DNA of 64,000 nt, taken from the NCBI RefSeq assembly GCF_001761465.1, contig NZ_CP017479.1, forward strand, positions 1,798,001-1,862,000, written 5' to 3'. The notes under the pieces were generated by a model. It was given only the letters and a program-made list of their open reading frames with translations, had not been told where the DNA came from and did no database searches. A program made the position numbers and the translations under genes. Of this stretch, positions 1-64,000 are shown in pieces. Each line of letters starts with the position of its first letter. The first letter of the stretch is position 1. The stretch is from Flavobacterium gilvum. Its GTDB lineage: Bacteria; Bacteroidota; Bacteroidia; Flavobacteriales; Flavobacteriaceae.

Positions 1-411
1 TGGGTTTTGCCAAAATTAAGTGAGACTTATTTTAGGAAAATTGGTTATGGCGCCATGGTGTTTTCTGGATTTGCAATGTTATTTCAATCAGGTTCTAGTT
101 TGTTATTTCCTAATAACTTAAACATTGGGAATCCTCAAACGCATAGGGAAATGACGTCAACGCTTGTATGGAATAAATGGAATCATGGGAATTTTGCAAT
201 GGAATATAGTTATGATGCTGAAAATGGTTTAGATTTAGAGCAAACTATTCCGATTACAGAACTTTCCAGTGAAAATAGAAGATTAGTATTTAGTAAAGCA
301 AAGGGGACAGACAAACTAATTATTGAAGCGGTGTATTCGATAGGAATGTACACTTATGAGGCTTATTATTTTAAAGACAAAAAATTAATAAAGAAATTAG
401 CCTTTAATTAA
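1..411 (+). CDS. Hypothetical protein, 5' end outside window
   Basis: The reading frame is open from the first base of the window, so the true start probably lies upstream; a TTG at 7 is the only visible alternative. About 136 codons remain. A hydrophobic stretch near the start (GAMVFSGFAMLF) could be a membrane segment, followed by a soluble part rich in charged residues. I recognise no family. It runs into a bidirectional terminator and is convergent with the initiator tRNA genes that, by my reconstruction, were its original neighbours before the element at 480-6418 inserted. Confidence 0.6.
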   Translation, partial: WVLPKLSETYFRKIGYGAMVFSGFAMLFQSGSSLLFPNNLNIGNPQTHREMTSTLVWNKWNHGNFAMEYSYDAENGLDLEQTIPITELSSENRRLVFSKAKGTDKLIIEAVYSIGMYTYEAYYFKDKKLIKKLAFN

Positions 412-452
412 AAGCAGTTGTTTTTAGGACTGCTGTCCGTTTAAGGAATAAA

Positions 453-480
453 AAAAGAGAACTTCGCGAAGTTCTCTTTT
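453..480. terminator. Bidirectional intrinsic terminator
   Basis: A perfect inverted repeat GAGAACTTCG/CGAAGTTCTC is flanked by A-runs on the left and T-runs on the right, so it can stop transcription from either side. On the minus strand it directly follows the tRNA 3'-end fragment at 480-493. I infer it was the original terminator of the tRNA-fMet gene. Confidence 0.8.
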
Positions 481-493
481 TTAGTAGCGGGAA
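480..493. repeat. Left attachment-site candidate (tRNA-fMet 3' end)
   Basis: The 14 bases TTTAGTAGCGGGAA are identical to 6405-6418, the 3' end (minus strand) of the intact initiator tRNA; 11 of them also match the 3' end of the second tRNA copy at 6310-6320. A tRNA 3' fragment on one side and an intact tRNA on the other is the usual footprint of integration at a tRNA gene. Attachment function is inferred. Confidence 0.6.
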
Positions 494-651
494 ATCTTAA
501 AAAATCTAACGAGTTTATTGATGATTTTTATAGAATTGTTTGTTTATGTGATTACTTTTAGGATAATGTACAGATTAATTTTAAGATTTCGTTTCGATTT
601 CATTTAAATCTTTTATATTTAGCAAATAAAAAATATTAAAAAAAAACATAT

Positions 652-1914
652 ATGAAAAACAATTTTTGCACCTTTTTTTTATTGATAGCGATTTTGGTGT
701 CCAATTACTCATTTTCAAAGGAAATCCAATGTAAATTACGAGGTAATGTAATTGGAGAAAATTCTAAATACTTGGTGTTAGTTAGTCAAGGAAAAGACGC
801 TAGAAATAATGGGGTGAAAATTCCAATTGTTGATGGTCATTTTGAACATGAATTGAAAACACCTTTTGTTGAACAATATACTTTGGTTTTTGGAGACGAA
901 TTGGAGAGAGGTGCATTTAGACCTATAAATTTCTTTGCGGAAAATGGTGTAGTTGAATTTTTATTACATTCGTCTCAGGAATTTGATAAAAATACAATAA
1001 AAGGAGGAATGTTGACCAATCAAAAGATTGCGTTTGAAAAAGAGAAAAAGAATATTTTTGAATCTAAAGCAAAAGAGTTTAGCATGGAAATTGGCTCTTT
1101 GTTTAAGTCTAATAATTATTATAGCGAAGATGTAAAAGCTATTCAGAAAAAATTTAAAGGTCTTGCAAACGGGGAGGAACTTAATAAACTCTATAAAATG
1201 CAAGATGAATTATTGGAAACAGAAAAAGGATATAATCCAAAAGCTTGGGTTTTAAAAAACAAGTTGGACTCGATTCAAAAAACCGCATTTGACTGGCAAA
1301 ATAAGTACATCAAAAAAAATCAAGATATTTTCTCATATTCACTTTTATTTGAAACTTTTCAAAATTATAAGCAATACAAAAAGATTGTTGATTTAGAGGC
1401 GGTGTCTAGCCTGTTTTTAATATATTCAAAGAAATATCCTTCACATCCTTACACCAAACAAATAGAAGAAATTTTAAATGGTATAAAGACAGTAAAAGTT
1501 GGTGGTCAATTTATAGATTTTTCAGCACCGACAATAGAAGGGAAATCTGTTAGGGTTTCAGAAGTAATAGCAGGTAAAGTTGCTATAATAGATTTGTGGG
1601 GGTCTTGGTGTGCACCATGTAGGGTGACAAGTAAAAGTTATATTCCAGTTTATGAAAAGTATAAAGATAAAGGGTTTGTCATTGTTGGGGTTGCTGGAGA
1701 ATTTAAAAACACTGATGCCTATAAAATTGCAATAGCAAAAGACAAATATCCTTGGCTAAACCTTATTGAGTTGGATAATAAAAATGGGATTTGGAACAAA
1801 TATAATATTTCTAATTCAGGGGGAAGTACATTTTTAATTGATTCTAAGGGTAAGATTTTGGCGATTCACCCAGATGCGGAGCAGTTGGAAAAAATTCTTA
1901 AAGAATTATTATAA
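652..1914 (+). CDS. TlpA-like thiol-disulfide oxidoreductase (DUF4369-type N-terminus)
   Basis: The 420-residue protein starts with a signal peptide (about residues 1-22, ending FSFSKE). A beta-rich region resembling the DUF4369 domain covers about 25-130, then a helical linker, then a thioredoxin/AhpC-TSA fold from about 285. The active site is WCAPC in the context DLWGSWCAPCR. It should act in the periplasm, exchanging disulfides with an unknown partner. It lies inside the proposed tRNA-integrated element and is its only obvious cargo enzyme. It is monocistronic, with a terminator at 1985-2006. The ATG follows an A-rich leader as usual here. Confidence 0.85.
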   Translation: MKNNFCTFFLLIAILVSNYSFSKEIQCKLRGNVIGENSKYLVLVSQGKDARNNGVKIPIVDGHFEHELKTPFVEQYTLVFGDELERGAFRPINFFAENGVVEFLLHSSQEFDKNTIKGGMLTNQKIAFEKEKKNIFESKAKEFSMEIGSLFKSNNYYSEDVKAIQKKFKGLANGEELNKLYKMQDELLETEKGYNPKAWVLKNKLDSIQKTAFDWQNKYIKKNQDIFSYSLLFETFQNYKQYKKIVDLEAVSSLFLIYSKKYPSHPYTKQIEEILNGIKTVKVGGQFIDFSAPTIEGKSVRVSEVIAGKVAIIDLWGSWCAPCRVTSKSYIPVYEKYKDKGFVIVGVAGEFKNTDAYKIAIAKDKYPWLNLIELDNKNGIWNKYNISNSGGSTFLIDSKGKILAIHPDAEQLEKILKELL

Positions 1915-1984
1915 ACTACTATGAAATTATTAAAATACTGTTATTCCTAACTCATTGGGAAATTATTATCACATAGAAATTAAG

Positions 1985-2006
1985 AACAACCTTCGGGTTG
2001 TTTTTT
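1985..2006 (+). terminator. Intrinsic terminator of the TlpA-like gene
   Basis: Stem AACAACC/GGTTGTT closes a TTCG tetraloop and is followed by a T-run. Confidence 0.8.
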
Positions 2007-2559
2007 GTTTTATAGTGTCTTAAATCGAAGAAAAATGGCTTTAAACCAGATGCTTATTCTGCTTTCTATCCCCTTCCTTATGTAGCAGGACTACCTCTAC
2101 CCACGAATCATAAAAGCGAACTTGAATTTGAGTAAACTCTCTTATGATTGATTTGAAAAAAAAATAAGTGGTTATTTTAAAAGTCCATATAAAAATAAAA
2201 ATTTTTGGTAGTTTTTTAGATGCCAAAAGCCAATAAACAGAGGTAATAAACCTTGTTTAGTGTGTTTTTTTTCGTTATGAATCCACACGTAAACATTCAC
2301 ACCACCACCACCAGAAAACCGCTGAAATTGCCCTAAAATAAGGCATTTGTTTTATATGTGATTTTCTGGAGTTAATGCGGATAACTCACAAAACAGTGTC
2401 CCACTTTGGAACAGTACTTTTTGTATCCAAAAAAAAATATTTTATCGAAAATGCTTCAATACGCTACACTTTTGAAAAAATGTTAGTATTTATTAAACAG
2501 ATGCACCTTGTATGATATTGGTGTATCTAATAAATAACAAAATACTAACAATTAAAAAA
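2007..2559. other. Gene-free spacer upstream of the HUH gene
   Basis: No convincing gene is seen; a 61-codon minus-strand frame (2041-2226) has no recognisable features. At 2397-2413 there is an imperfect palindrome, TGTCCCA-CTT-TGGAACA, about 150 bases before the initiator-like gene. It could be an operator or origin-associated repeat, which is a guess from position only. Confidence 0.4.
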
Positions 2560-3204
2560 ATGGAATATGAGAATTTAAAAGCATTTACAAGAAGTACAAA
2601 ATCTTCAAAAAGTACTGTTTACAGATTTTATAAAAAAAACAGTCAACTATTCAATGAAACAAAAATTAAAGGTGGAAAGCGTTTATTTCCAGCCGACCAT
2701 GTTAAATATTTTGATTCGGAAACCATGTTTGAGGAAAACAAAAATCTAAGAAAAGAAATCCAATCAATGAGAAATTTAATTGATTGTTTAGAAGATAAAA
2801 ACAGCCTGCAATATACATTGTGGATGATGGAATGGTCATTCTTTTTCACCATACCGTACAAACTTGAGCGCAACAAAAAAAGCTGTTTTAAGCAGATGCA
2901 CGGTGTCTATGATTATTTACTCAAAAAGTACGGTGATAATACGGAACTAAGAATGTTTTTTTCCACAGAACCGTTTACCGATAGAAAAGGGTATCACAAC
3001 CATTTTGTGATTTATATTGAAGATAAAAAATTACATGAGCAAGTTGTAACCGATATTCAAGAATATTTTAACTATGACCGTGTTGAGGTAAGTGTTTACG
3101 ATAAATACAAAGCTGGATTGTTCTATATGAGCAAAGAAGGGCTAAACGGAGAAGACTGGGATTTTATCAATAATAGTAAGAACACCACCAGCGATGAAAG
3201 TTAG
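2560..3204 (+). CDS. HTH-HUH replication-initiator-like protein
   Basis: The 214-residue protein has an N-terminal helix-turn-helix-like part (about 1-50, KSSKSTVYRFYKK), a short coiled coil (about 57-80), and a C-terminal region with the three motifs of HUH Rep nucleases: FFFTI (about 94-98), YHNHF with metal-binding-type histidines at about 146 and 148, and YMSKEG with a candidate catalytic tyrosine at about 189. The same motif order occurs in rolling-circle Rep proteins. I chose the ATG at 2560 because it follows an A-rich leader; an in-frame ATG at 2512 would add 16 residues. It overlaps a 45-residue ORF. Replication function is inferred from motifs; it could equally be a nicking or regulatory protein. 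Confidence 0.6.
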   Translation: MEYENLKAFTRSTKSSKSTVYRFYKKNSQLFNETKIKGGKRLFPADHVKYFDSETMFEENKNLRKEIQSMRNLIDCLEDKNSLQYTLWMMEWSFFFTIPYKLERNKKSCFKQMHGVYDYLLKKYGDNTELRMFFSTEPFTDRKGYHNHFVIYIEDKKLHEQVVTDIQEYFNYDRVEVSVYDKYKAGLFYMSKEGLNGEDWDFINNSKNTTSDES

Positions 3205-3331
3205 ATTTAAACTTTCCCAGTTTCAAAAAATACTGAAATCGGAGCCGTTAAAAGTACCCGTAATTTTTGATGCAGATGATTTTACCGATAAAGAATTTTT
3301 ACAATTATTACGGCTGTTACAAACCAATTAA
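3194..3331 (+). CDS. Small hypothetical protein (45 aa) coupled to the HUH gene
   Basis: ATG at 3194 overlaps the last 11 bases of the HUH gene in another frame and the ORF ends right at a terminator hairpin, so the two are probably one transcript with translational coupling. The product begins MKVRFKLSQFQKIL and contains VPVIFDADDFTDKEFLQLL, a plausible compact fold. No family is recognised. Its placement suggests a role together with the initiator-like protein. Confidence 0.5.
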   Translation: MKVRFKLSQFQKILKSEPLKVPVIFDADDFTDKEFLQLLRLLQTN

Positions 3332-3358
3332 ACGAAGCTAATCACTTCGTTTTTTTTT
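3331..3358 (+). terminator. Intrinsic terminator after the HUH/45-aa pair
   Basis: Stem AACGAAG/CTTCGTT with a 7-base loop is followed by a long T-run; it overlaps the last base of the upstream stop codon. Confidence 0.8.
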
Positions 3359-3487
3359 GGATTAAAATATTTATAAAATCCTCAAGCCCAGGAAAATCCA
3401 GGTTTTTCTTGTATAATCCAAAATAGACCTGGACATTTGGAGTGTAATAAATCACAAACGACCATTTAAGGTTTTAATCAGTAGAAA

Positions 3488-4165
3488 ATGAAAAAATTTA
3501 TATCGTATTACAGGGTCAGCCGAAAAGAACAAGGGCATAGTGGCTTAGGGTTATCAGCTCAAAAAGCTTCTGTAGAAAAATATGTTTCTAGCCAAGACGG
3601 AATTATTTTAAATGAATTTACTGAAATTGAAACAGGAACCAATAAACGGGAACGTGTAGAAATCCATAAGGCTATCGAAATGGCTAAGAATCAAAATGCG
3701 GTTTTGGTGATTGCTAAATTAGACCGTTTGGCTAGAAACGTGAATTTTGTCAGCTCTTTGATGGATGCAGGAATAGAGTTTTTGGCGGTAGACATGCCAT
3801 CAGCTAATAATTTCACCATCCATATTTTTTCGGCTCTAGCTGAACAAGAAGCCAAATTAATCAGTTCCAGAACTAAGGTGGCACTTGCGGAACTAAAGAA
3901 AAAAGGGGTGGAATTGGGGAACCCTAAAAATTTAACCAGCGAAGCCAGAGCCAAAGGAGTTAATAAAATCAAAGAAAACGCCCTAAATAATGATAGAAAT
4001 CGTCAGGCTCAGTCAATAATCCTAAATTGTAAAGAAAAAAATATGAGTTACAGACAAATAGCGGATTACCTGAATGGGTTGAACTTTAAAACCAGATATG
4101 GAAACCAGTTCTTACCATCAACCGTTCACCAGTTGTACAGTAAAACATTCCAAATGGTAGTCTGA
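3488..4165 (+). CDS. Serine recombinase, resolvase/invertase type
   Basis: The 225-residue protein has the resolvase catalytic domain: YYRVS with the nucleophile serine at about residue 11, and KLDRLARN with the catalytic arginines at about 80 and 83. A helical linker (AEQEAKLISSRTKVAL) follows, then a C-terminal helix-turn-helix (MSYRQIADYLN). It belongs with small resolvases that resolve or invert DNA by site-specific strand exchange. It sits inside the tRNA-integrated element as a second recombinase beside the large one at 4697. No obvious res site was identified nearby. Confidence 0.9.
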   Translation: MKKFISYYRVSRKEQGHSGLGLSAQKASVEKYVSSQDGIILNEFTEIETGTNKRERVEIHKAIEMAKNQNAVLVIAKLDRLARNVNFVSSLMDAGIEFLAVDMPSANNFTIHIFSALAEQEAKLISSRTKVALAELKKKGVELGNPKNLTSEARAKGVNKIKENALNNDRNRQAQSIILNCKEKNMSYRQIADYLNGLNFKTRYGNQFLPSTVHQLYSKTFQMVV

Positions 4166-4199
4166 TAAGTTTTTTATAACAAAAAGTTTTTAAAATGTT

Positions 4200-4432
4200 A
4201 TGAAATCACAAAAAGATTGGGTATCTTTGAGAAAATGGCAGAAAAGGCTAGAAACAATTGAACTTAATTGCTCCTTTTAGGTTATAAACTCCGAAATCCG
4301 CAGGGGGATGATTTTTGGTCATATAGGCGTATCACTTCAAATAATGGCAGTCACTTTGAAAAAAGTGATTGTTATTCGGATGGAAGCTGTTTAAGTAAAA
4401 CGGCAGAAATCCAAAAAATCAAAATAAAATAG
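4200..4432 (+). pseudogene. Possible frameshifted small gene
   Basis: A 26-codon ORF (ATG at 4200, stop at 4280) runs out where a second frame (4268-4432) opens with protein-like sequence, LGYKLRNPQGDDFW, then a serine- and charge-rich tail. One base of slippage near 4270-4280 would join them into a single product of about 75 residues. The junction does not look like a standard slippery heptamer, so a disabling frameshift or two independent ORFs are both possible. No family is recognised. Confidence 0.3.
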
Positions 4433-4524
4433 TATAAAAAATTGGGGAAACCCTAAGGGGAATTTCTATGCTTAAAAAATAATCTCCCACCAAAAAAAAT
4501 GAGAAAAGGTGTCTGAGGATAATA

Positions 4525-4689
4525 ATGGGTTTTGAATGTGAAAGCAGTAATGAAGAAAATGAAAAAATAAGATTGACGATTGATGAGTTAAGAAAATTTG
4601 AAGGATTTGAAACAATAACAGATTCGGATGCAGAAACAATAATTGAAAGTTTATTTCAATTAGCAATAATAGGATATAATATAAAATAA
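4525..4689 (+). CDS. Small acidic protein (54 aa) preceding the recombinase
   Basis: ATG at 4525 opens a 54-residue acidic protein containing the run IRLTIDELRKFEGFE, then ITDSDAETIIESLFQLAIIGYNI. This resembles the short conserved proteins encoded immediately ahead of large serine recombinases in other Bacteroidetes elements, as far as I recall. It ends 7 bases before the recombinase start, so the two are very likely co-translated; a role as recombination directionality factor or partner is a guess. Confidence 0.6.
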   Translation: MGFECESSNEENEKIRLTIDELRKFEGFETITDSDAETIIESLFQLAIIGYNIK

Positions 4690-4696
4690 TATAATT

Positions 4697-6352
4697 ATGG
4701 GATTAGATAGTTTTAAAAAATTTCAAAAAGAAAAAATAGTTGAAAAAGTTGAGGTAAAAGAGATTTGGGGTTATACACGAGTTAGCTCTAAAATGCAGTT
4801 GGTGAATAATAGTTTAGAAGAGCAAAGAATTGAAATCGTTGAATTTGCGAATAAGAATGGGTATTCTTTGAAAAACATGCTAGGGGGAACTTATGAAAGT
4901 GCTTCTGGAGATTTTACAAGGAAAGAATTTACGAAAATGATAGTAGAGGTAAAAAATGCGAAGAGAAAACCATTTGCAATCGCAATAAAATTTATTAGCC
5001 GTTTTTCTCGAACAGGTGGTAATGCTATTTCAATAGTAAATGAGTTAGTTGAAAAAACTGGTGTCCATTTGATAGAAACCTCAACAGGGCTTTGTACTGA
5101 TGATGAAAAAAGTAAGTTGGAGATTTACAATAAGCTAATTGATTCACGGAGAGAAAATATTGATAGGTTGGAGAAAACACTGCCTGGGATGAAATCATTA
5201 CTAAGAGCTGGTAATTGGTTAGGTAAAGCACCAAGAGGTTATACAATGCGAGGGAAAAAAGTCACGGATTATACTTTAATTCAAGAAACACAATCGATAA
5301 CAATTAATGATGAAGGAAAGATTTTAAAAAAAGCTTGGGATTTGAAGGTACGTGGAGAACGAGACTATTTAATTCAAAAGAAACTAGAAAAATTAGGATT
5401 AAAAATCACTAAACAAGCTCTAAGTGAAATGTGGAAAAAGCCATTCTATTGTGGAATATTAGTAAATTCTTTAATCGAAGAACCTGTAAGAGGAAACTGG
5501 AAAGGATTGGTTAGTGAAGAAGATTTTTTGAAAGTAAATAAGACGCTTTTAAGCGGTAAAAAAGTTGCGGACAGCAAAGAATATTCGAAATCAAAAATTT
5601 GTGATTCTAGGCCTTTAATTAGTTTCCTAAGATGTGAATGTGGGTGTTTACTTACTGGTTATGTTGTTGAGAAAAAGGGATTACATTATTACAAGTGCCA
5701 GAAATGTAAAAATGCCAGTTTTAATGCACACACTACCAAAAAATCCAAATTGGTGGGATTGAATAATTCCTTCGAGAATTTGCTGTCAAAATACACACTT
5801 AACACTCCATTTATCGAACCATTTAAAATGCAGTTGAATAAGCTGTTTGGTACTATGAATACTGAGGCGAAGGATGAAATGAAGAGTTTAGTTTCACAGA
5901 AAAAAGATTTAGAAATTAAAATTAAAAATTTGGATGACCGTTATTTTAACAATCCAAATTTCGGTGATGAAAAATATAATAAATATGTTTTGCAATTTGA
6001 AGCCGATTTAAAGGAAATAGAAGGGCTAATAGAGTTGAATGAAAAAAAATTATCTAACCACAAAATTCATGTAGAAAAAGTAGTTGAAAAAATCAAAAAT
6101 ATCAGTGATTGCTGGGCTGGAGGTGATGTGGAGAATAAAATGAGGATACAAAAACTAGTGTTTCCAGAAGGTTTATCCATTAGAGCTGAAAATAGGGAAT
6201 ATCTAACCAATAAAGTGAACGGTATTTTTGATTTAATCCCAGTAGTTACAAGGGGTTACGAAGGTAGTAAAAATGAAAAAACCCATCAATTATATGATGG
6301 GTCGTCCTCAGTAGCGGGAACTGGACTCGAACCAGTGACCTTCGGGTTATGA
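4697..6352 (+). CDS. Large serine recombinase (integrase)
   Basis: The 551-residue protein has an N-terminal resolvase domain (WGYTRVSS, nucleophile serine at about 30; FISRFSR), a recombinase domain (GMKSLLRAGNWLGKAPRGY to about 290), a zinc-ribbon-like part with CECGC and CQKC at about 310-345, and a coiled coil typical of integrases of this class. It should catalyse integration and excision of the element. The last 13 codons (VAGTGLEPVTFGL) are read from the antisense of the initiator tRNA gene, so the tail is supplied by the target site. The gene therefore abuts or overlaps the attachment site, which supports its role in integrating at tRNA-fMet. Confidence 0.9.
   Translation: MGLDSFKKFQKEKIVEKVEVKEIWGYTRVSSKMQLVNNSLEEQRIEIVEFANKNGYSLKNMLGGTYESASGDFTRKEFTKMIVEVKNAKRKPFAIAIKFISRFSRTGGNAISIVNELVEKTGVHLIETSTGLCTDDEKSKLEIYNKLIDSRRENIDRLEKTLPGMKSLLRAGNWLGKAPRGYTMRGKKVTDYTLIQETQSITINDEGKILKKAWDLKVRGERDYLIQKKLEKLGLKITKQALSEMWKKPFYCGILVNSLIEEPVRGNWKGLVSEEDFLKVNKTLLSGKKVADSKEYSKSKICDSRPLISFLRCECGCLLTGYVVEKKGLHYYKCQKCKNASFNAHTTKKSKLVGLNNSFENLLSKYTLNTPFIEPFKMQLNKLFGTMNTEAKDEMKSLVSQKKDLEIKIKNLDDRYFNNPNFGDEKYNKYVLQFEADLKEIEGLIELNEKKLSNHKIHVEKVVEKIKNISDCWAGGDVENKMRIQKLVFPEGLSIRAENREYLTNKVNGIFDLIPVVTRGYEGSKNEKTHQLYDGSSSVAGTGLEPVTFGL
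6275..6302 (-). terminator. Intrinsic terminator of the tRNA-fMet transcript
   Basis: On the minus strand ACCCATCA/TGATGGGT forms an 8-bp stem followed by a T-run, ten bases past the tRNA 3' end. It lies inside the recombinase coding region on the other strand, so the element appears to carry a replacement terminator for the tRNA it interrupts. Confidence 0.75.
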
Positions 6353-6384
6353 GCCCGACGAGCTGCCTACTGCTCTATCCCGCG
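6312..6384 (-). tRNA. Initiator tRNA-Met (CAU), copy 1
   Basis: The 73-nt gene (no encoded CCA) has anticodon CAT and the initiator hallmarks: an unpaired 1:72 position (C.T) and three consecutive G-C pairs at the base of the anticodon stem (GGG/CCC). It differs from copy 2 only in the T stem, which reads ACTGG/CCAGT instead of ACAGG/CCTGT, a compensatory base-pair swap. The plus-strand recombinase gene overlaps its 3' half. It follows copy 2 by 25 bases and is presumably co-transcribed with it. Confidence 0.95.
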
Positions 6385-6404
6385 ATGTACGGTAAAATTC
6401 AATA

Positions 6405-6418
6405 TTTAGTAGCGGGAA
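6405..6418. repeat. Right attachment-site candidate
   Basis: TTTAGTAGCGGGAA, identical to 480-493, covers the 3' end of tRNA copy 2 and three bases beyond. Whether strand exchange occurred here or at the related 11-bp match at 6310-6320 in copy 1 cannot be told from one sequence. Confidence 0.5.
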
Positions 6419-6482
6419 CAGGACTCGAACCTGTGACCTTCGGGTTATGAGCCCGACGAGCTGCCTACTGCTCTATCCCGCG
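6410..6482 (-). tRNA. Initiator tRNA-Met (CAU), copy 2
   Basis: This is a 73-nt initiator tRNA with the same initiator features as copy 1 and the T stem ACAGG/CCTGT. It is promoter-proximal in a tandem pair transcribed on the minus strand from the promoter at 6495-6528. Confidence 0.95.
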
Positions 6483-6494
6483 ATGTTTCGGGTG

Positions 6495-6528
6495 CAAATA
6501 TACGACGAAAATCGACACTTTCGACAAA
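6495..6528 (-). promoter_or_regulatory. Promoter of the tRNA-fMet pair
   Basis: On the minus strand TTTG (6528-6525), a 22-base spacer and TATATTTG (6502-6495) match the Bacteroidetes -33/-7 consensus, with the -7 box 12 bases upstream of the mature tRNA 5' end. Confidence 0.75.
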
Positions 6529-6571
6529 AAATTTAAAAAATGTTTTATTTTATCTATTGGCTTGATATGAC

Positions 6572-6579
6572 TACCTTTG
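6572..6579 (+). promoter_or_regulatory. era promoter, -7 element
   Basis: TACCTTTG fits the Bacteroidetes -7 consensus TAnnTTTG, 20 bases before the era ATG, giving a very short leader. The -33 region is T-rich but not a clean TTTG. Confidence 0.6.
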
Positions 6580-6599
6580 CGGCATAAATTATAGAAAGA

Positions 6600-7481
6600 A
6601 TGGCACATAAAGCAGGTTTTGTAAATATCATAGGGAATCCAAACGTTGGGAAATCAACGCTTATGAATGCCTTTGTTGGTGAAAGATTGTCGATTATTAC
6701 CTCGAAAGCACAAACAACTCGTCATAGAATTCTCGGAATTGTAAATGGAGAAGATTTTCAAATGGTATTGTCGGACACTCCGGGAATCATCAAGCCGGCT
6801 TATGAAATGCAGGAATCGATGATGGATTTTGTAAAATCAGCTTTTGAGGATGCCGATGTTTTGATTTATATGGTCGAAATTGGGGAGCAGGAACTTAAAG
6901 ACGAAGCTTTTTTTAATAAAATAATCCATTCCAAAATTCCGGTTTTGTTGTTGCTGAACAAAATTGATAATTCGAACCAAGAACAACTCGAGGAGCAAGT
7001 GGCTTTTTGGACTGCGAAAGTTCCCAATGCTGAAATTTATCCAATATCGGCGTTGAAAAATTTTAATGTGCCAGAAGTATTTCAGAGAATTATTTCATTA
7101 TTGCCAGATTCTCCGCCCTATTATCCAAAAGATCAATTGACAGATAAACCAGAACGTTTCTTTGTGAATGAAATTATTCGTGAAAAAATCTTGCTGAATT
7201 ACAGTAAAGAGATTCCGTATGCAGTAGAAATTGTAACCGAAGAATTTTTTGAAGACGAAAAAATTATCCGAATTCGTTCAGTAATTATGGTAGAGCGTGA
7301 TACCCAAAAAGGAATTATCATTGGTCACAAAGGTGCAGCTCTGAAAAAAGTAGGAATGGATTCTCGTGCGGACTTGGAGAAATTCTTTGGGAAACAAATC
7401 CATATTGAATTGTATGTAAAAGTGAATAAAAACTGGAGAAGTAACGCTAATATGCTAAAGCGTTTTGGATATAATCAGTAG
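6600..7481 (+). CDS. era: GTPase Era
   Basis: The 293-residue protein has the TRAFAC GTPase domain first (G1 GNPNVGKST, G3 DTPG, G4 NKID) and a C-terminal KH RNA-binding domain (GIIIGHKGAALKKVG). This is the standard Era architecture and length. Era binds the 3' end of 16S rRNA and assists 30S subunit assembly. The TTSRHR-type switch appears as AQTTRHRI. It is transcribed alone from 6572-6579 to the terminator at 7532. Confidence 0.97.
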   Translation: MAHKAGFVNIIGNPNVGKSTLMNAFVGERLSIITSKAQTTRHRILGIVNGEDFQMVLSDTPGIIKPAYEMQESMMDFVKSAFEDADVLIYMVEIGEQELKDEAFFNKIIHSKIPVLLLLNKIDNSNQEQLEEQVAFWTAKVPNAEIYPISALKNFNVPEVFQRIISLLPDSPPYYPKDQLTDKPERFFVNEIIREKILLNYSKEIPYAVEIVTEEFFEDEKIIRIRSVIMVERDTQKGIIIGHKGAALKKVGMDSRADLEKFFGKQIHIELYVKVNKNWRSNANMLKRFGYNQ

Positions 7482-7531
7482 GTTTCAGTTATGAATTATG
7501 GTTCGTGAGTAAACTCTAAAAAAACATAAAG

Positions 7532-7567
7532 TCAGTATTGGAATTTGTTCTAATACTGATTTTTTTT
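7532..7567 (+). terminator. Intrinsic terminator of era
   Basis: Stem TCAGTATT/AATACTGA is followed by eight T residues. Confidence 0.85.
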
Positions 7568-7568
7568 A

Positions 7569-7645
7569 ACCGCAAAGGGCACAAAGAATTACGCGAAGTT
7601 CGCAAAGCTTTGCGGTCATAGCGGTTTCTTTGTGTCCTTTGCTGT
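7569..7645. repeat. CGCAAAG-type inverted repeat
   Basis: ACCGCAAAGGGCACAAAG on the left pairs with CTTTGTGTCCTTTGCTGT on the right, with an inner GCGAAGTTCGC palindrome. The same word family recurs in many spacers of this window (33296, 33897, 35643, 56043, 59064). Confidence 0.7.
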
Positions 7646-7652
7646 TAAATTT

Positions 7653-8156
7653 TTACAACGGAGAATCAATAATATCCAAAAACACTTTTTCGATATCGTT
7701 CATTTGTTTTTCGCCGTTGCTGCGGATTTGCTTTGCGATAACGTAGAGCAGGAACCAAGCGAAAACCATGAGGGACATTACAACAAAATCGCCTGCGGTG
7801 GAAGCTTTTAATACATAATCGGAGTAGGCGATGCCGCAAAAAATGATGAATGTTCCCGCTATCATAAAATGCAAAAACATGAAAAATGTCCATAAATTGG
7901 GATCAGGGCCAAATAACCCTCGGATGTGGGTTTGGTTCTCACCTTTGGATTGCATTTCGATGTGAAGATGCGGTGACCAATAGGCTTTTTTCAGTCCTCG
8001 GATGTTTATCCAAATATGATATTCTTTAATCTTCAGAATGAAATCTGGAGAATTGGTTGTAGTGAAATGAATGAATTTTTGACGCAGTAAATCGATGTCC
8101 TGATTGACTTCTTTGTAGAATCGCAAACGCAAACGGATTTCATTATCGGTATCCAT
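7653..8156 (-). CDS. Conserved membrane protein, unknown function
   Basis: I start at the ATG at 8156 (MDTDNEIRLR), giving 167 residues; the frame is open further upstream but that extension is hydrophobic and overlaps the der promoter. An N-terminal soluble region of about 95 residues precedes two membrane spans (FFMFLHFMIAGTFIIFCGIAY; VVMSLMVFAWFLLYVIA) and a short charged C-terminus. It is convergent with era and divergent from der. I do not recognise a named family. Confidence 0.7.
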   Translation of the reverse strand: MDTDNEIRLRLRFYKEVNQDIDLLRQKFIHFTTTNSPDFILKIKEYHIWINIRGLKKAYWSPHLHIEMQSKGENQTHIRGLFGPDPNLWTFFMFLHFMIAGTFIIFCGIAYSDYVLKASTAGDFVVMSLMVFAWFLLYVIAKQIRSNGEKQMNDIEKVFLDIIDSPL

Positions 8157-8211
8157 AAAATTAAAAATGAAGGGGTTAAGAGTAGGTAATATGGCGAATA
8201 TACCAAAAAAA

Positions 8212-8242
8212 TTGATAATCATGCTTTTATACACTACCTTTG
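8212..8242 (+). promoter_or_regulatory. der promoter
   Basis: TTG at 8212, a 20-base spacer and TACCTTTG at 8235-8242 match the Bacteroidetes promoter consensus, 56 bases upstream of the der start. Confidence 0.65.
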
Positions 8243-8297
8243 CAACCCGAAACTGAGAAGCAGTGTTTGGAAGAAGTAAATATTTTGAATTTAGATT

Positions 8298-9608
8298 ATG
8301 AGTAATATTGTTGCGATAGTAGGAAGACCTAATGTAGGGAAATCAACCCTTTTTAATAGGCTGATACAAAGAAGAGAAGCTATTGTAGATTCAGTATCTG
8401 GGGTTACCCGCGATAGAAACTATGGTAAAAGCGAGTGGAACGGAAAAGAGTTTTCTGTTATTGATACGGGAGGATATATTCGCGGATCGGATGATGTTTT
8501 TGAGGGTGAGATCCGTAAACAAGTAGAATTGGCTATAGACGAAGCCGATGTTATTATTTTTGTGGTTGATGTTGAAGAGGGGATTACCCCAATGGATGAA
8601 ACGGTTGCCAAATTATTGCGCAAAGTGACCAAACCGGTTTTACTTGCTGTAAATAAGGTAGACAACGCCATGCGTGAGAAAGATGCCGTGGAATTTTATA
8701 ATTTGGGATTGGGCGAATATTTTACTTTTGCCAGTATATCAGGAAGTGGAACAGGAGATTTGTTGGATGCTTTGATTGACTCTTTTCCAGAGAAACCGGA
8801 ACCAGTAAAAGAAGAAGTGGTTTTGCCTCGATTTGCTGTTGTAGGTCGTCCAAATGCTGGTAAATCAAGCGTTATAAACGCTCTTATCGGGAAAGATAGA
8901 TTTATGGTTACCGATATTGCGGGAACTACACGTGATGCTATTGATACTAAATTTGACCGTTTTGGTTTTGAATTCAACTTGGTGGATACAGCGGGAATCC
9001 GTCGTAAGGCCAAAGTGAAAGAAGATTTAGAATTCTATTCGGTGATGCGTTCGGTGCGTGCGATTGAGCATGCTGATATTTGTATATTGGTGATTGATGC
9101 GACACGCGGTTTTGAAAGTCAGGATCAGAATATTTTTTGGTTGGCAGTAAAAAACCGAAAAGGTGTAGTTATTTTGGTAAACAAATGGGATTTGGTTGAA
9201 AAAGATACGATGTCTACTCGTGATTATACCGAAAAAATTAAGAAAGAGTTGTTGCCATTTACAGATGTGCCAATTCTTTTTGTTTCGGCTTTGACCAAAC
9301 AACGTTTATTAAAAGCTTTGGAAGCATCTGTTCAGGTTTTTGAAAGCAGACAGCAACGCATTCCTACTTCAAAATTCAACGAATTTATGTTGAAAATAAT
9401 TGAGTCTTACCCGCCACCGGCGACAAAAGGAAAGTATGTAAAGATTAAATATTGTATGCAATTGCCTACGCCAACTCCGCAGTTTGTGTTTTTTGCCAAT
9501 TTGCCACAATATGTAAAAGAGCCTTACAAACGTTATCTTGAAAATAAAATTAGGGAAAACTGGGATTTCGCAGGTGTACCGATAGATATTTATATTAGAG
9601 AAAAATAG
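8298..9608 (+). CDS. der: Ribosome-associated GTPase Der (EngA)
   Basis: The 436-residue protein carries two consecutive GTPase domains (GRPNVGKST near residue 9 and GRPNAGKSS near 183, each with DTGG or DTAG and NKVD or NKWD motifs) and a C-terminal KH-like domain. This is the diagnostic Der layout; Der is needed for 50S subunit maturation. The last codons (YIREK) lie in a 20-bp sequence that recurs at 13478-13497. I infer that an integrative element used the 3' end of der as its attachment site and restored the reading frame with its own copy. Confidence 0.97.
9588..9607. repeat. Left copy of the der-end direct repeat (att candidate)
   Basis: ATTTATATTAGAGAAAAATA matches 13478-13497 at 19 of 20 positions. 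In both copies the codons read YIREK-stop in the der frame; the changes are synonymous (ATT/ATC, TAG/TAA), as expected if one copy is the ancestral der end and one came with the element. Confidence 0.7.
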
Positions 9609-9641
9609 CATATCAAAATAAATAAATACCAAATACGTATT

Positions 9642-9676
9642 AACCCCTTGTAAATAATGGTTTCAAGGGGTTTTTT
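9642..9676 (+). terminator. Intrinsic terminator after der
   Basis: Stem AACCCCTTG/CAAGGGGTT is followed by a T-run. By the integration model this one belongs to the element, while the original der terminator is at 13504-13532. Confidence 0.85.
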
Positions 9677-9724
9677 GTGTTCCTTATTTTTGTATGTTTA
9701 TGTTTAATATGCCTTTGTTTTTTG

Positions 9725-9751
9725 TATATTTGTACCTCAATTGTACCTCAA
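9725..9751 (+). promoter_or_regulatory. Integrase promoter with tandem repeat
   Basis: TATATTTG (9725-9732) is a good -7 element, overlapped by two adjacent copies of TTGTACCTCAA (9730-9740, 9741-9751). The direct repeat may be a recombinase or repressor binding site; that is inferred from position. Confidence 0.5.
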
Positions 9752-9761
9752 ATTTTGTCTT

Positions 9762-10818
9762 ATGGCTGTCAAAGTAACACTTAGAAAAAAATCAATCTCA
9801 AATAAAAGGCAAACCCTTTTTTTGGATTTTTATCCTCCTATACTAAATGAGAATGGGGAAACAACTCGTAGGGAATTTTTAAAAATGTACATCTTTGATG
9901 ATGCAAGAAACCCCTTGGATAAGGTTCATAATAAAAATACTTTGGCACTTGCTGAACAAATTAGACAGAAAAGGGAAAACAGTCTTAATAAACCTGAGAT
10001 CTATACTGAATTAGAGAGTGCACAACTTAAAAAGACTAAAAAACAGGATGGTAATTTTATAGCCTATTTTAAAAAGCTAGCTAATAAAAAGAATGATTCA
10101 AATAGGTTTATTTGGTTAGGTAGTTGTGAGTTTCTTGTTATGTTAAAAGGCGAGGGATTAAGGTTTGCTGATATTACAGTAGAATTAGTAGATGAGTTTA
10201 GAGAATTCCTAGAGACAACAAAAAGCAAAAAAAGTGATAAGGCTAAATTATCAGCCAATTCAATAAAAACATATCATGATAAATTTCGCTCTGCTTTACG
10301 ACAGGCATTTATAGATGGTTATCTCTCAGAGCATTTGGCTGAGAAAACCAAAGCTGTAAAACAAGCTGATACCCAAAGAAACTACTTGTCGCTCGTTGAA
10401 CTAAATACGCTTGTTAAAACAGCCTGTAAAAGTCCAGAAATTAAAATACAAGCGTTGTTTTCTGCTCTTACAGGATTAAGGCGTTCAGACATTCAAAAAC
10501 TAGTTTGGGGGGAAATTGAACACGTTGATAGTGGTTATCAAATTAGATTTAACCAAAAGAAAACAGGAGGCTCAGAAACCTTGCCTATCTCTGAGCAAGC
10601 CTATAATTTATTGGGAGAGAGAAAACAATCTACAGAAAAGGTTTTTACGCTGATTAAGGAAACAAACCAAAGGGAAAATAGATATTTAAAACAATGGGTT
10701 TTGGATGCTGAGATTACAAAGAAGATCACTTTTCACTGCTTCCGCCACACATTTGCCACCTTACAATTAAATAGCGGTACAGATATTTACACTGTATCTA
10801 AGATGTTAGGGCATAAGG
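9762..10818 (+). pseudogene. Tyrosine integrase truncated by IS21 insertion
   Basis: From ATG 9762 the frame encodes a Bacteroidetes-type phage integrase: arm-binding N-terminus, SAM-like core-binding domain (about 110-210), and catalytic domain with the arginine of TGLRRSDI, the lysine of FNQKKTGG, HCFRH and LGHK. It is cut at GHKVEK, just before the segment that should carry the catalytic tyrosine; the frame continues to 10886 only on IS end sequence. No integrase 3' remainder is found beyond the IS (13461 on), so the insertion was accompanied by a deletion. The product should be inactive. It sits directly after der, next to the proposed att site. Confidence 0.85.
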
Positions 10819-10917
10819 TGGAAAAAACGGTCAAATTGACCACCTCTTTCCAGTATAAATTGACCACCAGTTCCAGAGCAAACTGACCACCCCATTCCAG
10901 TTCAAATTGACCACCTA
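10819..10917 (+). repeat. IS21 left-end repeat array
   Basis: Four units of the form TTCCAG-n6-TTGACCACC follow one another (the outermost diverged). They mirror those at the right end. Confidence 0.85.
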
Positions 10918-10998
10918 ATTTTGGGGTAAATTAATTATTAAAAACTACAGACTTTTTCATGTCGTTAGAACCATACATTCGCAAAAAAAAAGCGGATT

Positions 10999-12546
10999 AT
11001 GGCAAACAAAATAACAGACATGAGTAAAATTAGAAAAGTAATTAAATTCTATTGTGATGGAAAAAGTAAGTTATTTATAAGTAGCTACTTATCCCTTTCT
11101 AGGAATACGGTAAAGAAGTATATTTCTTTATTTGAAGTTCTCGGATTAAACTTTGAATTTATTGATAAAAAAACAGATGCTGAACTAGAACTTTTGTTTT
11201 CACAGACTACTGTGGAATCAATTAGTCCCAAATTACAAACACTCCATAATTATTTTCCTAAAATGGAGCGTGAGCTAAAAAAAGTTGGCGTTACCATACA
11301 ACATATGTGGGAACAATATGCTGCCATAAACCCTGATGGTTACAGGAGTTCTCAATTTGCTCATTATTACAAAGTATGGAGTAAACAAGTCAATCCAGTG
11401 ATGCATATGAATCATAAATCCGGTGATAAAATGTATGTTGATTATGCTGGAAAAACACTATCCATTATTGATAGCGACACTGGAGAAATCAAAGAAGTAC
11501 AATTCTTTGTGGCTATATTAGGGGCTAGTCAATACACCTATGCTGAAGCTTCTATGAGCCAGCAAAAGGAAGATTTTGTTACTTCTGTAGAAAATGCCAT
11601 GCGCTTTTTTGAAGGCACTCCTGCAGCAATTGTTCCAGATAATTTAAAATCTGCAGTAATAAAAAGCAGTCGTTTTGAGCCAACAATTAATGAAACTTTA
11701 GCCGACTTAGCGGAACATTACGAAACTACAATCTTGCCAACTAGAGCTTATAAACCTAGAGATAAGTCATTAGTTGAAGGGGCTGTAAAGATATTATACA
11801 GAAGAATTTATGTAACACTAAAAGAAACCAAATTCTTTTCTCTAGAAGAATTAAACCAACAGATATGGGATTTATTAGACATTCATAATAATCGAAAACT
11901 AACAGGTCGTCCTTACTCACGAAAAGAATTGTTTGTAGAAGATGAGAAACAAAAACTGCGTCCACTACCACAAGAACGCTTTGAAATCAAATATCAATCC
12001 TTTGCAACGGTAATGCAAAATGGTCATGTCCAATTAAGTCAAGACAAAAATTATTACAGCGTTCCGTATCAATATGTAAAGAAAAAAACGAAACTCTTGT
12101 ACACAAGATCAACCGTAGAGATCTATTATAAATACAATCGAATAGCGGTTCATCAGCGAAATTACAAACCTTATGTCTATACCACAACTCCAGAACATTT
12201 AGCCAGTTCACATCAGTTTGTAGCTCAGTGGAGTGCTGCTCGATTCATTGATTGGGCAGGTAGTATTGATGAGTCAGTAGGAGAATATATTATGCAGATA
12301 ATCGAAAGCAGAAACCATCCTGAACAGGCTTATAAAAGTTGTTTAGGAATACTAAACTTTGAAAAAAAGGTTGGTAAGCAGCGATTAATAAATGCCTGTA
12401 AACGAGCGCTTGACTTTAGAATTTACAATTTTAAGACCATCCAAAATATTTTAGAAAACAACTTAGATCGTATTGATTTAGAACAGGAACCTGAGCATGA
12501 ACTTCCGAACCACGGAAACATAAGAGGCAAACAGTATTATAATTAA
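10999..12546 (+). CDS. istA: IS21 transposase IstA
   Basis: The 515-residue protein has an N-terminal helix-turn-helix (KLFISSYLSLSRNTVKKYI), the DDE catalytic core with aspartates in MYVDYAG and VPDNLKS and the glutamate in KSLVEGAVK, and a C-terminal beta-barrel region. Length and order match IstA. It catalyses strand transfer together with IstB and appears intact. The stop is 16 bases before istB. Confidence 0.95.
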   Translation: MANKITDMSKIRKVIKFYCDGKSKLFISSYLSLSRNTVKKYISLFEVLGLNFEFIDKKTDAELELLFSQTTVESISPKLQTLHNYFPKMERELKKVGVTIQHMWEQYAAINPDGYRSSQFAHYYKVWSKQVNPVMHMNHKSGDKMYVDYAGKTLSIIDSDTGEIKEVQFFVAILGASQYTYAEASMSQQKEDFVTSVENAMRFFEGTPAAIVPDNLKSAVIKSSRFEPTINETLADLAEHYETTILPTRAYKPRDKSLVEGAVKILYRRIYVTLKETKFFSLEELNQQIWDLLDIHNNRKLTGRPYSRKELFVEDEKQKLRPLPQERFEIKYQSFATVMQNGHVQLSQDKNYYSVPYQYVKKKTKLLYTRSTVEIYYKYNRIAVHQRNYKPYVYTTTPEHLASSHQFVAQWSAARFIDWAGSIDESVGEYIMQIIESRNHPEQAYKSCLGILNFEKKVGKQRLINACKRALDFRIYNFKTIQNILENNLDRIDLEQEPEHELPNHGNIRGKQYYN

Positions 12547-12562
12547 ATTAAATCTTAAAAAC

Positions 12563-13300
12563 ATGAATGAATCCACAGTAACAAAAATGAGACAAATGAA
12601 ACTTTACGGAATGTTTAATGCTTTTAAAACAGCGATTGAAAGCGGAAGAACAGACCACTACACACTCGATCAATTTGTATCGATGATTATTGATGCTGAA
12701 TGGGACGAAAGGCACAATCGTCGTATAGAACGCAGTATAAAGAATGCTAAATTCCATTACAAATCAAATATTGAAAATGTCAATTTTGATGTATCCCGCA
12801 ATCTTGACCGGAATACAGTTCTTCGTCTGGCAGAATGCGAATTTGTTGAAAAAAATGAAAACATCTTAATCACAGGAAGTACAGGTGTAGGCAAAAGTTA
12901 TTTAGGTACCGCATTGGGTTACCAAGCCTGTATTCATGGCTATAAAGTAAGCTATTTTAATACTTCGAAGCTGTTTGCTAAATTAAAAATGGCCAAAGCA
13001 GATGGTTCTTACCTAAGAGAACTTGCCAAAATTGAAAGGCAAGACGTTATCATACTTGACGATTTTGGACTCCAGGCATTAGATAGTCAAAACCGAATTA
13101 CACTTTTGGAGATTATTGAAGACAGGCATAATAACGGTTCTATAATTGTTACATCGCAAATTCCTGTACAAGGTTGGTATGATATAATTGGCGAAAAAAC
13201 TATAGCTGACGCAATTTTGGATAGACTTATACATCAAGCCCACAGACTCGAATTGCATGGGGAATCTATGAGAAAGAAAAGAGGAATAAACAAGGAATAA
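12563..13300 (+). CDS. istB: IS21 helper ATPase IstB
   Basis: The 245-residue AAA+ ATPase has Walker A GSTGVGKSY, Walker B VIILDDFG and the sensor segment GSIIVTSQIP. It is the standard IS21 target-selection helper, co-transcribed with istA. Confidence 0.95.
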   Translation: MNESTVTKMRQMKLYGMFNAFKTAIESGRTDHYTLDQFVSMIIDAEWDERHNRRIERSIKNAKFHYKSNIENVNFDVSRNLDRNTVLRLAECEFVEKNENILITGSTGVGKSYLGTALGYQACIHGYKVSYFNTSKLFAKLKMAKADGSYLRELAKIERQDVIILDDFGLQALDSQNRITLLEIIEDRHNNGSIIVTSQIPVQGWYDIIGEKTIADAILDRLIHQAHRLELHGESMRKKRGINKE

Positions 13301-13360
13301 TATTTTAAGTATATTTGAGTACTAATTAGCGCATGAAAAAAAGTAGTTTTTTATGAAAAC

Positions 13361-13460
13361 GGGGTGGTCACTTTGCTCCGGAATTAGGTGGTCATTTTGA
13401 ATTGGAATCAGGTGGTCACTTTAAATTGGAATTGGGTGGTCAATATCACTGGAATTTACA
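13361..13460 (-). repeat. IS21 right-end repeat array
   Basis: Read on the minus strand, four units TTCCAG-like plus (A/T)TGACCACC are seen, in inverted orientation to the left array. The outermost reads TGTAAATTCCAGTGATATTG. Confidence 0.85.
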
Positions 13461-13477
13461 GGTAATTAGCTTTTTTA

Positions 13478-13497
13478 ATTTATATCAGAGAAAAATA
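13478..13497. repeat. Right copy of the der-end direct repeat (att candidate)
   Basis: ATTTATATCAGAGAAAAATA repeats the der 3' end, with TAA completing a YIREK-stop reading in the der frame. It is followed at once by a terminator, as expected for the original chromosomal der terminus. Confidence 0.7.
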
Positions 13498-13503
13498 AAA
13501 ATG

Positions 13504-13532
13504 AATCCCGAAGAAATTCGGGATTTTTTTTT
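13504..13532 (+). terminator. Intrinsic terminator, probably the original der terminator
   Basis: Stem AATCCCGAA/TTCGGGATT is followed by nine T residues, six bases past the der-end repeat. Confidence 0.8.
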
Positions 13533-13660
13533 ACGCTGTAATGTGCTGATGCTAAATCGATTTAATTAGTAAATTAATTTTAAATGTTAAAATTATTAAT
13601 AGTCATTAAACTATTCTTTTGTTTGAATGTCTTATAGATTCATCCTAACAAAGTTTTTCA

Positions 13661-16453
13661 ATGACTAGATTTTTTTCTTTTTTATTTCTACTGCAGTTTT
13701 TAACTGTTGTTAATGCCCAAAATATCATTACTGTAAAAGGAGGAGTGTATGATAATGAGACAAAAGCGCCATTGCCTGGTGCTACGGTTTATTTTTCGAA
13801 TGTAAAAGACTCTACGGTTATAGAGTACACGACTACAGACAAAAATGGACTTTTTAAATTCAACATCAAAAAATACGACAAGCCTGTAAATTTTAAAGTC
13901 AATTTTATGGGTTACAAAGACTTTGTTGCCAAACAAAACGGAATTTTGGCCAGCAAGGATTTTGGTAAATTGTATTTGGCACAAAATCCTAATGAATTAA
14001 AAGCCGTAGTCATAAAAAGTGAAGCTCCACCTATTCGTGTAAAAAAAGATACTGTTGAGTATAATGCTTCTTCCTATAAAGTGCGTCCGGATGCCAACGT
14101 GGAAACTTTACTGAAACAATTGCCAGGTGTCGAAGTTGATAATGATGGAAATGTTACGGTGAATGGAAGAAATGTTACTCAGTTTTTGGTTAACGGAAAA
14201 ACATTTTTTGATAAGAATGGAGCGATAATCTTAAAAAATCTACCAGCTGAAGTAGTCAGTAAAGTTCAGGTTTCTGATTTTAAAACCAAGAAACAGGAAT
14301 TGTCCAAGGAATCATCAACTTCTGATGATTCAAGTATTAATTTTACTATTGATGAAAAGAAAAACAAAGGATATTTTGGTAAATTCCTAGGCGGATACGG
14401 ATCAGATGATCGTTATGAATCCAGTTTTTTGTTGAATTATTTTAATAATAAACAAAAAATAAGTTTGTTGGCTTCTTCGAATAATATCAATTCAACCGGT
14501 TTTACCATGGATGATGTATTTGATAATATGGGAGGCGGAAGAAATAACAGAGGTGGTAGAGGCGGCAGCGGTGTAACTAATGGGAAAGGGATAACAACTT
14601 CTAATTTGGTTGGGTTGAATTATAATGATGAATGGGCCAAGAATTTTCAGGCGATGGGAAGTTATAATTTTTCTAATACGGTTACCAAAAATGAAACTAA
14701 AGCGAACTATGCTGAGTTAAAAGCTGATGGTAACAATTACACAGAATCTGACGCTAAATCGAGAAATGAAAATACAGGAAACAAAGCCAATTTTGAATTT
14801 GAATACAAAATTGATCCAACTACTCGTCTTGTTTTTACTCCAAACATATCGCAAAACCGTTCCAACAGCGATTCAGAATCTTCGAGTAATACTGTAGATG
14901 ACAATAAGGTAGCATTAAATGAGAGTAAATCGAAATCGTATAAAGAGAATACATCTACTAGTTTTGGAAATACGATAAACTTTAATAAAGCATTCAAAAA
15001 AAGAATGCGTAACATGAGTTTTGTTTTCTCTAATAGTAATTCTAATAGTGATTCGGATGGAATCAATATGTCCGAAACGGTTTTTCATCAGGGCAATCGT
15101 CCTAATGATTTGAGAAATCAAAACGGAAAAACAACAAGCAGTTCTGATTCTTATTCAGCTGAATTTGAATATACTGAGCCAATAACTGATTCGTTGAGAA
15201 TTCGTTTGGGGTCTGATTTTGGTTGGTCAAGCAACGTAAATGATGTTAAAACATACGATTATGATGCAACAAATGGTACTTATTCAGTATTAAACAATGC
15301 GTTTACTAATTATACTACTTCGATGCAAAATTCGGTTGCTCCAAAAGCAGGTCTTACATTCGAAAAGGATAAATTTACTTTTAATTTGAATTCGAGTACA
15401 TCGATTGTTAATTTTGATAACCACTCATTATATCTAAATAATAATACTGATTTGGATCAAAAGTATATTTTGCCTTATGGTAGCGCCCAAATCAGGTATT
15501 CATTGGACAGAACAAAAGGAGTTACATTCAGATATGAATATTCCAACAGTCTTCCTTCGTCTGGACAGTTATTGCCGGTGGCAAATTTGACAAATCCTTT
15601 GAATACTGTAATTGGAAATCCTGACTTGAACCCAACAGAGAAAAACAGTTTCAACGTTTTTTATAGAAATTTTGATATGCGAACCCGTTCTGGTTATGGT
15701 TTGTTTGCAAGAGCAGATTTTTTTGATAATGATATTATTAGTTTCTCAAATTTTGATTCCAGTGGTAAAAAGAATACGACTTACAAAAATATCTCGGGAA
15801 CTTATTCTACTTCTATAGGTGGAAACTGGGGACAAACTATCAAAAGAGAAGCAAATGTTTTTAGATATGGTTTAGGGTTGAATGGAACTTATTCATTGGA
15901 TAAAGGATATACCAATGGTATTTTGTACGATGCAAAATCATTAGGGATTTCTCCAAGGGTTTATTTTAGTTATGAGTACGGTGAATTGCTTACCATTTCA
16001 CCTTCTTATAGTCTGTCTTACAACGAGTCAAGATATGAGAACTCGTCATTGAAAGCCAGTTCTGCTGTAGTACATAGAATTAATTTGCAAACGACTAGCT
16101 ATTGGCCAACAAATTGGATTTGGGGTAATGATTTTGGATATACTTATAACTCAAATTTGTCTGGTGATTTTAATAAAGATTTCTATTTATGGAACACTAG
16201 TTTGTCGTATGCCTTTTTGAAGAAATCAATGGCCTTAAAGGTAAAAGTTTACGATATTCTGAATCAAAATCAAAGTGCTACCAGAACAATATCTGCAACC
16301 TCTATTCGTGATGAAGAGAATACCGTTTTGAAAAGATATGTAATGTTTTCGCTATCTTACAAATTGGGTAGTTTTGGAGGAAGAAGTAGTAATGACCGCC
16401 CAAGAGGAGAAGGAAGAATGATGGGAGGCGATGGTCAAAACAGACCTTATTAG
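13661..16453 (+). CDS. Outer-membrane beta-barrel protein with CarboxypepD_reg-like domain
   Basis: The 930-residue protein has a signal peptide (to about residue 20, VNAQ), a carboxypeptidase-regulatory-like beta-sandwich (about 23-110), a plug-like region (ETLLKQLPGVEVDNDGNVTVNGR) and a long beta-rich barrel of the TonB-receptor-like OMP_b-brl_3 type, ending in a glycine/arginine-rich tail. A glycine-rich loop (GGGRNNRGGRGGSG) sits near 292. It lacks a clear TonB box. It is monocistronic with a strong terminator. The substrate is unknown. Confidence 0.85.
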   Translation: MTRFFSFLFLLQFLTVVNAQNIITVKGGVYDNETKAPLPGATVYFSNVKDSTVIEYTTTDKNGLFKFNIKKYDKPVNFKVNFMGYKDFVAKQNGILASKDFGKLYLAQNPNELKAVVIKSEAPPIRVKKDTVEYNASSYKVRPDANVETLLKQLPGVEVDNDGNVTVNGRNVTQFLVNGKTFFDKNGAIILKNLPAEVVSKVQVSDFKTKKQELSKESSTSDDSSINFTIDEKKNKGYFGKFLGGYGSDDRYESSFLLNYFNNKQKISLLASSNNINSTGFTMDDVFDNMGGGRNNRGGRGGSGVTNGKGITTSNLVGLNYNDEWAKNFQAMGSYNFSNTVTKNETKANYAELKADGNNYTESDAKSRNENTGNKANFEFEYKIDPTTRLVFTPNISQNRSNSDSESSSNTVDDNKVALNESKSKSYKENTSTSFGNTINFNKAFKKRMRNMSFVFSNSNSNSDSDGINMSETVFHQGNRPNDLRNQNGKTTSSSDSYSAEFEYTEPITDSLRIRLGSDFGWSSNVNDVKTYDYDATNGTYSVLNNAFTNYTTSMQNSVAPKAGLTFEKDKFTFNLNSSTSIVNFDNHSLYLNNNTDLDQKYILPYGSAQIRYSLDRTKGVTFRYEYSNSLPSSGQLLPVANLTNPLNTVIGNPDLNPTEKNSFNVFYRNFDMRTRSGYGLFARADFFDNDIISFSNFDSSGKKNTTYKNISGTYSTSIGGNWGQTIKREANVFRYGLGLNGTYSLDKGYTNGILYDAKSLGISPRVYFSYEYGELLTISPSYSLSYNESRYENSSLKASSAVVHRINLQTTSYWPTNWIWGNDFGYTYNSNLSGDFNKDFYLWNTSLSYAFLKKSMALKVKVYDILNQNQSATRTISATSIRDEENTVLKRYVMFSLSYKLGSFGGRSSNDRPRGEGRMMGGDGQNRPY

Positions 16454-16487
16454 GAGATAAAAAAATAAATTTTGGATTTTGTTTTTG

Positions 16488-16528
16488 AGTACCAAACACA
16501 CAATTTTGTGTTTGGTACTTTTTTTTTA
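16488..16528 (+). terminator. Intrinsic terminator of the barrel gene
   Basis: A 13-bp stem AGTACCAAACACA/TGTGTTTGGTACT is followed by a T-run. Confidence 0.9.
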
Positions 16529-16547
16529 TAAAAGTGATGAGGCATTT

Positions 16548-16681
16548 ACCATATAAGGTATATAAGGTCATGTAAGGAAATACAAAGTTGTTTTTTTCTT
16601 GTCTACCTTTAAATAAAAAGTATGTTCGAATAAAATAATACAACAAGTTTTTCTTAAGTGAACTTATATGCCTTATATGGT
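16548..16681. repeat. CTTATATGG-type inverted repeat pair
   Basis: ACCATATAAGGTATATAAGG (16548 on) is inverted at 16659-16681 with about 20 of 23 matching bases; a third copy is at 60454-60476. These look like members of a dispersed intergenic repeat family. Confidence 0.7.
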
Positions 16682-16694
16682 TTAAAAAAAAATA

Positions 16695-16910
16695 TTATCT
16701 GGAATGGTCGCCATACCAATCCTTAAATTTTTTATTTGTTTTGTATCCCTCATCATGCAAAACGGTATAAACTAAATACAAATAAAGACACACACCTACA
16801 AGGTACAGACCCATAACAACCGGAAAAAGCATTTTTGTTTGGCACAATGCCGCAAAAATAACTACATAAATGGTGGTCAACCATGTCAGTTTAATTGCAA
16901 AATTTTTCAT
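16695..16910 (-). CDS. Small membrane protein, two spans
   Basis: The 71-residue product has two hydrophobic segments (about 7-24 and 29-50) and a charged C-terminus (YKTNKKFKDWYGDHS). It is a conserved-looking flavobacterial hypothetical with no assigned function. It lies downstream of chrA on the same strand but 180 bases away. Confidence 0.6.
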   Translation of the reverse strand: MKNFAIKLTWLTTIYVVIFAALCQTKMLFPVVMGLYLVGVCLYLYLVYTVLHDEGYKTNKKFKDWYGDHSR

Positions 16911-17090
16911 GGCCTTAACTTTTCTATTAAAGTTACGACCAGTTCTTACAAAATTTAGTTAATTCAGGATTAATCAATTCTTAAAAAATGAGTAAAAAAT
17001 TGACTGAATTTAGGACTACTTTTTTTACGTAAGATTATTAATTTTACAAGGTCATTACATTTGAAATCAAAAATCAGTAATCATTTAAAA

Positions 17091-18269
17091 TCACAGCAGT
17101 TTAATCAAAACTCCCAAAACGGCAGCAATACCAATGATATGAGGTTCCTGTATTTTTTTTACATAAATCAGAGTTAGAACAGTTCCTACCGCTATCAATG
17201 CTGTTGGAATATCCACAATCGATCGGGAAGCAATTACAATCACAGCACCCACCAAAGCACCAATTACGGCAGCTGTTATTCCGTCAACAAAAGCTTTGAT
17301 ACTTTTATTTTGAGAAATCTTTTTGAAATACGGGGCAGGAATGACCGTAAACAAATAGCAGGGAAAAAATGTAGCCAAAGCAGCAATAGAAGCCCCTTTG
17401 AATCCCGCAACCAAATAACCGATGAAACCTACAGTAATTACAACAGGACCTGGCGTAATCATAGCAACCGCCACGGCATCGACAAATTGATTTTCGGTTA
17501 GCCATCCGTGTTCGTTGACCACGCCAGCATGCAAAAAAGGAACAATGGCTAGTCCGCTTCCAAAAACAAAAGCTCCAGCCTTGATGAAAAACCAGGCAAG
17601 ATCTCCTAATTTTCCAAGATCGATTCCTGATAATCCAACTGTTGAAAGCAAAAAGAAAGAGGCAACTTTAGGCCTTTTAATCCATTGAGGTGGAGCTTTT
17701 ACAACCATATAAATAAAACCTAAAGCAACAAATAAAAGCAGTTCTTCATTTTGGGTTACAGCCGTAATGATAATAGCTGAAACATAAAATAACCAAAGCA
17801 ACCAATTGTTTTTTATGGCAGGGATTTCAAATTTACTAATGGATTTAACTGTTAGCTTATAAGAACTCAAAACAATAATGCCAATTACAGCTGCACTAAT
17901 TCCGTAAAAAATAGCCTGCATCCAAGGTAAACCACCAAAGGCTTGGTAAGTAATTCCCAATAAAACCACCATTATAAAAGAGGGAAGTACAAATGCCAAT
18001 CCAGAAAGTGTGGCTCCTAAAACTCCATAATGAACAAAGCCGATATAAATTCCCAATTGAGCTGCCAAAGGACCGGGAGCCAATTGTGACAGTGCCAATC
18101 CTTCTTTGAAATCGGAATCATTAATCCATTTTTTGCCCTCGACCAAGTCGCGGTGCATATAGCCAACCAATGCAACAGGCCCGCCAAAACCTGTGGTGCC
18201 CAGTTTGAGAAAGTATTTTATTAAATCGAGTAATGTATAATTCGGTTGGTTTTTTATGATTTCAGACAT
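17091..18269 (-). CDS. chrA: Chromate transporter family protein ChrA
   Basis: The 392-residue membrane protein has two CHR domains: the first with GTTGFGGPVALVGYMHRD near 31, the second with the related FGSGLAIVPFLHAGVV near 236 and TPGPVVITVGFIGY. This duplicated long-chain form is typical of ChrA, an exporter of chromate; substrates of distant members are uncertain and other oxyanions are possible. It is the last gene of a minus-strand series led by an Rrf2 regulator, TonB receptor and PstSCAB, and follows the barrel gene by 20 bases. Confidence 0.9.
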   Translation of the reverse strand: MSEIIKNQPNYTLLDLIKYFLKLGTTGFGGPVALVGYMHRDLVEGKKWINDSDFKEGLALSQLAPGPLAAQLGIYIGFVHYGVLGATLSGLAFVLPSFIMVVLLGITYQAFGGLPWMQAIFYGISAAVIGIIVLSSYKLTVKSISKFEIPAIKNNWLLWLFYVSAIIITAVTQNEELLLFVALGFIYMVVKAPPQWIKRPKVASFFLLSTVGLSGIDLGKLGDLAWFFIKAGAFVFGSGLAIVPFLHAGVVNEHGWLTENQFVDAVAVAMITPGPVVITVGFIGYLVAGFKGASIAALATFFPCYLFTVIPAPYFKKISQNKSIKAFVDGITAAVIGALVGAVIVIASRSIVDIPTALIAVGTVLTLIYVKKIQEPHIIGIAAVLGVLIKLL

Positions 18270-18289
18270 AGGTTTAGTATTAAATAGTA

Positions 18290-18835
18290 TTAAAACGATA
18301 TTCCAAATTGAAAACCTGGCGTTACAGAAGCAGGTTTGTCATTTCCAAATCGCACCGGGACGGGTATCGATACGTAATAATTGTAGTCTTTATGAATGCC
18401 TATTGCTTTACTCAAGACAGGTGTAAAACCATATCGGCCTGAAGTTTCAAAAGCAGCTCTGCCCGCAAAAGTGAATTCGTGTTTTAATCGAAAAAGTATT
18501 CCGGGATGAATCACTACATTATTGACTTTGCTGATTCCGTCATCGCTTTTAATAGTTGGAACTATTTCAAATGAAAAACCTATACTTTTGTTTTTCCAAA
18601 CGTTGATGGCAATAGGCATTCCTACTATATAATAATCTCTAAAATTGACTGTTGTCTCTTCTGATGAAAAGGAGGCTATTGGATGGACAATCCCAACAGA
18701 ACCTTTAATCTTTGGAAAAGTTTCAGTTTCGTTTTGGGCATGTAAATTGCAAGAAAAATGCGCAAAAATTACAAAGAACACAATTGTGGCAATATTCCAG
18801 TTTGTTTTTTTGTTTGCGGGGGAATTTTTTTTCAC
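18290..18835 (-). CDS. Outer-membrane beta-barrel family protein
   Basis: The 181-residue protein has an N-terminal signal sequence (hydrophobic to about 32, SCNLHAQ) and alternating beta-strands ending in the aromatic terminus FQFGISF, typical of small outer-membrane barrels. It is 20 bases ahead of chrA and probably co-transcribed. The function is unknown; the pairing suggests passage of an anion or an accessory to ChrA. Confidence 0.65.
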   Translation of the reverse strand: MKKNSPANKKTNWNIATIVFFVIFAHFSCNLHAQNETETFPKIKGSVGIVHPIASFSSEETTVNFRDYYIVGMPIAINVWKNKSIGFSFEIVPTIKSDDGISKVNNVVIHPGILFRLKHEFTFAGRAAFETSGRYGFTPVLSKAIGIHKDYNYYVSIPVPVRFGNDKPASVTPGFQFGISF

Positions 18836-18935
18836 GTTCTTTAAAGTTAAATTTATAAAAAAGTTTTCTGTTTTTTTAATAAAAAGGAAAAACAGAATAA
18901 ATCAACTTTAACTTCGGAATGAAATTCCTAATTAC

Positions 18936-19691
18936 TTAATTGGTTTGTGATTTCTGTTTTTCTTTTAATTTTATTTTGTGGAAAAGAGTAAATCGGATAA
19001 CATCCCTTTCAAAATAATCAACTCCGCTCGGGCGTTGTTGGAAACTATTCAAATAACCCAGTTCCAATGCAATATTTTTGTTTATGCCGTATTGTAAAGC
19101 GGCGTAAATTCGGTTTTGGTCAAAAGTGTTATGAACAATACTTTCTCCGGCATTAATCATCAATTCATCATAAACAACAGCTTTCAAATATTGGTTTTCT
19201 TTTTTCCAACAAGAATATTCTCCTTGAAGACGGTATCTGAATCTCCATGTAAAAGTTGTCCCGGGCAATAAACCTTCCTTGTCAGAATTATGAATAAAAC
19301 GTTCTTCTACCTGAAGCCGTTGATTCATTGTGAAATTACCGTACTCATGTTTCCAAGTAATGTCCTGCTGTCCTCTGTATTCCGGTGTTCTAAAATCATT
19401 CGTAATTTCTGGAACTTGGGTGGCCACAGAGAAATAGGCAACTCCAGCACCAAAATCAACATCTTTGTTGATTTTGTATCTCCCAACCATTCTAACAAGA
19501 AATAAATTCTCTTCGAAAGGATTTATAAAAACCCGATTGTCAAATTCAGAATTAATCGACCATTTTTTGTTTAATACCAATTGATTGTTATAGCGTGTCC
19601 AAAGCAAACTTTGATGATCAATGTTTTTTTCGGTTTGAGCTTTGGACACAAAACATACTAGGAAAAGACAAAATGTTCTTATGATTTTCAT
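18936..19691 (-). CDS. DUF2490 domain protein
   Basis: The 251-residue protein has a signal peptide (to about 18, VSKAQ) and the DUF2490 pattern: repeated WxRYxxQ- and R-rich beta-strands (SLLWTRYNNQLVLNKKWSINSEF; RVFINPFEENLFLVRMVGRY; QRLQVEERF). It is predicted to be an outer-membrane barrel of unknown role. It lies 68 bases after pstB in the same direction, so it may share the transcript. Confidence 0.75.
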   Translation of the reverse strand: MKIIRTFCLFLVCFVSKAQTEKNIDHQSLLWTRYNNQLVLNKKWSINSEFDNRVFINPFEENLFLVRMVGRYKINKDVDFGAGVAYFSVATQVPEITNDFRTPEYRGQQDITWKHEYGNFTMNQRLQVEERFIHNSDKEGLLPGTTFTWRFRYRLQGEYSCWKKENQYLKAVVYDELMINAGESIVHNTFDQNRIYAALQYGINKNIALELGYLNSFQQRPSGVDYFERDVIRFTLFHKIKLKEKQKSQTN

Positions 19692-19759
19692 GGGGGTTTT
19701 TCAATTTTTGGCAAATGTACATAAACTCTATAATTGAAATAGAATTTATTTTTTTGCTG

Positions 19760-20521
19760 CTAAACCAAAAAACCTTTCACGTAATCTTTGGTCAATTTTT
19801 CTTTTGGATTCAAAAGCACTTCTTCGGTAGGGCCAAATTCTATGATTTCTCCCATATAAACAAAACCAATATAGTCAGACACTCTTCGAGCTTGACGTAA
19901 AATGTGAGTAACCAAAACAATCGTGTATTTGTCTTTTAACTCCATAAATAATTCCTCGATGGCTTGGGTCGAAATTGGGTCAAGCGCCGATGTAGGTTCG
20001 TCTCCCAAGATGATTTCCGGTTCAATCGCCAAACCTCTTGCCAAACACAATCGTTGTTGTTGACCAATGGAAAGTCGGGTAGCAGGCGATTTCAATCGGT
20101 CTTTGACTTCGTCCCAAAGATTCACACCACGAAGGTATTTCTCTACGATTTCGTCCAGTTCTTTTTTGTTATTATTTCCGTGAATACGTTGACCGTATGC
20201 AATATTATCATAAATATTCATTGGTAACGGGAAAGGCCTTTGCGAAAGCAAACCCATTTTTTTTCTGATGTGGGTAACTTCTGCTTTTGGGTCGTAGATA
20301 TTTTCGCCGTCTACCAAGACTTTGCCATCCACACGCACGTCGTTTTGACGGTCGAGCAATCGGTTCATGGTTTTTAGCAATGTCGTTTTTCCACAGCCGG
20401 AAGGACCAATTAATGAAGTTACTTTTTTGTCCGGAATATCAAGATTAATGTTTTTAAGGATATGGTTTTCACCAATGTGGACATTTAAATTTTGGATGCT
20501 TATGTGAGGTTGAATGATCAT
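19760..20521 (-). CDS. pstB: Phosphate ABC transporter ATPase PstB
   Basis: The 253-residue ABC ATPase has Walker A GPSGCGKTTLL, signature LSIGQQQRL, Walker B IILGDEPTSALDP and the H-loop VTHILRQARR. It is closest to PstB by length and the SDYIGFVYMGEIIEFGPT segment. The start overlaps the pstA stop by four bases (ATGA), indicating coupled translation. Phosphate is the family substrate; the surrounding genes leave room for another oxyanion. Confidence 0.9.
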   Translation of the reverse strand: MIIQPHISIQNLNVHIGENHILKNINLDIPDKKVTSLIGPSGCGKTTLLKTMNRLLDRQNDVRVDGKVLVDGENIYDPKAEVTHIRKKMGLLSQRPFPLPMNIYDNIAYGQRIHGNNNKKELDEIVEKYLRGVNLWDEVKDRLKSPATRLSIGQQQRLCLARGLAIEPEIILGDEPTSALDPISTQAIEELFMELKDKYTIVLVTHILRQARRVSDYIGFVYMGEIIEFGPTEEVLLNPKEKLTKDYVKGFLV

Positions 20522-21357
20522 ATTTTATTTTTTGAAAGGTTTTTGCTGGCGATTTTGGCCACAATATTGATGATTAAAACGATAATGGTAAGAATTACAG
20601 CTGCTGCATACGCTCTGTTTTGAACTTCCTGAATAGGACTGCTCAACTGAAAAAATATGGACAACGGTAATGTAGCCGCCGGTTGGTCTAATGAAGTAGG
20701 GATGCTGTCTGTAAATCCTGCCGTAAAAAGCACACAGGCTGCATCTCCAATGGCTCTTCCGAAAGAAAGTAGAATGGCGGTCACGATTCCCGGAATAGAT
20801 TGTCGCAATATGATTTTAGCCGATTCATAGCGTGTTCCTCCCAAAGAAAAAACAGCATTACTCATGTCTTCCGGCACAACTCGAACTACTTCATCTATGG
20901 CGCGAACCAGTATTGGGATTATCATTAAGGTTACGGTAATTATTCCAGCCAATAATGAAGTTTTTAATCCCATATATACCATGATAGCAAATCCAAAAGC
21001 ACCATATACAATGGATGGAATTCCAAATAAGATGTCATAACTCAATCTGGTAATCGAAGCCAAAGTTGCATTTCTTTTGGCATAAACATTTATATAAATC
21101 ACTATCGGAAGGCTGATTAAAAGTCCTAACAAAGTAGAACCTATCGTAATGTAAATCGAACCCACAATAGCGTTTAGAATACCGCCTCCTTTGCCTATGT
21201 AGAAACCGCCTTCGGGGATTTTGGAAACCATGTCCCAACTCAATGAACCAATACCTCTTGCAAAAAGGGTGTACACAATCATAAACAAGGTACTGCTGAT
21301 GATAATCGTGCTCAGTATCATCAAAATTTTGAATATATTTTCTTCTATTTTTCTCAT
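20518..21357 (-). CDS. pstA: Phosphate ABC transporter permease PstA
   Basis: The 279-residue permease has about six membrane spans and the inner-membrane EAA loop (VPEDMSNAVFSLGGTRYESAKIILRQSIPGI) that contacts PstB. It starts 11 bases after pstC. Confidence 0.92.
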   Translation of the reverse strand: MRKIEENIFKILMILSTIIISSTLFMIVYTLFARGIGSLSWDMVSKIPEGGFYIGKGGGILNAIVGSIYITIGSTLLGLLISLPIVIYINVYAKRNATLASITRLSYDILFGIPSIVYGAFGFAIMVYMGLKTSLLAGIITVTLMIIPILVRAIDEVVRVVPEDMSNAVFSLGGTRYESAKIILRQSIPGIVTAILLSFGRAIGDAACVLFTAGFTDSIPTSLDQPAATLPLSIFFQLSSPIQEVQNRAYAAAVILTIIVLIINIVAKIASKNLSKNKI

Positions 21358-21368
21358 TTTGATTGGGT

Positions 21369-22262
21369 TTAGTTATTTCTTTTTTCGATTCTGTATAAAA
21401 TAATTCGCGAAAGCGCATTGAATACAAAGATGATGACAAATAGGAGCAGGGCTGCAAACATCAATGCCGAATCATACATTGGGATAGACATCATTTCGCC
21501 ATAATTATTGGCAATAAGCGCAGGCAATGGGTAAGCCGAATCGAATAGATTTTGTGGTACTTGAGCCAAATTTCCGCAGACCATCAAAACGGCGATGGTT
21601 TCTCCAAATGCTCTGGAAATGGCAAGAACAACTGCTGCGACAATTCCGTCAGTTGATTTTCGTAGGAGCACTTTTTTGACAGTTTGCCATTGTGTAGCGC
21701 CCAATGACAAAGAAGCGTTTCTTAAATCCTGTGGGACATTATCAAATACTTCGATTACGATACTGATAATTAACGGAAAAATCATGATTGCCAAAACGAT
21801 TCCTCCCGCCAGTACTGAATAGCCTGTGGTGAACTCAACAAAGTGAGGTGCAATTCTTTCCTGAATTAGAGGGACAATAACCAAAACACCCCAAACGCCG
21901 TATAGCACAGGTGGAATTCCTGATAATAATTCAATTAACGGTAAAACCAATTTTCGTACGCGAATATGGGCATATTCCGAAAGATAAATCGCTGTAAGTA
22001 AGGATAAAGGCAAAGCAATGATTATGGCAATTGCGGTTACCCAAAGAGTACCTACTATAAATGGATAAAATCCGAAGGCCTCTTTAAAAGGTTTCCATTC
22101 GGATGAGAATAATAAATTATAAAGTGAAGTGCTGTTTAATATCGGCACAGACTTGTAGAACAATCCTAGCGCAATCAATATTACCGTTGAGATAGATAAG
22201 AGGGTAAGCGCTAAGAATGCTTTACTGATGATGCGATCCTTGAGTAATCTGATGTTTTTCAT
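21369..22262 (-). CDS. pstC: Phosphate ABC transporter permease PstC
   Basis: The 297-residue permease has six predicted spans and the EAA loop VPQDLRNASLSLGATQWQTV. It pairs with PstA in the same operon. Confidence 0.92.
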   Translation of the reverse strand: MKNIRLLKDRIISKAFLALTLLSISTVILIALGLFYKSVPILNSTSLYNLLFSSEWKPFKEAFGFYPFIVGTLWVTAIAIIIALPLSLLTAIYLSEYAHIRVRKLVLPLIELLSGIPPVLYGVWGVLVIVPLIQERIAPHFVEFTTGYSVLAGGIVLAIMIFPLIISIVIEVFDNVPQDLRNASLSLGATQWQTVKKVLLRKSTDGIVAAVVLAISRAFGETIAVLMVCGNLAQVPQNLFDSAYPLPALIANNYGEMMSIPMYDSALMFAALLLFVIIFVFNALSRIILYRIEKRNN

Positions 22263-22276
22263 TTAATTGCAATAAA

Positions 22277-22334
22277 CCACCCCTGACAAAATTTTTCAAA
22301 AACCCTCAAAGTTTTCTTTTTTTGTCTAGGGTGG
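22277..22334 (-). promoter_or_regulatory. Stem-loop between pstS and pstC
   Basis: CCACCCCTGACAAAA and TTTTGTCTAGGGTGG pair over 13 of 15 positions across a 28-base loop. There is no T-run directly after the stem on the minus strand, so an mRNA-stabilising or processing hairpin that raises binding protein over permease is more likely than a full terminator. That role is inferred. Confidence 0.5.
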
Positions 22335-22356
22335 ATGTTTTTTATTTAGAAGAATA

Positions 22357-23304
22357 TTAATTTACTTTCCCTAATTCTTTCTTTAATTTTTCTTGCGAAA
22401 GCTTGATGTATCCTGCTTCCGAAACATATTTTTGACCTTCAGTCAGAATGTATTTTAAGAATGCTTTTACGGCGGCATTTTTTGGTTTTCCTGTAGTTAC
22501 AAAGTATAAATCTCTTGCCGGCGGTGAGGGATATTTACCCGAAGCAATAGCCGCAATCAATTTGTTCGTATCTCCATAAAAATTCTCATCCGGATCGAGT
22601 TTGCCATTGTTGTTTAAGTCAATTGGAGCGGGAACAATTCCGTTTGTCGGTTTATTGGTTTTGGTATCATAAATGTAAACGATGTTGTTAAAACCAATTC
22701 CCGAAGGATCTCTTTGTACAGCCTGTGCCAATCCCGGATCACCAAAAACAGCAACTCCTTGTAAGTCTTCTTGTTTTTTGCCAAAATATGCAGCCCAGGT
22801 TTCTGCAGCTCCAGCCGCATCCGATCTTGTATAGACATGAATAGGTGCTGCGCTTTTGATTCCTAGAGTATTCCATGTTTTGTATTTTCCGGTGATGAAA
22901 ATATTATTGAAAGTTTCTTTTTTTATCCCTTTTTGATACAGTACTGTTTTGAAAGGGCTCGAAGCACTTATTGTCGGGATTACAGCATCTTTTGTAACGG
23001 CAATTGGATAAGCGCCTTTTTTATATTCGGCGGCATTTATTTCACGAGAAACCAATCCGATGTCGGTTACTTTGGATAGTACATCTGTTATTCCTTTTCC
23101 GGCACCTCCGGCCTGAATGTCAATTTTAACTTTTGGATTTTTTTTCTTGAATTCTTCAGCCCATTTCACTGTAATTGGGTACAAAGCAAAAGCTCCTGAA
23201 ATACTAATGTTTCCTGATACCTCCTGTGCAGAAACTTTAGCAGGTGTTATGTTTGCTATTATCAGCGCGACTAATGTTAGCAATACTTTTTTGTGTGTTT
23301 TCAT
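22357..23304 (-). CDS. pstS: PstS-like phosphate/oxyanion-binding protein
   Basis: From the ATG at 23304 (MKTHKKVLL) the product is 315 residues with a signal peptide (to about 27, KVSAQ). The PBP-like fold carries GAFALYPITVKW, AGGAGKGITDV and the anion-site-type SDAAGAAETWAAYF. The frame is open 18 codons further upstream, but that stretch is lysine/asparagine-rich leader. It is the binding component for PstCAB. There is no phoU in the cluster and the gene follows a TonB receptor, so phosphate specificity should not be assumed. Confidence 0.85.
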   Translation of the reverse strand: MKTHKKVLLTLVALIIANITPAKVSAQEVSGNISISGAFALYPITVKWAEEFKKKNPKVKIDIQAGGAGKGITDVLSKVTDIGLVSREINAAEYKKGAYPIAVTKDAVIPTISASSPFKTVLYQKGIKKETFNNIFITGKYKTWNTLGIKSAAPIHVYTRSDAAGAAETWAAYFGKKQEDLQGVAVFGDPGLAQAVQRDPSGIGFNNIVYIYDTKTNKPTNGIVPAPIDLNNNGKLDPDENFYGDTNKLIAAIASGKYPSPPARDLYFVTTGKPKNAAVKAFLKYILTEGQKYVSEAGYIKLSQEKLKKELGKVN

Positions 23305-23407
23305 CTTGATTTTTTGGTTTTTGTTTTTTGTTTTTTTTGAAATAAATAGAAATGACAAAGTTAACTTGTCTGTTATGTCAAGTTAACTTTGTGATTTTAT
23401 GAAATGA

Positions 23408-25981
23408 TTATAGAGAATACTTTAATGTAACTCCATAAGTAATCTGGTCTCCCAGTACTGCTGCATATTGTCCTGCGTTTCCTCCGGCAGGCAATAATTG
23501 CTCATAATAATTTTTGTTAAAAAGGTTACGTCCCCAAATATGAACTGATAATCCTTCTGATGCGCGGAAACCAAGACGACCATTGAAAATAGAATAGCCT
23601 GGAACCACTAGATATTTTGAAGCAGAAGGACTCGATGAGAATGAAGAACGAGAATAAGAATCGATTGCTAGGAATATTTTTCCGTTATTTCCGAAGAATT
23701 TTGCGTCTCTAGAATATTCTCCTCCCAAAGTTCCAGCCCATCTTGAAATACCTGGCAAATCAGTTCCTGAAACATCTTTGAATGAAACCGCTGCTCCTGT
23801 TTCTTCCAAAGGTAATGGGGCATTTGTAAATTTTTGATAGATTCCTTCAGTATAGGATAATGCTCCATTGAAACTTAAATTTTTGTTTGCTACTATACTC
23901 GCATCAACTTCAAAACCTCTTACTCGTACTTTATCTGCGTTTGCAAGATATCCGCGGTTAACGCCTAATTCAGGAGATTGAACATTGGTTTGATAATCTT
24001 TAATTTCGGTATCAAAAGCTGTCAAATTCAATATTGAGTTTTTAAATGGAGATGTTTTTACACCCACTTCATAATGGTTTACACTTTCCGGTTTAACTAC
24101 TGCAAGATCAGCTAGTGTTTGACCTGCTGCTGGTGTAGGAAGTCCAGCTACATTCACCCCAACTGGTTTGTAACTTTTCGCATAAGTACCATAAACATTA
24201 ATTTTATCAGTTGCTTTATAAGATGCTGTTATGTTTCCAGAAAAGTCCGTGTTATCAGTGCTTGATGAAAAAGCTTGATCAGTATAAACCTTCTTTTTTA
24301 ATGCTATTAATGCTGGATCTGTGGTCTGAAGTCCACCGTACGTTTTACGGTTGTAATCGGCGTCTTTTTTGTCAAAATTGTATCGTAAGCCAGGTAAAAT
24401 ATGAAGTTTTTCAGTGACCGCCCAATCCAATTGACCGAAAGTTGCGGCACTGGATGATCTAATACTCGAAACGGTTTTTATTCCATATCCTTCAAGAAGT
24501 CCTGGGGTTTTCCATAATGCACCAGCAGGGGTATTACTAGGACTGTCTTGAGCAAATCTCCATTGTGCATTACCAGATTCTTCTGTTCCGTTTGTTTTTA
24601 CAGTTTGGTCAATGAAGAAGACACCTGCAACACCAGTTAAATTTTTGGCAATTTGTCCTGCGTAGCGAACCTCTTGGGTAATTTGTGTTTGTCTCGAAGG
24701 ATTTTGTGATTTTGCTAGTTGTTGTAATCCTGTAAAATCCCTGTCATTTGATGGATCCCAATTCCAAAAACGCCACGCTGTAGTAGAGGTAAGTGTTCCT
24801 TTTCCAATTTTTGTGTCTATATTTAGGGATGCACCACCAAGATCTTGTCCAGAACGCCATGGAGTATCGTGGTCAATTTTTCGATCAAAAGCATTCAAAG
24901 TTGGTAATTTGTAATTCAAATCGGCAATGATAGCGTTAAATTGACGGTAAGCGGCTCTTTGCGTTGGAGCGACACCCGCAACAACTTGAGCATATCCATC
25001 TGGGCGTTGAGTGGTAAGGTCGGCAGACAAAGTGATATTGGTGTTTTCTGTCGGAGTAAACAATAATTGTCCTCTAAATCCTTGGTTGTTCAAGGTATTG
25101 GTTGATCTACCTGTGGCAATGTTTTCAACTAAACCATCTCGTGACGTACCCGAAAATGATAATCGTCCTGCTAATTTTTTTGCCAAAGCTCCTGTAACAG
25201 ATGCTTTTGCTTGTAGATAAGAATAATTTCCGTAACTAACTTCAAAATCGGCACCCGAAGTAAAGCTTGGTTTGCGAGAAGTTATATTAAAAGCTCCTGC
25301 AGTTGTGTTTTTTCCAAACAATGATCCTTGTGGCCCGCGTAGTACCTCAATTTGATCCACATCAATAAAATCTAAAGTTGTTGCTGCTGGACGTGCATAA
25401 TAAACACCGTCAACATAGAAACCTACACCTGGATCTATACCGTCATTAGTAAGTCCAAATGGAGAACCAAGTCCGCGAATATTGATACCTGTATTTCTTG
25501 GGTTTGAAGAATATAATTGTACTGAAGGAACCAATTCCTTGATGCGGTTCACATTAAATGAGCCTGTTTGTTCTGCTTGTTTTCCGGTTACAACTGATAC
25601 CGCAATTGGGATATCCTGTGCTTTTTCTATGCGACGTCTGGAAGAAACTACTACTTCGACCAAGACATTTTCGCCTTCTGGCGTTAAGCTTATTTCCAAG
25701 GGAGCTTCCGTTGGTTGGTTGATTTTTATTTCTTTGGAAGTATAACCCACATACTGTATCAAAAGGGTAAAAGGAAGTTTTTCGTGAGTGTCTATGCTGA
25801 ATTTCCCCTCTGCATCAGATACGGTATTATATTTTGTGCCTTTTATAAGAATGTTAGCTCCCGGCAAAGAGTTATTTTGGTTGTCTTTCACAAATCCTTT
25901 AATTTGACTTTGTGCCCAGGAAGATGAAAAAATGAATAGTAGTATTATACTTGATATTGTTTTTATTGATATAGTTCTCAT
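23408..25981 (-). CDS. TonB-dependent receptor
   Basis: The 857-residue protein has a signal peptide (to about 23, SWAQS), a CarboxypepD_reg-like domain (about 27-110, IKGFVKDNQNNSLPGANI), a plug domain (about 115-235, AQDIPIAVSVVTGKQ; QIEVLRGPQGSLFGKNT) and a 22-strand-type barrel ending in an aromatic strand (TYGVTLKYSL). It actively imports a substrate across the outer membrane. It lies 53 bases after a leader ORF ending in MRMCMC and 103 bases before pstS, suggesting it feeds the PstSCAB system. The ligand is unknown. Confidence 0.92.
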   Translation of the reverse strand: MRTISIKTISSIILLFIFSSSWAQSQIKGFVKDNQNNSLPGANILIKGTKYNTVSDAEGKFSIDTHEKLPFTLLIQYVGYTSKEIKINQPTEAPLEISLTPEGENVLVEVVVSSRRRIEKAQDIPIAVSVVTGKQAEQTGSFNVNRIKELVPSVQLYSSNPRNTGINIRGLGSPFGLTNDGIDPGVGFYVDGVYYARPAATTLDFIDVDQIEVLRGPQGSLFGKNTTAGAFNITSRKPSFTSGADFEVSYGNYSYLQAKASVTGALAKKLAGRLSFSGTSRDGLVENIATGRSTNTLNNQGFRGQLLFTPTENTNITLSADLTTQRPDGYAQVVAGVAPTQRAAYRQFNAIIADLNYKLPTLNAFDRKIDHDTPWRSGQDLGGASLNIDTKIGKGTLTSTTAWRFWNWDPSNDRDFTGLQQLAKSQNPSRQTQITQEVRYAGQIAKNLTGVAGVFFIDQTVKTNGTEESGNAQWRFAQDSPSNTPAGALWKTPGLLEGYGIKTVSSIRSSSAATFGQLDWAVTEKLHILPGLRYNFDKKDADYNRKTYGGLQTTDPALIALKKKVYTDQAFSSSTDNTDFSGNITASYKATDKINVYGTYAKSYKPVGVNVAGLPTPAAGQTLADLAVVKPESVNHYEVGVKTSPFKNSILNLTAFDTEIKDYQTNVQSPELGVNRGYLANADKVRVRGFEVDASIVANKNLSFNGALSYTEGIYQKFTNAPLPLEETGAAVSFKDVSGTDLPGISRWAGTLGGEYSRDAKFFGNNGKIFLAIDSYSRSSFSSSPSASKYLVVPGYSIFNGRLGFRASEGLSVHIWGRNLFNKNYYEQLLPAGGNAGQYAAVLGDQITYGVTLKYSL

Positions 25982-26034
25982 TGTTATGTAAATTATATGT
26001 AATTAGTAGAATTTAATTTTAAATTTTTTTTGCT

Positions 26035-26145
26035 CTAGCACATACACATACGCATCAGTTGACTGATGTTTTTTTCTACACTTGAATGAACGGTGACTTT
26101 GGTTTGGGGCCTGACTTCAATTTTGTTATAGCTAATTGTTTGCAT
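26035..26145 (-). CDS. Leader ORF (36 aa) ending MRMCMC upstream of the TonB receptor
   Basis: ATG at 26145 opens 36 codons beginning MQTISYNKIEV and ending SQLMRMCMC-stop. The last seven codons contain three Met and two Cys. It lies between an Rrf2 regulator and a TonB receptor, with its own promoter-like -7 box (26185-26192) and only 53 bases to the receptor start. A 16-base palindrome CATCAGT-CA-ACTGATG (26053-26068) lies just ahead of the Cys/Met codons. Cys-rich upstream ORFs that stall ribosomes in response to cysteine are known in mycobacteria; a similar sensing role here is inference. No intrinsic terminator is visible after it, so translational or Rho-dependent control is more likely than classical attenuation. 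Confidence 0.6.
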   Translation of the reverse strand: MQTISYNKIEVRPQTKVTVHSSVEKNISQLMRMCMC

Positions 26146-26184
26146 AGGGTAAAAATTTACTTGATTATCTTTTTTAATTTGATG

Positions 26185-26218
26185 CAAATATATAATTAAT
26201 TCTATAAAAATAGTAGAA
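26185..26218 (-). promoter_or_regulatory. Promoter and candidate Rrf2 operator
   Basis: On the minus strand TATATTTG (26192-26185) is a consensus -7 box, 40 bases before the leader ORF. Overlapping the spacer and -33 position is the inverted repeat TTCTA-n9-TAGAA (26200-26218), a size suitable for a dimeric winged-helix repressor such as the adjacent Rrf2 protein. Confidence 0.5.
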
Positions 26219-26234
26219 CTAAGAAAATATTTTT

Positions 26235-26648
26235 TTATTTTTTTACTAATGAGGCGATAGTAATGCCTTGCATTGCTTTCAAAGTTTCATCTCGAATAGC
26301 GACCAATCCGTGTCGTAGATGGCATTCCGCTTCGTTTTGGCAATCGGTGCAACGCTCATAAAAATTTAATGAAGCACAAGGAAGTAATGCGATTGCTCCG
26401 TCAAATAATCGGTGAATATCGGCCAAAGTAATGGTTTCTTTGTCTTTTAAAAGGTAATATCCGCCGTATTTTCCCTGTTTACTACCTACAAAATGGCCTC
26501 TTTTTAAATCCAAAAGTATTTGTTCCAAAAACTTTTTTGGAATATTGGCTCCTTCCGCAATTTCAATAGTTCTTGAAATATGGTTTTCATCTTGCTGAGC
26601 TAGATAAAGAAGTGCTTTAAGAGCGTATTTGGTTTTGTGTGAAAGCAT
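26235..26648 (-). CDS. Rrf2-family transcriptional regulator
   Basis: The 137-residue protein has the Rrf2 winged-helix domain (MLSHKTKYALKALLYLA; ISRTIEIAEGANIPKKFLEQILLDL; GGYYL) and a cysteine cluster C-x9-C-x2-C-x5-C (about 102-121), the kind of arrangement that binds an Fe-S cluster in IscR/NsrR-type members. CymR-type relatives control sulfur assimilation. It sits just upstream of the leader ORF and TonB/Pst cluster and probably regulates it. The ligand or cluster is unproven. Confidence 0.88.
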   Translation of the reverse strand: MLSHKTKYALKALLYLAQQDENHISRTIEIAEGANIPKKFLEQILLDLKRGHFVGSKQGKYGGYYLLKDKETITLADIHRLFDGAIALLPCASLNFYERCTDCQNEAECHLRHGLVAIRDETLKAMQGITIASLVKK

Positions 26649-26914
26649 TTGGGCAATTAATTTTTTATAATGATATAAAATTAGATAAATTCTTTTATGG
26701 AATGAATTTTCGATTCAAATATAGACTTTTTTTTAATTTTTTTTTAAAATTTTTCGCCTGCAAAATAATGTTGTTTTTTTTGGGGTTCAAGTGGGACAAT
26801 TTCTTGTTTATTTGTAAATATGATTCTTACAAAGCCACGAAGACGCAAAGAAATCGGTTCTAAACATTGAGCTTTTGCGAGAAGAAATCTAACTTGTGAA
26901 TTTGTGGTTAATTT
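26649..26914. other. Spacer with one CGCAAAG repeat
   Basis: No gene is seen in this region between Rrf2 and the TPM gene. A single repeat half, CCACGAAGACGCAAAGAAA (about 26835-26853), lies in the middle. Confidence 0.5.
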
Positions 26915-26943
26915 CAAAAAAGAGAGTCCTTACCGAACTCTCT
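26915..26943 (-). terminator. Intrinsic terminator of the LemA/TPM operon
   Basis: On the minus strand AGAGAGT/ACTCTCT forms a stem followed by a T-run, 15 bases past the stop codon of the TPM protein. Confidence 0.8.
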
Positions 26944-26958
26944 TTCTAAATTATACTT

Positions 26959-27795
26959 TTACCAACTTCCGCTGGAGCCTCCACCGGAGAATCCGCCACC
27001 GCCAAAGCCGCCACCGAAACCTCCGCCGCCAAAGCCACCTCCAGATGAACCTCCGAAGCCTCCTCCACCGCCACCGAAACCTCTTCCGAGATTGCTTAGG
27101 ATAATTACGTCGAGTAGGCTAGGGCCTCCGCCTCCGCCTCGGTTACCGGAATTGCCACCGCCTGAATTTCGGTTTTTGGAAAATAAAAACAAAATGATGA
27201 GAACAATGATAATGAATGGAAAAAGCGGAAATTCTTTTTCTCTGTGTTGTTGTTTGCGTTCTCCTTTGTATTTGCCTTTGAAAACATCAAATAGCGCATC
27301 GGTTCCTTTGTCTAGACCACGATAATAACTTCCGGCTTTGAATTCGGGAATAATAATATTTCTAATTATTTCTCCACCAATTCCGGCGGTTAATCTGTCT
27401 TCGAGACCATAACCAGGATTGATGGCTATTTTGTGTTCGTTTTTGGCCAAAAGTATTATAACACCATTATCGTCTTTTTGAGTTCCTCCAACTCCCCATT
27501 TTTGCCCCCAATTGGTAGCGAGAATATTAACGTTTTCGTTCTTGAGGCTTTCGATAGTAATTACTACAATTTGGGTTGTTGTCGAATCCGAATATTTAAT
27601 GAGTTTTTCTTCGAGTTGGGCTTTTTCCTCTGGACTCAAAAGATTGGCATAATCATAAACGGAAGTTTGTAAACTCGGTTTTTCTGGAATTGTAAATTGA
27701 GAGAAGACACAATTGCTTGAAAAAAGTACAATCAGTAAGAATGCTAATTGAAAAATCCCGTTGGAATTTAATTTTTTTAATGTTGGAATTTTCAT
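26959..27795 (-). CDS. TPM-domain membrane protein with glycine-rich tail
   Basis: The 278-residue protein has a signal peptide (to about 32, NCVFSQ), a TPM domain (about 40-180, with YDYANLLSPEEKAQLE and NPGYGLEDRL), one membrane span (about 194-209) and a C-terminal tail of about 60 residues made almost wholly of glycine, serine and phenylalanine. It is the YgcG-like family, located in the cell envelope with unknown biochemical role. It is 3 bases after the next TPM gene, and LemA is upstream; this trio is common in Bacteroidetes. Confidence 0.88.
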   Translation of the reverse strand: MKIPTLKKLNSNGIFQLAFLLIVLFSSNCVFSQFTIPEKPSLQTSVYDYANLLSPEEKAQLEEKLIKYSDSTTTQIVVITIESLKNENVNILATNWGQKWGVGGTQKDDNGVIILLAKNEHKIAINPGYGLEDRLTAGIGGEIIRNIIIPEFKAGSYYRGLDKGTDALFDVFKGKYKGERKQQHREKEFPLFPFIIIVLIILFLFSKNRNSGGGNSGNRGGGGGPSLLDVIILSNLGRGFGGGGGGFGGSSGGGFGGGGFGGGFGGGGFSGGGSSGSW

Positions 27796-27798
27796 TGG

Positions 27799-28236
27799 TT
27801 ATCCTTTTGATATTTCGTTTGACAATTCATTGGTGTCTCCTTCCTGCCAAGGAAAATATTTTTTTAATTCATTTCCAGCTTTTAAAATGCCATCAATTAA
27901 TCCTTGTTTAAAATTTCCTTGTTTGAATTGGGCTACCATGGCATCTCTAGTGCTATCCCAAAAATCAGTTACGACAACATCGTTGATGCCCTTGTCCCCG
28001 CAAATAGCAAAGGTTTTGTCCTCTACTGCCAAATAGATTAAAACACCATTTTTCAATTCGGTTTCATTCATTTTCAATTCATGGAAAACTTCTTTGGCAC
28101 GTTCGTAAGGAACCAAGGACGTTGTTTTTTCGATATGAACTCGAATCTCGCCCGAAGTGTTTTTCTCGGCTACGCGAATAGCTTCAACAATTTCTTGCTC
28201 GTCTTCTTGGCTTAAAAAATGTTCTACTTTTGACAT
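27799..28236 (-). CDS. TPM-domain protein, cytosolic form
   Basis: The 145-residue protein consists of a single TPM domain (FLSQEDEQEIVEAIRVAEKNTSGEIRVHIE; VLIYLAVEDKTFAICGDKGI) without signal peptide or membrane span. It is in an operon with LemA upstream and a second TPM gene immediately downstream. Confidence 0.88.
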   Translation of the reverse strand: MSKVEHFLSQEDEQEIVEAIRVAEKNTSGEIRVHIEKTTSLVPYERAKEVFHELKMNETELKNGVLIYLAVEDKTFAICGDKGINDVVVTDFWDSTRDAMVAQFKQGNFKQGLIDGILKAGNELKKYFPWQEGDTNELSNEISKG

Positions 28237-28262
28237 TTGGATTGATGATTTTTGAATGGAGA

Positions 28263-28330
28263 TTAACGATTTTTGATTTTATTTTGAAATACTTCGTCAG
28301 TTCGCTTTCGCTCGTGTCAAAAATCGTTAA
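28263..28330. repeat. Inverted repeat between lemA and TPM gene
   Basis: TTAACGATTTTTGA (28263-28276) is repeated exactly inverted at 28317-28330, enclosing a TTCGTCAGTTCGCTTTCGCTCG segment that resembles sequences at 45125 and 51462. It may be a dispersed repeat or an intra-operon hairpin. Confidence 0.6.
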
Positions 28331-28350
28331 CCAAAAATTTTAAATCGTTC

Positions 28351-28938
28351 TTAGAATTTTACTTCAGCAGGTTTGTCTGCGCCAGCTACTGCTTCGAAAT
28401 AAGGCTTTTCTTTAAGGCCATATATTCCTGCCAAGATATTTCTTGGGAAAGTGTTAATATTATTGTTATAAGGCTTGACCGCTTCATTAAAACGAGTTCT
28501 AGCTGTCAAAATTTGATTTTCGGTACTGGCTAGTTCATCTTGTAATTTCATAAAGCTTGCATCAGCTTTCAGGTTTGGATATTGCTCAACACTAACCAAT
28601 AATTTTGATAAAGAAGAAGAAACTCCTGATTGTGCAGAATTGAATGCAGCTAGTTGTTCTGGAGTGACGTTTTTTGGGTCAATTGTTATTGCAGTAGCTT
28701 TGGCACGAGCTTCGATTACAGCTGTTAAAGTACTTTTTTCATGTTCAGCATACCCTTTTACGGTGTTTACTAAATTTGGGATAAGATCATTTCTTCTTTG
28801 ATAAGAAGTGTTAACATTTCCCCAGCTTTCTTTCACGTCTTGTTCAAGTGTCACTGCGTTATTATAAATTCCAGAAGCCCAGCTGTAAATTCCAATGATT
28901 ACTACTGCTACTATAATCCAAGGCAAAAATCTTTTCAT
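28351..28938 (-). CDS. lemA: LemA family protein
   Basis: The 195-residue protein has an N-terminal membrane anchor (about 5-24) and the LemA helical domain (YNNAVTLEQDVKESWGNVNTSYQRRNDLIPNLVNTVKGYAEHE). Its role is poorly defined; it is generally linked to TPM genes as here. Confidence 0.92.
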   Translation of the reverse strand: MKRFLPWIIVAVVIIGIYSWASGIYNNAVTLEQDVKESWGNVNTSYQRRNDLIPNLVNTVKGYAEHEKSTLTAVIEARAKATAITIDPKNVTPEQLAAFNSAQSGVSSSLSKLLVSVEQYPNLKADASFMKLQDELASTENQILTARTRFNEAVKPYNNNINTFPRNILAGIYGLKEKPYFEAVAGADKPAEVKF

Positions 28939-29033
28939 GTTTGTCTAATTTTAAGTTTAATATTTAATTGTTTTATTTGTTATTTAATGATTAGTGAAAT
29001 TGTCATTACAATTGATTTTTGACATTGATATTG

Positions 29034-29366
29034 TCAAAGCTCATTTTTAATATTGGTCAATTGCAATTTTATGGCTTCTAGTTTACTGATGATTTCATAT
29101 TTGTCCATTGTTTTCTTTTGTCCTTCTTTCAAATGGATTTTGGCTCCTTCCAAAGTAAATCCTCTTTCTTTGACCAAATGATAGATAAGCTGAAGGTTTT
29201 TTACATCTTCGGGCGTGAACATTCGGTTTCCTTTGGCGTTTTTCTTTGGCTTCAGGATGTCAAATTCGCTGTCCCAAAAACGAATCAGGGATGCATTAAC
29301 ATTAAACGCCTTGGCCACTTCGCCTATGCTGTAATATCTTTTATCTGCTGATAATTCTATGTGCAT
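29034..29366 (-). CDS. MerR-family transcriptional regulator
   Basis: The 110-residue protein has the MerR winged helix-turn-helix (YYSIGEVAKAFNVNASLIRFWDSEFDILKPKKNAKGNR) and a short dimerisation helix, but no C-terminal effector domain. The target is unknown. It lies between M23 peptidase and lemA in the same direction. Confidence 0.9.
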   Translation of the reverse strand: MHIELSADKRYYSIGEVAKAFNVNASLIRFWDSEFDILKPKKNAKGNRMFTPEDVKNLQLIYHLVKERGFTLEGAKIHLKEGQKKTMDKYEIISKLEAIKLQLTNIKNEL

Positions 29367-29455
29367 GTTTTCTCTTGAATGTTTTTTAAAATGTATTTAT
29401 CTTTTCTTTTTCGTTCAGACTGAAATCTGAAAACTGAAATCTGCTGACTGGAATA

Positions 29456-30433
29456 TTAATCCAAAGACTGATTCTCTTGGTTCGCAATCTTAGAAATAGC
29501 AACGTATTCTACTGCCGAAATATTGCCATAATAAAAATTGAGAGGATTAACCACTTTTCCGTTTTTGTGTACTTCATAATGTAAATGTGGCGCTTCTGAA
29601 CGTCCTGTGCTACCTACATAACCAATGATATCGCCTCTTTTGACTGATTTCCCGGGTCGGCAATTGTATTTACTCAAATGAGCATAAAGCGTTTCGTAAC
29701 CGTAACCGTGCCTGATAACGACGTGATTCCCGTATCCCGAAGCGGTATTGTCTGCTCTTTCTACAACTCCGTCACCGGTGGCGTAGATTGGTGTTCCCGA
29801 TTTGGCCGTAAAATCCATTCCTTCATGCATTTTTTTTGCTTTGGTAAAAGGATCGGTTCGGTAACCAAAACCTGAGGCCATTCGTTTCAAATTTTCATTT
29901 TTTACAGGCTGTATCGCTGGAATTGCCGAAAGAAGTTGGCTTTTGGCTTTGGCGAGTTTTACAATTTCATCCAGTGATTTGGATTGAATAGCTAGTTCCT
30001 TGCTCAAAGCGTCTACTCTTTCAGTAGTATTGATTACCAATGTTGAATTGTCATATCCCTGCAAAGCAGCGTAACGATTTTTTTTTGAGTAACCCGATTT
30101 ACGTTCATCTATAGGAATGGCAGCAGTGTTAAAATAAACACGGTATAAATTATTGTCCCGATCTTCAAGATCTTCGATCACATCATCTATTTGATCCATT
30201 TTTTTGTTTAAAATGGCGTAATTCAATTTTAAATTTTCCACTTGTCTTTCCAATACGCGGTCTTTTGGTGTATCAAAATAAGGAGTGTTCAGTAAAACGA
30301 CAAAAGTCAAAAATCCAAACAATGCCGAGGCCAATAAAAACAGAACGACGTAACCAAATTTTTTTCTTTTTCTGGTTTTAATTTTCCGAAAGGCTAGATT
30401 TGCTGAATCGTAATAATATTTTACTTTCGCCAT
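29456..30433 (-). CDS. M23-family metallopeptidase
   Basis: The 325-residue protein has an N-terminal membrane span (about 26-47), a coiled coil (about 60-105) and a C-terminal peptidase M23 domain with zinc ligands HEGMD and HLHYEV. It is expected to cut peptidoglycan cross-links in the periplasm. It is divergent from alaS, sharing the 209-base spacer. Confidence 0.92.
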   Translation of the reverse strand: MAKVKYYYDSANLAFRKIKTRKRKKFGYVVLFLLASALFGFLTFVVLLNTPYFDTPKDRVLERQVENLKLNYAILNKKMDQIDDVIEDLEDRDNNLYRVYFNTAAIPIDERKSGYSKKNRYAALQGYDNSTLVINTTERVDALSKELAIQSKSLDEIVKLAKAKSQLLSAIPAIQPVKNENLKRMASGFGYRTDPFTKAKKMHEGMDFTAKSGTPIYATGDGVVERADNTASGYGNHVVIRHGYGYETLYAHLSKYNCRPGKSVKRGDIIGYVGSTGRSEAPHLHYEVHKNGKVVNPLNFYYGNISAVEYVAISKIANQENQSLD

Positions 30434-30455
30434 ATTTTAAAATACCCTATTTTTG
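30425..30455 (+). promoter_or_regulatory. alaS promoter
   Basis: TTTC (30425-30428), a 19-base spacer and TATTTTTG (30448-30455) match the Bacteroidetes consensus with one mismatch. The start site would leave a leader of about 180 bases. Confidence 0.6.
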
Positions 30456-30536
30456 CAAATTAGTTAAGGATAAGTCGAACAAATTTAATAAATGTTTCAG
30501 TTGTTCTTCTATTTTTTTAATAATAAATAATTTAGG

Positions 30537-30634
30537 TAATTGGGTCAATTAGATAATTAGATAATTTTTAATTGTCTAATTGTCACATTTTCAAATTGTC
30601 TAATTATCACATTTTCTAATTATCACATTTTTTA
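30537..30634. repeat. TAATTATCACATTTT tandem repeats
   Basis: Several imperfect copies of TCTAATTATCACATTTT follow one another in the alaS leader; related words occur at 59029. They may be slippage-prone repeats; no regulatory role is evident. Confidence 0.6.
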
Positions 30635-30642
30635 ATTTAAAT

Positions 30643-33273
30643 ATGAAATCACAAGACATACGTAAACAATTTTTAGATTTTTTTGAAAGTAAAGGGCATT
30701 TAATTGTTCCATCGGCTCCGATTGTTCTTAAGGATGATCCAACCTTGATGTTTAACAACTCGGGAATGGCGCAGTTTAAAGAATATTTTCTTGGCCTTGG
30801 AACTCCAAAAAGCAACAGAATTGCCGATACGCAAAAATGTCTTCGTGTTTCTGGAAAGCATAATGACCTTGAGGAAGTGGGGATTGATACGTATCACCAC
30901 ACGATGTTTGAGATGCTGGGGAACTGGTCTTTTGGCGATTATTTCAAGAAAGAAGCCATTCACTGGGCGTGGGAATTGTTGACTGAAGTTTATAAAATCC
31001 CGAAAAATATTCTGTATGTTTCTGTTTTTGAGGGAAATGCTGAAGAAAATGTGCCTTTTGACCAGGAAGCTTGGGATATTTGGAAAACATTGATTGACGA
31101 AGACCGAATTATTCTTGGAAACAAAAAAGATAATTTCTGGGAAATGGGAGATCAAGGACCGTGTGGGCCGTGTTCTGAAATTCACGTTGATATTCGTTCT
31201 GCTGAAGAAAAAGCTTTGGTTTCTGGTAAATCTTTAGTCAATGCCGATCACCCGCACGTGGTGGAGATTTGGAACAATGTATTTATGGAATTCAACCGTA
31301 AAGCTGATGGTTCGCTAGAGAAATTGCCTGCGCAGCACGTGGATACAGGGATGGGATTTGAACGTCTTTGTATGGTTTTGCAAGGTGTTCAGTCGAATTA
31401 TGATACCGATGTTTTTACTCCGCTAATCAGAGAAATTGAAACGATTACCGGAACTAAATATACAATTAAGGCCAAAAATGAGGCCGAGGAAAAAGTAAAT
31501 ATTGCGATTCGTGTAATTGCAGATCACGTTCGTGCGGTGGCTTTTGCCATTGCCGATGGTCAATTGCCATCAAATACGGGAGCTGGTTACGTAATTCGAA
31601 GAATTTTGCGTCGTGCGATTCGTTACGGTTTTACCTTTTTGAATACCAAAGAGCCTTTTATATACCGATTGGTAGAAACGTTGAGCGCACAAATGAGCGG
31701 TTCTTTCCCTGAAATTCGTTCACAAAAAGCGTTATGTTCGAATGTAATTCGTGAGGAAGAAAGTTCTTTCTTGAGAACTCTTGATCAGGGATTGGTGTTG
31801 CTCGATGCTGTGATTGCAAATCAATCAGGTAAAATAATCGATGGTAAAAAAGCATTTGAATTGTATGATACTTATGGTTTCCCTATTGATTTAACGGCTT
31901 TGATTCTGTCTGAAAAAGGATTGCAATTGGACGAAAAAGGTTTTCAGGAACAATTGCAGTTGCAAAAGGAACGTTCTCGCGCTGCTTCTAAAGTTACAGC
32001 CGGAGACTGGAATGTTTTGGTTGAAGATGATGTTCAGGAATTTGTGGGTTACGACCGATTGAAACACAATGTGAAAATCACCAAATACCGTAGAGTGGAC
32101 AGTGTGAAAGACGGTGAAATTTACCAGTTGGTTTTTAATGCTACGCCTTTTTATGGAGAAAGTGGTGGACAAACTGGAGATAAAGGATATTTGGAAGCCC
32201 AAAACGGTGATATTATCTATATTATCGATACCAAAAAAGAAAACAACCAAACGGTACATCTTGCCAAATCACTTCCTGATAATTTAACTGAAAGTTTTAC
32301 GGCTGTTGTTGATGAAAAACAAAGAGCAAAAACATCAGCAAATCACTCGGCAACGCATTTGTTGCACCAAGGATTGCGAAAAATATTGGGAACGCATATT
32401 GAGCAAAAAGGATCGATGGTTCGAAATGCTTCGTTGCGTTTTGACTTTTCTCATTTTTCTAAAGTAACGGATGATGAACTTAAAGAAGTTGAGGATTTCG
32501 TGAATGCAAGAATCCGCGAGAGTTTGCCTTTGATTGAGAAAAGAGCTATTTCTAAGGATCAAGCTTTGGAAGAAGGTGCAATTGCTTTGTTTGGTGAGAA
32601 ATATGGTGATTTGGTTCGAATGATTAAATTCGGTGATTCGGTGGAATTGTGCGGAGGAACTCACGTTCCAAATACAAGTGATATCTGGCATTTCAAAATT
32701 ACTTCGGAAGGGGCTGTTGCAGCCGGAATCCGTCGTATTGAAGCTATTACGAGTGAAGCGGCCAAAGAATTTTTTGAATCGCAATTGCTTTCGTTTTATG
32801 AAATTAAAGAAGTGTTGAAAAACGCAACGGATCCTGTAAAAGCTATTCAGGCGATGCAAGACGAAAATACTTCTCTTAAAAAACAATTGGAAGTTTTATT
32901 GAAAGATAAGGCTAAAAACATGAAAGGGGAGTTAGCAAAAGAATTACAGGAAATTAACGGAATTCAGTTCCTTGCCAAACAAGTTGATTTGAGTCCGGAA
33001 GGAGCCAAAGACTTAGCTTATGATTTGGGAACTTTGGGAACAAATGTATTCTTGGTATTGGCAACCGCCGATGGAGGAAAACCAATGTTGTCTTGTTATA
33101 TCTCCAAAGAATTAGTTGCAGACAAAAAACTAAACGCGGGCCAAGTGGTGCGTGAATTAGGGAAATACATCCAAGGTGGAGGAGGAGGGCAGCCTTTCTT
33201 TGCTACCGCAGGAGGTAAAAATGCTGATGGAATTGCTGAGGCTTTGGAAAAGGCGGTTGAGTTTGTGAAGTAG
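30643..33273 (+). CDS. alaS: Alanyl-tRNA synthetase
   Basis: The 876-residue protein has the class II catalytic domain ([39 protein letters not shown]), the editing domain with HSATHLLH and CGGTH zinc/hydrolytic motifs, and a C-terminal DHHA1-type domain ending [14 protein letters not shown]. Full length and intact. Confidence 0.98.
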
Positions 33274-33295
33274 TTCTCGCATAATTCATATTAAG

Positions 33296-33362
33296 TCTCG
33301 CAAAGACGCAGAGGCGCAAAGGTTTTGTTTGATAAATATTACTTTGTGTTTTGTGTTTTTGC
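33296..33362. repeat. CGCAAAG-type repeat
   Basis: CTCGCAAAGACGCAGAGGCGCAAAGG is followed by CTTTGTGTTTTGTGTTTTTGCGAGA, an imperfect inverted repeat ahead of the GxxExxY gene. Confidence 0.65.
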
Positions 33363-33395
33363 GAGATTTTTAGTATATTGTCTAGAAATAAAAAA

Positions 33396-33773
33396 ATGAC
33401 TGAAAACGAGATTTCTAGGATTATTGTTGATGTTTCTTATAAAATTCATACTAAGCTAGGGCCTGGATTATTGGAGTCGGTTTATGAAGCAATCCTTTAT
33501 TATGAATTGACTAAACGAGGCTTGAATATTGAAAGACAAAAGCCTTTACCAGTTATTTGGGATGATGTGTTTTTGGACATCGGTTTTAGAACTGATTTGA
33601 TAATTGAAGATAAAGTGATTGTAGAAATAAAATCGGTTGAACAGATTGCAAATGTACATCCCAAACAACTTTTAACTTATCTAAAAGTAACGGGGATGAA
33701 ATTAGGATTACTGATTAATTTCAATGAATCATTGATAAAAAATGGAATTACCAGAATCGTAAATAATCTTTAG
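33396..33773 (+). CDS. GxxExxY protein
   Basis: From ATG 33396 the product has 125 residues, beginning MTENEISRIIVDVSYKIH and containing the family motif GPGLLESVYE, then IEDKVIVEIKSVE, a PD-(D/E)xK-nuclease-like core. The frame is open 15 codons further upstream, but this ATG follows an A-run and matches the family's usual start. Function is unknown. It is flanked by CGCAAAG repeats. Confidence 0.9.
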   Translation: MTENEISRIIVDVSYKIHTKLGPGLLESVYEAILYYELTKRGLNIERQKPLPVIWDDVFLDIGFRTDLIIEDKVIVEIKSVEQIANVHPKQLLTYLKVTGMKLGLLINFNESLIKNGITRIVNNL

Positions 33774-33896
33774 CTTTTTTCTCTTTATTGTTTAAAGCAG
33801 TTTCTCAATAGGATTTTGTTAAATTTGTTTCTAGTAAAGGCGCAGACAATGTTATTAAGTTAAGCATTTCTCGATAAGTTTTTTCTAAATATGGAT

Positions 33897-33964
33897 CTCG
33901 CAAAGTCGCCAAGACGCAAAGTTTTACACTGAATTCTTTGCGACTCTGCGCCTTTGCGAGAAAG
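33897..33964. repeat. Long CGCAAAG inverted repeat
   Basis: TCTCGCAAAGTCGCCAAGAC on the left is answered by GCGACTCTGCGCCTTTGCGAGA on the right around a short AT-rich loop, a large near-palindrome. Confidence 0.75.
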
Positions 33965-34017
33965 AGTTTAATCAAAGACTTGGCTAGATATATAAAATTG
34001 GATTACAAATAAAAACA

Positions 34018-34968
34018 ATGAATTTCAGAACCAAAATAGCTATTCCCAAAAATCCCAACCCCATAAACTACAACTCCAAAATAGTTTCGTTGGGTTCTTG
34101 TTTTGCGGAAAATATGGGTGATAAATTTCAGTATTTTAAATTTCAAAGCGCAACCAATCCATTCGGAATTATTTTCAATCCGGTTTCAATTGAGAAGATT
34201 GTAGATAGAGTGATTAATTATGATTTATTTACTGAAGAAGATATTTTTTTTCACAACGAGCGATGGCATTGTTTTGAAGTGCATTCGGATTTAAGTCATT
34301 CTGATAAATCGAAATTATTTACAAATCTGAATCAAATTTTGGTGGAAACCAAAAAACAATTACAGGAAGCCTCCCATGTTATTATCACGTATGGGACTTC
34401 TTGGGCGTATCGAAATAGCGATAAAGACATCATAGTCGCAAATTGCCATAAAGTGCCGCAAAAACAGTTTACCAAAGAATTGCTTTCTGTTGCGACCATT
34501 GAGGAAAGTATCAAAAAAACAGTACAGCTCATTCAATCGATAAATCCAAAATGTAATTTCATTTTTACTGTTTCGCCTGTGCGCCATCTCAAAGACGGTT
34601 TTGTCGAAAATCAGGTTAGTAAAGCGCATTTAATTACATCGATTTTCGAAACAACAAACAATAAACAACAAACGATAAACTATTTTCCGAGCTACGAAAT
34701 CATGATGGATGAACTCCGTGATTATCGTTTTTATGCCGAAGATATGTTGCATCCAAATTCGGTTGCGATTGATTATATCTGGAAACGATTCAGGGAAGCC
34801 GCTATTTCAGAAACTGCTTATCCTACAATGGATGAAGTGGAAAGTATTCAAAAAGGATTGCAACACCGCCCTTTCAATCCTAATTCAGAAAGTCATCAAA
34901 AGTTTGAAGCTCATTTGAAGGAAAAAATAGCGAAATTAGCAGTTCAATATTCATTTATGAAATTTTAA
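34018..34968 (+). CDS. GSCFA domain protein
   Basis: The 316-residue protein shows the defining motif (VSLGSCFAENMGDKF) near residue 22 and conserved TSPVRHLKDGF- and SYEIMMDELRDYRFYAEDMLHPN-type segments. It resembles SGNH/GDSL-like hydrolases, so esterase activity is plausible but unproven. It is followed one base later by the DUF4230 gene. Confidence 0.93.
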   Translation: MNFRTKIAIPKNPNPINYNSKIVSLGSCFAENMGDKFQYFKFQSATNPFGIIFNPVSIEKIVDRVINYDLFTEEDIFFHNERWHCFEVHSDLSHSDKSKLFTNLNQILVETKKQLQEASHVIITYGTSWAYRNSDKDIIVANCHKVPQKQFTKELLSVATIEESIKKTVQLIQSINPKCNFIFTVSPVRHLKDGFVENQVSKAHLITSIFETTNNKQQTINYFPSYEIMMDELRDYRFYAEDMLHPNSVAIDYIWKRFREAAISETAYPTMDEVESIQKGLQHRPFNPNSESHQKFEAHLKEKIAKLAVQYSFMKF

Positions 34969-34969
34969 T

Positions 34970-35590
34970 ATGATAAAGAGAATAATCGTTGGAGCCGTAA
35001 TTGTTTTGGCAATTGTTTTGGCATTCAAATATTGTGAATTCAAAAAAGAAGATGATTCTTCATTAGATTATAATACCAATTTGATTCAACAACAAATAGT
35101 CAATGTTGGTAAATTGGTTGTTACAGAAGGGCATTTTTCAGAAGTGGTGACCTACAAAAACCAGCAAAAGTATATGATGGATATGCTTTCATTTGAGAAA
35201 AAAGCATTGGTAATTGTCAATGCTGATGTTAGTATTTCATATGATTTGCATCAAATGAAATATGAAGTAGACGAAGCCAATAAAACCATTACCATTATTA
35301 GTATTCCCAAAGAAGAAATAAAAATTAGCCCCGATATCAAGTTTTATGATGTCGAACAAAGTCAGATGAATCCGTTTACCGGGGATGATTATAACAAAAT
35401 TAATAAATCGGTAAAAGCCAATTTAGCTAAGAAAATTGAGAAATCTACCTTGAAATCCAATGCCCAAAACCGCTTGATAAGTGAACTTTCCAAGATTCTG
35501 ATTCTTACCAACACTATGGGTTGGAAACTGCAATACAATGGTAAAGAAATCTCAAACGAAAAAGAATTGCAACAGGATTTGAAGTTGTAA
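34970..35590 (+). CDS. DUF4230 domain protein
   Basis: The 206-residue protein has an N-terminal membrane span (about 4-20) and the DUF4230 domain (VGKLVVTEGHFSEVVTYKN; EKKALVIVNADVSISYDL). The start is one base after the upstream stop, so it is in an operon with the GSCFA gene. Function is unknown. Confidence 0.85.
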   Translation: MIKRIIVGAVIVLAIVLAFKYCEFKKEDDSSLDYNTNLIQQQIVNVGKLVVTEGHFSEVVTYKNQQKYMMDMLSFEKKALVIVNADVSISYDLHQMKYEVDEANKTITIISIPKEEIKISPDIKFYDVEQSQMNPFTGDDYNKINKSVKANLAKKIEKSTLKSNAQNRLISELSKILILTNTMGWKLQYNGKEISNEKELQQDLKL

Positions 35591-35642
35591 AAAGATTTAA
35601 CCGCGAATAGATATAGATAAGTGATTAATGTTTGAAGTTTTT

Positions 35643-35706
35643 TAAACGCAAGGAGCGCAAGGATAAGAAACCGCAAGGGACACAAAGCTTTGCGTCCTTG
35701 CGGTAA
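35643..35706. repeat. CGCAAGG-type inverted repeat
   Basis: ACCGCAAGGGACACAAAG pairs with CTTTGCGTCCTTGCGGT between the convergent DUF4230 and hydroxylase genes. Confidence 0.7.
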
Positions 35707-35725
35707 ATAATAAGTGTTAGTTTTT

Positions 35726-37489
35726 TCAATGTGTCATATCTTCATTTTCAAAAATCAATTCCAAACCATTCGAAATTAATTTTTTGATTTCGGGGCGTTG
35801 TTTTTTTAGGTTTTCCAAATGTAAAAGGACTTGTTGCAATAAATTTGTTTCGTTTCGTGTGTGCAAAAGTTCAGCCAATTCCACAGAAAGTAGCCAGTCG
35901 TTAGGATGATTATTTTGAAGTTTTTCAAAAATAGGTTCCAATGAAGTCGTTGTGTCATTCGATTCGCGAATGTTTCTCACGGTTTGGTACAGTACTTCAA
36001 GATCGTCTCTTTCGGCAGTATGTTTTGCTTTTATGGTTTTGCTTGAAGTTATATGCGAAATCAGATCAAAACTGTTTACATCGGCAGGGCCGGAAAAAGC
36101 CGAAACCAGTTTTTTGCCCACAGCCATATCATAATTGCCCCATTCGGGTTGGAACAAAACAGTGTCTCTGTGTGTCACCGTACAGTTCTTAAAGCAAATA
36201 AGTATAATCTCTCCGTGAAGATTTCGTTTTCCAGTAATGATTTCTCCAACTACTTTGATATCGCCTTCAAATTCCAATGTGGTGGTATGACCTTCATAAA
36301 CATTGTAGGCTTTTAAATCACGCGGACTCATGTCTTCGATTGCCAGATTGATGCCTTTTAGTTTACCGATTGGACTGCCAAATCCTTCGGGATGGCTATT
36401 GATTCCGTGTCCAACCAATTCTTTTTCACGATAGGACAAAGCTGTTTTGCCTGTAGTTTGAAAGTAAATTGGTTTTCCCTCATACTCGATTACATTTGTA
36501 AAAACACCTGAGATTTGTAAACCAGTACTCAATTCAGTAGTTCCCAATGCTTTGGAATGAATTAGTTTTTTTAGTCCAGATAATCCGCCTGTGCGTAAAG
36601 CCATGGTATTGGCAAACTCTTCCAGAATGAGACTCAAAAAAGCAAAATCGGGAGTGACATACAATTGCGGTTGTAATTTGGTGATGTCAAAACTTTGGGT
36701 TGCAGCCGAGAAATCATAAGGGATTTTCTTTACATTATCAGTCATGCACCAAGCACTTTCTCCGATGGAAGACAATAATCCGGCACCGTAAATTTTTGGA
36801 TTTTCCAATGTGCCTATTAAGCCGTACTCTACAGTCCACCAGTGTAGGTTTCTTATTTGAGCCATTTCGGATAATTCGCCCATATTGTTTTGCAGGTCTT
36901 CCACGGCTTTTTCGGCAGCTTGGATTTCGGATTGTGGTGTGTCTTCGGCTTCTTTCAAAATAGAAAGTAACCGAATAGCTTCGTACATTTCGTAATCTTT
37001 ATGCGAAGAAATGGCTTTACAACCTATTTCTCCAAAACGGCGCAGGTATTCCGCATATTCGGGATTGGCGATAATTGGAGCGTGGCCGGCTCCTTCGTGA
37101 ATAATGTCGGGAGCGGGAGTGTATTCAATATGTTCCAGTTGACGAATATCGGAAGCGATGACTAAAACATTATAGGCCTGAAATTCCATAAAGGCATTTG
37201 GAGGAATAAAACCATCAACGGCAACGGCTGCCCATCCAATTTCACTCAATATTCGATTCATGCCGTACATACTTGGAATGTGGTCTATCTCAATACCGGT
37301 TTTTCTCAAGCCTTCGAGGTACGAACTGTGTGCTACTTTTGAAAGATAATCGACGTTTTTGCGCATTACATACCGCCAAACCGCTTGGTTTATTGGTGTG
37401 TATTCGCTGTAATCCTGAGGTTTGATAAATTGTTTCAAATGCTTTGGCAAACGATCCAATAACGGATTACTTTTTATTTTTGAGCTCAT
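35726..37489 (-). CDS. Aromatic amino acid hydroxylase (phenylalanine 4-monooxygenase-like)
   Basis: The 587-residue protein has the pterin-dependent hydroxylase domain in about residues 20-340. Iron ligands are visible as the two histidines of PDIIHEGAGHAP and the glutamate of TVEYGLIG. About 240 further residues (ending NGLELIFENEDMTH), with no counterpart in ordinary bacterial PhhA (about 260-300 aa), form an extra C-terminal region. It is expected to convert phenylalanine to tyrosine using tetrahydropterin and O2, but substrate is inferred. It is a single gene, convergent with DUF4230. Confidence 0.88.
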   Translation of the reverse strand: MSSKIKSNPLLDRLPKHLKQFIKPQDYSEYTPINQAVWRYVMRKNVDYLSKVAHSSYLEGLRKTGIEIDHIPSMYGMNRILSEIGWAAVAVDGFIPPNAFMEFQAYNVLVIASDIRQLEHIEYTPAPDIIHEGAGHAPIIANPEYAEYLRRFGEIGCKAISSHKDYEMYEAIRLLSILKEAEDTPQSEIQAAEKAVEDLQNNMGELSEMAQIRNLHWWTVEYGLIGTLENPKIYGAGLLSSIGESAWCMTDNVKKIPYDFSAATQSFDITKLQPQLYVTPDFAFLSLILEEFANTMALRTGGLSGLKKLIHSKALGTTELSTGLQISGVFTNVIEYEGKPIYFQTTGKTALSYREKELVGHGINSHPEGFGSPIGKLKGINLAIEDMSPRDLKAYNVYEGHTTTLEFEGDIKVVGEIITGKRNLHGEIILICFKNCTVTHRDTVLFQPEWGNYDMAVGKKLVSAFSGPADVNSFDLISHITSSKTIKAKHTAERDDLEVLYQTVRNIRESNDTTTSLEPIFEKLQNNHPNDWLLSVELAELLHTRNETNLLQQVLLHLENLKKQRPEIKKLISNGLELIFENEDMTH

Positions 37490-37668
37490 CGCGAAATCGA
37501 TATAGTTATAGCTACAAAATTACAATATTAAGAGGCGAAAAGGAATTTTTTTAAGCCAAGAATTTCTGAAGTTGTGGTTCTTTAGAAAGAAGGTTAGAAT
37601 TTTGGAAAGAAAAATAATTTGATCTAAATGATTTTTAGCTTATTGAAATTTAATTAATAGCCAGCATT

Positions 37669-37740
37669 TTGTCATTCCGAGGTACGAGGAATCACACTAA
37701 TAGTAAACGTTATGTGATTCCTCGTACCTCGGAATGACAA
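37669..37740. repeat. REP-like hairpin, GTCATTCCGAGG type
   Basis: A 28-bp perfect stem from TTGTCATTCCGAGGTACGAG (arms 37669-37696 and 37713-37740) closes a 16-base loop. Similar hairpins occur at 47380-47451 and, degraded, at 56158-56226. Confidence 0.85.
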
Positions 37741-37766
37741 AGTAATTCTCTTTTTTTAAATAAAAA

Positions 37767-37798
37767 TACCGCAGTTTACAAATAAGTAACCTGCGGTA
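37767..37798 (-). terminator. Intrinsic terminator of the truncated hemoglobin gene
   Basis: TACCGCAG/CTGCGGTA stem, followed by T-rich sequence on the minus strand. Confidence 0.7.
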
Positions 37799-37821
37799 AT
37801 TTTAGTTAGTGCGTTTTTTTT

Positions 37822-38214
37822 CTACAAAAGCGGATGCTTCGCTTCGTGTCTGAAATATTCGATTTTGTAATTAAACATTTCGGCCATATTTTTGGCTCTC
37901 AGTTTTGCTTCTTCGGCTAGAGGGCCTTCAAAAAGAGAATTTATTGTTTCACCAAAAATTTCCATCCAACGAGTAAAATGTTTTTTCTCGACAGGGAGTT
38001 GTTTGTGTGGAGGAAAAGGGCTTCCAGAATACGTATGTTCTTCTAGCAGAATAGTTTGCCAAAAACGATACATTTTCTCCAAATGTTCTGGCCAGCGGTC
38101 GCCTATTTTTTCATCAAAAATAGAACCAATTAGTTCGTCTTTTCTCACATTCGAGTAGAATGTGTCTACCATTAATTTGATATCTTCTAAGTTTGTTATG
38201 TCTTTGTGTGTCAT
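37822..38214 (-). CDS. Group III truncated hemoglobin
   Basis: From ATG 38214 (MTHKDITNLEDIKLMVDTFY) the product has 130 residues, the right size for this family; the frame extends 10 codons further upstream. The heme-binding part shows RFWQTILLEEHTYSGSPFPPHKQLPVEKKHFTRWMEIF with the proximal histidine in HFTRW. It binds O2 or NO; the physiological role is not shown by the context. Confidence 0.88.
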   Translation of the reverse strand: MTHKDITNLEDIKLMVDTFYSNVRKDELIGSIFDEKIGDRWPEHLEKMYRFWQTILLEEHTYSGSPFPPHKQLPVEKKHFTRWMEIFGETINSLFEGPLAEEAKLRAKNMAEMFNYKIEYFRHEAKHPLL

Positions 38215-38288
38215 TTTTTTTTGGAAATAAAATAGCTTACCCAAAGGTAGCCTATAATTAGAAAATCGACAGAAAAAGATCTGTTAAT

Positions 38289-39533
38289 TTATCCTATTAA
38301 TTGGGTGAATAGGTCATGCTTTTCGTTTAGGTATCGGTATTCGAATCCTTTGCTATCCATATTGTTTTTGATGGCGTGAATGTCATTCGGATTCTTTAGT
38401 TCGATTCCAACAACTACAGATCCTACTTCGCGGCTATTTTTTTTGGCAAATTGAAAATAAGTAATGTCATCGTCGGGGCCTAAGATGTCGTTTACAAATT
38501 CCTTCAATGCACCGGGACGTTGAGGAAACTGTATCATAAAATAATGCATTAAGCCTTCATATAGCAATGAACGTTCTTTGATTTCGGCAGTTCTTTCGAT
38601 GTCGTTGTTGCTTCCACTTACAATACAAACAACCGTTTTTCCTTTTATTTGTTCTTTGTAAAAATCCAACGCCGCAATAGTCAAGGCTCCGGCAGGTTCG
38701 ACCACCATTGCTTCTTCATTGTACAAGCGCAAAATAGAGGTACATATTTTTCCTTCGGGAACCAGTATAATGTCATCTAAGTTTTTTTGGCAAATTTCAA
38801 ATGTCAGATCTCCTACTTGTTTGACTGCAGCCCCATCCACAAACTTATCGATAGTTTCTAATGCTGTGTTTTTATGATTGGTAATCGAAGTTTTCATCGA
38901 AGGTGCGCCAAGAGGTTCTACACCAATGATTTTGGTGGTAGGACTGAGTTCTTTGAATACAGTTGAAAGTCCAGAGGCCAGTCCGCCGCCACCGATGGGA
39001 ACAAAGACATAATCGATGGGTTGTTTGTAGGTATCCAAAATTTCTAAGCCAACCGTGCCTTGGCCTGCGATGACTTCTAAATCATCAAAAGGATGGATAA
39101 ATGTCTTGCTGTTTTCTGTGGCGTCTGCTACGGATTTTGCGTAAGCGTCATCAAAAGTATCGCCTGTCAAAACAATTTCGACATATTTTTTTCCAAACAA
39201 CTGTACTTGTTTTACTTTTTGCTTGGGTGTGGTTTTTGGCATATAAATTTTGCCTATTATTTTCAAAAGATGACAGGAAAAAGCAACACCTTGCGCATGA
39301 TTTCCTGCACTGGCACAGACAATTCCGTTTTCTTTTTCGGCGGCTGTCAAAGAACTGATTTTGTTATAGGCTCCTCTAATTTTGTAGGATCGAACGACTT
39401 GCAGGTCTTCACGTTTTAGTAAAACAGTTGCGCCAAATTCCTCTGATAAGTTTAGGTTCTCAATCAGTGGAGTAGTGGGGACAACATTTTGTAACTGTTT
39501 TTGTGCTTGTTGTATTGCTGTAAATAAAGTCAT
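38289..39533 (-). CDS. ilvA: Threonine dehydratase
   Basis: From ATG 39533 (MTLFTAIQQAQKQL) the protein has 414 residues. The PLP lysine is in VRSYKIRGAYNK, the phosphate loop is GGGGLASG, and one C-terminal ACT-like regulatory domain (about 330-410, FPQRPGALKEFVNDILG) is present. It deaminates threonine to 2-oxobutanoate, the first committed step to isoleucine. It starts 17 bases after the IlvN-like gene, behind two attenuators with isoleucine codons, which fits feedback control of exactly this step. Confidence 0.95.
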   Translation of the reverse strand: MTLFTAIQQAQKQLQNVVPTTPLIENLNLSEEFGATVLLKREDLQVVRSYKIRGAYNKISSLTAAEKENGIVCASAGNHAQGVAFSCHLLKIIGKIYMPKTTPKQKVKQVQLFGKKYVEIVLTGDTFDDAYAKSVADATENSKTFIHPFDDLEVIAGQGTVGLEILDTYKQPIDYVFVPIGGGGLASGLSTVFKELSPTTKIIGVEPLGAPSMKTSITNHKNTALETIDKFVDGAAVKQVGDLTFEICQKNLDDIILVPEGKICTSILRLYNEEAMVVEPAGALTIAALDFYKEQIKGKTVVCIVSGSNNDIERTAEIKERSLLYEGLMHYFMIQFPQRPGALKEFVNDILGPDDDITYFQFAKKNSREVGSVVVGIELKNPNDIHAIKNNMDSKGFEYRYLNEKHDLFTQLIG

Positions 39534-39550
39534 TTTTTTAGTATTTGGAA

Positions 39551-39991
39551 TTAAAAGGAATCTATTAGTTCTAATTCGTTTATTAGTGTGTCTAATTGTA
39601 AGATTGTTTCGTTGTGTGTTTTGCTGATGTAAACGCAATAATCATTTTCTTGAAAAATTGGAAAAGCATCGATAATTGATGTAATTTCTTTTTTTCTTTT
39701 ATCAGAATTAGAAAGTTTTAAAAGTAGAATTTGATGAGTTGAAAGTTCTGTTTTAGTCTGTAAATAACATTTAAAAACTTCGATGATTTTCTCCATTTGA
39801 TGCACTATGTTTTGAACTGTCGATTCTGTTTCAAGAATTGTAATCGTAAAACGATATAAATTTACTGTTTTACAAAAAATTACCGAGAAGCTGTTTATGT
39901 TTATTTTTCTTCGGGTCAAAATAAGAGCTGTTTTGCTGATTAATCCTTCCTCCTTTTCACTGAAAAGTGTTATTGTAAATTCTTGTTTCAT
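39551..39991 (-). CDS. ACT-domain protein, IlvN-like
   Basis: The 146-residue protein has an N-terminal ACT domain (FTITLFSEKEEGLISKTALILTRRKININSF, about 4-75) and a second C-terminal domain. The arrangement resembles the small subunit of acetolactate synthase, but it is diverged and no large subunit gene is near. It could be the regulatory subunit of an IlvB encoded elsewhere or a regulator of IlvA. It is the first structural gene after the tandem attenuators. Confidence 0.65.
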   Translation of the reverse strand: MKQEFTITLFSEKEEGLISKTALILTRRKININSFSVIFCKTVNLYRFTITILETESTVQNIVHQMEKIIEVFKCYLQTKTELSTHQILLLKLSNSDKRKKEITSIIDAFPIFQENDYCVYISKTHNETILQLDTLINELELIDSF

Positions 39992-40013
39992 TGTTGATTA
40001 GTAAGTTTTAGGT

Positions 40014-40056
40014 TTTAAAAAAAAAGCCTTTCGCTATTTTGACAGAGAAAGGCTTT
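40014..40056 (-). terminator. Attenuator terminator 2 (proximal to ilvN-like gene)
   Basis: On the minus strand AAAGCCTTTC/GAAAGGCTTT forms a 10-bp stem with nine following T residues, 25 bases after the stop of leader 2 and 23 bases before the structural gene. Confidence 0.85.
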
Positions 40057-40080
40057 ATTGGCAAATAGAATCCTGACTCG

Positions 40081-40134
40081 TCATGTGATACGAATAATGA
40101 TAATTGCAATTATAATTGTTGCTGAATTTTGCAT
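40081..40134 (-). CDS. Isoleucine-rich leader peptide 2
   Basis: An 18-codon ORF encodes MQNSATIIIAIIIIRIT: eight isoleucines and two threonines in 17 residues. With the hairpin at 40014-40056 it makes a classical transcription-attenuation unit. Isoleucine shortage would stall the ribosome and prevent terminator formation. Confidence 0.8.
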   Translation of the reverse strand: MQNSATIIIAIIIIRIT

Positions 40135-40143
40135 ATTTGATTA

Positions 40144-40174
40144 AAATAAAAAAACCTCCCGATGTGGGAGGTTT
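40144..40174 (-). terminator. Attenuator terminator 1
   Basis: Stem AAACCTCCC/GGGAGGTTT with loop ACATC and a T-run on the minus strand, between the two leader ORFs. Confidence 0.85.
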
Positions 40175-40223
40175 CATAAATTGTATATTGATTACTTATT
40201 TACATAACACCTCGCCATAATTA

Positions 40224-40274
40224 TCAAATGATAATTATAATAATTACGATGATGATGTTGATTAAGTGTTTCAT
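40224..40274 (-). CDS. Isoleucine-rich leader peptide 1
   Basis: A 17-codon ORF encodes MKHLINIIIVIIIIII: ten isoleucines, one valine, one leucine. It follows a promoter-like -7 box by 18 bases and is followed by terminator 1. It is the first of two stacked leader/terminator units ahead of ilvN-like and ilvA. Confidence 0.8.
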   Translation of the reverse strand: MKHLINIIIVIIIIII

Positions 40275-40292
40275 TTTTTTCTGTTTAGACTG

Positions 40293-40300
40293 CAAAAATA
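40293..40300 (-). promoter_or_regulatory. ilv operon promoter, -7 element
   Basis: TATTTTTG on the minus strand fits TAnnTTTG and stands 18 bases before leader 1; the -33 region is weak. Confidence 0.45.
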
Positions 40301-40436
40301 ATTTATTTTTAGTAATTAAAACTTAAGTAAAGACAAAAAAAACTTAATCTTTGGCTGCTTGCTTTTGATAAGAGGGCGATCCATTGTTTTTCAATGGATT
40401 ATTTTATTCTGAATGCGCCTAAATGGTTATGATTAG

Positions 40437-41597
40437 TTAAAATGCTTTTTTATAAAGTTCCAATATGTCTTTTATTGTTACTTCGCGAGGATTTCCCGGT
40501 GTACAAACATCTTCAAAAGCTGATTTTGAAATTTTTTCAAGATCTTCTTCTTTAACGTTCAACAGGCGAAGTTTTTCAGGAATACCCACTTCCACGGCAA
40601 GGTCTTTCACCGCTTTCACCGCTTTCACTGCAGCCTCTTCAGCTGATAGATTTGTCACATCTACTCCCATTGCTTTTGCTATTTCGGCATATTTCCCAAT
40701 TGAAGATTCCGTGTTGAATTCCATTACGATTGGTAATAATAATGCATTGGCCACTCCGTGTGGAATATCGTAATAAGCACCAAGTGGGTGAGCCATACCG
40801 TGTACCAAACCTAATCCTACGTTGGAGAATCCCATTCCGGCTACGTATTGTGCAACAGCCATACCATCACGAGCTACAATATCTGAAGGATTTCTAACCG
40901 CCACTGGCAAATGTTTAGTGATCATCTCAATGGCTTTTAGTTCGAACATATCCGACATTTCCCAAGCTCCTTTTGTTATATATCCTTCGATAGCGTGCGT
41001 CAAGGCATCCATTCCGGTTGCGGCAGTTACGCTAGGAGGCAAAGTTAACATAAGTTCCGCATCTACAATGGAAAGAATTGGAATAGCATTTGGATCTACA
41101 CAAACCATCTTCTTTACATTTTCTTCGTCAGTGATTACGTAGTTGATGGTAACTTCGGCCGCAGTTCCGGCTGTTGTTGGCAGTGCAATGATTGGAACAC
41201 ATTTATTTTTTGTGTCAGCCACTCCTTCCAAAGAAACGACATCGGCAAATTCAGGGTTGTTGGAAATTATTCCAATAGCTTTTGCGGTGTCTATAGGTGA
41301 ACCTCCCCCAATTGCCACAATCGCATCTGCCCCAGAGGTGCTGAAATCCTGTACGCCAGCTTTCACTTGCGCCACGGTTGGGTTTTGTTTTACATTAGAA
41401 AAAAAACTGTATGCAATATTTTCTGCATCTAAAACGGCTGTTACTTTTTCTACTACGCCAAATTTTATCAAGTCTTTGTCGGTAACGATAAATACTTTCT
41501 TTAGGCCTCTTTTTTTAATTTCGTCTGCAAGAACAGATCTGCTTCCTGCCCCATAATAGGACATCTCGTTTAAAATAATTCGTTTAATGGTACTCAT
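40437..41597 (-). CDS. fucO: Iron-containing alcohol dehydrogenase, FucO-like lactaldehyde reductase
   Basis: The 386-residue protein has the NAD-binding motif GGGSPIDTAKA and metal ligands in DALTHAIEGY, GLVHGMAHPLGAYYDIPHG, as in FucO. It reduces lactaldehyde to 1,2-propanediol in E. coli; other aldehydes are possible. The aldolase upstream (41856-42797) is on the same strand, 258 bases away, and may supply lactaldehyde. Confidence 0.88.
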   Translation of the reverse strand: MSTIKRIILNEMSYYGAGSRSVLADEIKKRGLKKVFIVTDKDLIKFGVVEKVTAVLDAENIAYSFFSNVKQNPTVAQVKAGVQDFSTSGADAIVAIGGGSPIDTAKAIGIISNNPEFADVVSLEGVADTKNKCVPIIALPTTAGTAAEVTINYVITDEENVKKMVCVDPNAIPILSIVDAELMLTLPPSVTAATGMDALTHAIEGYITKGAWEMSDMFELKAIEMITKHLPVAVRNPSDIVARDGMAVAQYVAGMGFSNVGLGLVHGMAHPLGAYYDIPHGVANALLLPIVMEFNTESSIGKYAEIAKAMGVDVTNLSAEEAAVKAVKAVKDLAVEVGIPEKLRLLNVKEEDLEKISKSAFEDVCTPGNPREVTIKDILELYKKAF

Positions 41598-41855
41598 AAA
41601 TTTGGGTATATATTTGTTTTATTATTTGCTGTTAAGCTTTAATTTATAGGCGATTAGCGAATAAAATCTTTATAAACTATAGGCTATAAATTAAAACAGT
41701 AAATTATTTTCCAGACTATTTTAAAAAAAAATATACGAGAAAAACACCAACTGAATATCGAAAATTATCCAGTAGCTAATCCTTTTTTTAAGGATTTACT
41801 GTAAAAAAAGAAGAATCAACATAGTTTGTTGTAAAGAAGAGATTATCTGCTTTTT

Positions 41856-42797
41856 TTACCAGACAGCTTCTTCTTCATAGACAACTTCAACTCTGGCGTT
41901 TACTGTTGCTAGTGCTTTTTCTAATAGGATTTCAATTTTATCTTCTATCGCTTTTGCGTTTGGAATTTTTGTGAAGTCAATAGCTTTTCTGATTCCTCCC
42001 ATTTTGAAACCTCTTTTTCGCATTGCAATTTTAAAGCCTAGTGGGAATGGCAATTGAAACATAGTTTTGACTAATTCAACGATTGATTCTTGACAGATTT
42101 TTGCTTGTTCAAAATTTCCGGATTCATAATGTTTTTTGATAGCGACAATGATTTCAGGATAAATACTAGCGGTTCCCACCATACAGCCATCCATTCCGAA
42201 TTGAAGTGCATTCAAAAACATTTCTTCTCTTCCGATGAATAATTTGGTAGAGATTTTTTTGGACTTAACGGTATTTAACATTTGCATCATCGTAACTCCA
42301 TTTGCACCAGAGTCTTTTATAGCTATAACCTTAGGGTTTTCAAAAAGTTGTTGCATTACGGCATCACTTATTGGAGTAGCGAAAAGAGGAATGTTGTAAG
42401 CAACGATGTTAATTCCTGTTTGATTTATGACTTCCTCGAAGTGTTTTATTAAATCATTGTCAGATGTAGAATAAAAGTATGGAGGAGCAATAATGACAGA
42501 TTTTATTCCTAATTTTTGATATTCTTTTATAAGCTGGATAGAATCATAGGAACAAGAAGTTGTTGCTCCTGGTAAAACAGGAACTTTATCTTTTACTACC
42601 TCAAGAACCGCTTTAGTCACAGCAATACTATCTTCAATAGAAAAATGAATACCCTCACCTATCGAACTCACTGGAAATAAGCCATCAACTCCGGAATCAA
42701 GTAAAAATTGGGTTAATTTTTTTGTTTCTTCAATGTTTATGCTTCCGTCTGGGTGAAGAGGAGTAAGCATAGCTGGAATAACACCTTTGATATTCAT
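41856..42797 (-). CDS. Dihydrodipicolinate synthase family aldolase
   Basis: The 313-residue TIM-barrel enzyme has the Schiff-base lysine in VIAIKDSGA, the conserved tyrosine in VAYNIP, and the phosphate/carboxylate loop PVSSIGEGIHFS where DapA has GTTGE. These changes point away from DapA to a 2-keto-3-deoxy-acid or similar pyruvate aldolase. If the substrate is a 6-deoxy-sugar acid the product would be lactaldehyde, matching fucO downstream; this is inference. Confidence 0.75.
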   Translation of the reverse strand: MNIKGVIPAMLTPLHPDGSINIEETKKLTQFLLDSGVDGLFPVSSIGEGIHFSIEDSIAVTKAVLEVVKDKVPVLPGATTSCSYDSIQLIKEYQKLGIKSVIIAPPYFYSTSDNDLIKHFEEVINQTGINIVAYNIPLFATPISDAVMQQLFENPKVIAIKDSGANGVTMMQMLNTVKSKKISTKLFIGREEMFLNALQFGMDGCMVGTASIYPEIIVAIKKHYESGNFEQAKICQESIVELVKTMFQLPFPLGFKIAMRKRGFKMGGIRKAIDFTKIPNAKAIEDKIEILLEKALATVNARVEVVYEEEAVW

Positions 42798-42850
42798 AGT
42801 TTTTTATTTTAATGTTATTTATTTTGGTGGATTCAAGTAATAAAATAGAT

Positions 42851-43061
42851 AGAACTTGTTCCTTGTTATTATTAGAGGAGATCTCTAGTAATTTGGACCG
42901 TAAATTATTTTTTTCTTTTTTTCCTTTGACTTCAGGTTTTGTAGGAGGGAATTGTGCTAAATTTGGGTGACAAAATCATTAACGATTGCGTCTTTTTCGG
43001 CCATATCTTTAGAAAGTGTTCCTTACCCTTGCCAAATCAGTTCTTTCTTTTTGGTATCCAT
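42851..43061 (-). pseudogene. Duplicated 3' fragment of the DUF4136 gene
   Basis: This stretch repeats 44258-44481, the 3' third of the intact DUF4136 gene plus its downstream flank, with scattered substitutions and a small deletion. It has no start and its frame is disturbed. Together the two copies bracket the decayed transposase. Confidence 0.8.
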
Positions 43062-43228
43062 AATAATTTATTTAAAATTTTATTATTTTTTTCCAACGCA
43101 AAAGAGACATGGTTGTCCTGTACCTGTCTACATATAAGCTGTTTACATCTTTTTTTTATATAGTAAAATTCAATAAATAAAACAGAGAAAAACATGATCT
43201 ATATCAGTTTTTTTAGTGCTTAACCACC

Positions 43229-43272
43229 TACAACGTTTGAGATTTTCAACATTAAGAATTTCAAACGTTGTA
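43229..43272. repeat. Hairpin upstream of the transposase remnant
   Basis: TACAACGTTTGA (43229-43240) is inverted at 43261-43272. It lies about 60 bases ahead of the transposase remnant and could be part of an IS end, but no matching end is found downstream. Confidence 0.5.
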
Positions 43273-43334
43273 ATTAAAAAAAATTAACAATTTTATTTAA
43301 AAAAAAGACATGTCTAAAATCTGTAATTTTAGAT

Positions 43335-44200
43335 ATGGAATCATTCAAAGGAGGGAGTATTATAGATTTTTTTGACACGTTCAAAACAGATTTAGTTTGT
43401 TTAGAATATTCGGCTTCGATATAATGGAAAGGAAATTTTAAATACTCAAAATGTAATCACACGAAGTTTACAATTCGTAAGTTGAATTTTGCCAGAGATT
43501 GCAATTTGTGCCATCATGTTGAAAGTCCTAACTGCCTATAGAATTTTTCATAAAGTTAAGTTTGGCACACGAAAAGCTTTCGGTATTGTTTTCGAAATGG
43601 GTGCTACCACCAAAAGTTTATCTTCCTCACAAATGGCAAAACGCTATTCTATTAAGTTGGCCAACCGCTTGGTTATTCATGTATAAAGTTCGTTTGGCTA
43701 TGAAAAGCAGTGAGTTAAATCCAATTGTCGGTACGGTTTATGTAGATGAATTTGTATATGGAGGTAAGGAGGATTTGAAACAAGGTAGATGCAATAATAG
43801 CAAGAAAAAGAAAATTGTTGTAGCTGTTGAAATTGATGATAAAGGCAGTGTGAAAAGAGCCTATTTTAAGAGAATTGACGATTATTCTTCGGATGAATTA
43901 GGTTAAATTTTTCACAGTCATATATCAACAGCAGCAAAAGTTAAAACAGGTAAGTGGACTGGCTATAAACCTCTAAGAAATGAATATAATATTAAACAAA
44001 TTAAAAGTAATAAATCAGATTTTTTCGAGATTAATACCATTATTCATCAATTGAAATCATGGTTAAGAAGTGTTTATTCTTGGATACACGAGCAAAAATA
44101 TTGAGAGGTATTTGGATGAATACAGTTATCAATTAAACAGGTCAATTCACAAATAAACTATGTTTGACAATCTAATTGTAAGAATGATGAATCGAAAGTG
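43335..44200 (+). pseudogene. Decayed IS1595 (ISXO2-like) transposase
   Basis: Joining frames across several stops and shifts recovers a full-length ISXO2-like transposase: MESFKGGSIIDFFDTFKTD at the start, a degraded Zn-ribbon zone, FHKVKFGTRKAFGIVFEM, the catalytic segment VGTVYVDEFVYGGKED, KKKKIVVAVEIDDKGSVKR, then WTGYKPL and the HQLKSWLRSVYSWIHE tail. Stops near 43421, 43684 and 43904 and frame changes make it inactive. It lies between duplicated DUF4136 fragments. Terminal repeats are not clear. Confidence 0.85.
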
Positions 44201-44257
44201 TATTAATTTACAGTCAATTAAAATAAGTAAATAACTGTAAACCTCTAAAAATAAAAA

Positions 44258-44481
44258 GAACTTGTTCCTTGTTATTATTAGAGGAGATTTTTAGTAATTA
44301 AGATCGTAAATTATTTTTTCTTTTCTTTTTTCTCTTTCACTTCAGGTTTTGCTGGAGGGAATTGTGCCAAAATTTGAGTGACAAAATCATTAACGATTGC
44401 GTCTTTTTCGTTCATGTCTTTAGAAAGAGTTCCAGATCCTTCACCTTGCCAAATCAGTTCTTTCTTTTTGGCATCGATAAG
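44258..44481. repeat. Intact copy of the duplicated DUF4136 segment
   Basis: This covers the 3' part of the functional DUF4136 gene and its downstream flank, sharing most bases with 42851-43061. The shared start is AGAACTTGTTCCTTGTTATT. Confidence 0.8.
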
Positions 44482-44874
44482 GTCTATGTACAATGTTCCT
44501 TCAGTTGACGATGAAACGTAAGTATGTCCTCCATACATATAAGGATTCCATCCCCATCCCCATCCGTAGCCATAAGCGGCACTGAATTGGTTCACACTGA
44601 TTTCTTCTTTTGATTTAGTGAAAATATTTACCAATAAATCAGGATTATCACTTTTGGTCAATCCTTTGGACTGTAATTGTCTGTCGATAGCATTCAGGAT
44701 TCTTTTTTTGTCCAAATCGGAAATTTCGACTTTGTCAATTCCAGATTTCATAAACGCAAACGTTTTATATTGAGCAAAATCTACCGATTTGTCATAATCA
44801 GAATATACTTTTACAGTGTCACAAGAAACAACCATGAAAAGTAATAGCAAAGGCAAGAGTTTGAATGTTTTCAT
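44311..44874 (-). CDS. DUF4136 lipoprotein
   Basis: The 187-residue protein has a lipoprotein signal with lipobox VVSC (cysteine at 18), a DUF4136 domain (DYDKSVDFAQYKTFAFM; LDKKRILNAIDRQLQSKGL; GTLYIDLIDAKKKELIWQGEGSG), a GYGWGWGWNPY segment and a lysine/glutamate-rich tail. It is an envelope protein of unknown role. Its 3' end is duplicated at 42851-43061. Confidence 0.9.
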   Translation of the reverse strand: MKTFKLLPLLLLFMVVSCDTVKVYSDYDKSVDFAQYKTFAFMKSGIDKVEISDLDKKRILNAIDRQLQSKGLTKSDNPDLLVNIFTKSKEEISVNQFSAAYGYGWGWGWNPYMYGGHTYVSSSTEGTLYIDLIDAKKKELIWQGEGSGTLSKDMNEKDAIVNDFVTQILAQFPPAKPEVKEKKEKKK

Positions 44875-45260
44875 CTTTTTTATGATTTATGTTGCTAAAA
44901 ACTAATCGCAAATATCGTACCAATTAATTTATTCTAAATTAGTCAAAAAAAATCACTTTTGCAATGAAACGGTTAAATACATTGCTTATACTCATTAGAC
45001 TGATTTATTTTGAAAAAGTTTAATTCAACACTGGGGTGTAATTCTATTTGAATAAAAAATGAAACATATAGGGACATAGATTTCATAGATAATCTGAAAA
45101 GGATGAATAGAAATAGCACTATTTTTACTTCGTCAATTCGCCCTTCGGTCTAGGGTCACATAGATGATTGCTATGTGAGAAGTGAAACGGTTATCTAGCT
45201 CTTAAAAAAAACTATAAATTCTATGTTTCTATGTGTTAAAAAATAATTTCATCCAATTGG
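44875..45260. other. Spacer with inverted repeat
   Basis: No gene is seen. ACATATAGGGACATAGA (about 45064) and TCTATGTTTCTATGTGT (about 45221) are imperfect inverted copies. A TTCGTCAATTCGCCCTTCGG segment lies between them, like those at 28301 and 51462. Confidence 0.55.
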
Positions 45261-47240
45261 TTAATTCAGCAATTCGTCATCCACTAAATTTGGAAGTGTA
45301 ACTTTCAGCAAAGGTTCAGCTTCCATAGCTCTTCTTATTGCAAAAACCGCTCCTTCGTTTCTTGCCCAGCTACGTCTTGATATTCCGTTATTGACATCCC
45401 AAAACAGCATTGAAGCTAAGCGTCTAGAAGCTTCTTTGGTACCGTCCAGAACCATCCCGAAACCACCGTTGATGACTTCGCCCCAGCCAACACCACCGCC
45501 ATTGTGGATGGATACCCAGGTTGCGCCGCGAAAACTGTCGCCAATTACGTTTTGGATAGCCATATCTGCCGTAAAACGGGAGCCGTCATAAATATTTGAA
45601 GTTTCCCTGTAAGGAGAATCAGTCCCCGAAACATCGTGGTGATCACGTCCTAAAACAACTGCACCAATCTCGCCTTTGGCAATCGCCTGATTGAAAGCTT
45701 CGGCAATTTTTACTCGGCCTTCGGCATCGGCGTATAGGATTCGGGCTTGAGAACCTACAACCAATTTGTTTTCCTGTGCGCCTTTTATCCACTGAATATT
45801 ATCCTGCATTTGTTGCTGAATTTCATCGGGAGCCGTTTTGGTCATTTCTTCCAAAACTTGGCAGGCAATAGCATCTGTTTTGGCCAAATCTTCAGGATTT
45901 CCAGAGGTACAAACCCAACGGAAAGGCCCAAAACCGTAGTCAAAACACATTGGTCCCATTATGTCCTGCACATAACTCGGATATCTGAAATCTATATTGT
46001 TTTCGGCCATAACAGCTGCACCAGCACGCGAAGCTTCCAGTAAAAAAGCGTTTCCGTAATCAAAGAAATAGGTTCCTTTGGCCGTGTGTTTATTAATGGC
46101 CGCTGTATGACGACGCAATGTTTCCTGTACTTTTTCTTTGAATAAATCAGGATTATTAGCCATCATTTCATTGGCATTTTCAAATGAAATTCCAACCGGA
46201 TAATACCCGCCTGCCCAAGGATTATGGAGCGAAGTTTGGTCGGAACCCAAATCGATATAAAGGTTTTCTTTATCAAATCGTTCCCAAACATCTACCACAT
46301 TTCCGAGGTAAGCGATGGAAACGGTTTCGTTATTGGCTTTCGCCAAATTTACTCGTTGCACCAATTCGTCAAGGTTCTCGATTACTTCATTAATCCAGCC
46401 TTGACTGTGGCGAATGTGGGTGATTTTTGGATTCACTTCGGCACAAACTGTGATACAGCCTGCAATATTTCCGGCTTTGGGTTGCGCACCGCTCATTCCG
46501 CCAAGTCCAGAAGTTACAAATAATCCTCCTTTTGGACTGCGTTTTATTTTTCGGAAACCATTCAAAACCGTGATTGTTGTTCCGTGCACAATTCCTTGCG
46601 GACCAATGTACATATAACTGCCTGCGGTCATTTGTCCGTATTGGGAAACACCCAATGCGTTCATTCTTTCCCAATCATCGGGTTGGGAATAATTTGGGAT
46701 TACCATTCCGTTGGTTACCACAACTCTAGGAGCTTCTTTGTGCGAAGGAAACAATCCCATCGGATGGCCAGAATACATTGTTAATGTTTGCTCATCGGTC
46801 ATTTCAGACAAGTATTTCATCGTCAGTAAATATTGCGCCCAGTTTGAGAAAACAGCTCCGTTCCCACCATAAGTAATTAATTCGTGTGGATGTTGTGCCA
46901 CCACATAATCCAGATTGTTCTGAATCATAAGCATGATGGCTTTCGCCTGTTCGCTTTTCCCTGGATATTCGGATATTGGACGGGCATACATTCTATAATC
47001 GGGACGAAAACGGTACATATAAATTCGTCCGTAAGTCTCGAGTTCGTACTTGAATTCCGGCAATAATTCGGCGTGATGTTTGGGTTCAAAATAGCGTAAA
47101 GCATTTCGAAGTGCCAGTTTTTTCTCGTCGTCGGTTAAAATTTCTTTCCGTTTTGGCGCATGGTTGATATTGGTTTCATACGGTTTTGGAAGAGGCAATA
47201 TTGAGGGAATTCCTTGTTGTATTTGTTCTTGAAAAGTCAT
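45261..47240 (-). CDS. hutU: Urocanate hydratase
   Basis: The 659-residue protein matches the long form of HutU: ITYGGNGAVFSNWAQY, TMYSGHPMGLFPSHK, GQMTAGSYMYIGPQGIVHGTT, the NAD-binding zone FVTSGLGGMSGAQPKA and GRDHHDVSGTDSPYRET. It converts urocanate to imidazolone propionate in histidine breakdown. Other hut genes are not in the window, so it may be isolated or part of a cluster broken up elsewhere. Confidence 0.95.
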   Translation of the reverse strand: MTFQEQIQQGIPSILPLPKPYETNINHAPKRKEILTDDEKKLALRNALRYFEPKHHAELLPEFKYELETYGRIYMYRFRPDYRMYARPISEYPGKSEQAKAIMLMIQNNLDYVVAQHPHELITYGGNGAVFSNWAQYLLTMKYLSEMTDEQTLTMYSGHPMGLFPSHKEAPRVVVTNGMVIPNYSQPDDWERMNALGVSQYGQMTAGSYMYIGPQGIVHGTTITVLNGFRKIKRSPKGGLFVTSGLGGMSGAQPKAGNIAGCITVCAEVNPKITHIRHSQGWINEVIENLDELVQRVNLAKANNETVSIAYLGNVVDVWERFDKENLYIDLGSDQTSLHNPWAGGYYPVGISFENANEMMANNPDLFKEKVQETLRRHTAAINKHTAKGTYFFDYGNAFLLEASRAGAAVMAENNIDFRYPSYVQDIMGPMCFDYGFGPFRWVCTSGNPEDLAKTDAIACQVLEEMTKTAPDEIQQQMQDNIQWIKGAQENKLVVGSQARILYADAEGRVKIAEAFNQAIAKGEIGAVVLGRDHHDVSGTDSPYRETSNIYDGSRFTADMAIQNVIGDSFRGATWVSIHNGGGVGWGEVINGGFGMVLDGTKEASRRLASMLFWDVNNGISRRSWARNEGAVFAIRRAMEAEPLLKVTLPNLVDDELLN

Positions 47241-47379
47241 TTTTCCTAGTTTAAAATCTAAAAATAATCGATTTAATCTTTGTGCATGAGATTGACAAAG
47301 TGAGAATGCTTATAGCATAAACTATACCAAAAGTTTGATATTCTGATGAAAGAAATTCCAAGGTCTAAAATCGCCCAGA

Positions 47380-47451
47380 TTTGTCATTCCGAGGAATGAG
47401 GAATCTTCGTTGTAAAATCGATAAAGATTCCTCATTCCTCGGAATGACAAA
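47380..47451. repeat. REP-like hairpin, GTCATTCCGAGG type
   Basis: A stem of about 27 bp starting TTTGTCATTCCGAGGAATG pairs with its exact inverse ending CATTCCTCGGAATGACAAA across a short loop. It is the second copy of the family at 37669. Confidence 0.85.
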
Positions 47452-47526
47452 ATTGTGGTCATACTTTGAGCAGAAAATCAAGTTTCTAATTCTGTGTTCT
47501 GAAATCTATATTCTTTTCTCTTTATT

Positions 47527-47736
<210 letters not shown>

Positions 47737-47829
47737 TCATTAATTATTGTTTGGATTTACAACCGACTGATTGTGTTTTTCTTTAATTTGAGCTAAATAA
47801 CCTTTACAAATCTATAAATTTTAAAATCA

Positions 47830-48171
47830 ATGTTTGTTATTGTTGTCAAATTTTTAATACCGAAAGGATATCGCGGGTTGACTGTTTTTCCTTTTGTGTT
47901 TATTAAATATTCGTTTGACTCCCAAAATGAAACTTTGATAAATCACGAAAAAATACATCTCCGGCAACAATTAGAATTGCTTATTTTACCTTTTTTTATT
48001 TGGTATATTGTCGAATATGCGGTACGTTTGTTACAGTACAAAAACACTAATTTGGCCTATCGAAATATCTGTTTTGAAAGAGAGGCTTACGCCAATGAAC
48101 GGAATTTGGGTTATCTTAAAAAGCGACCATTTTTTAGGTTTTTAAGTTATTTGCATAAAAAAAGAATTTAG
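47830..48171 (+). CDS. Small membrane-associated protein with HExxH motif
   Basis: The 113-residue protein contains NHEKIHLRQQ (HEKIH at 39-43), a hydrophobic stretch (about 50-68) and FEREAYANE (glutamates at 83 and 85) that could supply a third metal ligand. This is a zincin-like signature, but the protein is far shorter than usual metallopeptidases. I do not recognise a named family. Confidence 0.6.
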   Translation: MFVIVVKFLIPKGYRGLTVFPFVFIKYSFDSQNETLINHEKIHLRQQLELLILPFFIWYIVEYAVRLLQYKNTNLAYRNICFEREAYANERNLGYLKKRPFFRFLSYLHKKRI

Positions 48172-48270
48172 AATGCGTGTTATACCCCCAAAGCGCGCAA
48201 TGCGTTTGGCAAAGAACATTAAACTTTGCGGTTAAAATCTCTAAGTAATTCATTTTAAAAACTAAAAATT

Positions 48271-49182
48271 TTGAATCAAAAAATCACTTACAGTCTCCCA
48301 AATGGAATTTCTCTCGAAATCAAAAGAGAAGATTTGCTACATCCTTTTGTTTCCGGAAATAAATACAGGAAAATGAAGTACAATCTGATTCAGGCCAAGT
48401 CAGAAAATCATGACACACTACTCACTTTTGGTGGGGCTTATTCCAACCATATAGCCGCCGCAGCCTATGCCGGAATGCACTACGGTTTCAAGACCATTGG
48501 GGTAATTCGCGGTGACGAACTTGGCGATAAAATTGACGAAAACCCAACTTTGAGATTTGCAAAGGAATGTGGTATGCAATTCGAGTTTGTGACAAGAGAA
48601 TCCTATCGGAATAAAACTGAATCGGATTTTCTTGATGGGCTTCATCAGAAATTTGGTTCCTTTTATCTTGTTCCCGAAGGCGGTACCAATGAATATGCCA
48701 TAAGAGGTTGCGAAGAAATACTGACCAAAGAAGATACCGAGTTCGATTATGTATGTTGTGCAGTTGGGACAGGAGGTACCATTTCGGGGATTATCAACAG
48801 TGCGTTGTCACACCAAAAAGTTTTAGGATTTCCAGCGTTAAAAGGAGATTTTTTAAAAGATGAAATTCGTAAATTTGCCCTTGGTGAGAATTGGGAATTA
48901 ATTACCAACTATCATTTTGGGGGCTATGGAAAGGTAAGTGACGAATTGATTCTGTTTATTAATGAATTTTATAAACAGACACACGTACCATTGGATCCCG
49001 TTTATACAGGAAAGATGGTTTTTGGCGTTATAGATTTAATACAAAAGAACTACTTTACTGATAATGCCAAAATTTTATTGATTCATACCGGGGGTTTGCA
49101 AGGAATCGATGGGATGAATGTGCTTTTAAAAAACCAAAACAAAACATTGATTAATGTTGGAAGGGAAAATAATTTGAAATAA
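48271..49182 (+). CDS. PLP-dependent enzyme, ACC deaminase/D-cysteine desulfhydrase family
   Basis: The 303-residue protein starts at TTG 48271 because no ATG is available before the conserved start region. PLP lysine is in SGNKYRKMKYNL; the substrate/cofactor loops are TFGGAYSNHIAA, PEGGTNEYA and GTGGTISGI. It probably cleaves D-cysteine or an aminocyclopropane-like substrate, the exact activity is not deducible. Confidence 0.85.
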   Translation: MNQKITYSLPNGISLEIKREDLLHPFVSGNKYRKMKYNLIQAKSENHDTLLTFGGAYSNHIAAAAYAGMHYGFKTIGVIRGDELGDKIDENPTLRFAKECGMQFEFVTRESYRNKTESDFLDGLHQKFGSFYLVPEGGTNEYAIRGCEEILTKEDTEFDYVCCAVGTGGTISGIINSALSHQKVLGFPALKGDFLKDEIRKFALGENWELITNYHFGGYGKVSDELILFINEFYKQTHVPLDPVYTGKMVFGVIDLIQKNYFTDNAKILLIHTGGLQGIDGMNVLLKNQNKTLINVGRENNLK

Positions 49183-49200
49183 TACCCAAATATACCATAT

Positions 49201-50040
49201 ATGTTGAAAAAAATAACCTTATTTCTTTTAATTGGGACAATAATCGGATGCGGTTCTTCGAAACCGGCTATCGTTACAACAAAACAACCTGTAGGATGGA
49301 AATATTCAAAACCTATTCAAAACACTAGTAGTGACAACACATCAAAATCAACTGCTCCTTCAGCTTCAACGACTTCAAAACCATTAACGGTAAATGAAGC
49401 AACCAAAGCCTATATCGCGCAATACAACACAGTTGCGATGAGCAATATGAAACTTTATGGAATTCCAGCAAGTATTATTTTGGCGCAGGGAATTTTGGAA
49501 TCGGGGGCGGGTAAAGGTGATTTGGCAATGAATGCTAATAATCATTTCGGAATCAAATGCCATAATGACTGGACAGGAAATAAGGTGTATAAAGACGATG
49601 ATTCGCCAAATGAGTGTTTCCGAAAATACAGTCAAGCCTCGGAATCCTACCAAGATCACGCTTTGCTTTTAACCGGAAAAAAAAGATATGCCAATTTGTT
49701 TGCCTTGCCTAGGGGAGATTATAAGGCTTGGGCCAAAGGTTTGAGAGAAGCTGGGTATGCGACAGATCCTAAATATCCTGAGAAATTAATCAGTTATATT
49801 GAAACCTACAATTTGAACCAATATGATAATAAAGTTTTGGGGAAAATTACAAAAGACGAATCAAAAGTATTGATTGAGGATAATTTTGGAATCGATGAAA
49901 CAAGTTTGTATGAAATTCAGAAAGGGGATACTTTGTATTCGGTTTCCAAAAAATTCAATTTAACCGTAGAAGAATTAAAACAGAAAAATAATTTAATTGA
50001 TAATGCACTTTATGTTGGACAGAAGTTGGTAGTGAAGTGA
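49201..50040 (+). CDS. Glucosaminidase-LysM lipoprotein
   Basis: The 279-residue protein has a lipobox (IIGCGSS, cysteine at about 17), a Ser/Thr-rich linker, a mannosyl-glycoprotein endo-beta-N-acetylglucosaminidase domain (ASIILAQGILESGAGKGDLAMNANNHFGIKC; GH73) and a C-terminal LysM (YEIQKGDTLYSVSKKFNLTVEELKQKN). It hydrolyses peptidoglycan in the envelope. It starts 18 bases after the PLP enzyme gene. Confidence 0.92.
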   Translation: MLKKITLFLLIGTIIGCGSSKPAIVTTKQPVGWKYSKPIQNTSSDNTSKSTAPSASTTSKPLTVNEATKAYIAQYNTVAMSNMKLYGIPASIILAQGILESGAGKGDLAMNANNHFGIKCHNDWTGNKVYKDDDSPNECFRKYSQASESYQDHALLLTGKKRYANLFALPRGDYKAWAKGLREAGYATDPKYPEKLISYIETYNLNQYDNKVLGKITKDESKVLIEDNFGIDETSLYEIQKGDTLYSVSKKFNLTVEELKQKNNLIDNALYVGQKLVVK

Positions 50041-50098
50041 GTTTTTAATCTAATAATCAGATAATCCAACAATCTAAAGTCAAAAATCTAAAATCATA

Positions 50099-51385
50099 AT
50101 GTTATACCAAAGAAGCAGTCAGCTTTTTGCTGAAGCAGAAAAAGTAATCCCGGGAGGAGTAAATTCACCGGTAAGGGCTTTCAAAGCCGTGGGCGGAACG
50201 CCAATATTTGTAAAAAGTGCCAAAGGAGCCTACTTGTATGATGAGGATGGAAACCGTTTAATCGATTATATCAATTCATGGGGACCAATGATTTTGGGAC
50301 ATGCTTATGAGCCTGTGGTGCAATCCATTATTGAAAAAGCCAAATTAGGAATGTCTTTCGGGATGCCAACCGAACTGGAAACTCAAATTGCAGTTCTAGC
50401 TGTTTCGATGGTTCCGAATATTGATAAAATTCGTTTTGTGAATTCGGGGACAGAAGCCTGTATGAGTGCGGTGCGATTGGCACGCGGATTTACCAAAAGA
50501 GATAAAATTATCAAATTTTCCGGTTGTTATCACGGTCATTCCGATTCGTTTTTGATTCAGGCGGGGAGTGGTGCGGTGACTTTTGGAACTCCAAACAGTC
50601 CAGGTGTGACTGCAGGTACAGCCAAAGATACTTTACTTGCCAAATACAATGATTTAGGAAATGTAAAAGAGTTAATCGAAGCCAATAAAAATGAAATCGC
50701 TGCTATAATTATCGAGCCTGTTGCAGGGAACATGGGATGTATCCCGCCGGTTAAAGGGTTTTTGGAAGGATTACGTGAGTTGTGTACGGCAAACGGAATT
50801 CTGCTGATTTTTGATGAGGTAATGACAGGCTTTAGATTAGCAAGAGGTGGCGCGCAAGAGCTGTTAAATATCAATGCTGATATCGTTTGTTTCGGAAAAG
50901 TAATCGGGGGCGGACTTCCTGTTGGGGCTTTTGCGGCACGCGCCGAAATCATGAATTATTTGGCTCCATTGGGACCTGTTTACCAAGCGGGAACTTTGTC
51001 AGGAAATCCATTGGCTATGGCGGCTGGCTTGGCGATGCTGCAGGCATTGGACAGTGATCGTGAAATTTTCAAAAGATTGGAGGAAAAAACAGCTTATTTG
51101 GGAGATGGAATCGAGAGGGTTTTGAAAGCTAATAATGTAGCTTTCACCATCAACAGAGTGGGGTCGATGATTTCGGTTCATTTTGATGCGAATCCGGTAA
51201 CCGATTTTAAAACGGCTGGAAATGGTGATAATGAAACCTTCAAAAAGTTTTTCCATGGATTGGTTGCCGAAGGAGTTTATATCGCACCATCGGCTTACGA
51301 AACTTGGTTCATCACCGATGCACTGACTTACGAAGATTTAGATTTCACCATTAATGCTATAGATAAAGTTTCTAAAACTTTCTAA
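50099..51385 (+). CDS. hemL: Glutamate-1-semialdehyde 2,1-aminomutase
   Basis: The 428-residue fold-type I PLP enzyme has [35 protein letters not shown] and the PLP lysine in [15 protein letters not shown]. It makes 5-aminolevulinate for heme synthesis. Confidence 0.97.
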
Positions 51386-51406
51386 ATAGTGCTTAATATA
51401 AACAAA

Positions 51407-51452
51407 AATTCCACTAATTATCACAAATTAATCTGTGATAATTAGTGGAATT
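51407..51452. repeat. Perfect 19-bp inverted repeat after hemL
   Basis: AATTCCACTAATTATCACA is exactly inverted at 51434-51452 around an 8-base loop. No T-run follows, so it is repeat-like; a terminator role is possible. Confidence 0.7.
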
Positions 51453-51500
51453 GCTTCGCCTGTTCGCTTCGCTCGGGTTGTGTTTAATTTCCTGCGAAAA

Positions 51501-52298
51501 TCATTCTTTGCTCCAGCCTTTTCTTCCGTTGTTTCGCATTTTGTTTTTCATGTTTTCTTTATTTTCTTCTCTAATATCAAGCCATTTTTTATATTGTTCA
51601 TCTGATAAAATAGCTTTCATCTTGGTTTCTGTATCTATTTTTTCGGCTTGCATTTTAGTTTTTAATGCTTCTCTTTCTTCAGTGGTTAATTTAGTTCCAT
51701 TGGCTTTTTGGGTTTGTGCTTGAGTTTTTAGGTCTTTGGCTTTTGCGCTTTTTTCCGCCAAAAGTTTACCTACGGCTTCCTGTTGTTTGGTGTCCAGATT
51801 CAGTTCTTTGGTTAGGTTAGCCAAGTGTTTTTGTTGGAAGTCATCAGGAGTTCTTTTTCCCATTGGCTCACCTCCCATTGCCTCTCTCTTTTCTCTAATG
51901 TTTTCTATGTTTTCTTCTCTGATATCGAGCCATTTTTTATATTGCTCGTCAGACAGAATGGCTTTCATTTTAGCTTCTGTGTCGGTTTTTTCGGCTTGCA
52001 TTTTAGCTTTAAGAGCTTCTCTTTCTTCAGGAGTTAATTTTTCACCACCGGCTTTTCGAGTGTGAGTTTTAGTTTTTACATTTTGTGCTTTCGCGCTTTT
52101 CTCCGCCAAAAGTTTACCTACGGCTTCCTGTTGTTTGGTATCCAGATTCAGTTCTTTGGTTAGATGAGCCAGATGTTTTTGTTGACGTTGTTCCGGAGTC
52201 ATTCTCTGAGAGTAACCTTTCTTTTGAGGTGGTGTGGTTTCTTGAGCAAATCCGGTTAATCCCAATCCTAATACTAAGGCAATAATTAATCTTTTCAT
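51501..52298 (-). CDS. Spy-like periplasmic protein with internal duplication
   Basis: The 265-residue protein has a signal peptide (to about 18, TGFAQ) and two nearly identical helical repeats, each holding HLANLTKELNLDTKQQEAVG and KAILSDEQYKKWLDIREEN. The pattern resembles LTxxQ/Spy-CpxP-type chaperones. It is a tandem duplicate of the unit in the next gene (52527-53012). Confidence 0.78.
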   Translation of the reverse strand: MKRLIIALVLGLGLTGFAQETTPPQKKGYSQRMTPEQRQQKHLAHLTKELNLDTKQQEAVGKLLAEKSAKAQNVKTKTHTRKAGGEKLTPEEREALKAKMQAEKTDTEAKMKAILSDEQYKKWLDIREENIENIREKREAMGGEPMGKRTPDDFQQKHLANLTKELNLDTKQQEAVGKLLAEKSAKAKDLKTQAQTQKANGTKLTTEEREALKTKMQAEKIDTETKMKAILSDEQYKKWLDIREENKENMKNKMRNNGRKGWSKE

Positions 52299-52454
52299 AA
52301 TTTTTAATAATTTATAGTTAATATTAAATTGATAATCAATTATTTGTATGTACTAATTTATGAAAAACGAATTATATTATTTGAAATTGTATGTTATATC
52401 ATTTATATTTTCTGACTGCTCCAAATATTTTTATGACATTCAAGTATTAAATCG

Positions 52455-52493
52455 AATAAGCCACTATGAACATCAAAGTCGTAGTGGCTTATT
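52455..52493 (-). terminator. Hairpin after the 52527 gene
   Basis: AATAAGCCACTA/TAGTGGCTTATT stem downstream of the minus-strand stop codon; it lacks a T-run, so strength is uncertain. Confidence 0.5.
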
Positions 52494-52526
52494 AGATTGA
52501 TTATTTTTGGAATAAGGGAGAATTAA

Positions 52527-53012
52527 TTAAAACCCGCCGCCGTTATTATTTCCGCCAAAACCACCTCCGTTATCATTTCCTCCATCTCTTCTTTCTTGCA
52601 TTCTTTGTCTCATTCGGTCTTCATTTTCCTGTCTTGATGTGGTATATTTTTTAAACTGGTCTGCATTTAAGATGGCTTTCAATTTGTTGTCAGTATCTTC
52701 TCTTTCAGTCTGCATCGCAGTTCTAAATGCATTTCTTTGTTCGTCGGTCATTTTTTCACCGCTTGTTCTTTGAGCTTCTCTTTTGGCTCTGGCTTCCTGT
52801 GCTTTCACACTTTTTTCAGTCAAAAGCTTATTTACGGCTTCTTGTTGTTTGGAGTCCAGGCTTAAATCTTTGGTCATTCTTTCAACTTGTTTTTGAACAC
52901 GTTGTTCCGGAGTCATGTTTTGCATGTCTCCTCTGTTACCTCTTGGTGAACTTTCCTGAGCAAAACAAGTCATTCCAACTCCTAATACTAGGGCAATAAT
53001 TAATTTTTTCAT
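52527..53012 (-). CDS. Spy-like periplasmic protein, single repeat
   Basis: The 161-residue protein has a signal peptide (to about 18, TCFAQ), one repeat unit (ERMTKDLSLDSKQQEAVNKLL; KAILNADQFKKYTTSRQENE) and a Gly/Asn-rich tail. It is the single-unit paralog of the upstream neighbour on the same strand. Confidence 0.78.
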   Translation of the reverse strand: MKKLIIALVLGVGMTCFAQESSPRGNRGDMQNMTPEQRVQKQVERMTKDLSLDSKQQEAVNKLLTEKSVKAQEARAKREAQRTSGEKMTDEQRNAFRTAMQTEREDTDNKLKAILNADQFKKYTTSRQENEDRMRQRMQERRDGGNDNGGGFGGNNNGGGF

Positions 53013-53396
53013 TTTTTTTACGTTTTAAGGATTATTTTCGTAAGACTAATATAAGTATCAAAGGTTTAACGAAAAAACTAAATTTTATATTTTTTTCGAT
53101 GGATAACTTTCGATTTAATCATTTTCGAATTGTATTTTTGAAATTGAGTTTTTAGGAGCAGAAAAATTAGGCATTTTAATAGACATTGGTCCCGCTGTTC
53201 ATTACAAACGAAGTTCACTGAACTCCGCTTAAAATGAAAGTTGAGTGAAGTAATCTTTTTATTTTTAAAGAAAAAATAAAAAGGATTTTCATTGCCATCG
53301 GGGCTAAAAATCAACATTTTTGTTTTTTTGTTATCATTCAAAAAAAACATTTTAAGCATCAAACTCCGATTTTGGAAATTATTAAAAATTAAAAAC

Positions 53397-54566
53397 ATGA
53401 TATCCGTTCAAGAAGCATTTTCGATATTAGAACATAATTTGCCTGCTTTGCACAAAGTAGCGCTTCCTCTTTTTAAGGCACGAAAACATATTTTGGCCGA
53501 GTCTCTTTTTTCGCCCATCAATATGCCGCCTTTTCGACAATCGGCGATGGATGGTTATGCGTTGTGTCTGCACAATGCTTTGGTTTATGAAATTGTTGGC
53601 GAAGTAAAAGCCGGGGATTCACATCTAGTCGAATTACTTCCCGGGCAAGCAGTGAAAATTTTTACCGGAGCAGCAGTACCAAATTCAGCTCAGGCCGTAA
53701 TCCAGATTGAAAAGGTTTCGGCAAACGGAACACAATTATTGTTGGAAGAATTGGTCTCCCCTGATACGAATGTTCGTCCCATTGGTGAACAAATTTCAAA
53801 AGGTGATTTGGCGCTCGAAAAAGGAACTTTGCTGAACGCTGCCGCCATTGGTTTCTTGGTAGGACTTGGTTTTACGAACATTAGTGTATATCAAAAACCA
53901 AGAGTGGGAATTGTGGTTACCGGAAACGAATTGTCAAAACCCGGAACACCACTTGAATATGGAAAAGTGTATGAAAGCAACGGAATTATGCTGCAATCGG
54001 CATTAGCTGATGCGTTTTATGATGAAGTGACTTTGTATGAAGTCAATGATGATTTTGAAAATACCAAAAGCAAACTGCAAGACGCATTGACAAGTAATGA
54101 TTTGGTGTTGGTTTCTGGCGGAATATCAGTAGGAGATTACGATTTTGTGGCTCGTGCTTTAAAAGAACTTCAAGTAGAAACTTTATTTTATAAAGTCAAT
54201 CAAAAACCGGGAAAACCTTTGTTTGCAGGTAAACGGAATGATAAAATGGTTTTTGCTTTACCGGGAAATCCAGCCGCCTGTCTGACTTGTTTTTATGTGT
54301 ATGTTTTGCCTACTTTGGACATCATGTCTGGTGCGGAGGCGAATTATCAACAAGCCGTTTTGCTTTCAATCGGCCACGATTATGAAGTAAAAAATACCCG
54401 TTCGCAGTTCTTGAAAGCGAACATCAGTAATGGGGAAGCCGAGATTTTGACACATCAAAACTCATCTATGCTCAATTCTTTCTCAGTCTCAAACGGATTG
54501 GTATATGTTCCGAACGGGCATTACGAATTGAAAAAAGGAGATACCGTTGAGGTATATTTGCTGTAA
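53397..54566 (+). CDS. moeA: Molybdopterin molybdenumtransferase MoeA
   Basis: From ATG 53397 the protein has 389 residues; the frame upstream is low-complexity leader. MoeA motifs are PPFRQSAMDGYAL, IFTGAAVPNSAQAVIQIE, GNELSKPGTPL, SGGISVGDYDFV and FALPGNPAACLTCFY. It inserts molybdenum into the adenylylated dithiolene cofactor. It stands alone, 6 kb from the main Mo-cofactor operon. Confidence 0.95.
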   Translation: MISVQEAFSILEHNLPALHKVALPLFKARKHILAESLFSPINMPPFRQSAMDGYALCLHNALVYEIVGEVKAGDSHLVELLPGQAVKIFTGAAVPNSAQAVIQIEKVSANGTQLLLEELVSPDTNVRPIGEQISKGDLALEKGTLLNAAAIGFLVGLGFTNISVYQKPRVGIVVTGNELSKPGTPLEYGKVYESNGIMLQSALADAFYDEVTLYEVNDDFENTKSKLQDALTSNDLVLVSGGISVGDYDFVARALKELQVETLFYKVNQKPGKPLFAGKRNDKMVFALPGNPAACLTCFYVYVLPTLDIMSGAEANYQQAVLLSIGHDYEVKNTRSQFLKANISNGEAEILTHQNSSMLNSFSVSNGLVYVPNGHYELKKGDTVEVYLL

Positions 54567-54584
54567 CTTTATTTCGTTTCTATA

Positions 54585-54667
54585 AAAATATCCGATAATT
54601 TGCATACCATACAATGTAAATTATCGGATATTTTATATTGTACACAGTTAAAAATATCGGATAATTT
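54585..54667. repeat. AATATCCGATAATTT repeats after moeA
   Basis: AAAATATCCGATAATTT (54585-54601) is exactly inverted at 54618-54634, and repeated again at 54651-54667, so alternative hairpins can form. One probably terminates moeA. Confidence 0.65.
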
Positions 54668-54722
54668 GTCTTTTTGATTTTCCTTTAGAATTCTGGTGGT
54701 GGAAAAAAATGGATTTGTTGTT

Positions 54723-55121
54723 TTAAGTGTTTTTGAGCCAATACTTCTCGACAAGAAGAACAATTGCAACTCCGATAATATAAGTCAGTAAATCAATCCA
54801 GGAGAATGAGGTTCCTATGACTATTCGCGCGATTTTTGATTGTTCCAAATGTAGCTTTTCGACAATATTAAATAATTGAAGAAATTCTACAGTGAAAGAA
54901 AAGATTAATACAAAAATTGCAACAGGCAAAACAGGCAATTTGAGAAACGATTTTATGAAACAATAAACTAGAATCACCACCAAAACATCTCCGAGATATG
55001 GTCTGATAAAACTGTCGTTCACGAAAAGTGCAATTAAAACTTCTACCAGAAAAATTAAGATGGTATAGATGAAGTAGGTTTTGTTGAATGTGAGCATTTT
55101 GGGATTTGTCGTATTATTCAT
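54723..55121 (-). CDS. DUF2809 membrane protein
   Basis: The 132-residue protein has about four membrane spans, including YLGDVLVVILVYCFIKS and FSFTVEFLQLF in the DUF2809 pattern. The start may be at M1 or at M9 (MLTFNKTYF). Function is unknown. Confidence 0.75.
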   Translation of the reverse strand: MNNTTNPKMLTFNKTYFIYTILIFLVEVLIALFVNDSFIRPYLGDVLVVILVYCFIKSFLKLPVLPVAIFVLIFSFTVEFLQLFNIVEKLHLEQSKIARIVIGTSFSWIDLLTYIIGVAIVLLVEKYWLKNT

Positions 55122-55342
55122 TAATGTTCTTGAAGTGTATAAATGTAATAAAAATCACCTGCTATTTTCTGTTTTTTCTTTAAGAATAAATGTTGTTTTT
55201 GCTAAAAAAAATCAACCATTAAAACTTGTGAGATTAAAAATATTCCTTCAAGCGAGGTGACTAAATTTTGTTTCAGCGTTAAGGTTTCAATAAAATTCAA
55301 AAGGTTGTATCTTGCGGCCTTTTAAAACAACAACAAAATATA

Positions 55343-56002
55343 ATGAAACAGCAATGTGTAATTTTTGATATGGATGGTGTAATCTGTCACACAAATCCAG
55401 ATCATGCAATAGCTTTTAAAGCATTCTTTGATAAGTATGAAATTCCTCATTCGGAGCAGGAGTTTGAAGAGCATATGTACGGAAAACATAATGGGTATAT
55501 CATGTCGCATTTTTTTAAGCGTCCAATTTCCGGTGAGGAACTTAGACAATTGGAAGATGAAAAAGAATCAATGTTTCGTGAAATTTATAAAGATAAAGTA
55601 GAAACAATTCCGCATTATTTAGAGTTTTTGGAGGAACTTAAATCACATAATTTTAAAACTGCCGTTGGGACATCTGCTCCGCGTGCGAATCTTGATTTGA
55701 TTGTAAAGGCTTTGCAAATTGAAGACAAAATGGATTCGATGATGGCAAGCGAAGATGTGAAAACGCATAAACCAAACCCCGAAGTTTATTTGAAATCGGC
55801 TGAACGTGTGGGTGTTGCTCCGTCTGACTGTGTTGTTTTTGAAGATTCTTTTTCGGGAGTTAGCGCAGCTCTTAATGCCGGAATGAAAGTTGTGGGCGTT
55901 TTGAGTTCGCACACAAAAGAACAACTGCCTCCTTGTGACTTTTACATCAACGATTACAGTGAGGTAAATGTGGAGAAGATTTTGGATTTATTGAAGAGTT
56001 AG
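55343..56002 (+). CDS. HAD-family phosphatase, beta-phosphoglucomutase-like
   Basis: The 219-residue protein has the HAD motifs: FDMDGV (nucleophile aspartate 9), GTSAPR, KPNPEVY and FEDSFSGV, with a C1-type helical cap. The substrate is probably a sugar phosphate. Confidence 0.88.
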   Translation: MKQQCVIFDMDGVICHTNPDHAIAFKAFFDKYEIPHSEQEFEEHMYGKHNGYIMSHFFKRPISGEELRQLEDEKESMFREIYKDKVETIPHYLEFLEELKSHNFKTAVGTSAPRANLDLIVKALQIEDKMDSMMASEDVKTHKPNPEVYLKSAERVGVAPSDCVVFEDSFSGVSAALNAGMKVVGVLSSHTKEQLPPCDFYINDYSEVNVEKILDLLKS

Positions 56003-56042
56003 CCCGTTTATACTTTAAGTGCCAAATTGCATAATTATTTTT

Positions 56043-56070
56043 TCTCGCAAAGGTGCAGAGACGCAAAGTA
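56043..56070. repeat. CGCAAAG-type repeat
   Basis: TCTCGCAAAGGTGCAGAGAC followed by GCAAAGTA; one half of the dispersed family. Confidence 0.5.
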
Positions 56071-56129
56071 GCAAACCATTTTTTTATTGATTTTTGAAAT
56101 TGCTGTTGTAAAGTAGTTTTGCGTGAGGG

Positions 56130-56369
56130 CAATGTCATTAAGTTAAGCGTTTTTTATGTCATTTCGACGAAGGAGAAATCGCATAACGTGAGTCACTAGT
56201 GAGATTCCTCGTGCCTCGGAATGACAAAACGATGGTTTTATATCCTTACCTTAATGACATTGCGCGTGAGGGATAGAAGCTAGCTACCAAAGTAGCGCGT
56301 ATAGCCCGACCCCGTTGTACAAAGGGGCGTATAAACGCAACAGTTGATTGGCCCCTTTGTACAACGGGG
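56130..56369. repeat. Composite inverted-repeat region
   Basis: Three nested pairs are seen. CAATGTCATTAAG (56130-56142) is inverted at 56250-56262. Inside is a degraded GTCATTCCGAGG hairpin (56158-56226). To the right CCCCGTTGTACAAAGGGGC (56310-56328) is perfectly inverted at 56351-56369. A word close to the first pair is at 33847. The whole looks like stacked REP-like elements rather than a gene. Confidence 0.75.
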
Positions 56370-56424
56370 GCACGCCCACACGAGTTTTAGCGAACTGACG
56401 AAGAAGTAAATAATTTTTAGAGAA

Positions 56425-57555
56425 CTAAACTTCTACTGGTTCTTGATTTTCTTCAATTTCATCCTCGTCCATTCCTATCCAAGAGAGGAAAAATTTATAG
56501 CCCAAAATGAGGATTACAGCGCCGAGGAATAGTCCGATGAATCCGTTGAAAATGAATCCGCCAATGGCACCAAGAAATATTACGAGCATTGGTGCTGGTG
56601 GATTGCCTCTTCCCAAGAATATGGGTTTTAGGATATTGTCGGAAATCATTGTGATACCAATCCAGATGGTTAGGAGCGTCGCTGTTGTAGTGTCGGTAAC
56701 CGAAAACATATAGATAACCACTGGAATGGCGATGGGACCAATTCCGACTTGAATAATTGCAAGAACAAGACAGATTATTGTAAAAATCCCAGCGAAAGGT
56801 ACGCCTGCCATAAAGAATCCCACGCCAACCATTAATGATTGAATTAAAGCTACGCCCAAAAATCCTTTTACCACATTGCGGATGGTGGCTACGGTGATTA
56901 AGGCGTAATGTTCGCCCTTTTTGCCTATCAATTTGATGAAAATACTTTTGGAAACTGCAGTCAGCGATTCAGAATACAACAGTAATCCCATTGCAATGAT
57001 AATGGAAAAGATGAATTGAAGGATGCCTTTTCCTATTCCGGCCAACGCCAATAATAGCCATTCGCCAACGACTTTTAATTGGTCGGAATATTTAATGATC
57101 ACTTTGGAAGCATCCACAGAGGCTGTTTGCCAAATATCTAATATGGGTTTTGTGAACGCAGGCCAGTCTTTGGTGGTTTCTCCTGGTGGCGGAATTAGAT
57201 GTCCGTTTGCCTGATAGGAAGCGGTAAAATTGTTGATTTCTTCGTATAAGGATTGGGTTACCAATATACTAGGGATTACCAGAATACTGATTAAAAGTAA
57301 GGCGAGGAAAATAGTAGCCAAAATCTTTTTGCCTCTGAAAAGTTTTACTATGGCTTCGTAAATCGGGCTCAATGCCACAGCAATAACAATCGCCCAAACG
57401 ATGATTAGAACAAAGGGTTTAAGAATGTCATAGCACCAGCCAATAAGTAAAAACAATACGCCAAGACGGATGAGGGTATCGACTATTTTTTCGAATTTCA
57501 AACTGTTGAAAGTGTAGCTGCTTTGTTTCATGCTTTGATTGTTAATAGGTGACAA
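56425..57555 (-). CDS. AI-2E family transporter (PerM/YdiK-like)
   Basis: The 376-residue protein has about eight membrane spans and the family signature regions (TVATIRNVVKGFLGVALIQSLMVG; GPIAIPVVIYMFSV; PIFLGRGNPPAPMLVIFLGAIGG). The start may be at M1 or at M9. Despite the family name the substrate is uncertain. Confidence 0.85.
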   Translation of the reverse strand: MSPINNQSMKQSSYTFNSLKFEKIVDTLIRLGVLFLLIGWCYDILKPFVLIIVWAIVIAVALSPIYEAIVKLFRGKKILATIFLALLLISILVIPSILVTQSLYEEINNFTASYQANGHLIPPPGETTKDWPAFTKPILDIWQTASVDASKVIIKYSDQLKVVGEWLLLALAGIGKGILQFIFSIIIAMGLLLYSESLTAVSKSIFIKLIGKKGEHYALITVATIRNVVKGFLGVALIQSLMVGVGFFMAGVPFAGIFTIICLVLAIIQVGIGPIAIPVVIYMFSVTDTTTATLLTIWIGITMISDNILKPIFLGRGNPPAPMLVIFLGAIGGFIFNGFIGLFLGAVILILGYKFFLSWIGMDEDEIEENQEPVEV

Positions 57556-57797
57556 TTTGATTATTATGCTAATCTAATTAAAATACGTTAATTAGCAATG
57601 GCACTTATTGATGTCTTTAGCAGAAAGTTTCCTGTTTCTTGAAATCTTTGCAGAAAAATAATTTTAAAATAATGGTTGGTTTACATACAAATTAAATTGC
57701 TGTTTCGTATTTTTACTAAATTGACATTTTGATGCAAATCAATACTTTAATGAGATGTATTCTTGGGTCGAATATTGTAAATTATAAAAATCTGTTT

Positions 57798-59024
57798 ATG
57801 AAAATAGCACTTTATACTAACGAATTCCCTCCAAATATCTATGGCGGAGCAGGAGTACATATTGATTTTTTAAGCCAAGAATTGGCCAGATTGGCACAAG
57901 TTGAGGTTCGGTGTTTTGGTGACCAAAAGGAAAATAAGGATTCCATGCATGTGGAAGGAATCAATTCCTGTTTGACAAAAATGGTCGACCCAGAAAATGA
58001 ACACATCAAAATGTATCATAATTTGAGTCGAAATGTCGAAATGGCTCAGGCTACACCAAAAGCCGATATTGTGCATTGCCATACTTGGTACACGCATTTG
58101 GCAGGTGTTTTTACAAGAGAATTGCTTCAGGTACCGTTGATATTGACAACTCACAGTCTGGAAACCCACCGCCCGTGGAAAGTAGAACAGTTGGGTAATG
58201 GTTATTTTATGTCCAGATGGATTGAAACTAATGCGTACAAATCTGCGGATGGCGTGATTGCCGTAAGCGAACAAATGAAAGTTGATGTGGTCGAAGCTTA
58301 TGGTGTTGATCCCAAAAAAGTGACTGTAATACATAACGGAATTGATCCCGAATTTTATAAACCAACTTTTGACGATAATTTACTGAGAGAGTACGGAATC
58401 GATCCGAGTATTCCGTTTGTGCTTTTTGTGGGAAGGATTACGCGTCAAAAAGGGATTTCGCAATTGATAGAAGCCTGTCAGTATTTTAATGAAGATTGTC
58501 AGATAGTGCTTTGCGCAGGTGCGCCCGATACCGAAGAAATTGCCAAAGAAACAGCAACGTTGATCGACGAACTGAAAGCAAAAAGAAAAGGGGTAATCTT
58601 AATTTCTGAAATGTTGCCACGCGAAAAAGTGAAAGTGTTGTACAGCCATGCAAGGGTTTTTGCCTGTCCTTCGTTATACGAACCTTTTGGAATCATCAAT
58701 CTCGAGGCGATGTCTTGTGAAACGCCGGTTGTTGGTAGTCATGTTGGTGGTATTCCAGAGATTATTGTTGAAGGTGAAACCGGATATTTGATTCCGCTGG
58801 AAAGCGTTTCGAGAACTAATTTCAATCCGCTTAACCCGACAGCTTTCCAAAAAGATTTTGCGGCTAAAGTAAATGCTTTGTTGGAAAATGAGGAATTGGC
58901 AACCAAGATGGGGAAAGCTGGGCGCGTACGTGTTTTAGAGAAATTCAGTTGGGAATCCATTGCCAAAACGACCTACAATTATTATCAGGAAGTTATAGCC
59001 AGATTCGAGAAAGAGACAGCTTAG
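57798..59024 (+). CDS. Glycogen synthase, GT4 type
   Basis: From ATG 57798 (MKIALYTNEFPPNIYGGAG) the protein has 408 residues; the frame is open 23 codons upstream. It shows HCHTWYTHLAG, HSLETHRPWK, the nucleotide-binding FVGRITRQKG and the E-x7-E motif in EPFGIINLE. The closest match by these motifs is the actinobacterial-type glycogen synthase of GT family 4, not the GT5 GlgA. No glgB or glgC is present nearby. Confidence 0.85.
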   Translation: MKIALYTNEFPPNIYGGAGVHIDFLSQELARLAQVEVRCFGDQKENKDSMHVEGINSCLTKMVDPENEHIKMYHNLSRNVEMAQATPKADIVHCHTWYTHLAGVFTRELLQVPLILTTHSLETHRPWKVEQLGNGYFMSRWIETNAYKSADGVIAVSEQMKVDVVEAYGVDPKKVTVIHNGIDPEFYKPTFDDNLLREYGIDPSIPFVLFVGRITRQKGISQLIEACQYFNEDCQIVLCAGAPDTEEIAKETATLIDELKAKRKGVILISEMLPREKVKVLYSHARVFACPSLYEPFGIINLEAMSCETPVVGSHVGGIPEIIVEGETGYLIPLESVSRTNFNPLNPTAFQKDFAAKVNALLENEELATKMGKAGRVRVLEKFSWESIAKTTYNYYQEVIARFEKETA

Positions 59025-59063
59025 ATAATGTGATAATTAGGTAATTTGAAAATTAGATAATTA

Positions 59064-59146
59064 ACCGCAAGGTTCGCAAGGCAGGCGCAATGAACGCAAA
59101 GCTTTGTGAACTTTGCGGTTTTTCTTTGTGAACTTTGCTGTTAAAT
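59064..59146. repeat. CGCAAAG-type inverted repeat
   Basis: TTAACCGCAAGGTTCGCAAGG on the left and GAACTTTGCGGTTTTTC plus a further TTTGTGAACTTTGC on the right form a long imperfect palindrome. Confidence 0.65.
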
Positions 59147-59220
59147 TCGGCCTCGGATGTCAAATTTTTATAACAAAATAAATCTGCTAATTCTATTTTT
59201 TAATTTTTCATAAACTTTCA

Positions 59221-59250
59221 TTTCGTTATATTTGCAAAAGTATAACGAAA
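59221..59250 (+). promoter_or_regulatory. ModE-type operator and promoter
   Basis: TTTCGTTATA and TATAACGAAA form a perfect 10-bp inverted repeat around a 10-base spacer. It fits the known ModE box (TCGTTATAT...TATAACGA). The -7 promoter box TATATTTG (59227-59234) lies inside it, so binding would block RNA polymerase. It is 11 bases before the modE-like start, giving autoregulation of the Mo-cofactor operon. Confidence 0.85.
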
Positions 59251-59260
59251 AACACCGACT

Positions 59261-59590
59261 TTGAAGATTAAAAGCAAAATTTGGATTGAAACCGAAGACG
59301 GAATTCTAATCAGCGAAGGACGCATTCAATTGTTAAAGAAGATTGAGTCCACGGGTTCGCTCAATAAAGCCGCCAAGGAAATGAATATTTCGTACCAAAA
59401 GGCATGGAAATTGATAGACGCTTCCAATAAAGTTTCGAAAGAGCCTTTAGTAGCAACTCAAGTTGGCGGGAATAAAGGAGGAGGAACTGTTGTGACTCCG
59501 TATGGTAAATCACTTATTGAATCTTTTGAAAAAATTAATGTTGCTTGTTGGGAATTTTTGGATGCCCAACTCGAGAAACATTCTTTATAA
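59261..59590 (+). CDS. ModE-like molybdate-responsive regulator
   Basis: The 109-residue protein starts at TTG 59261, the only plausible start. It has the LysR/ModE-type winged helix (EDGILISEGRIQLLKKIESTGSLNKAAKEMNISYQKAWKLID) but lacks the C-terminal molybdate-binding TOBE domains of full ModE. It overlies its own palindromic operator and heads the mob/moa operon. Because it lacks TOBE domains, how it senses molybdate is unknown. Confidence 0.85.
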   Translation: MKIKSKIWIETEDGILISEGRIQLLKKIESTGSLNKAAKEMNISYQKAWKLIDASNKVSKEPLVATQVGGNKGGGTVVTPYGKSLIESFEKINVACWEFLDAQLEKHSL

Positions 59591-59592
59591 AA

Positions 59593-60162
59593 ATGGAAAA
59601 TAAAATAACAGCAATACTTTTGGCTGGCGGGAAGAGCCAACGTATGGGGACAGATAAAGGCTTGTTGGATTTGAATGGAAAAACATTTATCCAGCATGTT
59701 TGCGATGCACTGAGACCAATCGTTGGGTCCAATATTTTAATTGTTTCTGCCAATAATAAGTATGATGATTTAGGTTTTCTCAGAGTCGAAGATATAATTG
59801 AAAACAAAGGTCCGGTTGGCGGACTCTACACCGGCCTGAAACAATCAAAAACAAAAGTAAATCTTGTTTTGAGTGTTGATGTTCCGTTGGTAACAACAGA
59901 ATTGTTGGAATGGTTGCTGAAAAATCACGATGAAACTTTTATGGTTACACAAACAAAAAACGGAGACAAAACCAGTCCGCTCATAGGGGTTTACGACCGC
60001 TCGATGCAAACTGTTTTTGGAGAACATCTGTACGGAGATCAGCTTAAATTGCGCCGGGTGATTGAGGAGGTTAGACACCAAACGATTGAAATTCCTGCAG
60101 CATGGAGCAATCAAGTGCAGAATATAAACACAAAAGAAGAATATCAAAATTTAATTAAATGA
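59593..60162 (+). CDS. mobA: Molybdenum cofactor guanylyltransferase MobA
   Basis: From ATG 59593 the product has 189 residues with the nucleotidyltransferase signature LLAGGKSQRMGTDKGLL, the SVDVPLV metal motif and NINTKEEY near the end. It attaches GMP to molybdopterin. The start is two bases after the upstream stop; its stop overlaps moaD by four bases. Confidence 0.92.
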   Translation: MENKITAILLAGGKSQRMGTDKGLLDLNGKTFIQHVCDALRPIVGSNILIVSANNKYDDLGFLRVEDIIENKGPVGGLYTGLKQSKTKVNLVLSVDVPLVTTELLEWLLKNHDETFMVTQTKNGDKTSPLIGVYDRSMQTVFGEHLYGDQLKLRRVIEEVRHQTIEIPAAWSNQVQNINTKEEYQNLIK

Positions 60163-60401
60163 CCATAACGCTAAAATATTTTGGTTTACTCGCTGATATA
60201 ACGCAATTAAAAGAGGAACAATTCACTTTTGATGAAGAGGCCATTTCAGTCTCGGCATTAAAATCGAAAATAGAAAGCAGTTACCAAAACATTCAAAACA
60301 CAAGCTACACCATTGCAGTTAACCAAACGATGAGCGATTTGCAGACTACAATAAAAGACAAGGATGTGATTGCTTTTTTGCCGCCTTTTGCGGGAGGGTA
60401 A
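60159..60401 (+). CDS. moaD: Molybdopterin synthase sulfur carrier subunit MoaD
   Basis: The 80-residue ubiquitin-like protein ends PPFAGG; the terminal diglycine is the site of adenylation and thiocarboxylation. It is translationally coupled to mobA (ATGA overlap). Confidence 0.93.
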   Translation: MTITLKYFGLLADITQLKEEQFTFDEEAISVSALKSKIESSYQNIQNTSYTIAVNQTMSDLQTTIKDKDVIAFLPPFAGG

Positions 60402-60453
60402 AGATTTTAGATAGCAGATTTTAGAATTTAGATTTCAGATAAAAAAACTTAAA

Positions 60454-60476
60454 TGACCTTATATGTCTTATATGGT
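60454..60476 (-). repeat. CTTATATGG-type repeat
   Basis: TGACCTTATATGTCTTATAT and three more bases match the copy at 16659-16681 closely, in the moaD-moeB spacer. Confidence 0.65.
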
Positions 60477-60520
60477 TGTAAAGCAATAATTAATTTGTTT
60501 AAGAATTGTAGAAGTACAAA

Positions 60521-61588
60521 ATGATAAAGAACAAACGATATATCAGACAAATGATTCTCCCGGAAATTGGAGAAACGGGTCAGCAAAAATTACTGGACGC
60601 TCGTGTCTTGGTAATTGGTGCGGGCGGTTTGGGCTGTCCGGTTCTCCAAAATCTGGCTTCTGCCGGAGTTGGCAATATAGGAATTGTGGATGGTGATGTT
60701 GTGGACGAAACCAATTTGCACAGGCAATTATTGTACACCTTAAAAGATTGTGGTAACAGCAAAGCCGAAACGGCGGAAAAGGCGATTTTGGAATTGAATC
60801 CCGAGATTAATGTTAGTATTTTTTCAGAGTTTTTTACAGCTCAAAATGCTTCAAAAATAGTGGAGGAATATCAAATAATTGTCGATTGTACAGATGCGAT
60901 TGCTGTTCGTTATCTGATTAATGATGTGGCTGTCGCCAAAAGAATTCCGATGGTGTATGCTTCGATTCATAAATTTGAAGGACAGGTTTCGGTATTTAAT
61001 TATAAAAATGGGCCAAGTTATCGTTGCTTATTTCCGGAACAGGAAAGTTTGAGTATTGTTCCAAATTGTGCTGAATCTGGAGTTTTGGGTGTTTTGCCAA
61101 ATACTTTGGGAACATTCCAAGCCACCGAAGTGCTCAAAATAATATTAGGAATTGGAACGGTTTTATCGGGGAAATTATTGATTTATGATGCCCTGAATTT
61201 CCAAACACAAATCATTGATTTTCCCAAGAATCCAAGAATGATTGAAAAAGGAATCATAAATGGAACGCAAATTTTAAACAGAAAAAAAAGAAATGAAGAT
61301 TTAACTCCCGAAGCTTTTTTTGAAAAATGCGAACAACAAGGAGTTATAGTTATTGACGTTCGAGAATTGGAAGAAACACCCGAGTTTAAGGGGGAAAATG
61401 TTGTTCGGATTCCTTTGGGACAATTGGAAGAATACAGTAAAAAACTAAATAAAAATCAGGAAATCGTTTTGTTTTGTCAAACGGGAATGCGCAGTCAAAC
61501 CGCTTTGAATTATTTGGTAAAATCAGGGTTTGTAGGCGTTTTTCATTTGGGAAAAGGCATTGAATCTTTGGAAAACCAAATTCAATAG
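60521..61588 (+). CDS. moeB: MoeB-rhodanese fusion (MoeZ-like)
   Basis: The 355-residue protein has an E1-like adenylating domain (GAGGLGCPVLQNLASAGVGN; DETNLHRQLLYT; VDCTDAIAVRYLIND) and a C-terminal rhodanese domain whose active loop is FCQTGMRS. It activates MoaD and probably supplies the sulfur. The usual MoeB zinc site looks lost: the first CxxC is GPSYRC and the second pair is missing. Confidence 0.92.
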   Translation: MIKNKRYIRQMILPEIGETGQQKLLDARVLVIGAGGLGCPVLQNLASAGVGNIGIVDGDVVDETNLHRQLLYTLKDCGNSKAETAEKAILELNPEINVSIFSEFFTAQNASKIVEEYQIIVDCTDAIAVRYLINDVAVAKRIPMVYASIHKFEGQVSVFNYKNGPSYRCLFPEQESLSIVPNCAESGVLGVLPNTLGTFQATEVLKIILGIGTVLSGKLLIYDALNFQTQIIDFPKNPRMIEKGIINGTQILNRKKRNEDLTPEAFFEKCEQQGVIVIDVRELEETPEFKGENVVRIPLGQLEEYSKKLNKNQEIVLFCQTGMRSQTALNYLVKSGFVGVFHLGKGIESLENQIQ

Positions 61589-61744
61589 CAATAAGTCAAT
61601 ATCAATGACAATATCAATTTCAATAAAAAATAGCAAGTTTAAAATAAACCAAAGATTACATAGATTAAGAAGATTTTTTCTTTTAGATAATTTCAAATAA
61701 GAAATCTGCGTGAATCTGCGAAATCTGTGTGAAAAATAAATAAT

Positions 61745-62191
61745 ATGTCAACAGATAAACCAAAGAAAAGCTCCTTTATTCAGGGACAGATAACCTCCGA
61801 GTTCATTGGGAATTCAATTGCCAAGCACCAAAGTAAAACCACGATTGGCGCTCATAACATTTTTTTGGGTCAGGTTCGTGCCGACGTGATTGACGGAAAA
61901 ACAGTTGCCGCAATTGAATATTCTGCCTACGAAGAAATGGCAGAGCAAACATTTTATGAAATCAGAGAATCGGCTTTCGCCAAATATGAACTTTCGTGCC
62001 TGCATATTTATCACAGTTTGGGAATGGTGAAAACAGGCGAAATTTGTTTGTTTGTATTCGTTTCTGCACCAAGACGAAAAGTGGTGTATGAAGCTTTGGA
62101 GTTTTTGGTGGAAGAAATAAAAGAAAAAACAGCCATCTTCGGAAAAGAAATTTTTGAAGACGAAAGTTATGTTTGGAAGCAGAATTCTTGA
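61745..62191 (+). CDS. moaE: Molybdopterin synthase catalytic subunit MoaE
   Basis: The 148-residue protein has the MoaE motifs GAHNIFLGQVRAD, IEYSAYEEMAEQ, HSLGMVKTGE and VSAPRRKVVYEALEFLVEEIKEKTAIFGKE with the catalytic lysines. It transfers sulfur from MoaD to precursor Z. Confidence 0.95.
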   Translation: MSTDKPKKSSFIQGQITSEFIGNSIAKHQSKTTIGAHNIFLGQVRADVIDGKTVAAIEYSAYEEMAEQTFYEIRESAFAKYELSCLHIYHSLGMVKTGEICLFVFVSAPRRKVVYEALEFLVEEIKEKTAIFGKEIFEDESYVWKQNS

Positions 62192-62199
62192 TTTGATTA

Positions 62200-62355
62200 T
62201 TACACAGAGTCACACAGAGAATTCGCAGAGATTCTCAGAGACAAAAAATTTATGCAATTAAAAGTTATGTAAAGCAACAGGCAGAATTCATGGAGGAACA
62301 TTGAGGGGAAAAAATCTCTGCGAATCACTGTGCCTCCTCTGTGAATCTCTGCGAA
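62200..62355. repeat. CACAGAG/CTCTGTG inverted repeats
   Basis: CACAGAGTCACACAGAGAAT and GCAGAGATTCTCAGAG on the left are answered by TCTCTGCGAATCACTGTGCC and CTCTGTGAATCTCTGCG on the right, filling the moaE-moaCB spacer. Confidence 0.65.
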
Positions 62356-62380
62356 AAAAAATAATAAATAAAGCTAACAA

Positions 62381-63295
62381 ATGGTAGATATCACGCATAA
62401 AATTATAACACAACGTACTGCAACAGCTCAGGCAATTGTAAAAGTAGGTTCAGTAGAAACGATGAAGGCTATTTTGAACAAAACCGTTCCAAAAGGCGAT
62501 GTATTGGAGGTAGCTCGAACAGCAGGTTTATTTGCGGTAAAAAATACCTCGAACTCGATTCCGGACTGTCATCCTATGCCGATTGAATTCACCGGAATTG
62601 AATATGAATTTTTGGATGATTCGGTGGTGATAAAAGTAACTGTCAAAGCAATTTACCGCACAGGCGTCGAGGTCGAAGCTATGCACGGTGCATCAATCGT
62701 TGCATTGACGATGTACGATATGCTAAAGCCTATCGATAAACAAGTTGAAATTTCGACCATAAAATTACTTCATAAAAAAGGAGGAAAATCAGATTATGGA
62801 GTGAAGGAAAATCTAGATTTATCGGTTGCAGTAATCGTTTGTTCGGATAGTGTGGCAAGTGGAAAAAAAGAAGACCGAGCCGGAAAAGTAATTTCGGAAA
62901 AAGTCAAAAAAATGGGATTGAGCGTTTCAAATTATACCGTAATTCCGGATGAAGTAAAGGATATTCAGGAAACGATAAATAAACTATGTATTGCCAATAA
63001 AGATTTGGTTATTCTCACTGGTGGAACGGGTTTGTCTAATCGTGATGTAACACCCGAAGCCATTATCCCAATGCTCGACCGACGCATTCCGGGGATAGAG
63101 GAAGCCATTCGTTCCTACGGGCAGGACCGAACACCTTATGCAATGCTTTCCCGTAGCGTGGTGGGTTTCAAAGGCGACACTTTGATTATGGCTTTGCCGG
63201 GTTCTACAGCTGGTGCGAGCGAATCGATGGATGCTGTATTTCCATCAGTATTGCATTTGTTTAAAATATTAAATGGTTTCAACCATGGAAAATAA
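62381..63295 (+). CDS. moaCB: Bifunctional MoaC-MogA/MoaB protein
   Basis: The 304-residue fusion has MoaC first (about 1-145; SIPDCHPMPIEFT, GVEVEAMHGASIVALTMYDM, HKKGGKSDYG) and a MoaB/Mog domain second (about 150-304; CSDSVASGKKEDRAGKVI, LTGGTGLSNRDVTPEA, ALPGSTAGASES). It combines cyclic pyranopterin formation with molybdopterin adenylylation. Its 3' end overlaps moaA by 11 bases. Confidence 0.93.
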   Translation: MVDITHKIITQRTATAQAIVKVGSVETMKAILNKTVPKGDVLEVARTAGLFAVKNTSNSIPDCHPMPIEFTGIEYEFLDDSVVIKVTVKAIYRTGVEVEAMHGASIVALTMYDMLKPIDKQVEISTIKLLHKKGGKSDYGVKENLDLSVAVIVCSDSVASGKKEDRAGKVISEKVKKMGLSVSNYTVIPDEVKDIQETINKLCIANKDLVILTGGTGLSNRDVTPEAIIPMLDRRIPGIEEAIRSYGQDRTPYAMLSRSVVGFKGDTLIMALPGSTAGASESMDAVFPSVLHLFKILNGFNHGK

Positions 63296-64000
63296 CAAAA
63301 ATCCAATGCAGGACAACCACGGAAGGGCGCACAATTACCTCCGCATTTCGATTACAGAGCATTGTAATTTGAGATGTACGTATTGTATGCCGGCCGAGGG
63401 GATTGCGCTTACACCAAGGGCGCATCTCATGACTGCAGAGGAAATTGTTACCATTGCGAAGACTTTCGTAAAACTGGGAGTCACCAAAATCCGATTGACT
63501 GGAGGCGAGCCTTTGGTTCGAAAAGATGCCAAAAACATCATTGAACAATTAGGTAAATTGGGAGTTGAGCTGACCCTGACGACTAACGGAATCCTGGTTC
63601 ACGAGTTTATAGATACGTTCAAAGAAGCCGGAATTACCACTCTGAATGTGAGTATCGACAGTTTGAAACAAGAAAAATTCAACGAAATTACCCGTCGTAA
63701 TTATTTTGAGAAAGTAATTGAAAACATCGATTTGCTAGAAGAAAACGGTTTCAAGGTAAAATTGAATGTTGTTGTTATCAAAGGATTTAATGACAACGAA
63801 ATTACTGATTTTATTGAGTTGACCAAAGAGAGAAACATTCAGATTCGGTTCATCGAGTTTATGCCTTTTGACGGCAATCGTTGGAACAAGGAAAAATTGG
63901 TAAGTTACGCCGAAATACTTTCTCAGGTTACTTATTTTTATGGAGAAGAAACGGTAAATCGCTTGCAGGATAAACCAAATGATACTTCCAAAAATCATAA
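63285..64000 (+). CDS. moaA: GTP 3',8-cyclase MoaA, cut by window end
   Basis: ATG at 63285 opens a frame that stays open to the last base, about 238 codons; the rest lies beyond the window. The radical-SAM cysteines are in CNLRCTYC; GGEPLVRKDA and TLNVSIDSL follow. It catalyses the first step of molybdopterin synthesis, with MoaC. It overlaps moaCB by 11 bases. Confidence 0.95.
   Translation, partial: MENNKNPMQDNHGRAHNYLRISITEHCNLRCTYCMPAEGIALTPRAHLMTAEEIVTIAKTFVKLGVTKIRLTGGEPLVRKDAKNIIEQLGKLGVELTLTTNGILVHEFIDTFKEAGITTLNVSIDSLKQEKFNEITRRNYFEKVIENIDLLEENGFKVKLNVVVIKGFNDNEITDFIELTKERNIQIRFIEFMPFDGNRWNKEKLVSYAEILSQVTYFYGEETVNRLQDKPNDTSKNH

Follow-up and report, generated by a model that had tools for sequence, protein, structure and literature searches.

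Ribosome-mediated attenuation is a textbook mechanism. In systems of the E. coli trp, his and ilvGMEDA type, a leader rich in codons for the cognate amino acid is combined with the alternative hairpins 1:2, 2:3 and 3:4 and an intrinsic terminator, and the biosynthetic genes lie downstream.

The closest precedent found for two attenuators in one leader is that of Salmonella mgtCBR, which senses two different signals. Passages of PMC3641672 describe two short frames in this leader, each part of an attenuator; the signals are ATP and proline, their effects are additive and the stem-loops are unlike intrinsic terminators. The tandem riboswitches of B. clausii metE, also described in passages of PMC3641672, sense S-adenosylmethionine and B12 directly through the RNA. 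For Flavobacterium psychrophilum, passages of PMC9723704 report ‘strong clues’ for leader-peptide attenuation upstream of amino-acid biosynthesis operons; this is the genus studied here, and those passages name no ilv gene, tandem units or orphan ilvN. Searches within an open-licence part of the literature turned up no report of tandem Ile attenuators in flavobacteria, nor of ilv genes preceded by a series of two peptide attenuators with a shared signal.

The DNA analysed here (the window) is a 64-kb stretch of the genome of Flavobacterium gilvum, a single complete contig of 4.40 Mb. On its minus strand the order leader 1, terminator T1, leader 2, terminator T2, orphan ilvN-like gene, ilvA is found. 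As in the E. coli type, there are short Ile-rich leaders, three alternative hairpins, intrinsic terminators and biosynthetic genes, whereas here two complete same-signal units stand in series, the regulated genes are an orphan ilvN-like gene and ilvA, and the phylum is one where attenuation has only been suggested so far. The two leader frames in series in one predicted transcript, judged by the layout and a single promoter-like box, resemble mgtCBR, but by codon content both leaders are Ile-rich and each has a terminator of the intrinsic type. With metE, as partly described in that source, the locus shares two sites expected to act as serial intrinsic terminators in one leader; it differs in having leader peptides, of which the metE riboswitches have none. 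The new feature is that two predicted attenuators for one and the same signal follow each other, and that their order is conserved. It is highly probable that both units are ribosome-mediated attenuators reading isoleucyl-tRNA, placed serially after one predicted promoter-like box.

Leader 1, MKHLINIIIVIIIIII and a stop codon, occupies 40274-40224 (minus strand; ATG at 40274, stop codon ending at 40224) and leader 2, MQNSATIIIAIIIIRIT and a stop codon, occupies 40134-40081 (minus; ATG at 40134, stop codon ending at 40081). Both leader frames are as a prior sequence-only reading of this DNA had written them. That reading had also placed an intrinsic terminator after each leader, and this was borne out. 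T1, the 3:4 hairpin of unit 1, lies at 40175-40148 (minus; stem 40175-40151, then a T run) and was recovered by a consensus terminator scan, by a purpose-made leader and terminator detector and by folding. T2, the 3:4 hairpin of unit 2, lies at 40055-40017 (minus; stem 40055-40024, then a T run); it was missing from the list given by the consensus scan and was picked up by the detector and by folding. A predicted intrinsic terminator is found between each leader frame and the first gene. The gene pair which the units precede in series ends in threonine dehydratase, as had been stated: the ilvN-like gene (39551-39991, minus, 146 aa), related to the acetolactate synthase small subunit, is followed by ilvA (38289-39533, minus, 414 aa), which scored above cut-off with TIGR02079 and NF006390 for a query that lacked the first 7 residues. 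Between the leaders and a DUF4136 gene (44311-44874), the stretch 40437-43906 holds frames resembling a lactaldehyde reductase, DapA and a partial IS1595 transposase; in many relatives the leaders directly follow a DUF4136-type gene.

The leaders were compared across 56 loci, which gave 40 distinct leader pairs, 38 from orphan loci and 2 from ilvB-ilvN-ilvA loci. An Ile-rich frame with 6-10 Ile codons was present in both leaders of all 40 pairs, so that the codon runs, whose conservation the sequence-only reading had left to be checked, are kept in relatives. In-frame Ile made up 46% of the codons of leader 1 and 42% of those of leader 2, against 1-6% in the other two frames. A short frame with a run of cognate (Ile) codons is thus present with ilvA downstream. 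At codon columns with an Ile majority, nonsynonymous single differences outnumbered synonymous ones in unit 1 (721 vs 519), and in unit 2 they were the fewer (488 vs 971). Leader 1 of the window stops one codon early, reading ATT TGA in place of the ATT CGA TAA of most relatives.

Leader 2 frequently ends in Arg-Phe-Thr or Arg-Leu-Leu past the Ile run, and the first leaders of related ilvE operons are richer in Val. Both features would suit gates that read different signals, for example mainly Ile at one and Ile plus translation rate or another amino acid at the other, combined as in Salmonella mgtCBR. Ile is by far the most frequent regulatory residue in both leaders, however, with means of only 0.4 and 0.6 Val and 0.8 and 1.2 Leu in leaders 1 and 2, and a pair of gates with unlike signals is accordingly quite improbable.

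Could the two units have arisen by chance? The detector required an ATG frame of 9-40 codons in which at least 5 of 8 neighbouring residues were Ile, Leu or Val, with an intrinsic terminator ending 10-170 nt past the stop. It found two units in all 22 upstream regions previously picked as tandem and none in 1100 dinucleotide shuffles of those regions. Unlabelled genes at these loci supplied 285 upstream regions, of which 15 had units; all 15 of the genes concerned directly precede ilvD, and the one that was checked (L115) is the branched-chain transaminase gene ilvE. Compared with dinucleotide shuffles, the stretches of unit 1 (z -4.5; 0 of 200 shuffles as stable) and unit 2 (z -3.2; 1 of 200) both folded better. 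A chance origin was rejected on the detector shuffles, the frame-specific Ile content and the presence of two units at every one of the 34 orphan loci described below.

Each unit can be divided into the four segments of a classical attenuator: segment 1 would be the Ile codon run, segment 2 would take in the region of the stop codon and the sequence beyond it, and segments 3 and 4 would be the 5′ and 3′ arms of the terminator. The last Ile codons would pair with the post-stop sequence (1:2), which could alternatively pair with segment 3 (2:3). In unit 1 the 1:2 hairpin lies at 40217-40238 (minus) and joins the last Ile codons to the post-stop stretch. The 2:3 antiterminator (40168-40213, minus), derived from the sequence and from folding with a stalled ribosome, pairs GAGGT (40213-40209) with ACCTC (40172-40168) and further TAAAT (40202-40198) with ATTTA (40181-40177). 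In unit 2 the 1:2 hairpin (40076-40095, minus) pairs ATTCGT with ACGAGT, and the antiterminator (40045-40079, minus), a near-invariant pairing obtained by folding, joins GAG (40079-40077) to CTC (40047-40045) and AGG (40074-40072) to CCT (40052-40050).

Comparison of relatives supported several of these helices. The 1:2 hairpin of unit 1 was paired in 91.7% of cells and 5 of its 8 pairs were changed on both sides (39 distinct rows); 24 cells were changed on both sides against 10.5 in shuffles, with 0 of 500 shuffles as high, a count uncorrected for relatedness. In the corresponding hairpin of unit 2 (93.3% of cells paired) a single G-C pair was replaced by A-U in 4 of 40 sequences, and in T2 (99.2%) a single A-U pair was replaced by G-C in 16 of 40. 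Taken together, this hairpin and its terminator had 20 cells changed on both sides against 6.5 in shuffles (0 of 500 as high, again uncorrected for relatedness), but the number of pairs so changed (2) was not above shuffles (160 of 500). The unit 2 antiterminator (99.2% of cells paired) was nearly invariant and showed no covariation, and the register of the unit 1 antiterminator shifts between clades. Pairing across the two units had a mean of 8.9% and a maximum of 23.5% of expected pairs.

Switching was simulated in the 40 pairs by folding the transcript through segment 4 with its 5′ side masked by a ribosome. The mean antiterminator probability for units 1 and 2 was 0.82 and 0.71 with the ribosome on the Ile codons, 0.19 and 0.08 with it on the stop codon and 0.56 and 0.40 with no ribosome. 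In unit 1 the difference depended on the assumed footprint: the Ile-codon value exceeded the stop value in 21 of 40 sequences at 9 nt, 38 of 40 at 12 nt and 40 of 40 at 15 nt, and in unit 2 it did so in all 40 at each of the three. An antiterminator that is favoured by stalling and excludes the terminator is thus found in silico, in unit 1 depending on the footprint. Shuffling of the spacer lowered the antiterminator score from 0.83 to 0.46 in unit 1 and from 0.73 to 0.50 in unit 2, but the real value stood clear of the shuffles, with at most 1 of 25 reaching it, in just 26 of the 40 unit 1 sequences and 19 of the 40 unit 2 sequences; for unit 2 of the window, at the last Ile codon, 16 of 25 shuffles reached it.

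Unit 1 of the window showed no switch at the 9 nt footprint (0.99 on Ile, 1.00 on the stop codon), and with the ribosome at the early stop codon it kept an antiterminator probability of 0.67 (12 nt) or 0.43 (15 nt). Because leader 1 ends early and the antiterminator is kept at its stop codon, a leakier gate 1 is predicted for the window than for most relatives.

The folding provides the antiterminator alternatives which the sequence-only reading had suggested looking for, as the pairings in each unit are mutually exclusive in silico. With the conserved Ile frames, these pairings support its interpretation as isoleucine attenuation, and both units very probably work as ribosome-mediated attenuators of the classical kind. 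When isoleucine is plentiful, a ribosome would reach the stop codon and cover segment 2, and the 3:4 terminator would form. When isoleucyl-tRNA is scarce, stalling of the ribosome at an Ile codon would allow 2:3 to form, and the polymerase would read through. We infer that the leaders are translated and that read-through responds to isoleucine.

Riboswitch, T-box and protein-binding leader systems also use terminator/antiterminator pairs, and within clades the spacer of unit 1 varies little, as might be expected if the conserved structures belonged to such a system and the Ile frames were incidental. At the Rfam gathering cut-off, however, the whole window yielded two tRNAs only and no riboswitch, T-box or leader family. 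Below the cut-off, the best match at the leaders was itself to a peptide leader, Phe_leader (36.1 bits, cut-off 55); matches to the His (26.9 of 49 bits), Trp (23.4 of 41) and Thr (22.2 of 55) leaders were at chance level. As Ile codons are also enriched in one frame only, an origin of these structures in a system of that kind is barely credible, and ribosome-mediated attenuation is retained as the reading of both units.

The serial arrangement was then considered. All 40 distinct pairs have a box of the form TAnnTTTG, which passages of PMC9723704 give as the flavobacterial -7 consensus, ahead of leader 1, and no pair has one in the stretch from T1 to leader 2. By chance it occurs in 4.5% of base-shuffled 90-nt upstream stretches. 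In the window this promoter-like -7 box, TATTTTTG, lies at 40293-40300 (minus), 26 nt before the ATG of leader 1, and marks a predicted start only. The stretch from T1 to leader 2 measured 9-17 nt in all cases but one: in L055 it reached 100 nt, an insertion of ~85 bases separating two intact units. If the box is a promoter, serial gating would follow from this single-box layout: to reach the orphan ilvN-like gene and ilvA, RNA polymerase would need to get through two gates in turn, each opened by isoleucine starvation. The two gates would be expected to multiply, and two units may in this way sharpen or broaden the response, as the sequence-only reading had proposed. As an illustration only, a change from 80% to 20% termination at each gate would turn a 4-fold response into a 16-fold one, and a leak of 20% into one of 4%.

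The terminators of the two units are of different types, CCTCC in unit 1 and then CCTTTCTC in unit 2, and their order was constant in 40 pairs. A recent duplication of the units is for these reasons not favoured. Near-identical adjacent units do exist in some ilvE operons (L121, L125).

The distribution of the double unit was examined by scanning named genomes with an alignment of 15 orphan proteins. Among the best 80 of 185 relatives, 34 were orphan ilvN-like loci (protein of at most 181 aa) and all 34 carried exactly two units. The other 46 had proteins of at least 194 aa and no unit in the stretch searched, an absence which says little, as many of these stretches fell short of the operon start. 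In a separate sample of the genus, which overlaps in species with the 34 orphan loci, ilvA was detected (E 1e-60) in 80 of 199 genomes and the loci were set in one orientation. Stand-alone ilvA, at 51 loci, had one unit in 40 cases and two in none; no unit was detected in the remaining 11, some of which begin at a contig end. Two of these 11, L073 and L086, have an Ile-rich leader with which the detector paired no terminator.

Tandem units were found before ilvN-like plus ilvA pairs in the clade of the window, before ilvB-ilvN-ilvA (L058, L172) and before solitary ilvN-like genes elsewhere. Flavobacterium johnsoniae strain CI04 (L228) is among the carriers of the orphan locus. The sequence-only reading had assigned the tandem to ilvN-like/ilvA. 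Its location stands, but across loci the double unit goes with the orphan ilvN-like gene, whether or not ilvA is present, and not with ilvA itself. An assignment of the tandem to ilvA was abandoned, as ilvN-like genes without ilvA have the pair and stand-alone ilvA has one unit or none. The second gate appears to be dispensable for ilvA, because in L088, whose ilvA is 93% identical, unit 1 stands alone and the ilvN-like gene is absent.

These counts bear on the possibility that one unit regulates and the other is a leftover of operon rearrangement, no longer of consequence; in the window the weaker unit would be unit 1 with its early stop codon. Stand-alone ilvA manages with one unit in 40 of 51 loci, unit 2 is missing from L088, through loss or from the outset, and unit 1 of the window switches poorly in the simulation, all as a single working unit would predict. 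A leftover would hardly be expected to persist at every one of the 34 orphan loci found within the best 80 of 185 relatives, with Ile frames and covariation in both units, or to remain intact beside its partner after the insertion in L055. That one unit is idle is therefore unlikely, and two working gates remain the preferred reading.

A covariance model of unit 2 was searched, blind to genome, against 101 genomes of the genus at E 0.001 and gave 27 places in 23 genomes. Of these, 25 lay before ilvN-like, ilvB, ilvE or ilvA genes: 15 before orphan ilvN-like genes, 2 before ilvB-ilvN-ilvA, 1 before ilvA and 7 before ilvE; of these last, L287 lies at a contig end and was assigned from its place next to ilvE in L120. 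Two units were also found before the further orphan genes which this search revealed. The matches in G199 and G201 had no unit on the match strand. In the window's own genome the best match of each covariance model was its own unit, and weak unit 2 matches at 2448000 (E 0.0039) and 1697863 (E 0.27) had no unit detectable nearby. The unit 1 model also matched the leader of the main ilvD-ilvB-ilvN-ilvC operon, MKHITNVLLVLSVIVVITYEKGLV (E 5.6e-5). This leader (L051:7306-7380; own genome C1:2745305-2745434) has a terminator of the unit 1 type ahead of ilvD-ilvB-ilvN-ilvC, and is of mixed Val/Leu/Ile composition in contrast to the Ile-only tandem pair.

In a sample of the family, at E 1e-4, the unit 2 model was found in 7 of 149 genomes and the unit 1 model in 15 of 149, own genome counted. 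Without the own genome, 21 loci remained, representing 18 distinct places; at least one unit was present at all 18, and two or three at 7. Among 25 ilvE- or ilvD-led operons of the genus loci, 10 had one unit, 8 had two, 2 had three and 5 had none, the last including L111, with only 33 nt searchable, and L130, with two units before an ilvE-like gene. Serial attenuators seem, from these sequences, to be common in flavobacterial ilv operons.

The product of the orphan gene is clearly homologous to acetolactate synthase small subunits (profile E 2.4e-29 to a solved plant subunit), yet it falls below the curated cut-offs: 25.3 of 27 bits for PF22629, 50.0 of 56.9 for TIGR00119 and 56.1 of 119 for NF008864. 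No ilvB lies beside it in the 64-kb window; the ilvB of its own genome adjoins another ilvN, in an ilvD-ilvB-ilvN-ilvC operon ~0.9 Mb away. In a tree of 81 proteins, for which the bootstrap was not settled and several long branches were flagged, 39 orphans form one side of a branch (100/99) and adjoin 195-aa Flavobacterium subunits, and the other subunit of the own genome groups with other genera. Over 28 pairs of orphan genes the median dN/dS was 0.27; for ilvA, compared in five of these loci, it was 0.03. The orphan gene is under purifying selection, but is less constrained than ilvA. One plausible history is that an ancestral attenuated ilv operon broke up and that the orphan retained its double leader.

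Valine controls acetolactate synthase through its small subunit. The orphan subunit may steer the enzyme towards isoleucine and would then have a role in relieving valine inhibition. In a fuller and tentative version, which we regard as possible but doubtful, the ordered pair of same-signal gates (three in some ilvE operons) evolved in flavobacteria as a single module that makes a tight, steep isoleucine-starvation switch out of a graded attenuator. Its output, the orphan subunit, would replace the housekeeping subunit and lift valine inhibition when isoleucine alone runs out, and ilvA would give the isoleucine-specific substrate. The locus points to an isoleucine-only control branch in flavobacteria, with its orphan regulatory subunit under purifying selection. 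Close relatives with one or two units before ilvA offer a natural test of the value of the second gate, and the 0 to 3 units before the main ilv operon provide further natural variation.

Three leader and terminator units in series were seen upstream of ilvE in L119, L125 and L295; in L125 and L295 the last two of the three leaders are near copies. Genome G435 has two orphan ilvN-like copies, each with its own double leader (L166 and L167), and the same is seen in F. saccharophilum (L227 and L234). Beyond a globin-like gene in the window, at 37641-37768, lies an inverted repeat with 56-nt arms that are 77% complementary and 16 nt apart.
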